Shown in pieces: positions 1 to 23,472 of a DNA stretch of 23,472 bases. Origin of the DNA: a virus; IMG/VR virus record IMGVR_UViG_3300041409_000331, positions 1 through 23,472 of that record; one strand, 5' to 3'. The position numbers and the translations under genes were made by a program. Every line of letters starts with the position of its first letter. The first letter of the stretch is position 1. The notes under the pieces were generated by a model. It saw only the letters and a list, made by a program, of their open reading frames with translations, ran no database searches and had not been told where the DNA came from.

Positions 1-464
1 ATCAGTTCTTCGGGAACGAGGAAACCGCCGGCGCTGTCGACGCCTTCGCCCTGCGCCTTGTTGATCGGAACGCCGCGCGACTTGCACCAATCCTTGGCCT
101 CGGCGTTGTCCAGGATGGTTGCCTTGAACCACATGCCGGCAGTGTACGCCTGGTCGACGGCGCGAACGGTTTTGCCCTCGATCTCGCGGTCGCGGAAGTG
201 CTTGATGGTCCCGAACAGCTTGTGGGCGCTCGGGGGCGCGAACGGCGTCAGCCGGTCTTGGCCGGGAACGGGAGTCGCGAGGTTACGGGCGATTGCCTCT
301 GCCTCTTCGACGCGGCCAAGCTGCTTGTTGATGTCGATGAAGGTTTCCTTCATCGCATCGAAAATGTCCTGCTTGAACCCTTCGTCTTCGGATTTGCCTG
401 CCATGGCCTCGATTTCATCGGCCAATTTAGCAAGCTTCTGCTTGATCTCGTGTTTCTTGCTCAT
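1..464 (-). CDS. HK97-family major capsid protein, N-terminal part (cut by window edge)
   Basis: About 154 N-terminal residues of a phage major capsid protein; the rest lies beyond base 1. It begins MSKKHEIKQKLAKLADEIEA at an ATG at 464. Residues 1-55 are charged and heptad-like, as expected for the delta (scaffold) domain that the prohead protease removes in HK97-type heads. Residues about 100-154 hold the conserved segment before and at the N-arm, ending DSAGGFLVPEEL, which is the hallmark start of the mature capsid fold. This segment is clearly homologous to the gene at 3087-4145 (WCKSRG/WCKANG, then GGFLVP in both). It lies downstream of the protease gene, the usual order protease then capsid. 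Family assignment is strong. Whether the downstream part is intact cannot be seen. Confidence 0.88.
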   Translation of the reverse strand, partial: MSKKHEIKQKLAKLADEIEAMAGKSEDEGFKQDIFDAMKETFIDINKQLGRVEEAEAIARNLATPVPGQDRLTPFAPPSAHKLFGTIKHFRDREIEGKTVRAVDQAYTAGMWFKATILDNAEAKDWCKSRGVPINKAQGEGVDSAGGFLVPEEL

Positions 465-546
465 CGCTATGTTTCCATATGTTCGCTGGTGCGCTGCCCG
501 GGCGCGGGGGATGGGCGGTATTGCCAGCGACGCGATGCGCGGCCCG

Positions 547-566
547 CGCCGGTTGCTCTACCGGCG
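547..566 (-). other. Hairpin between protease and capsid genes
   Basis: A perfect 7-bp stem (CGCCGGT/ACCGGCG) with a 6-nt loop lies in the 132-bp gap between the protease stop (597) and the capsid start (464). There is no T-run after it in the direction of transcription, so it is not a classic terminator. It may process or stabilise the capsid mRNA. The stem is read directly; the role is a guess. Confidence 0.4.
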
Positions 567-596
567 GCGGTCAGTCACAATTTTCGAAAGACAGAT

Positions 597-1904
597 TTAG
601 ATTTTGACGGAAGCCTTTAGGGCTTTCGCCTCTTCAATGCGCTGTTCGCGCGCAGTGAGGGTAATCACAGCAACCGGCGGCGGATCATCTGCGGCGGGGT
701 CTTGGTCGTTGTCGCCGTCAGGATCGTCAGCAGCGTTGCTGTCCTGTACCTGCTTAATGCAAGCGCCCATGGACTCGTGATGTTCCATTGCCTTTGCGAG
801 TAGCGCCGCGTTGGCGCTGCTGATCTTGCGTCCAGCCTTTTCTACGGCCGGAACAATCGTTTCGGTACTGACGGTCTTCTGCTCGTACTCGTCGGCAATT
901 CCTTTGGCCTCGTCGCGCACGGCTTCGGGTGCGTCGGACTGATCGATGCGGCTCTTGGCCGCGACAACGCCGGATTTGATGGCCTTCAGTTCCCCGCCGA
1001 CAATATCGGCGAACGGAAGCTTGTAACTCGAGCGCAGGACCGGGTTGGCCGCATCGTGAATGAGGAAGCCGCGGGCCGCTTTGGCGAAATCGGGAGCATC
1101 TCCATCGAAGCCGGCATCATCCAGCATTCTCTTAGCTGCGGCGGCACCGTCCCACGCATCGCAATCCGCGAGCGGCAAATCATCCAGCGCGCCGACTTTC
1201 CAGTCCGCTACTTCGGATTTTGCCAGATACTTCTGCCTCACCGTGCGCGGCGTCTTGGCCTGGCGGAAGGTCTCCTCGAGAAGAGACCTCGGAACCAGAA
1301 CCTTGCCTTCGCCATCAAGTAACCGCTGCGCCCATTCGGAGATCGGTCCAGTGTCAATACCGGCGGAACGCGCGTCGATCAACGCGTTGGGATTGCACGG
1401 GATCGGACACAGACTTACTTCCAAAAGGATTTGCTTGATAAAGTCCAACCCCGATTGCCGCTTTTTGTCCTTAGAAAATTCCCACTCGGTTGGGATGAAT
1501 CCCACCGAAACGGCATTCAGGAATTTGCCACGGACCATCTTCGCAAGCGTCGCCGCGAACGGATAGATGTCTTCTGTTACGAATTCGAGGTCGCCCTTAA
1601 GTTTGCCGGCGAGGACGCCCATGTTCTTCCATCGGCCTATGGGCGGCATGGACGAATCATGGCACCAAAGGCCGATCGCGTTCTTTTCCTCAAACTCTTT
1701 CAGATTCGTCCAGCCCGACTGCTTAATTACGTCGCCGGAATGATCCGTACTCTCGTCACTGCAGGTGAACCGAAATACGTTCGGATTGTCTCCATCGACC
1801 TGAGCGGGCTCGCCAGACATTGCCCGCAAAATGCGGCAATCGGGCTGAGCGCCATCCTTGGCGGCGATCCTGAAGGCGTCCGCAGTCAAGAGTTCGATCG
1901 ACAT
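597..1904 (-). CDS. Prohead (head maturation) protease, S78/HK97 gp4 family, with long C-terminal extension
   Basis: A 435-residue serine protease that would cleave the capsid delta domain during procapsid maturation. The catalytic domain covers about residues 40-180. A WCHDSS motif supplies the candidate catalytic His82, AVSVGF supplies Ser133, and the LLEVSLCPIPCNPNA block (about 160-174) is the family signature. HK97 gp4 is about 225 residues, so roughly 200 residues are extra. The tail (about 385-410) is very acidic (DDPDGDNDQDP) and ends in a lysine-rich helix. The extension could serve as an internal scaffold; that is inference. The start ATG at 1904 has a GAGG ribosome site 6 bases upstream. 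It follows the GIY-YIG gene by 12 bp and precedes the full-type capsid gene. Confidence 0.9.
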   Translation of the reverse strand: MSIELLTADAFRIAAKDGAQPDCRILRAMSGEPAQVDGDNPNVFRFTCSDESTDHSGDVIKQSGWTNLKEFEEKNAIGLWCHDSSMPPIGRWKNMGVLAGKLKGDLEFVTEDIYPFAATLAKMVRGKFLNAVSVGFIPTEWEFSKDKKRQSGLDFIKQILLEVSLCPIPCNPNALIDARSAGIDTGPISEWAQRLLDGEGKVLVPRSLLEETFRQAKTPRTVRQKYLAKSEVADWKVGALDDLPLADCDAWDGAAAAKRMLDDAGFDGDAPDFAKAARGFLIHDAANPVLRSSYKLPFADIVGGELKAIKSGVVAAKSRIDQSDAPEAVRDEAKGIADEYEQKTVSTETIVPAVEKAGRKISSANAALLAKAMEHHESMGACIKQVQDSNAADDPDGDNDQDPAADDPPPVAVITLTAREQRIEEAKALKASVKI

Positions 1905-1916
1905 TGAAACCTCATT

Positions 1917-2936
1917 TTAATGCACGCGGGAATAAGTTGACCCGCGAAGAAGGCGCCTTACGCGCTCAGAGCTGCAGACAAATCGCTCTGCGATTTTTTC
2001 GATAGACCAACCAAAATCAGCGAGCAGTCGTGCCTCGCGGACTTGCTCTAAATCCAGGTTGTTCGGATTCCCGCAAATCCTCGACGCTGCGAATTCGTCG
2101 CTGCGCCACATCGCGGCGAGCCATGGATTTGGTTTTCCCTCTCGCGCCGCGCGCTTAATGGCCTGCCTTACTAAGGCGCTTCGATGCTCCATCTGGCGCG
2201 GACCGATGTTTTTCAGTCCAAGCTTATGAAGATATCGAATTCCGGCGAAACCTCCCGGAATCATGTTGAGGCCATTGGCCCTCATCGGATAAAGGCTAAG
2301 TTGGTCGACCAGCCTCCCTTCCAAATCCATCGCCACTTCATACGACAGACCGAGCCCCAAAACGCTATGAACCTCAGTGACGTTTGATCGCCTCAACGCC
2401 TCATGAAAGAGGTAGGGACTTCCAGATTTAGCAGCGTTAAGATGTTGCCTATATCGAGGTCCCCAGCCCTTTCTGGTGATTCCGACATAATTTTTTGGAG
2501 GACTAATCCCGTCATAAAGGCAATGGTGATAGACGGTATATGTCCCCTCCAGGGAAGCTATGTCGGACAGTATTGCTCCGAGAGGGGCAACGCTGCGAAA
2601 CTTGGTCTGACCGGACGCATCCAACTTAGAGAACTTAAATCTAGGAATTCCATCATCATTGTCTCCGTCGAAGCCATGCTTCACGGCGAATCTGTTGTTT
2701 GCATTACGCCGAGGCTCCGGAAACGCTACCATCATCAGGTGAGGGACCTTAATTATTGCCTTAGCCAGAGAAACGTTTCCGCGATCCAGCATATGCTGAA
2801 GCGCGCCAATTAATTCATTGCTTGCAGGATAGTCGGCAAGAGCGGCATCGACGGCGGCTGCAACGCTGCCTCGCATTTTCCCGATACGTTCGATGCCAAG
2901 AAGATACTCGGTATTTTCCGGACTACATTTCAGCAT
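1917..2936 (-). CDS. GIY-YIG homing-type endonuclease with C-terminal helix-turn-helix
   Basis: A GIY-YIG nuclease that would nick or cut DNA, most likely a free-standing homing endonuclease. From the ATG at 2936 (339 residues), the nuclease core is near residues 125-240: YTVYHH and YVGIT are the paired GIY and YIG strands, followed by RYRQH (catalytic Arg region), a LEGRLVDQL helix (catalytic Glu) and GLNMIPGG. The last 60 residues read as a helix-turn-helix (WSIEKIAERF, SSERVRRLL), a usual DNA-binding module in this class. The first 120 residues are not recognised. The 2936 start is preferred because GGAG lies 9 bases before it; in-frame GTG/ATG codons at 2969, 2957 and 2951 are alternatives. 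The gene looks more AT-rich than its neighbours and sits between two capsid-module genes, as mobile nucleases do. Confidence 0.8.
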   Translation of the reverse strand: MLKCSPENTEYLLGIERIGKMRGSVAAAVDAALADYPASNELIGALQHMLDRGNVSLAKAIIKVPHLMMVAFPEPRRNANNRFAVKHGFDGDNDDGIPRFKFSKLDASGQTKFRSVAPLGAILSDIASLEGTYTVYHHCLYDGISPPKNYVGITRKGWGPRYRQHLNAAKSGSPYLFHEALRRSNVTEVHSVLGLGLSYEVAMDLEGRLVDQLSLYPMRANGLNMIPGGFAGIRYLHKLGLKNIGPRQMEHRSALVRQAIKRAAREGKPNPWLAAMWRSDEFAASRICGNPNNLDLEQVREARLLADFGWSIEKIAERFVCSSERVRRLLRGSTYSRVH

Positions 2937-3013
2937 TTTTGTAATCTCCATCGACATCGGGCCATCCACGCCCGCGCGATAATGAGGGTCCGCCGTTAGG
3001 CAGAACCCGACAC

Positions 3014-3038
3014 CGATGGAGAAGTGAAACCTCCATCG
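3014..3038 (-). other. Hairpin after the short capsid gene
   Basis: A perfect 8-bp inverted repeat (CGATGGAG/CTCCATCG) with a 9-nt loop lies in the 150-bp gap between the short capsid gene and the GIY-YIG gene. No T-run follows. It could be a weak terminator, a processing site, or a scar of the nuclease insertion. Only the stem is certain. Confidence 0.4.
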
Positions 3039-3086
3039 CGCTTCATCCCCGTGGATGCAGGGAATTTGCTTTCGATTTTTGAAAGA

Positions 3087-4145
3087 CTACGGAGCGACCA
3101 ACGCGGCCAACGCGCCGAAATTGTTGGAGTCGCCCAGATCGTGAACGACTGTATGGAACCGCTCGGTGCCGAGCACCGCGATCAGATCTTGATCCAGGTA
3201 ACGTTGATCCGAACGCGCCAGCGTCAGGCCACGGCGCTGGCCCAGCGCGCCGCCGAGATACATATCCCCGAAAGCCAACATGGTCTTGCCGGTCAGTGTG
3301 GTGCTGATCAGCGGTAGCTTTTGCGTGAGGATCACCGGGAAGCCGAGATAGTGCGGCGTCATGACACCGTCGCTCTCGGCCATCGGGAGATAACCTGTGC
3401 CGCCGGCGAGGCGGCAGAAGGTCTGAGCGAACGCTGTTTGCGAGCAGTACCACGCCGAATTCGGAATTGCCGCGGCGCGCACCGAGCCAACCAGGTTTGC
3501 GAGGTCGGTCGAGTCAAGCGTCAGGAACGTGTTGTGTCCAGATGCAGCAACGACCTTGGCTTTGCTGTGATTGCCATCGAGCACGATCGAGCCGATGCCG
3601 CGCATCCGCCCGTAGGTTGACGTACCGTCACCGTTGAACGCGCAATCGTCTTCCTTTGCCGCGAAGGCAAATCCGATTTCGTTGGCGATGAAATCGACCA
3701 CATCGACGATCGAGTCTTCTTCAAGCTCGCTCGAAATCTGAATGAGAGACCCGATCTTCTTGGCCGTCAGGCTGATCTGATCGACGTTCGTCCCGGTGTC
3801 GGCTGACGCCGATGCTCCCTCTCCGATAAAGGATGCTCCGGTTCCGCCAGGGCGGCGCGGAACAGACGTACTGTCGGACGCCATCGGAACGATGCGAGCC
3901 CGGCGCCGGAACGCGCCATAGCTATCCCGAATATCGAGGATGGCGGTCGCCAGATCGGTGGGCACGAGGAACCCGCCGCTTGAATCGATCGTCTCTCCTG
4001 CGGCCTTGACGAGCCGGACGCCATTGGCCTTACACCAGGACGCGGCCTTCTCGTTCTGATAGATCGCAGCAAGCAGCCACTGCCCGGCGCGCTGATAACG
4101 CGCCTCGGTCTCGGAACCGCCCCCCGGAAATGCACGACGTCGCAT
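3087..4145 (-). CDS. Second HK97-fold capsid protein, lacking the delta domain
   Basis: A 352-residue homologue of HK97 gp5. The start of the mature fold is near residue 54 (SSGGFLVPTDLA), followed by E-loop and P-domain regions such as KKIGSLIQISSELEEDS, FNGDGTSTYGRMRGI, and a C-terminal DLIAVLGTERFHTVVHD block. It differs from the capsid gene at 1-464 in having only about 50 residues before GGFLVP, with no long coiled delta domain. The ATG at 4145 shares its A with the portal stop (TGATG) and has AGGAG 7 bases upstream; a TTG one codon earlier is less likely. It sits where the protease normally follows the portal. It could be a minor or vertex capsid protein, an alternative capsid, or a leftover duplicate. 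The family call is strong; the role is open. Confidence 0.85.
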   Translation of the reverse strand: MRRRAFPGGGSETEARYQRAGQWLLAAIYQNEKAASWCKANGVRLVKAAGETIDSSGGFLVPTDLATAILDIRDSYGAFRRRARIVPMASDSTSVPRRPGGTGASFIGEGASASADTGTNVDQISLTAKKIGSLIQISSELEEDSIVDVVDFIANEIGFAFAAKEDDCAFNGDGTSTYGRMRGIGSIVLDGNHSKAKVVAASGHNTFLTLDSTDLANLVGSVRAAAIPNSAWYCSQTAFAQTFCRLAGGTGYLPMAESDGVMTPHYLGFPVILTQKLPLISTTLTGKTMLAFGDMYLGGALGQRRGLTLARSDQRYLDQDLIAVLGTERFHTVVHDLGDSNNFGALAALVAP

Positions 4146-5530
4146 CAATCGTCTCCTGATTCTCTCGGCACTTCGGGTAATTCGGGGGCGCCTGTATTCT
4201 GCACGAAGGCGCTTTGCTCACTCACGATGTATGGAGCAATCACCTTGCTCGGCGCGCCGGGATCCGGAACTGTTCCAGCATCAGGCCGGCCCGCCCCGTC
4301 CGGCGCTGTGCCGCTCATGTCCGAACCGCTCGCCGCAAGATTGACTGGCGTCAAAAGAACGTCGCCACCAGGAAGCGGCGGGTCGCCATTCTCGGCGCGG
4401 CACTCGTTTTGCGTCGAGATACCGGACATGATCTTGAGACGCTGATTGTTGATGCGCGTCGCTTCCGCGGCGCGGAGCAGCCGGCGCTCATCAAAGTCCG
4501 CAACAAGTTTTTCCTTATCGAGATCGAACTTCTGAATGAACTTCTGTTCCCACGCATCCAGGTCCGGCATGATCGTGGTGTTGACGTAGGCCTGGTCCGC
4601 GTCGTCGAACTTCAGGCGCGACATCTCACCTTTGACGCCGAGCTTGTAGAGCGGCATATCGAACCAGCGCGCGATATCGGCGATGGAGAATTCCCGCTGG
4701 GCAATAAACTCGAGGTCAACCGAACTGAGCTGCATCGGCGTCCACTTGAGACCCTCCTCAAGGATGGCCGTGCGCCCTGCGTTCTGAATTCCTGACCTTA
4801 GCTGCTCCCATTGAGTGCGAAGACGCGTCGCGGCAGGCTCAGAAAGCAGCTTGTCGGTCTGCAGCACGCCGCTGGGGCGCGCGCCGTTGTTCATAAATCG
4901 TGCGGCTTGTTGCTCAAGCCCCATCGCGACGCCGAACGAGTCCCGCGCGATTGAGATGCGCGACAGACCAAGCAGCATATTGAAGCCGATGTCCCGAAGA
5001 TGAAACATATCATCCTCCGGAATCATCAGGGGTTGCCCCCTGAGAATAGCGTTTAGAAAAACACCATTCCTTGCGACAGAATAGAAAAGCGATCCATCGG
5101 TGGCTTCGTACAGAAACACGAGGTCCGGGTTAATCGGAATGAGCGCGGTGGGATTTCCTCGGCCATCGCGCATGATAACTGCGAACGCATTACCGCGAAG
5201 TAAGTACGCGGCGTGCATTTGCCGGCACCACTCGGTCCAGGTTTGCCAAGCATTCGGACGCTTGAACAACCGAGCAACCGGATGATCGACGATAGGTTTC
5301 TCAGCCCTCGCGCTATTCTCGCGCATTAGCCTCGGAATGCACCGAGCAACGTCTTTCGACCGGATCGAGGCGCACGCGTAGACCGTCGATATGCTGACGG
5401 CCGTCGATTGTGTGATAGACAATCCAGTGGCGGATCCAACGCCTCCAAGCAGCGGGAGAAGTCCGGAATCGCCACTAGCTTTTTCGACCGAGCCGCCAAG
5501 TACGCGGCGGGTCCAGTCGACCAGGCCCAT
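4145..5530 (-). CDS. Phage portal protein, HK97 family
   Basis: A 461-residue portal protein, the dodecameric ring at one capsid vertex through which DNA enters and leaves. Family features: the early STVYACASIRSKDVA helix, the LRGNAFAVIMRD strand, a central IPEDDMFHLRDIG...GLSRI block and the late DIARWFDMPLYKLG segment. Length matches the HK97-type family (about 400-460). The last 60 residues are Gly/Pro/Asp-rich and probably disordered. The start ATG at 5530 has AAGGA 7 bases upstream and follows TerL by 10 bp; the stop overlaps the next gene as TGATG. Confident on family from sequence pattern and gene order. Confidence 0.92.
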   Translation of the reverse strand: MGLVDWTRRVLGGSVEKASGDSGLLPLLGGVGSATGLSITQSTAVSISTVYACASIRSKDVARCIPRLMRENSARAEKPIVDHPVARLFKRPNAWQTWTEWCRQMHAAYLLRGNAFAVIMRDGRGNPTALIPINPDLVFLYEATDGSLFYSVARNGVFLNAILRGQPLMIPEDDMFHLRDIGFNMLLGLSRISIARDSFGVAMGLEQQAARFMNNGARPSGVLQTDKLLSEPAATRLRTQWEQLRSGIQNAGRTAILEEGLKWTPMQLSSVDLEFIAQREFSIADIARWFDMPLYKLGVKGEMSRLKFDDADQAYVNTTIMPDLDAWEQKFIQKFDLDKEKLVADFDERRLLRAAEATRINNQRLKIMSGISTQNECRAENGDPPLPGGDVLLTPVNLAASGSDMSGTAPDGAGRPDAGTVPDPGAPSKVIAPYIVSEQSAFVQNTGAPELPEVPRESGDD

Positions 5531-5540
5531 TATGGATTCC

Positions 5541-7226
5541 TTAGACCATCAACATTGGTCTTGTTTCGTAGACCGAAGGGCCATTGATCGGCGTCGGGTT
5601 TAGCGACATTTCAGCGACAGCATCGAAGCCCGCCATAAGAGGGTCTACCTTGCCGTAACCGGAAGCGTCGCGCGCTATGCGCATTCCCGTTCCTGTCGCC
5701 TGTACGATCGCGTTGCCAGCGCACCACGCCATCATGCGGCGACCGCCATGCTTGAAACTTCCATCGGCGAGCTTGCGCTCCACCGTCTTGATGGCGCCCA
5801 TCAGGGCAACGCCCTGGCGCACGCCAACGAGCAATTCGTTTTCTTGCGTCACACCGATCGCGACCAGGCCGTCAACAATCGTTCCTATGCCTGCAGGGTC
5901 AGCGCCGACCTTCGCCAGCTTGCCGGAGTCGAGGCATTGCTTGACGATATCGACAACGGCCGTGACGTCATCCGGCAATCGCTCGACCAGGGTTAGATCG
6001 CCGTCCTTGATGAAATCTTCGTAAAGCGTCCGGTTCGCCTTGCGGCGCTCCCAGCCTTCGGGAGAGATGAAGGCGTGGGCCCAACCGAGCCAGATCCCAG
6101 TTCCTTTTTCTCGACCCAACACAAACGCGCCAAGAAGATCGTCAAGTCCGCCACCGTCCAAGCCGACCGTGATAACTTCGGAGCGGCGGATGACCTCGGC
6201 GAGCGTCAACCCCTTCTCGTTTCCTCGAGGCCAGAGCGTGGCGCCGGCCCAGCCATCAGAGCGGAGCGCTTGGTCGACCTCCACGTTAAAATGCTGCGAG
6301 GCAATCAGGGCCATCTGTGCGGGCCCGTCCTGCTCAGCCTTCGCGATCTCGTTGCCGAGGAACTTCTCGTTCGTGGACCGGCCAAGGTTCGGATTAACAA
6401 GCGGCCAGTATTTTCGCTCTTTCCAGCCGCCATCTTTCGATACGCTGACGGGCAGTTCATAAAGCACAGGCAGCAGTGGAAGCTTTATCTTTCCATCGCG
6501 CACCGCGCGCGCCATATCCAATTCCGACTTGAACACGCCAGACGGCGGGGTCTTGGATTGCGTCGTGGTCTGGAATAGGAACCCATCGGGGCGCTTGGTC
6601 AGCGCGCCGCGGAGCTCGACGAAGATTTCCTTTGCGTTCGACCTTTTCGCGAAGACGTGGGTTTCATCGATCATTGTCCCGCCGGCCTTGGAGCCGGTGA
6701 TGACGTCGGTATCGGCGGCCTTGATCTGCAGCGTGGCGCCGGAGCGCCGGTGCGTTACCTTCCGGACGTGGTCCTGGATCTGGAACAGTTTATCCAGATC
6801 GGCGTCAAGTCGGATGGTGCCCTTCGCCTGCTTAAAGGCGATGGTGGCGATTTCGATCGTGGGCGCGATGAAGAGGAATTCGTTCTCCGGCCGCCTATTC
6901 AATATCGTCGCAGCTACCATTACGGCGCCGCCGTTCGAACTCTTGCTGTTCCCCTTCGGGATGAGCTCGAAAATCTCCTGGATCATTCGGACGTTATTGA
7001 TCGGATCATAGGATCCGAACAGCGCCGCAACGATCGGGAAAAACCATTCCCCGCACGCCTCGGCCATCGTCGGCGTGCCGATCACGTCGGGAAGCTTGAG
7101 CCGCTTAAATACCCTCAGGGCCCTGTCGGCCTCTGCCTGGAACAGCGGCAAGTCAGGAACGAGGGACCGACCTGAAAGGATCCGGTCTTCCCAATCCGGA
7201 CACGAGAGGTCCCAATCATCGTCCAT
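5541..7226 (-). CDS. terL: Terminase large subunit
   Basis: A 561-residue packaging motor: an N-terminal ATPase drives DNA into the prohead and a C-terminal RNase H-fold nuclease cuts the concatemer. The ATPase shows a variant Walker A (PKGNSKSS, about 90-97), Walker B (GGTMIDETH, Asp187/Glu188) and a coupling motif (FLFQTTTQS, about 217-225). The nuclease domain begins near VGLDGGGLDD (Asp357), with later acidic candidates in KVGADPAG and DPLMAGFDA. Length and order match HK97-type (Terminase_1) large subunits. The ATG at 7226 overlaps the TerS stop as TGATG, as expected for coupled subunits. Confidence 0.94.
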   Translation of the reverse strand: MDDDWDLSCPDWEDRILSGRSLVPDLPLFQAEADRALRVFKRLKLPDVIGTPTMAEACGEWFFPIVAALFGSYDPINNVRMIQEIFELIPKGNSKSSNGGAVMVAATILNRRPENEFLFIAPTIEIATIAFKQAKGTIRLDADLDKLFQIQDHVRKVTHRRSGATLQIKAADTDVITGSKAGGTMIDETHVFAKRSNAKEIFVELRGALTKRPDGFLFQTTTQSKTPPSGVFKSELDMARAVRDGKIKLPLLPVLYELPVSVSKDGGWKERKYWPLVNPNLGRSTNEKFLGNEIAKAEQDGPAQMALIASQHFNVEVDQALRSDGWAGATLWPRGNEKGLTLAEVIRRSEVITVGLDGGGLDDLLGAFVLGREKGTGIWLGWAHAFISPEGWERRKANRTLYEDFIKDGDLTLVERLPDDVTAVVDIVKQCLDSGKLAKVGADPAGIGTIVDGLVAIGVTQENELLVGVRQGVALMGAIKTVERKLADGSFKHGGRRMMAWCAGNAIVQATGTGMRIARDASGYGKVDPLMAGFDAVAEMSLNPTPINGPSVYETRPMLMV

Positions 7227-7807
7227 CAGTTTGGTCGGCCAACAACGCCCGTGTCGAGGTCGTCACCCCAGCCCGTACCCTGGCCGGCGGTCTTGGCGTC
7301 GTCCTCGGCCTGTTCCTTTTTGCCGGGCGCCGCGTCGTTCAGTTTCGCAAGCGCGGTCGCCAGGTAGTTCGCGGTCTTGGACCGCGTTTCGTGGTCCAGC
7401 ACCTTCAGCAGCTTGGCGCGCACCGTGGCGTCTTTCTCGCCGTTCACATAATCGGCTACCATATCGGCGATCGTCTGGTGGTTGCGGTTCAGGAACTCCA
7501 GCTCATCCATCAGGTCCAGGAGAATGTTCCGGCCGCGGGCCGTGAGCACCTTTACCGGGGTCGACGCGATGTCGCGGGCCACTGCCTCGGTTCGGTTCGG
7601 CGTCGGTTCGCGCTCTGGTTTGCACTCAGGTTCGCGGGGCGGCTGGTTCGCATCGGGCCGGGCCCAACCGCGCTTCTTGGCTTCCTTCCGGATGGCCGTG
7701 TCGGAAAGCCCGTGACGCTTCGCTAACGCCCTTATCGAAAGGGTTTCGTTGCAATAGGCATCCCCAATTTGAATCCAGTCCGTAGAATTTCCTTCTCCTG
7801 TTCGCAC
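7226..7807 (-). CDS. Probable terminase small subunit
   Basis: A protein of about 193 residues directly before TerL, the usual place for the DNA-recognition subunit of the terminase. The N-terminal third has a helix-turn-helix (SIRALAKRHGLSDTAIRKEA). The middle is Pro/Glu-rich, then helices (DLMDELEFLNR, then VRAKLLKVLDHETRSKTANY) that would form the oligomer core. No ATG is available. The GTG at 7807 is preferred because GAGGG lies 11 bases upstream; the frame is open back to a TTG at 7825. The assignment rests on position, HTH and size, not on a sequence signature. Confidence 0.75.
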   Translation of the reverse strand: MRTGEGNSTDWIQIGDAYCNETLSIRALAKRHGLSDTAIRKEAKKRGWARPDANQPPREPECKPEREPTPNRTEAVARDIASTPVKVLTARGRNILLDLMDELEFLNRNHQTIADMVADYVNGEKDATVRAKLLKVLDHETRSKTANYLATALAKLNDAAPGKKEQAEDDAKTAGQGTGWGDDLDTGVVGRPN

Positions 7808-7853
7808 TGTAGTTCGCACCCTCAAATTCGCTATAAACCCAAAAATTCTGTCT

Positions 7854-7865
7854 ATGGGTACCCAT
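7854..7865. other. Perfect 12-bp palindrome upstream of TerS
   Basis: ATGGGTACCCAT reads the same on both strands and lies in the 105-bp gap between the HNH and TerS genes. Packaging (cos) sites often lie near terS, and HNH/terminase phages cut there, so this gap is a reasonable place to look for cos. A 12-bp palindrome alone is weak evidence. Confidence 0.3.
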
Positions 7866-7912
7866 GCGGTTCCGGCTCCCTCTGGCCATCAGCGCATTAA
7901 ACCCCCATCCCC

Positions 7913-8245
7913 CTACGCGCTCACACGCGCGGCGCGCGCTCTGTTACCCTTCAAGGTGTTGTGCGAGATGCACAAGCACTGGCCATTCTCAGCATCGTAC
8001 AGCGCGCCACCATCAGCGCGCTCAATGATGTGGTCGGCCACTAGCCTGTCACCACGTTGCGTCGATGCCGCGCAGCGGACGCCCTGCTCCAGCCACTCAC
8101 ACCGCCAACCAGCGCGCCTGCATACGTCGAGACGCCAGGCTCTATGCTCTGGCGTCAGTAGTTCGGCATCCGCCTGCTTGGGCCTTGGACGGGCTGTGCG
8201 TGTGTCGTGAGGCGCGAGCCGCGGTGCGCTGGTGCGCAGCGCCAT
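7913..8245 (-). CDS. HNH endonuclease next to the terminase
   Basis: A 110-residue HNH nuclease. The core reads VADHIIERADGG (Asp71-His72), DAENGQCLC (Asn87) and ISHNTLKG (His95), matching the H-N-H metal-binding pattern, with cysteines at 49, 58, 90 and 92 that may hold zinc. In HK97-like phages a small HNH protein beside the terminase genes helps TerL cut at cos during packaging; its position here fits that job. The first 25 residues are Arg/Pro-rich and may be disordered. The ATG at 8245 overlaps the preceding stop as TGATG. Confidence 0.88.
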   Translation of the reverse strand: MALRTSAPRLAPHDTRTARPRPKQADAELLTPEHRAWRLDVCRRAGWRCEWLEQGVRCAASTQRGDRLVADHIIERADGGALYDAENGQCLCISHNTLKGNRARAARVSA

Positions 8246-8529
8246 CAGGCCGCGGGCGCAGCCGGCGCAGCGGCAGGCACGGCGGCCTCGGCCTTGGCAC
8301 TCTCGGCATCCAGGCTTGCAGCGTGGTCGTCGATTGCTGCCTGGGCGGCAGTGGTGTCGACCGCGGCGCTATGCGCAGCGACAAGCGCTTCAGTGGCCTT
8401 GGTGGAGCGTTCGATTGCGGCGGTGAGTTTGGACAGATCAAGGCTCATGGTTCTTACCTCTTGTTTTAGTTTGTGAATTTCGCGGCTTGTTCGGATGAAG
8501 TAGCGAATGATCGCAAATGCGAGGCGCAT
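8245..8529 (-). CDS. Unknown small Ala-rich coiled-coil protein
   Basis: Not recognised. The frame starts at an ATG at 8529 that overlaps the preceding stop (TGATG) and codes for 94 residues. A second in-frame ATG at 8448, with GAGG 9 bases upstream, would give 67 residues starting MSLDLSKLTAAIERS and has the better ribosome site. The first 13 residues of the long form are hydrophobic. The main part is a regular Ala-rich helix, probably a coiled coil, ending in a Pro/Ala tail. Either start may be used. It precedes HNH and terminase in the late unit. Confidence 0.6.
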   Translation of the reverse strand: MRLAFAIIRYFIRTSREIHKLKQEVRTMSLDLSKLTAAIERSTKATEALVAAHSAAVDTTAAQAAIDDHAASLDAESAKAEAAVPAAAPAAPAA

Positions 8530-8789
8530 CAGGCGGGATCGGTATCGGGTGCGCGATATGGAGAATCTGACGGATACCCAGGATCGGCATGATCCATCAT
8601 CAAGTCGTCGCGATTGTCGAAGATCGGTTCTGCGAAGCTGCGAAACTTGAAGTTGTCGCGCCGCTTGATTTCTTCGTCCTGCGGTGGCGTCCGACCGAAC
8701 AACACATCGCGGCGCCGCTGAATGCGTGACTTGCCGCCGTCAGTCGGTAGGTCGCTCGGCGTGAATTGCAGGATCGTTGCTTCTGTCAT
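8529..8789 (-). CDS. Unknown small phage protein
   Basis: An 86-residue soluble protein, not recognised. It is charged (SRIQRRRDVLFGR, then EEIKRRDNFKF) with a Pro/Asp-rich C-terminus, and has no membrane segment or cysteines. Its stop overlaps the next start (TGATG), which supports translation. The upstream gene ends 24 bp before its ATG. No clear ribosome site is seen. Confidence 0.55.
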   Translation of the reverse strand: MTEATILQFTPSDLPTDGGKSRIQRRRDVLFGRTPPQDEEIKRRDNFKFRSFAEPIFDNRDDLMMDHADPGYPSDSPYRAPDTDPA

Positions 8790-8813
8790 CGCGCGTCTGC
8801 TTTCGTTGATCGC

Positions 8814-8912
8814 TCAACCTTGAAATGCCGTGATGCGCTTGGTGAACGTGGTTTCCTGCAGATGGGCGCCGAGCGCCAGACCGATCAGGAACAACGGCGC
8901 CGCGAGGTTCAT
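8814..8912 (-). CDS. Tiny membrane protein, 32 residues
   Basis: A 32-residue ORF with one hydrophobic stretch right after the start (APLFLIGLALGAHL) and a short basic tail. Its ATG overlaps the stop of the 51-residue gene upstream as ATGA, the same coupling used across this region. The role is unknown. Small paired membrane proteins near late genes can be lysis proteins, but nothing here proves that. Confidence 0.45.
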   Translation of the reverse strand: MNLAAPLFLIGLALGAHLQETTFTKRITAFQG

Positions 8913-9064
8913 CGACGCCGCTCACCCATGCACTGATCGATGATCGCGATGGCTATCAACCCGCAAATCGCCAGACCGATAAAGTATTGCGCGATCGGAA
9001 CCATGAACGGATTATCCTGCGATACGACAGGAGGGCGGCGGCGAAACTGGAGGACTATGCCCAT
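8909..9064 (-). CDS. Small single-pass membrane protein, 51 residues; first gene of the late unit
   Basis: A 51-residue ORF with a basic N-terminus (QFRRRPP) and one transmembrane segment (FIGLAICGLIAIAII) ending in GERRR. It has a strong ribosome site, GGAGG with a 7-base spacer before the ATG at 9064, and is coupled to the next tiny membrane gene by ATGA. It is the first coding sequence after the structured 500-bp leader, so it is probably the first late product. The function is unknown; a holin-like or assembly role is possible. Confidence 0.55.
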   Translation of the reverse strand: MGIVLQFRRRPPVVSQDNPFMVPIAQYFIGLAICGLIAIAIIDQCMGERRR

Positions 9065-9561
9065 CGTCACGCCTCCGAATAAGTGCCGCCGCTTCCCGCG
9101 TCCGGGACCGCGCGATTAGGTCGCGGTTTGCGGCGGTGTTTTTGTCAGTTGCCGGATCCTACTGAGGGCTTAGCCGGCCATGCCCGCCGCAGCTTCTTTA
9201 GCGAGGTTTGCGACCTAACCGCCCGAAGGCTCCTCGATTGCCAGCGATTGCGGCCAAAGCCGCTGCATGGCGAATTGTTGCCCGGCCGTAGCACGGGCGA
9301 GACGGCCAAAACCGCTAAGCTAAAGGTGATGCGCTTGTTTTGGGGTTTGCCGTCTGTCCGAAAAGCTTCGCTTTCGCCAGAAGTTGGCGATTACGTCCGG
9401 CTTTATGTGAGCCGTAGGTGGCGACCCGTCGCAGTTACGAACGCGCCATAGTGCGGCGCGAGTTTGGCCATCCACACACCTAAGCCGCGCAACCGTGATG
9501 CAGGCGCGACCGAACACGACGTGAATAGCGCAGGAGATCGCAGCCTGTCATTTAATCAATT
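9065..9561 (-). other. Structured non-coding leader between antiterminator unit and late genes
   Basis: About 500 bp with no convincing gene on either strand. Perfect small hairpins occur at 9094-9107, 9250-9263, 9280-9298, 9362-9374, 9374-9390 and 9442-9460, and a 9-bp long-range inverted repeat (TTAGGTCGC at 9116, GCGACCTAA at 9210). A 14-bp direct repeat with one mismatch, CGGCCAAARCCGCT, is at 9251-9264 and 9303-9316. An AT-rich stretch at 9545-9590 could hold a leftward late promoter but no clean -35/-10 pair was found. By position this would be the untranslated leader of the late mRNA, downstream of the NusG-like gene. Confidence 0.55.
9251..9316. repeat. Direct repeat pair CGGCCAAARCCGCT
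   Basis: Two copies, at 9251-9264 and 9303-9316, differ only at one purine. Copy one can also fold as GCGGC-CAAA-GCCGC; copy two folds only weakly. Repeats in a leader may be binding sites for a regulator, such as the NusG-like protein acting with RNA polymerase. The repeat is seen; the role is inferred. Confidence 0.45.
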
Positions 9562-9771
9562 TTACAGTGCGCTTTTATATGGAATTGCCCGAATGAAATC
9601 GGCCGCGATCCGCCATGCGCGCCTGTACAATTCATTGCCGTTCATCGCCTCTAGCTGATTTGCTGCGTCTTCCAGTGCTTGGCGAGCAGCGTCGGCGCGC
9701 TCCAGATTGACCCACCGGTCTTGGTTTGTTGCGGTGGCTGGTGGTGCGCCAACCTCGCCGGCGCCCATCAT
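9562..9771 (-). CDS. Unknown small helical phage protein
   Basis: A 69-residue protein, not recognised. The central part is strongly helical and charged (LERADAARQALEDAANQLEA), followed by ELYRRAWRIAADFIRA. It overlaps the preceding gene by ATGA and is the last gene of the short unit headed by the NusG-like factor. The next gene to the left begins only after the 500-bp leader. Confidence 0.6.
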   Translation of the reverse strand: MMGAGEVGAPPATATNQDRWVNLERADAARQALEDAANQLEAMNGNELYRRAWRIAADFIRAIPYKSAL

Positions 9772-10031
9772 TTTGTTTCCTCGGGTTTGAGCGCGCGGAT
9801 GTGTTCGCCTGGCGTCGCGTGTTTCGCGTCACCGTAGGGGGCATGCACGTTGTGCCAATCGGCCGCGACAGCCGCCCGTTCCAGCGCGTCGTTCTCTGCG
9901 GCTCGGATCGCGGCTAGAATTGCCTTGACGCCAGCGCGGTCAAGTTCGCATCGGAACGTATCGTCGTTCGGGAATTGCTTTATGCTTTCGAGGAATTCTT
10001 TCAATTCAGCAATCGCCTCTTCCGGCGTCAT
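9768..10031 (-). CDS. Unknown small phage protein
   Basis: An 87-residue protein with an acidic helical start (PEEAIAELKEFLESIKQF) and a middle AIRAAENDALERAAVAAD typical of phage accessory proteins of unknown function. It overlaps both neighbours by ATGA, which supports translation. No catalytic motif is visible. Confidence 0.6.
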   Translation of the reverse strand: MTPEEAIAELKEFLESIKQFPNDDTFRCELDRAGVKAILAAIRAAENDALERAAVAADWHNVHAPYGDAKHATPGEHIRALKPEETK

Positions 10032-10462
10032 TGCTTGATCTCCGATTTATTTTGCGCGCGAATACTGGTCGCGACAACGCGGTGGAACCCTTCCACAAAA
10101 ATCACGCTTTCCGGGTATTCATTTCCATAGAACGCCTTACACATAGCCTCAGTTGGCTCGCGATGAATGACAACGAATCCAGCCTCCCGAAGGGCGGCAA
10201 TCTGATCCAGCGATAGGATTTCCAGCGCACTTTTTGTTTCCGCGATGAGTCTGCGTGCTGGTGGGCCGCCCTCCGATTCCTTGAAGCGCTCAAGGTACTG
10301 CAACACGGCGCGCAAGTGCATGGCCAGCGCTGCGTCATCAATCTGATCTGACTTCCAATATTCGAAAGCCGACTCGATTAGATCGCGCGCTGTTCCATCG
10401 TCTTGAGATTTGGCAAATTCATCCCGAGCCGCCTCAAGCGGAAGATCGCAATTCAGCGTCAT
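10028..10462 (-). CDS. Unknown phage protein with REPTEAM motif
   Basis: A 144-residue protein. The C-terminal part VVIHREPTEAMCKAFYG resembles the REPTEAM-containing segment found in many small phage proteins of unknown function. The first 90 residues are helical (DLIESAFEYWKSDQIDDAAL). Coupled by ATGA to the NusG-like gene before it and to the 87-residue gene after it. No function assigned. Confidence 0.6.
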   Translation of the reverse strand: MTLNCDLPLEAARDEFAKSQDDGTARDLIESAFEYWKSDQIDDAALAMHLRAVLQYLERFKESEGGPPARRLIAETKSALEILSLDQIAALREAGFVVIHREPTEAMCKAFYGNEYPESVIFVEGFHRVVATSIRAQNKSEIKQ

Positions 10463-11088
10463 GCTGCAACAACCATGTCGGCGGGAAGCGAGGTCCGGAT
10501 CATTCCCAACAATATCTCAATTCGGCCCTTGCTGTCGATCTTGTCGATGGTCGCCACGAGGCCCGCATAGGCCCCGCCGTCCTCGTCCACACGCACCTGA
10601 TCGCCGCGCTTCCATGCCGTACCGCGGCGCCCTCCGACCTCCTGTAGCCACTTCTGGTGCTCCTGGAGTTGCTTTTGGAACACCGCCCACACCGCGGCGT
10701 GCGGCAGCTTGACTGGGTTGCCGGCCACATCGAGCATGAAATCTCGGACGCCCCTGACATCCTTGATCGCGTCGTAATCTCGAATCCCGGTGATCCGCAG
10801 GAACCCGTACCCTGGGAACATCGGCTTCGCGATGACGCGGGTTACCTTGTGGCCGTTCTTTCCGATGCGGCCGGTCTTGACGCGCCTCCGGATCACCGGG
10901 ACGAACATCTCGAGCCCGAGCTCGTGCAGGCGCCACACCGTCGTCAGATCCTGTTGCGGTTCGGTCAGCATCACGAACCACGCCGCCGGGTCGCCTGAGA
11001 GCACCGGTACTGGCGGGGCCGGTAGAACGATGTCGACGAACTCCACGAAGTCGCCGATCTTCAATTCCTTCAAATCAACGGCCTGCAT
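10459..11088 (-). CDS. NusG/RfaH-like transcription antitermination factor
   Basis: A 209-residue NusG paralogue. An NGN domain covers about residues 36-125: AAWFVMLTEPQQ is the usual first strand, then LGLEMFVPVIRR and KPMFPGYGFLRI, the segment conserved in NusG and RfaH. A KOW-type domain covers about 160-209 (RGDQVRVDEDGGAYAGLVATI). NusG proteins bind RNA polymerase by the NGN domain and extend or pause transcription; specialised paralogues act on chosen operons. The ATG at 11088 has GAGGGA 7 bases upstream and removes a non-conserved 100-residue extension of the open frame. It heads a coupled four-gene unit ending just before the structured late leader, suggesting control of late genes. 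Domain call is strong; target is inferred. Confidence 0.87.
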   Translation of the reverse strand: MQAVDLKELKIGDFVEFVDIVLPAPPVPVLSGDPAAWFVMLTEPQQDLTTVWRLHELGLEMFVPVIRRRVKTGRIGKNGHKVTRVIAKPMFPGYGFLRITGIRDYDAIKDVRGVRDFMLDVAGNPVKLPHAAVWAVFQKQLQEHQKWLQEVGGRRGTAWKRGDQVRVDEDGGAYAGLVATIDKIDSKGRIEILLGMIRTSLPADMVVAA

Positions 11089-11126
11089 TTGCGTATCCCT
11101 CGATTGAACTCTGGTTTTGTGATGCG

Positions 11127-11147
11127 CGGCCCGGATACGCGGGGCCG
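11127..11147 (-). other. GC hairpin upstream of the NusG-like gene
   Basis: A 6-bp perfect stem (CGGCCC/GGGCCG) with a 9-nt loop lies in the 67-bp gap before the NusG-like gene. No T-run follows. It could be an attenuator or pause site controlling that gene; only the stem is directly seen. Confidence 0.35.
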
Positions 11148-11155
11148 TCAGCGGT

Positions 11156-11344
11156 TTACGAATCCAGCAAGTTTTCCGCGCCAAGAAAGTCGTCAATCTC
11201 CAGAATATTCCTTGAAACGTCGACCAGTCGAATAGCCTCATGGAATCTTCGCAACTCGCCGTCTGATAGCTTGCGATCGAATATAACCAGCAGCGCCTGT
11301 TCGTTGTCGGCCACTCTGCCAACACCATGTAACCTCGGTGCCAT
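11156..11344 (-). CDS. Unknown small protein before the NusG-like gene
   Basis: A 62-residue protein from the ATG at 11344, which is preceded by a purine-rich GGGAGAGAG ribosome site. The frame stays open to a TTG at 11428, but the upstream part has no good start. Sequence: a strand (EQALLVIFDRKL), a helix (DGELRRFHEAIRLVD) and an acidic end. Not recognised. Confidence 0.5.
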   Translation of the reverse strand: MAPRLHGVGRVADNEQALLVIFDRKLSDGELRRFHEAIRLVDVSRNILEIDDFLGAENLLDS

Positions 11345-11368
11345 CTTCTCTCTCCCGTCCGCTCTAAA

Positions 11369-11397
11369 ATAATTCCACCCACCCGGAACAAATCCAA
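11369..11397 (-). promoter_or_regulatory. Possible sigma-70-type promoter for the antiterminator unit
   Basis: On the minus strand TTGGAT (11392-11397) and AATTAT (11369-11374) are separated by 17 bp, and transcription would begin about 18 bp before the 62-residue gene. The match is moderate, and alphaproteobacterial promoters vary, so this is tentative. Confidence 0.3.
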
Positions 11398-11443
11398 CCC
11401 TCACGCCTTCATCAGGAATGCCAGTCAAGCAGCCCTTGCATCG

Positions 11444-11614
11444 CTATGAGTCGACTGGGCCACCAAACCCCAAGCCGGCGATCATCGCAGCCGCAAAACC
11501 TCCAGACGCGATGACGGCAACGGCATGCGCTGACGGCTCATACAGTCCGGAAGCCACGGTGACAAAGAGCCCCAACGCAAATACGGCCATCGCTAAGTCG
11601 ATAGCATTCCTCAC
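11444..11614 (-). CDS. Small two-pass membrane protein, 56 residues
   Basis: A 56-residue ORF starting at a GTG (11614) with AGGAG 7 bases upstream. It has two hydrophobic segments, AMAVFALGLFVTVASG and AVAVIASGGFAAAMIAGLG, joined by a short polar turn. The function is unknown. The strong ribosome site and clean membrane pattern support it as a real gene. Confidence 0.55.
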   Translation of the reverse strand: MRNAIDLAMAVFALGLFVTVASGLYEPSAHAVAVIASGGFAAAMIAGLGFGGPVDS

Positions 11615-11673
11615 GAAGCATCTCCTTTGATTGTTTGACGGCCTGACATTCGCTTTACATACTCACTTTTATT

Positions 11674-11889
11674 TCAACCAAAATACGCCCAGGTAACCTG
11701 ATCGGCGCCTGATGTCGCAGCGCGTCGACTCCACTTCGAACAGTAATCCGATGCCCGTTTCAGTAGCCGATCACGATCATCTTTCGGCTGTTGGCATCGC
11801 GCTTCTAGGTAGCCCTTGCCACCTTCCGCATAGTTGATGTTCCAATGACTGCACCCGGAACACTGACGAGGTGGCTGATCGAAGATCAT
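11674..11889 (-). CDS. Unknown small Cys-containing protein (possible zinc site)
   Basis: A 71-residue protein with four cysteines: CSGC near the start, then ARCQQ and DYCSKW. The spacing would fit one zinc site. Aromatic residues at the end (VTWAYFG). It overlaps the previous gene by ATGA. Function not recognised. Confidence 0.55.
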   Translation of the reverse strand: MIFDQPPRQCSGCSHWNINYAEGGKGYLEARCQQPKDDRDRLLKRASDYCSKWSRRAATSGADQVTWAYFG

Positions 11890-12161
11890 GCGGCACCCTC
11901 ATCGGCAGATCGTTTAGTTCTTCGTATTTCGCGCTCTATGCAGCAGAGATCGGCGCGGCCAACTCTGACGCCAACTGATTTTTCACCGAACTTCATTGCG
12001 GCCGATACGATGTGAGACCGACAAACCGCCGCGGCGACTTCCAGGCCCAACAAATATCCGCTGATGGCTGAGCTGTTGCCCTCGATCGACGAAAGACCGA
12101 TCGCGATCTCGCCATATCTCGTGCGGCTCTGAAAGAGCGAATGCAGCGGCTGGATTGTCAT
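11886..12161 (-). CDS. Unknown small phage protein
   Basis: A 91-residue protein, not recognised. It has a mixed strand/helix middle with two cysteines in DLCCIERE and a basic C-terminus (REIRRTKRSADEG). It overlaps the replication-protein gene before it and the next gene after it by ATGA, so it probably is translated. Confidence 0.5.
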   Translation of the reverse strand: MTIQPLHSLFQSRTRYGEIAIGLSSIEGNSSAISGYLLGLEVAAAVCRSHIVSAAMKFGEKSVGVRVGRADLCCIEREIRRTKRSADEGAA

Positions 12162-13231
12162 GCAGCATCCTCATCTTGCGGGGCGATGCGTTCGCCGAAG
12201 TCGTTGAAGCCTTTGGGCCATCGTGTTTCGGCCCAGCAAAGCGTCTGCTCTCGACCGTCAGTTTCGATCGTGAACACCCTGGGCGGCCGGATGTTGCGCG
12301 CTTGGCGGTCAGCAACGAGCGCCGACATCTCATCCGTTTGCGTATAGATCGGAACCAACTTTGAGATTTGCTTGCCGGATTCTGGATCGACGCCGGCAGA
12401 GATCAAAACGTCTGGTGGGCAGCGGCACGTCGACGAGCCTGGAACGCCGCCGACCCCGCGCGGCCATCTCGACCCATCTTGCAGCCAAAGCTTGACGGTC
12501 AGCGCCCAATTGGACGGCTCCGCTGCGCGCTCTGTGGCAAGGTAGGAAACGGCGGCGATATCTGCCCAGCGCTGCTCATTCAGCCATTTCAGCGCATGAG
12601 CGATGTACTGCGTTCCAGCGCTCCCCTTCTCGCGCGACTTCTCGGCGTAGCGTTTCGCGCCGGCGATTATGATTTCCGGATCGAGCCCGGTTTTCACCAA
12701 GGCGTCGAATTTCATCTTCGCTGGAAGTTTCGGGTTATCGCCATCCCGCTGTGGGTATTCCTTCCAAAATTCCTCAAACCGATCACACGCATCCGGCGGC
12801 GCTTCAGCGCCAGCCGCGGTATGTGGTCCTTGGTCCAAGGTACTAGGTCCAAGGTCAGCATCGGAGGCTCGCGAAGGCTCGCGAGGCGGTGACGATGGAT
12901 CGCGATATTCCGGTAAGCGAGACGGAGATGGACGGTCAATCTTCTGGTGTTCCAACCACTTAATGATTTCGAGGTACTGCGACCCATCCACCTCATACCG
13001 GCGTATCGCCTTATGGTGCTCCAACTCCGATAACCACCCGTCGATCAGGCCGCCTGCATCCTCATCGTATGGATATAGAAGGCTCGCGAGCAATCGCGAG
13101 GATGCACGAGCCCTCCCGGCATCATCCGCAATCGTGAAAAGCTGGATGAAAAGTAGCCTGGCGTCACGCGACAACCGTCCGATAGTCTCGGACTGCGGAA
13201 GCTCTGGTTTGATGGTCCGGATGCGGGGCAT
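12158..13231 (-). CDS. Phage replication initiation protein, DnaD/O-like
   Basis: A 357-residue protein starting MPRIRTIKPELPQSE, a start shared by many phage replisome-organiser proteins. Residues 1-110 form a winged-helix-like domain (LSRDARLLFIQLFTIADDAGR). A Pro/Ser-rich linker follows (about 115-150), then a helical domain (FEEFWKEYPQRDGD, IIAGAKRYAE, YIAHALKWLNEQRWAD) resembling DnaD/DnaT-type helicase-loader partners. It would bind the phage origin and recruit the host helicase. No phage helicase is visible, in keeping with this. The frame is open much further upstream (to 13510), but that part overlaps the GIY-YIG gene and is not conserved in style. The C-terminal 100 residues are not recognised. 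Confidence 0.78.
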   Translation of the reverse strand: MPRIRTIKPELPQSETIGRLSRDARLLFIQLFTIADDAGRARASSRLLASLLYPYDEDAGGLIDGWLSELEHHKAIRRYEVDGSQYLEIIKWLEHQKIDRPSPSRLPEYRDPSSPPREPSRASDADLGPSTLDQGPHTAAGAEAPPDACDRFEEFWKEYPQRDGDNPKLPAKMKFDALVKTGLDPEIIIAGAKRYAEKSREKGSAGTQYIAHALKWLNEQRWADIAAVSYLATERAAEPSNWALTVKLWLQDGSRWPRGVGGVPGSSTCRCPPDVLISAGVDPESGKQISKLVPIYTQTDEMSALVADRQARNIRPPRVFTIETDGREQTLCWAETRWPKGFNDFGERIAPQDEDAA

Positions 13232-13235
13232 TTGG

Positions 13236-13679
13236 CTATGCGATCGCCTGCACGTTTGAGGTTTCGGCGTAATGCTGGCGCCATGCACGCAGAACCTTGA
13301 TCTCGCGCTCATAGAAGGGGATTCCGACGTACTCGATCCCCTCAGGCATTTGCTGGAAATAGTAGCGCCACATGGCGCACATCCTTTCCAGAACCGTGAC
13401 CGGATCGGCATCGAACCATTCACCTTCCAGTCGTCCCGCGGTGAACTCTCGATGAAACGAGGCCTCCATCCGCCGAGCGATATCCCGGTTTGGCGTATCG
13501 AACACAGCAAGGGCGTGCAGCCGGCGGTGCTGGCCGGTCTGAACGCCCGCGAGGCGCGACGCCACGTTCGACGTGATCCCGATCTTCACCGGGCCCATAG
13601 GCTCGTTAATCCTGCCATAGAAGCAGAACAGGTAGATGTGGACCCCGGCACGCGGCAGGTTTTCAACTATGATGCTCAT
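13236..13679 (-). CDS. GIY-YIG nuclease-like protein, T5orf172/MUG113 type
   Basis: A 147-residue protein with the T5orf172 variant of the GIY-YIG fold: HIYLFCFYG and PVKIGIT (strands), SRLAGVQTGQHRRLHALAVF (Arg region), ARRMEASFHREF (catalytic Glu region) and LEGEWFDAD. These small phage proteins may bind or cut DNA, but their role is not settled. A C-terminal helix-rich part (YEREIKVLRAWRQHY) is unassigned. Its ATG touches the GapR stop directly (TGAATG), so the two are probably co-translated. Confidence 0.82.
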   Translation of the reverse strand: MSIIVENLPRAGVHIYLFCFYGRINEPMGPVKIGITSNVASRLAGVQTGQHRRLHALAVFDTPNRDIARRMEASFHREFTAGRLEGEWFDADPVTVLERMCAMWRYYFQQMPEGIEYVGIPFYEREIKVLRAWRQHYAETSNVQAIA

Positions 13680-13961
13680 TCAAAGCATCCCCAGCGACTG
13701 CATATAAAGTTCCAGGATAGTTTCCTGTTCGGCCCGCTCGTTGGCGTCCTGCTTGCGCATCCGGACGATGGTGCGGAGGGCCTTGACGTCGTAGCCGTTA
13801 CCCTTGGCCTCGGCGTACACGTCCCGCACGTCGTCGCTCAGCGTCTTTTTCTCTTCCTCGAGACGCTCCACGCGCTCGATTATCGACTTGAGTTGATCTT
13901 TCGCGAATGAGGCCGCCGGCGCTTCCGGCGCAACTCCGGTGTTATGGCCAATAGAATTCAT
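13680..13961 (-). CDS. GapR-like DNA-binding protein (DUF2312)
   Basis: A 93-residue GapR homologue. In Caulobacter GapR binds overtwisted AT-rich DNA ahead of replication and transcription and helps topoisomerases. The conserved family block runs from about residue 20 to the end: KDQLKSIIERVERLEEEKK, then VYAEAKGNGYDVKALRTIVR and RKQDANERAEQETILELYM. Length matches the chromosomal family. The ATG at 13961 has GGAG 8 bases upstream and overlaps the XRE stop by ATGA; the open frame continues upstream, but without support. In a phage it may mark active replication forks or displace host GapR; that is inference. Confidence 0.9.
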   Translation of the reverse strand: MNSIGHNTGVAPEAPAASFAKDQLKSIIERVERLEEEKKTLSDDVRDVYAEAKGNGYDVKALRTIVRMRKQDANERAEQETILELYMQSLGML

Positions 13962-14203
13962 GCTGTTTGCTCCATCTTTTTCGGCCAAATGCTCAATTCG
14001 TATCCCAGCACCTCAGCCCATTTGACGAGGTATCTCCCCTTGGGAAATATCTTGCCGCGCTCGTATTTCCCGAGCGTTTCCTCGTCGCAGCCGATGCGCG
14101 CCGCGACTTCCCTGATCGACAGGCCCCAGGCCAATCTGACCTCGGTCAGCCGGACAATTACCGGCGCCGCACTTATGGGCTTGATGTAGCGCTCGTGGAT
14201 CAT
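13958..14203 (-). CDS. XRE-family helix-turn-helix regulator
   Basis: An 81-residue DNA-binding protein with one Cro/CI-type HTH at about residues 18-55: LTEVRLAWGLSIREVAARIG, then CDEETLGKYERGK. It has no sensor domain. It is coupled by ATGA to the ParB-like gene before it and to GapR after it. It may tune the replication genes around it. Family sure; target unknown. Confidence 0.83.
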   Translation of the reverse strand: MIHERYIKPISAAPVIVRLTEVRLAWGLSIREVAARIGCDEETLGKYERGKIFPKGRYLVKWAEVLGYELSIWPKKMEQTA

Positions 14204-15072
14204 GCCGCGCTCCTTGCGGATTTCTTGAGCTCAATAAGGGCCGGGGCCATGAACGGAAGCAGCGCGGCCTTAAGGCGGGCGCCGAGCGCCATCGCTGTGC
14301 TTGTGCCCTTCGGTTTCGCCTGCAAGCGGGACTGCTCGAGTAACTGCTCAATGTCGATCTCATCGAATGCCGAAAGCAGCCGTGAACCGGAGTCGCGCCA
14401 CGCGATATTATCATGCAGGAGGGCGCAAAGCGCCTTGATGACGCCCGAAACCAAAATGCCGGCAACGTTATTATCCGTCTGCGTGACGCATTGTAGCGCG
14501 GTCACGAGCGTGTCCCGACCGTACTGGCGCAAGCAGTCCTCAAGGCAGCCGACAGCCATTGTCTGGCCGCCTGTGTCCTGCTGGGATGTCGCGACCGGGT
14601 ATCGCAGGATCTTCACTTCTGAGCGCGCGGCGACATCTTCCAATGCCAGTGCATCGGGGTCGCCGGCGACAACTGCGGCGGCGTGGATGGCCTGGCGGCT
14701 CATGATCGTAGTGCTGCCGTTTATCTCCTTGAAAGCCAAGGCCTGCTCTGCCGGGGTTACAACAATAACCTGACATGGCACCGACGTCAGTCCGATCAGC
14801 GCCGCGGCAGTGGTTCGGTGCTGCCCATCAACGATCGCAAATTTCCCGCCGGGGACCGGTGAAACGATAACCGGCGCAAAGCACGACCAACGAAAATCGG
14901 CCGCGATCTTACGAACGTTGACCTTTCCCTTGCCTCGGATTTCGCGCTGGTAGCTGCGGTCGACCATCAAGTCGCCGATTTCAATCCATTGCAGCAATGG
15001 TGCCGCGCCGGGATTAGGCAGGACCGGTGGCCGGGCAAACGAGCTTGGGTCGATAGCGTGGATTTGGTTCAT
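14200..15072 (-). CDS. ParB/Srx-type N-terminal domain protein
   Basis: A 290-residue protein with a ParB-like N-terminal domain: WIEIGDLMVDRSYQRE, then a FAPVIVSPVPGGKFAIVDGQ strand and QHRTTAAALIG, the signature of the ParB/sulfiredoxin fold, which can bind nucleotides or act as a nuclease. The C-terminal 170 residues are helical (ALLHDNIAW, EIDIEQLLEQSRLQ) and not recognised. Plasmid-type ParA is not seen here, so partition is not implied. Such stand-alone phage proteins may regulate or nick DNA. Coupled by ATGA on both sides. Confidence 0.75.
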   Translation of the reverse strand: MNQIHAIDPSSFARPPVLPNPGAAPLLQWIEIGDLMVDRSYQREIRGKGKVNVRKIAADFRWSCFAPVIVSPVPGGKFAIVDGQHRTTAAALIGLTSVPCQVIVVTPAEQALAFKEINGSTTIMSRQAIHAAAVVAGDPDALALEDVAARSEVKILRYPVATSQQDTGGQTMAVGCLEDCLRQYGRDTLVTALQCVTQTDNNVAGILVSGVIKALCALLHDNIAWRDSGSRLLSAFDEIDIEQLLEQSRLQAKPKGTSTAMALGARLKAALLPFMAPALIELKKSARSAA

Positions 15073-15272
15073 GCCGCTCCCCGCTTCTCAACCGAATCCG
15101 CCAGCCGCTTCCCCCGCACGATCAAATCACACGCGCCCATTTCATCTGTTTTGAACATGCCCTGGATCATGGCGAGGCCGTCATCGAACGAGAGTCCGAC
15201 GATCAGCGCATATGCCAGGCGCGCCTCTTCGTCAGCGCGTCTGTTGGTGGGGATGGGGACGCCGTGTTTCAT
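15069..15272 (-). CDS. Unknown small phage protein
   Basis: A 67-residue helical protein (ADEEARLAYALIVGLSFDDG, then AMIQGMFKTDEMG), not recognised. It overlaps endonuclease VII before it and the ParB-like gene after it by ATGA, which is the main support for translation. Confidence 0.58.
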   Translation of the reverse strand: MKHGVPIPTNRRADEEARLAYALIVGLSFDDGLAMIQGMFKTDEMGACDLIVRGKRLADSVEKRGAA

Positions 15273-15763
15273 GCGACGCGCTCCGACGGCTCGGCTCGCT
15301 TTTCCAGCCGCTCGAGTATCTTCGCCATCGTCATTTTGTGCTTAGGGGCGAGCTTAGCGACCGAACGTGATCTCAGGTATTGCGCCGCCAGGTCAAAGAA
15401 CCTGGGCTGATCGTCCAGAAGTCCGATGGCGATATTGCATTTGTGGCAGAGCAGTCCGCGAACGTGCCCTGTGGTATGGCAGCGGTCGACGCGGGGCCGC
15501 TGGATTGGCTCATTGCCGAACCGGGTTACGCAGATCGCACAGGCGTTGCCCTGGGCCCGGAGCATGGATTCCTGCTCTTCGGGCGAGAGGTCGTATTTCC
15601 GCTTGATGCGGCGGTCCCGCTTGACGGCTTCGACAACAGCCTGACGCTCTGCCGTCTTATGTCCGCGCCACGCGACCATGTATTCCCGGTGGCAAGTCGA
15701 GCAATGGCGCTGGGTTGGCCGGTCGTTCTCGCCTTTGCAGGCACCGCATACGAGATTGTTCAT
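15269..15763 (-). CDS. Recombination endonuclease VII (Holliday-junction resolvase)
   Basis: A 164-residue homologue of T4 gp49, which cuts branched DNA so that replicated concatemers can be packaged. Two zinc sites are visible: an N-terminal pair C6/C9 with C21/C24, and the family pair C75-AI-C78 with C106-HK-C109. The active region reads RVDRCHTTGHVRGLLCHKCN (residues 91-110), with Asp93, His96, His100 and Asn110 as expected. A basic C-terminal tail follows. The ATG at 15763 overlaps the DUF5664 stop by ATGA; the frame extends further upstream without good support. Confidence 0.9.
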   Translation of the reverse strand: MNNLVCGACKGENDRPTQRHCSTCHREYMVAWRGHKTAERQAVVEAVKRDRRIKRKYDLSPEEQESMLRAQGNACAICVTRFGNEPIQRPRVDRCHTTGHVRGLLCHKCNIAIGLLDDQPRFFDLAAQYLRSRSVAKLAPKHKMTMAKILERLEKRAEPSERVA

Positions 15764-16152
15764 GCTGGCTCCGTGTACGGCTTGGCATGCACAATCGATT
15801 CCGGTCCGAGCCGGACGCTGTCCCGGGCACCGCGGGGCAGCGCGAGTCCCAACTCGTCTTCCAACTCTTGCTGGAGCAGCGCGAGCGCGCGCCATGCCAT
15901 CTGGGCCGAATGCCGGACGCCGGCAGGATCGCGGCTACCTCGCTCGGTCAGATGGCGGACGATGCAATCGGCGTGGTCCATGGACTTGCCCCGGGCCCAG
16001 TGCGTCGGCTCGCCGGGGTTGTGCTTTTCGCTCCCGAGGAACGAGACGCGCGCCACTTCCGCTAATGCGTCGGGGAAGTAATCCAACAGTCCGGAGCACA
16101 TGGGGACTTCCTTGCGGGCGGCACTGTCGCTGGGCAGGTTCCGCGAGTTCAT
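15760..16152 (-). CDS. DUF5664 protein, dATP/dGTP diphosphohydrolase-like
   Basis: A 130-residue protein whose central block matches the DUF5664 (dATP/dGTP diphosphohydrolase N-terminal) family: LLDYFPDALAEVARVSFLG, KHNPGEPTHWARGK, DHADCIVRHLTERG, and RHSAQMAWRALALLQQELED. Such all-alpha phage enzymes hydrolyse dNTPs; some act in making 2-aminoadenine DNA. No PurZ-type synthetase or DpoZ polymerase is in this window, so modified-base DNA is not shown. It is coupled by ATGA to a DUF4406 gene, suggesting joint nucleotide metabolism. The ATG at 16152 was chosen for that overlap. Confidence 0.78.
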   Translation of the reverse strand: MNSRNLPSDSAARKEVPMCSGLLDYFPDALAEVARVSFLGSEKHNPGEPTHWARGKSMDHADCIVRHLTERGSRDPAGVRHSAQMAWRALALLQQELEDELGLALPRGARDSVRLGPESIVHAKPYTEPA

Positions 16153-16499
16153 AGCAGGATAACCTGCAGCCCCAGCGCGACGGCAGTGGCGTGTTCCGCC
16201 TTTGCGCCCTTGCTGTTTTCCCAACCGGGGAGGAGCGCGATCGCGTCCGCCTCAGCGCAAATCCACGCCAGATCGACGCCAAGGGCTTCGCGCAAGTTGA
16301 ATCCGTGTTCCTTGGCCGCCGATTTCGCGCAACCGTCCGCGTTCCCTTTGGAGATATCTGTTCCGTGCCGCTCATTGTCTTTTTCAGCCGGGCTGAAAAC
16401 ATCGTGCCCAATACCCCGACGCTTCGCGGCGGCTGAATGGAACGCGGGGAAGTTGAATTCCGGAATCCCGCGCATCGGGCCGGCGACATAGATTTTCAT
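16149..16499 (-). CDS. DUF4406 / nucleoside 2-deoxyribosyltransferase-like protein
   Basis: A 116-residue Rossmann-like protein starting MKIYVAGPMRGIPEFNFPAF, then GHDVFSPAEKDN, DLAWICAEADAIALLPGWE and SKGAKAEHATAVALGL. This is the pattern of the nucleoside 2-deoxyribosyltransferase clan, in which the enzyme swaps or removes bases on deoxynucleosides. The Glu in AEHATA is a candidate catalytic residue. The ATG at 16499 has AGGAAA about 8 bases upstream; a GTG at 16517 is possible. Coupled to DUF5664. Family strong; the exact reaction is not known. Confidence 0.82.
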   Translation of the reverse strand: MKIYVAGPMRGIPEFNFPAFHSAAAKRRGIGHDVFSPAEKDNERHGTDISKGNADGCAKSAAKEHGFNLREALGVDLAWICAEADAIALLPGWENSKGAKAEHATAVALGLQVILL

Positions 16500-16523
16500 T
16501 TTCGGATTTCCTGTCACGTAAAG

Positions 16524-16967
16524 TTACCCCTCTATTCCAGCCGCGCGGTAGCTTGTGACGCCTTCGACCCGCCGCCGCTCTATCTTGATGTTGCGAGCCT
16601 TGGCGGCCGTGCTGAGCGCGCCCCGGACTGTGTGCGCCTGCCAGCCCATCGCGCTCATAAGCTCGCTGAGGGGCGTCCAGTCGGCGAGCATGGCCACCAA
16701 GCGGTCGCGTTTCGGGTCGCCCTCACGCTTGGCGCGGGCAACCTTCGCTGCTTTCGGCGCCTTGGGTGGTTTGGCTGCTTTCGGCTTTGGTTCTGCCTCG
16801 GCCGTCTTCTCCACCTTCGGCTTCTTGGGCTTGATCAGTTTCTCGATCTTGGCGTCCGGATAGTCGATGACGAAACCGCCAACGACGGCCTTGACCACCT
16901 CCGGATCGAGTCCGAGTTTGCGGGCATCGCGGCGGGCATTCGATTTGACGGTGTAGACGCGGCTCAT
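16524..16967 (-). CDS. DUF3489 domain protein
   Basis: A 147-residue protein. The C-terminal domain (about 80-147) fits DUF3489: KRDRLVAMLADWTPLSELMS, then MGWQAHTVRGALSTAAKA and a final strand. This looks like a winged helix that may bind DNA. The middle (about 45-80) is Lys/Pro/Ala-rich and disordered. The start (SRVYTVKSNARRDARKLG) is basic. Common in alphaproteobacterial genomes and phages, function unknown. Coupled by ATGA to the methyltransferase gene. Confidence 0.8.
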   Translation of the reverse strand: MSRVYTVKSNARRDARKLGLDPEVVKAVVGGFVIDYPDAKIEKLIKPKKPKVEKTAEAEPKPKAAKPPKAPKAAKVARAKREGDPKRDRLVAMLADWTPLSELMSAMGWQAHTVRGALSTAAKARNIKIERRRVEGVTSYRAAGIEG

Positions 16968-17737
16968 AGGGACAACGCCTCCTGTTTGGCCTTCGCCGGG
17001 GTTGAAATGAAGAAGTCGGGGCGCGCTAACGCATCTGCGATGCGGCGACAGGCAAGATCGAAATAGGTTGGGTTCAATTCAATGCCGACGAAGCGGCGCC
17101 CCAACTTGACGGCCGCAATCCCGGTGGTCCCACTGCCCATAAAGGGATCGCAGACCAGTTCGCCCTCATTGCTAAATAGCGTCAGCAGTTCCACCATAAG
17201 GCTTACGGGTTTTTCGGTTGGGTGAAGCCCGGAACGCTCAGCGTTGTTTGTCAGGTGAGAGAAAACGCCACGCTTACCGCCACCGTTCCAGCGCGCATGA
17301 CCCGTGCCGCACCATGTCGTGGTGATGCACTCATAAGAGAGCGCAGGCCCCTGCCCGTTGAGCTTTGGCGTGGCGTCGGGCTTCACCCAAATACAGGTAG
17401 TCTTGAATTTCATGTCGCGATCGAGGATGGCGGCCTGCCATTCCCCGACGCCCTCGACGTTGCAAAAGGCCAAAAGCCAGCCGTCGTTCTGCGCGGCTAC
17501 GGCATCGAGGAACGGAGCGCGAATGTCCTGGATAGAATCAAAGTTGAGCGCCTCACGCTGCGGTCCGCCGTCAGTGCGCCGCAACTTGAACTTGGCGTGA
17601 AGCATTTGCATCCGCGCCTCATAAGGAGGATCGCTGATAACGTGCCCCACGCGGCCTAGGGTCGGCATCACATCCCTGCAGTCGCCAAGGTAAAGCGTTA
17701 CGCCCTCCGCCAGATGCTCAACGCGGGTCTCAGCCAT
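16964..17737 (-). CDS. DNA N6-adenine (or N4-cytosine) methyltransferase, beta-class
   Basis: A 257-residue SAM-dependent DNA methyltransferase. Motif IV, SDPPYEA (about 35-41), comes before the SAM-binding motif DPFMGSGTTGIAA (about 197-209), followed by LGRRFVGIELNPTYFDLACRRI. This order marks the beta class, which includes CcrM. The HPTEKP motif (about 173-178) precedes the SAM site. It is shorter than CcrM (about 350) and lacks the CcrM C-terminal domain, so GANTC specificity cannot be assumed. It may protect phage DNA from restriction or alter methylation-dependent promoters. Coupled as TAATG to the DUF4326 gene. No partner restriction enzyme is present. Confidence 0.9.
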   Translation of the reverse strand: MAETRVEHLAEGVTLYLGDCRDVMPTLGRVGHVISDPPYEARMQMLHAKFKLRRTDGGPQREALNFDSIQDIRAPFLDAVAAQNDGWLLAFCNVEGVGEWQAAILDRDMKFKTTCIWVKPDATPKLNGQGPALSYECITTTWCGTGHARWNGGGKRGVFSHLTNNAERSGLHPTEKPVSLMVELLTLFSNEGELVCDPFMGSGTTGIAAVKLGRRFVGIELNPTYFDLACRRIADALARPDFFISTPAKAKQEALSL

Positions 17738-18063
17738 TATGCCGACACCGGAGCGTTTGCGAGTTCAAGTAAAACGTCGGCATGGCATGGCGCGTCGAGC
17801 GGGCAAAAGCAGGCAAGGTTTTTGCCGCGAAGCTCTGGCAGCGCCGCCATTAGGTCGGGGCATGCTGCTAAAAACTCGCGGTAGAACGCAACAGCCTCCT
17901 CTGCGGTCGGGACGTTCGGGGAACGCGCCGGTCCCGTGCCCCAACCAGCGCGCGAATTGACGACGCAGGGATTACCCCACTTCGTTCCGCGCGTAACTAC
18001 GACCGTGTCAGGAGGCAGCCGCGCGCCCTTGCTACGCTTGCGCTGGATGCGTTGCGGGATCAT
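17737..18063 (-). CDS. DUF4326 domain protein
   Basis: A 108-residue protein with the full DUF4326 pattern: RIQRKRSKGARLPPDTVVVT, RGTKWGNPCVV, FYREFLAACPDLMAALPELR, and GKNLACFCPLDAPCHADVLL. The CFCP...CHADVLLEL end looks like a metal or redox site. Function unknown; frequent in phages and beside methyltransferases in Alphaproteobacteria. Coupled to the methyltransferase as TAATG and to the upstream membrane protein as ATGA. Confidence 0.85.
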   Translation of the reverse strand: MIPQRIQRKRSKGARLPPDTVVVTRGTKWGNPCVVNSRAGWGTGPARSPNVPTAEEAVAFYREFLAACPDLMAALPELRGKNLACFCPLDAPCHADVLLELANAPVSA

Positions 18064-18200
18064 GCCGGCACCTGTTCAAGAGCGCGAAGCATGATCGCGC
18101 AGGTGATACCGCCGAGCCATCCCCAAGCGAAGGATTCGCCGAACAGCTTGAAAACCATATACAGGCCAATGCAGGCGAGGCAGTGAAGGGCGAAGATCAT
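18060..18200 (-). CDS. Small membrane protein, 46 residues
   Basis: A 46-residue ORF with two hydrophobic segments (FALHCLACIGLYMVFKLFG and WGWLGGITCAIMLRAL) and three cysteines. Its ATG overlaps the preceding stop by ATGA and its stop overlaps DUF4326 by ATGA. The longer open frame upstream (to 18386) overlaps another gene and is not believed. Function unknown. Confidence 0.55.
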   Translation of the reverse strand: MIFALHCLACIGLYMVFKLFGESFAWGWLGGITCAIMLRALEQVPA

Positions 18201-18565
18201 GCCGGCCCCGCAAAGTTCGGATGCAACGAACGCCACATCGGCGTCGGCGAGAGGTTGCGGCGCTTGCTCGTGCCGTATCCGTCCTTGATGATGACGCCCT
18301 TGCGCGCGGCCTTGGGGTAGAGCGAGCCCCATCCCCTCAGATCGTGTGGAATAGGGACGCCCGCTGCTATTGCGGCCTGGGTGCATTCTTCACTGATGAA
18401 AAATGCGTGCGTCTCGGCGTACTTCTCAATCCAGGCGAGCGCCGCCGCAGTCCAACCGGGGCTTTTCCCCTCAGCGTGAACGGTCACGGATGTCATGGCA
18501 GCATCGCGGCGAGCGGCCGGAGGCGCATATTCCAGGAGGTCGAGCTGTTGCGGGGAGGATTGCAT
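18197..18565 (-). CDS. Unknown phage protein, possible winged helix
   Basis: A 122-residue protein with a pattern met in phage early regions: GWTAAALAWIEKYAETHAFF, a helix, then PIPHDLRGWGSLYPKAARKG and SPTPMWRSL. The middle reads like a small winged-helix domain. No named function. It overlaps the HTH gene before it (TGATG) and the membrane gene after it (ATGA). Confidence 0.65.
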   Translation of the reverse strand: MQSSPQQLDLLEYAPPAARRDAAMTSVTVHAEGKSPGWTAAALAWIEKYAETHAFFISEECTQAAIAAGVPIPHDLRGWGSLYPKAARKGVIIKDGYGTSKRRNLSPTPMWRSLHPNFAGPA

Positions 18566-18774
18566 CAGACGCGCGCCTCCGGATTACGGTTGCGCGTCTT
18601 GGTGCGGCCGATCTCGGCGCGCCGTTCTGCACTCAGCCTAATCCAGCCAAGACGGCGCTTAACCGCATCTGCGGAGCGGTTGAGCCGCTCCCCGATATCT
18701 CCGTTGGACCGTCCGGCACGCTTAAGAACGAGCGCGGTCGCGTCCTCCCGCGATGTCCAGTTTGGATTTCGCAT
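18565..18774 (-). CDS. Small helix-turn-helix (Myb/SANT-like) protein
   Basis: A 69-residue basic protein that is almost all one DNA-binding motif: NWTSREDATALVLKRAGRSN, then DIGERLNRSADAVKRRLGWI. The Trp-start and helix spacing resemble Myb/SANT or GcrA-type HTHs. The tail is Arg-rich. It starts immediately after the GcrA-like stop (TAA then ATG). Regulatory role likely; target unknown. Confidence 0.65.
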   Translation of the reverse strand: MRNPNWTSREDATALVLKRAGRSNGDIGERLNRSADAVKRRLGWIRLSAERRAEIGRTKTRNRNPEARV

Positions 18775-19302
18775 TTACGCCGCCACCGCGATCTTCGGCG
18801 CCATGGCGGGCGCAATCCATCCCTTGGGCGGCTGTAATCTGAGGCGGTGGTGACGGCACCAGGACGTTTCGGAATCGACGGGATGTGCGCAGTATGTCGC
18901 GTTCGCCAGATCATCATTTGTGATGAACCGGCACTCGACCGGACGCCCGTCTTTCATCGTCAGGTCGGCGAGCGTGAGGTTCAACGGCTCCCGGTATTCC
19001 ATTGTCTTTGTCTCCGCATAGGGCTGTGAAGTGATGAAGACACGGAGTCTGTAAGTGATCGGACGCTCACGCTTGCGCTCGTACAGCTTCTGTCTGGCGC
19101 GCCGCTTTTCGATCTGCGCCTGGATTTCTTCCGGGGTCGGAGGCGCTTTAGCTCGCGTCCAACCGAGGCGACTGGCCTTGCCGATCACCGTGTTGCGGGT
19201 GACGCCCATCTCGGCAGCGATCTTGCTGGCGGAAAGCCCGCGATCCCAGAGCGCCTTGAGGTGTTGAACTTTGGCGTCGGGCCATGCTCCGATATGAAAC
19301 AT
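18775..19302 (-). CDS. GcrA-family cell-cycle regulator homologue
   Basis: A 175-residue GcrA homologue. GcrA in Caulobacter binds sigma-70 RNA polymerase at methylated GANTC promoters and drives S-phase genes. The N-terminal HTH (about 7-48) reads WPDAKVQHLKALWDRGLSAS, then KIAAEMGVTRNTVIGKASRL. The C-terminal part (about 123-160) has the family cysteine/histidine set, CRFI...YCAHP...WCRHHRLRL, which contacts sigma in GcrA. The middle is a long basic helix (EIQAQIEKRRARQKLYERKR). Length matches chromosomal GcrA. It overlaps the DnaA-like gene as TAATG. It could redirect host polymerase to phage genes. Confidence 0.88.
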   Translation of the reverse strand: MFHIGAWPDAKVQHLKALWDRGLSASKIAAEMGVTRNTVIGKASRLGWTRAKAPPTPEEIQAQIEKRRARQKLYERKRERPITYRLRVFITSQPYAETKTMEYREPLNLTLADLTMKDGRPVECRFITNDDLANATYCAHPVDSETSWCRHHRLRLQPPKGWIAPAMAPKIAVAA

Positions 19303-19853
19303 TAGGCCGCCCTCTTCGCCTTGAGGATGTCCATCATCGTTTCGATATCGTCGGCTAGTTCGTCGTCGGCCTCGATGAGCCGGGCGATTTTGTTGATGGA
19401 GAAGAGAACCGTCGTGTGATCTCTTCCGAACGCCCTGCCGATCTGCGGGAGCGACTTAACCGTCAACATTTTCGTCAGATAGACCGCGATATGGCGGGGA
19501 AGCACGACGTCTTTGGTGCGCCGAGCCGAGAGAAGGTCGCGGCGCGTGACCTTGGGATATCTCGCGAGGACAACCCGCTGGATTGTTTCAACGCGAAGCT
19601 CTTTCTCAATCTCGAATTCGATCCAGAACCAGGGTTTCTTGGGCGGGGGCGCGGCCTCGACTACGGCGGCGGGTTTAGGTAGCGGGTTAATGGCGGACGG
19701 CGGCCCGCGAAGCGTCTTGTCCACCGGAGCGATCGGGGGTGCCTCGATCGTGTGCCCCTCAAATCGCGCCTGGCGCGCCCGCCTCTCATCCGCGTATTTG
19801 ATCTGGGATGGCACCGCATTTGCGCGCGCGTCGTGGATTGCAGAATTATGCAT
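19302..19853 (-). CDS. Stand-alone DnaA domain IV-like DNA-binding protein
   Basis: A 183-residue protein whose C-terminal part (about 88-165) matches the DnaA DNA-binding domain: VTRRDLLSARRTKDVVLPRH, IAVYLTKMLTVKSLPQIGRA, FGRDHTTVLFSINKI. GRDHTTV is the DnaA-box recognition signature. The AAA+ ATPase domain of DnaA is absent; the first 85 residues are basic or Pro/Ala-rich and look disordered. It could bind the phage origin, or block or titrate host DnaA boxes. The ATG at 19853 has AGGA 5 bases upstream. It is co-directional with and coupled to the GcrA gene. Small DnaA-domain proteins occur in other phages; the function here is not proven. Confidence 0.87.
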   Translation of the reverse strand: MHNSAIHDARANAVPSQIKYADERRARQARFEGHTIEAPPIAPVDKTLRGPPSAINPLPKPAAVVEAAPPPKKPWFWIEFEIEKELRVETIQRVVLARYPKVTRRDLLSARRTKDVVLPRHIAVYLTKMLTVKSLPQIGRAFGRDHTTVLFSINKIARLIEADDELADDIETMMDILKAKRAA

Positions 19854-19943
19854 TTTTCCTGCCCGTGTTTGGAATTGTCCCCACCGCGCGAAAGGCGCGG
19901 GTGATGCGAGGTACGCTACGGAACGCTATTTAGAATGCAGTAA

Positions 19944-20294
19944 CTAAGCGGCGCGTGCGCTTACGGCGGCCCGCTCCATCTTTTTGCGATACCAAGGATG
20001 GCGCAATAACGCCTTCTCACTCGGCTGTTCGACCAACTCGGGGCGACTCCGCGCCCATCGCCGCAGCCTCTTGAAGCTCGACGCCCGATCGACAATCAAT
20101 CGCGACTTGTCGAAGCGTTGTCCCGTCAGCCCGTTCGGTGACGGGCCCTTCTTGTTCTTGCTGCGCTTGCGCCTTTGTTCGTTCGAGATGAGCGGAGGCG
20201 CTGCACGGAGAGCGAAGCGCTCAGGCGGGGCTACCGTAAGAAATCCAACGGCTGCCAAGGCGGCAAGCGAACGACCGATTGATAACCGTCTCAT
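19944..20294 (-). CDS. Unknown small basic protein
   Basis: A 116-residue protein, not recognised. The first 25 residues (SIGRSLAALAAVGFLTVAPP) could be a signal or membrane anchor; the rest is strongly basic (EQRRKRSKNKKG, SFKRLRRWARSRPELVE). It overlaps the gene before it by ATGA. The 90-bp gap after it, before the DnaA-like gene, contains a GC hairpin (CCGCGC-GAAAG-GCGCGG) but no clear promoter. Confidence 0.5.
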   Translation of the reverse strand: MRRLSIGRSLAALAAVGFLTVAPPERFALRAAPPLISNEQRRKRSKNKKGPSPNGLTGQRFDKSRLIVDRASSFKRLRRWARSRPELVEQPSEKALLRHPWYRKKMERAAVSARAA

Positions 20295-20464
20295 TTCGTT
20301 TCCCCGTCGTCAGTCGGCGTTTCCAGCCAGGGCGCAACCCATAGAGCAAGGTCAACGCAGTCGTGGCCGAAGGTGGCTAAGGCTTGGGCTAGCGCGGTTC
20401 GCAGCTTCCGCGGCAATCCTTGACTCCATCTTGAGGAGGCGCGTTCGGAGATCGTGGAGGTCAT
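20291..20464 (-). CDS. Short unknown protein overlapping its neighbour
   Basis: A possible 57-residue protein. The ATG at 20464 has GAGGAAA about 6 bases upstream, but the first 113 bases lie inside the gene at 20352-20702 in another frame. A later TTG at 20416 (GGAG, 7-base spacer) would cut the overlap to 65 bases. The C-terminal part (DLALWVAPWLETPTDDGETK) ends in an ATGA overlap with the next gene, which is the best evidence that something is translated here. Confidence 0.4.
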   Translation of the reverse strand: MTSTISERASSRWSQGLPRKLRTALAQALATFGHDCVDLALWVAPWLETPTDDGETK

Positions 20465-20702
20465 TGCGCGTTTCCTCTTCCCGTTTCTTTTGGAGTGCAT
20501 CCGCGATGCGCTCGGCTTCGTGGGCGTCGATGCGGCGGGCTTTGCCGTACCAAATGTCGAAAGCTCTCCAGTAATCCAATCCGGCCCGCCTGGCTGCGCG
20601 CCCGATCGCAACCTTGATGTAGTCGCCGACCGGCGAAGGCGCCGCCAGCTCCCGAAGATGCTCGGCGTAGACAGTGATCATTGATTGGCCCTCCCAAGAC
20701 AT
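20352..20702 (-). CDS. Unknown phage protein with two tandem start sites
   Basis: A 116-residue protein from the ATG at 20702, or 109 residues from the in-frame ATG at 20681; both have the same GGGAGG ribosome site with 8-base spacers (see the RNA element entry). The core YIKVAIGRAARRAGLDYWRA, then FDIWYGKARRIDAHEAERIA is a coherent helical domain and may bind DNA; the C-terminal half (DLHDLRTRLLKMESRIAAEA) is a coiled coil. Function not recognised. Confidence 0.7.
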   Translation of the reverse strand: MSWEGQSMITVYAEHLRELAAPSPVGDYIKVAIGRAARRAGLDYWRAFDIWYGKARRIDAHEAERIADALQKKREEETRNDLHDLRTRLLKMESRIAAEAANRASPSLSHLRPRLR

Positions 20703-20718
20703 TTGGGAGACCTCCCAA
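20682..20718 (-). promoter_or_regulatory. Duplicated ribosome site with alternative hairpins
   Basis: On the mRNA strand the order is TTGGGAG (20718-20712), GT, CTCCCAA (20709-20703), ATG, TC, TTGGGAG (20697-20691), then 9 bases and a second ATG at 20681. The two TTGGGAG copies each continue as a GGGAGG Shine-Dalgarno site 8 bases before an in-frame ATG. The single CTCCCAA between them can pair with either copy, so it can hide one site or the other. The pairing is exact over 7 bp (effective 6 bp for the upstream choice because of the tight loop). This looks like translational control. Confidence 0.6.
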
Positions 20719-20764
20719 GCCTAAGGGCAAATAAACGCAACATGATTTTGCTCCCCTCAAATTT

Positions 20765-21322
20765 TCAGTTTGGTGAAACGGCGGAAGAAATTTCGCTGCT
20801 GGCCACGACGCGCAATGTCCGCGAATTCCTCGCCATGAAGAACGGCGAGCCCATCTCGGCACGCCAGGATGCTTCAAGCTCGGAGATCGTGGCGTCGAGA
20901 TCGTCGGAAGTGGTGCCGAGCTCAGGAATTTCACCCGAGTGCGATTGCAAGTCTTTTCCGCAGCCATCAAACGCCGGCCGAAGCACCTCAGCTACGGTTG
21001 CGCGTGAAGACCACTCGGCAGAAGATAAAAGCGGCGCCGCCCCTGGATCAGGTGACGGCGCCGAGTGGACCGGTGCGGGAGGAATAGGCGAAGACACCGG
21101 ATCTGAATTACAAGCGACAACCGACGCGCTCGATGCGGCAGGGGCATTACCGCCCAAGCCAGTTGTCGCATTCACGTCGAGGGAGGTTAAATCGCCCGAC
21201 GTAAATGAATTTGAAACCATCGCCACACAGGAAGTGCATAGGAAAAACATGTCGACGATCTGCACGACCGCCGGAGCGTCGCCGCATTCATCGCAAACGG
21301 AGCGGGTGTGAAGGTGGATCAT
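20765..21322 (-). CDS. Unknown protein with N-terminal zinc-finger-like motif
   Basis: A 185-residue protein. Near the start VCDECGDAPAVVQ and FLCTSC form a CxxC...CxxC pair, likely a zinc ribbon. Residues about 55-110 are low-complexity Ser/Pro/Ala; the end is a helix (DLDATISELEASWRAEMG). The ATG at 21322 shares its A with the previous stop (TAATG). Long open frames on the other strand here are shadows. Function unknown. Confidence 0.6.
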   Translation of the reverse strand: MIHLHTRSVCDECGDAPAVVQIVDMFFLCTSCVAMVSNSFTSGDLTSLDVNATTGLGGNAPAASSASVVACNSDPVSSPIPPAPVHSAPSPDPGAAPLLSSAEWSSRATVAEVLRPAFDGCGKDLQSHSGEIPELGTTSDDLDATISELEASWRAEMGSPFFMARNSRTLRVVASSEISSAVSPN

Positions 21323-21486
21323 TATGCCCAGCGCCTAAACTTGTGCCGCGCAAACCAGTCCTGTGGCGCTTCCGTCTCATGTTCCTCGGCGACATGGACG
21401 CGGCGGGCGAAGATCGGCGCAATGAACAGCCCCACCGCAATGGATAGAACAGTCCACATGGCGAGAATCTTGATGATGAGGGGCAT
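21322..21486 (-). CDS. Small single-pass membrane protein, 54 residues
   Basis: A 54-residue ORF with one transmembrane segment (IKILAMWTVLSIAVGLFIAP) followed by a basic, then acidic, soluble tail (RRVHVAEEHETEAPQDWFAR). Its stop overlaps the next start as TAATG, and it starts 3 bp after the previous gene. Function unknown. Confidence 0.6.
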   Translation of the reverse strand: MPLIIKILAMWTVLSIAVGLFIAPIFARRVHVAEEHETEAPQDWFARHKFRRWA

Positions 21487-21489
21487 GCC

Positions 21490-21726
21490 TCAGTGCCCCC
21501 GCAAGCCGGTTCGGCCGCGAAGGGCGCGCTGAATGTTTTCGTCGACAACAACCTGGAGCGCCGCGCGGGCTATACCGTCGTCCCGGCGCCGGAGCGCGTC
21601 CGCCACGGCCCGCGCGATTCGCGCGTCAAGGCCACGACGCAACGGAACCAGCGCAAAGACAGACGCCAATGCGATCAGTACGAACAAATACGGAGATGCA
21701 GCGAAGATGATTTGGCTGGAGGTCAT
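21490..21726 (-). CDS. Small membrane protein, 78 residues
   Basis: A 78-residue protein with one transmembrane segment (ASPYLFVLIALASVFALVPL) and a basic cytoplasmic helix (RGLDARIARAVADALRRR). The ATG at 21726 has GGGGA about 7 bases upstream; the frame extends five codons further. Unknown function. It is the last clear gene before the 236-bp divergent gap, so may be the first of the leftward early run unless that run begins at cro. Confidence 0.6.
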   Translation of the reverse strand: MTSSQIIFAASPYLFVLIALASVFALVPLRRGLDARIARAVADALRRRDDGIARAALQVVVDENIQRALRGRTGLRGH

Positions 21727-21799
21727 AGGCGTTCCCCGCAACCCAGCATCGCGGCCGACGCGCGAAGGTTGTCACGCTTTTGCCGCGATTGGGGACGCG

Positions 21800-21839
21800 C
21801 CAGTAAAATCGGGTCAACTCGGTCCCGTACTATTACTGG
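21800..21839. promoter_or_regulatory. Inverted repeat in the divergent gap
   Basis: CCAGTAA (21800-21806) and TTACTGG (21833-21839) form a perfect 7-bp inverted repeat 26 bp apart. Within it, TCCCGTA-CTAT-TACTGGGA is a second imperfect dyad, and TTGACC on the minus strand (21812-21817) could be a -35 without an obvious -10. The gap lies between the 78-residue membrane gene (left) and the 83-residue gene (right), so a regulator site is plausible. Confidence 0.35.
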
Positions 21840-21962
21840 GATCCCGCTTAGGTTTCGCGAACGGAACCGATGGTGGGTATGCGCGGCAGAATTTAGTTTT
21901 TGGCACCCGCGACTCATGGTGGAATACCCGCTCGCCAACGAAGGCGAGGGAGCGAGAGCAAA

Positions 21963-22214
21963 ATGGAACTGATAGAGAGGAAAAGAAGGAAGCCGGTCTA
22001 CGTCGACGACTTCGGAGAGCATCAGGTCATCAACGGAGTCCTTCACACGGTCGGATACCGCATGGAAAAGGACGAGCGGGGCGAGACGATTGGAGTTATC
22101 GAGGTCCGCTTGATCATCAATCTGCAGAACTTTCGGGACGCTTGCATTCGTGGAATCCAGATGACGGGCGATCTGGGAGGTCCGCCCAGCGTGATCAGCG
22201 AAAGCCACCACTGA
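21963..22214 (+). CDS. Unknown 83-residue protein, oriented against the early operon
   Basis: An 83-residue protein starting MELIERKRRKPVYVDDFGEH, then QVINGVLHTVGYRMEKDERG and IGVIEVRLIINLQNFRDA: a coherent beta-rich protein with GC-ending codons like neighbouring genes. The ATG at 21963 has GAGGGAG about 8 bases upstream. It reads rightward, towards cro, inside a region otherwise transcribed left. A 171-residue open frame lies on the other strand but has poorer codon use. Function unknown. Confidence 0.6.
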   Translation: MELIERKRRKPVYVDDFGEHQVINGVLHTVGYRMEKDERGETIGVIEVRLIINLQNFRDACIRGIQMTGDLGGPPSVISESHH

Positions 22215-22250
22215 CACTAAGGCGGGCGCGCCGTTCACTGGGCGGACTCC
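22176..22250. terminator. Inverted repeat spanning convergent gene ends; possible two-way terminator
   Basis: GGAGGTCCGCCCAG (22176-22189) and CTGGGCGGACTCC (22238-22250) pair over 13 bp with one bulge and a 48-nt loop. The arms lie in the last codons of the 83-residue gene and of the cro-like gene, which converge here. No T-run is seen, so it may work with Rho or as an mRNA end-stabiliser. Confidence 0.4.
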
Positions 22251-22483
22251 AGCTTCGCGCGCGCCGCCTCAGCAAACTTCGCCTCCGCGAGGTTGGCGAG
22301 CACTTCCAGCGTTACGCCCTCGACGCCCCTTTCATGAGCTGCCTCGACGGTGCGCGGCCAGTAGTGCGCGGGGATGGAATCGCGCTGCTTCATCTGCCGG
22401 GCGTTAACATCGGGAAGCCCAAGGGCGTCCCTGAATGGAACAACGCCACCGAAGGCTGCGATGATGTCTGAGAACGAGTGCAT
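22235..22483 (-). CDS. Cro-like repressor
   Basis: An 82-residue DNA-binding protein starting HSFSDIIAAFGGVVPFRDAL, then GLPDVNARQMKQRDSIPAHY and WPRTVEAAHERG. This is the pattern of phage Cro/YdaS-type HTH proteins (helix FRDALG, recognition around VNARQMKQR, then IPAHYW). It faces the S24 repressor across a three-operator region, which fits a lytic-side regulator. The ATG at 22483 lies about 8 bp after the predicted -10 and has no ribosome site, so the mRNA may be leaderless. The open frame runs back to 22561, but that part overlaps the operators. Confidence 0.78.
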   Translation of the reverse strand: MHSFSDIIAAFGGVVPFRDALGLPDVNARQMKQRDSIPAHYWPRTVEAAHERGVEGVTLEVLANLAEAKFAEAARAKLESAQ

Positions 22484-22490
22484 ACCACAA

Positions 22491-22509
22491 GCGATACACG
22501 AGGTATCGC
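22491..22509. promoter_or_regulatory. Operator O1
   Basis: A perfect palindrome: GCGATAC, 5-bp spacer, GTATCGC (19 bp, centre 22500). It lies over the -10 and spacer of the cro promoter. Best-conserved of three similar sites. Confidence 0.65.
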
Positions 22510-22519
22510 GTATAGTCAA
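22491..22519 (-). promoter_or_regulatory. Leftward promoter of the cro-like gene
   Basis: Minus-strand TTGACT (22514-22519) and TATCGC (22491-22496) are 17 bp apart. Transcription would start at about 22484, essentially at the cro ATG (22483). The promoter is covered by operators O1 and O2, as expected for repression by the CI-like protein. Confidence 0.55.
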
Positions 22520-22534
22520 TACGGCACGTATCGA
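22516..22534. promoter_or_regulatory. Operator O2
   Basis: TCAATAC, 5-bp spacer, GTATCGA: the same 7-5-7 layout as O1 with one mismatch in the dyad; centre 22525, 25 bp from O1. It overlaps the cro -35. Confidence 0.58.
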
Positions 22535-22539
22535 AAATA

Positions 22540-22558
22540 TCGGTACAATCCGTATCGG
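22540..22558. promoter_or_regulatory. Operator O3
   Basis: TCGGTAC, 5-bp spacer, GTATCGG: same layout, 5 of 7 dyad matches; centre 22549, 24 bp from O2. It covers a TACAAT -10-like hexamer (22544-22549) and ends just before the cI ATG (22560). Confidence 0.5.
22544..22549 (+). promoter_or_regulatory. Possible -10 of the cI-like promoter
   Basis: TACAAT is one base from the TATAAT consensus and lies 10 bp before the repressor ATG. No good -35 is seen at 17 bp (ACGGCA), which is common for activator-dependent repressor promoters. Transcription would begin close to the start codon. Confidence 0.35.
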
Positions 22559-22559
22559 C

Positions 22560-23300
22560 ATGGGGACGGACGACCGAGACGAGGTAATTCAGGCGCGCGC
22601 TGATAGGCTTAAGGCCTATCGGGAAGCCGCAGGTTTTGCGTTCGCCTCACACGCTGCCCAGCGATACCGATGGGGTGAGAGCACCTACCGATCCCATGAA
22701 AACGGAACGCGGACGATCGGCGATGATGACGCCGACAAATACGCCGCAGCGTTTAGCCGGCCGGGTCGCAAGATTACCGGCAAAGACATCATGTACGGCC
22801 CGACCGAAACGACGTCCGAATCGGCAGAGAGCGGCCTTCTCCGCGTTACCGTAGTCGGAATGATCGGCGCGGGCGCCGTCATAGAGCCGGAGTTCGAGCA
22901 GGTGCCGGAAGGCGGCCTGTACGAGGTAGAACTTCCCTACGGCGTCCCGGGAGATCTGGTCGCATTCCAGGTAGAGGGCGATTCGATGATGCCGCGCTAT
23001 GACGAGGGGGATGTGATTCTCGTCTGGAAAGAGCAAAAGCGGTCGCTTGAGAGCTTTTACGGCAAGGAAGCGGCAGTGCGGACCCGGGATGGACGCCGCT
23101 ACATTAAGACCATTCTGTATGGAAAAACGCCAAACACCGTGAACCTGCAGAGTTTCAACGCCAAACTGATCGAGGGCGTCCGACTGGAGTGGATCGGCGA
23201 GATTTACTCGACGATCAGGGCCGATCAGGTTCATCGGCTCGCGAAGCGGGGCGCGGCCAAAGCCAGGCCGGCCGCCCGAGGCCGAGGCGCCCAAAAATGA
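22560..23300 (+). CDS. CI/LexA-type phage repressor with S24 peptidase domain
   Basis: A 246-residue lysogeny repressor. Residues about 12-55 are an HTH (ARADRLKAYREAAGFAFASH, YRWGESTYRSHENG). After a short linker comes the S24 domain (about 95-246): VVGMIGAGAVIEP contains Ala104-Gly105 at the place where LexA-type proteins self-cleave, VEGDSMMPRYDEGD holds catalytic Ser142, and RYIKTI holds the catalytic Lys183. So it should be inactivated after DNA damage through RecA. The ATG at 22560 was chosen because the HTH begins soon after and the operators lie just upstream; the open frame from 22374 would code across them. Its stop overlaps the TM2 gene by ATGA. Confidence 0.9.
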   Translation: MGTDDRDEVIQARADRLKAYREAAGFAFASHAAQRYRWGESTYRSHENGTRTIGDDDADKYAAAFSRPGRKITGKDIMYGPTETTSESAESGLLRVTVVGMIGAGAVIEPEFEQVPEGGLYEVELPYGVPGDLVAFQVEGDSMMPRYDEGDVILVWKEQKRSLESFYGKEAAVRTRDGRRYIKTILYGKTPNTVNLQSFNAKLIEGVRLEWIGEIYSTIRADQVHRLAKRGAAKARPAARGRGAQK

Positions 23301-23472
23301 ACGACCGGCCACGCATCGACGTTCCGAGCAAATACTGCTTTGAATGCGGTGAGGTCATCCGCGCTAAGGCCGAGATTTGCCCCCATTGCGGGGTAAGACA
23401 GCCAGGAAGCGGCTATAGCGGCCGACGAAGCCGAATCACGGCCGCACTGTTCGCTATCTTTCTGGGCAGCCT
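23297..23472 (+). CDS. Zinc-ribbon + TM2-type membrane protein (cut by window edge)
   Basis: The first 58 residues of a protein running off the right edge. A zinc ribbon, CFEC...ICPHC (Cys14/17 and Cys28/31), is followed by a Gly/Ser/Arg linker and the start of a hydrophobic segment (ITAALFAIFLGSL). Zinc ribbon plus TM2 double-membrane domain is a common pairing. It overlaps the repressor stop by ATGA, so it should be made in lysogens along with the repressor. That makes it a candidate lysogenic-conversion or superinfection-exclusion factor; inference only. Confidence 0.7.
   Translation, partial: MNDRPRIDVPSKYCFECGEVIRAKAEICPHCGVRQPGSGYSGRRSRITAALFAIFLGS

Follow-up and report, generated by a model that had tools for sequence, protein, structure and literature searches.

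A lineage of uncultured phages carries two related shell proteins, a full-length one and a shortened one without most of the scaffold part, kept side by side for a long evolutionary time. This suggests that the shell is built from two specialised bricks, an arrangement so far documented only for phage T4. The genes were studied in a window of 23,472 bases, which is the whole of the IMG/VR virus record IMGVR_UViG_3300041409_000331. A sequence-only reading of this DNA had claimed that two HK97-fold capsid paralogues lie in one head module, flanking a protease and a mobile nuclease, with the short one directly after the portal. Our analyses confirm this observation, with one correction to the extent of the missing domain. 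The head module consists of the following features.

7226..7825, minus strand: terminase small subunit (PHROG 1206, 6.9e-22)
5541..7226, minus strand: terminase large subunit (PHROG 9, 3.5e-96)
4145..5530, minus strand: portal protein (PF04860, 2.9e-79)
4143..4157, minus strand: TGATG overlap of the portal stop and the capS start, with an AGGAG Shine-Dalgarno motif at 4153-4157, seven bases upstream of capS
3087..4145, minus strand: capS, the short capsid paralogue, 352 aa, without the coiled-coil part of the delta domain; proposed low-copy (vertex) subunit (PF05065 Phage_capsid, 1.3e-33; PHROG 10 major head protein)
1917..2969, minus strand: GIY-YIG-like homing endonuclease gene, inserted between capS and the protease (PHROG 314, 5.9e-9)
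597..1904, minus strand: S78-family prohead protease, 435 aa, with a long C-terminal extension (PF04586, 4.9e-6; PHROG 80 head maturation protease, 1.2e-20)
3..464, minus strand: capL, 5' part (154 of 437 aa), the delta (scaffold) domain and start of the major capsid protein, cut by the window end (PHROG 10, 1.9e-9)

The complete capL gene was found in a near-identical contig, L002 (11501-12814, 437 aa), which carries a 100% identical capS, and it matches PF05065 at 4e-44. Both proteins score above the curated cut-off of this family (capS 117 bits, capL 151 bits, cut-off 24.2). An alignment of the two full proteins, which had been proposed as a check, shows that they are 42% identical over 333 residues (E 6e-94). 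The shared segment up to GGFLVP is 25/46 identical (E 4e-15), and the profiles align from end to end apart from the N-terminus. An AlphaFold model of capS (pLDDT 79) has a predicted HK97 fold. The 50 best structural matches are phage, gene transfer agent (GTA) and satellite capsids or encapsulins (Z 14-19), and the best of these reaches 18.8. The model of capL was too poor to use (pLDDT 54), therefore the surfaces of the two proteins could not be compared. However, capL residues 2-22 and 32-62 are predicted to be helical at pLDDT about 67-83. With the neighbouring S78-type protease gene, this fits the HK97-type self-scaffolded head.

The short protein had been described as having no delta domain. 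This is not entirely correct. CapS begins at a motif, (K/R)AF-G, that lies inside the C-terminal part of the delta region of single-capsid relatives, for example LKAFTGEGAEERAYRVGQWLKG in L104, one of these relatives, against RRAFPGGGSETEARYQRAGQWLLA here. CapS has therefore lost roughly the first 90 residues, the coiled-coil part, but keeps the last helices (~45 residues) and the conserved K-A...E-G...GGFLVP stretch. That both paralogues keep this stretch makes cleavage of both by the S78 protease plausible. It is only a candidate site, as removal of the delta domain was not measured here and we found no direct support for a K-A cleavage site in the gene transfer agent papers that we read. 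The TGATG overlap suggests that capS is translationally coupled to the portal, and an SD-like motif of 4-5 bases precedes all 30 capS genes examined.

Whether relatives keep both genes had been named in advance as a test of the sequence-only reading. Scans of IMG/VR with capS and capL, and profile searches of all the resulting loci, gave 40 contigs with both genes, some of them cut inside one of the two. Eight capS-only and four capL-only contigs are each truncated where the other gene should be. Near-copies are among the 40, and the trees used 27 to 28 distinct capS sequences. The order portal, capS, protease, capL is constant except in the contig L082, where capS lies behind capL and the next gene. 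A second contig, L088, seemed to have lost capS, but it shows a capS start in that same relocated place at its contig end. Furthermore, twelve long dual records of 30 to 98 kb hold exactly two capsid matches, and three single-type records exactly one. Nearly all of these relatives are from metagenomes, although one contig (IMGVR_UViG_2927473223_000001) seems, by its name, to come from an isolate genome. No host is known: a search for hosts or prophages in 84,980 species genomes returned nothing with either query, although this method needs exact short motifs and could miss distant members. Among cultured phages and plasmids there was no close relative of either protein, with no listed match above 28% identity.

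In trees that include single-capsid relatives, capS and capL each form one clade. With the nearest singles (L104, L105, L147 and L148) they meet in an unresolved three-way node. The duplication therefore precedes the radiation of this group, but its date relative to these nearest singles was not resolved, as the tests reject neither order. Relaxed selection on one copy, together with virions that hold only the other protein, had been named as what would refute the sequence-only reading, and we find nothing to suggest relaxed selection. The median pairwise omega is about 0.22 for capS and 0.19 for capL, and never above 0.65. These values are rough, because dS is near saturation and base composition is skewed. 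CapS changes about 1.5 times faster than capL at non-synonymous sites. Among 18 positions that separate the two clades, the single-capsid relatives agree with capL at 8 and with capS at 4, so both copies have changed. Distances of capS and capL are correlated across genomes (r 0.42), but we did not use this as evidence because shared ancestry gives it too.

The two genes also differ in codon adaptation, measured as the share of C in two-fold T/C codons. CapL (0.78) and the gene after it (0.78) have the strongest adaptation of the module, while capS (0.63) is at the level of the portal (0.64) and the protease (0.65). Over the homologous core capL exceeds capS in 20 of 20 loci (p 9e-5), although two of these, L020 and L021, are near-copies. 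Codon usage is an indirect proxy for dose. That said, the capsid gene exceeds the portal in 31 of 34 single-capsid relatives, so the measure tracks a high-copy protein, and in T4 it separates gp23 (0.55) from gp24 (0.31) and the portal (0.19). This argues that capS is a low-copy protein, although the SD motifs before capS are not weaker than those before capL. The conserved gene after capL (L002 12875-13363, 162 aa, PHROG 5707, unknown function) is likely to encode an abundant head decoration protein.

The homing endonuclease gene is present only in the window and L002 and is absent from the other relatives. Other lineages have different nuclease genes in the same gap, an HNH in L081 (7554-8519) and an HNH plus a GHKL-type ATPase in L096 (5242-7479). 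This gap, which has taken different nuclease genes in at least three lineages, is an insertion hot spot inside the head operon, paralleled by the GIY-YIG gene segD between T4 genes 23 and 24. In L010, several open frames lie between portal and capS (2131-5186), one with ITEADDTLA-like repeats, and the two that were tested have no Pfam match. A methyltransferase/glycosyltransferase-like gene in the head module (L002 13466-14620) has matches at the same place even in distant single-capsid relatives, and may modify head proteins. In a further relative, L107, a single 744-aa frame (770-3001) joins an S78 protease and a capsid protein, a natural fusion. The window also carries a CI-like S24 repressor, so this phage is probably temperate, as well as a protein with the DNA-binding C-terminal domain of DnaA (19302-19853) and a NusG-like protein that is possibly an antiterminator (10459-11397).

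The explanation that we favour, with somewhat better than even confidence, is that the phage builds its shell from two HK97-fold paralogues with different duties. In this view capL is the major, high-copy protein that nucleates the prohead around its built-in scaffold and fills the hexamers. CapS, made in small amounts and without the coiled-coil half of the delta domain, could not drive assembly by itself but, as a protein that keeps the whole HK97 core, would fit the lattice, most likely forming the pentamers at the eleven non-portal vertices (55 copies). The S78 protease would then trim both proteins at the shared stretch before GGFLVP. Our analyses demonstrate the paralogy, the intact frames, the joint retention in all relatives that can be checked, the old duplication, the purifying selection, the point of truncation and the low codon adaptation of capS. 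In contrast, its low copy number, its cleavage, its presence in the virion and its vertex position are inferences, as no virion data exist for any member and vertex occupancy was not observed. Against this reading, the 18 separating positions are spread over the protein, with no clear concentration at the A-domain contacts where T4 gp24-bypass mutations lie. The sequence-only reading had offered a vertex protein, a mixed lattice or a duplicate on the way out. Its interpretation of two paralogues in one head module is supported; of these three options the first is favoured by the codon usage, the short propeptide and the T4 precedent, the second is possible and the third is contradicted.

A mixed lattice, where capS and capL co-assemble in the same capsomers and capS dilutes the delta scaffold or tunes shell size and stability, is the strongest of the alternatives, though we consider it unlikely. 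The 42% identity is high enough to allow it, the core is fully retained, and hetero-pentamers of variable composition are reported for the two-component encapsulin of S. lydicus (PMC12407261). However, the portal-like codon usage of capS means that it is probably not made in capL-like amounts, and the old, clean separation of two clades without mixing suggests distinct sites. Less likely still, capS may form or line the capsomers that surround the portal, or help portal incorporation at initiation. The gene order, the overlap with the portal and the codon usage are consistent with this, but L082 and L088 keep capS after it has moved away from the portal, and no phage with such a capsid paralogue is known to us.

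A role outside the mature shell, for example as an assembly chaperone or protease cofactor, or in alternative small heads, is about as doubtful. It is permitted by the absence of virion proteomics, but the complete HK97 fold is conserved in capS, including the regions that make lattice contacts. The idea of a redundant duplicate or relic can be all but dismissed. Only the faster change of capS speaks for it, while no loss is seen in any contig that spans the site, the frames are intact, omega is low and the gene is kept even after relocation.

The closest known system is the gp23/gp24 pair of phage T4. There too, two HK97-fold paralogues lie in one head operon, the major protein is strongly codon-adapted and the other is not, and the vertex protein gp24 has the shorter propeptide, 10 against 65 residues (PMC9958956). 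However, capS works like gp24 in our reading but is not a member of its family: the T4 pair belongs to PF07068 and capS matches PF05065 only, and a profile comparison of capS with gp24 gives a probability of just 0.2%. T4 uses a separate scaffold, whereas here the scaffold is the delta domain of capL. The T4 paralogues are about 17-20% identical (PMC9958956, PMC12407261), and gene 24 lies after gene 23, while capS lies before the protease. HK97-type phages such as HK97 itself (gp5) and the single-capsid relatives L104, L105, L147 and L148 share the family and the order of portal, S78-type protease and delta-domain capsid, with the nearest relatives at about 45-52% identity, but have one capsid gene only, so that one protein must make both hexamers and pentamers. 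The capsid of the Rhodobacter capsulatus gene transfer agent (6tb9) is the closest solved structure to capS by sequence (E 3e-15) and by fold (Z 18.8), and is likewise a single protein for hexamers and pentamers (PMC7296036). Two-component Family 2B encapsulins also have two co-operating HK97-fold shell paralogues, but these are cellular compartments with about 70% identity between the paralogues, hetero-pentamers of variable composition and a CBD domain inserted in the E-loop (PMC12407261). No such insertion or CBD match was found in capS or capL.

A 2025 paper names T4 as the single virus with two HK97-fold proteins in separate roles (PMC12407261), and our literature searches, limited to open papers, found no other example. 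The evidence allows for a second, independent origin of a two-protein HK97 shell, which we regard as slightly more probable than not. In a phage lineage with genomes of about 60 kb, the self-scaffolding capsid gene would have been duplicated, one copy would have lost its scaffold half, and the two would have divided hexamer and pentamer duties. A second lineage of independent origin, with closer paralogues (42%), a built-in scaffold and single-capsid sister phages still extant, would make the division of labour between hexamers and pentamers directly testable: which changes let one protein give up the pentamers, and whether a subunit without the scaffold half is enough to close vertices.
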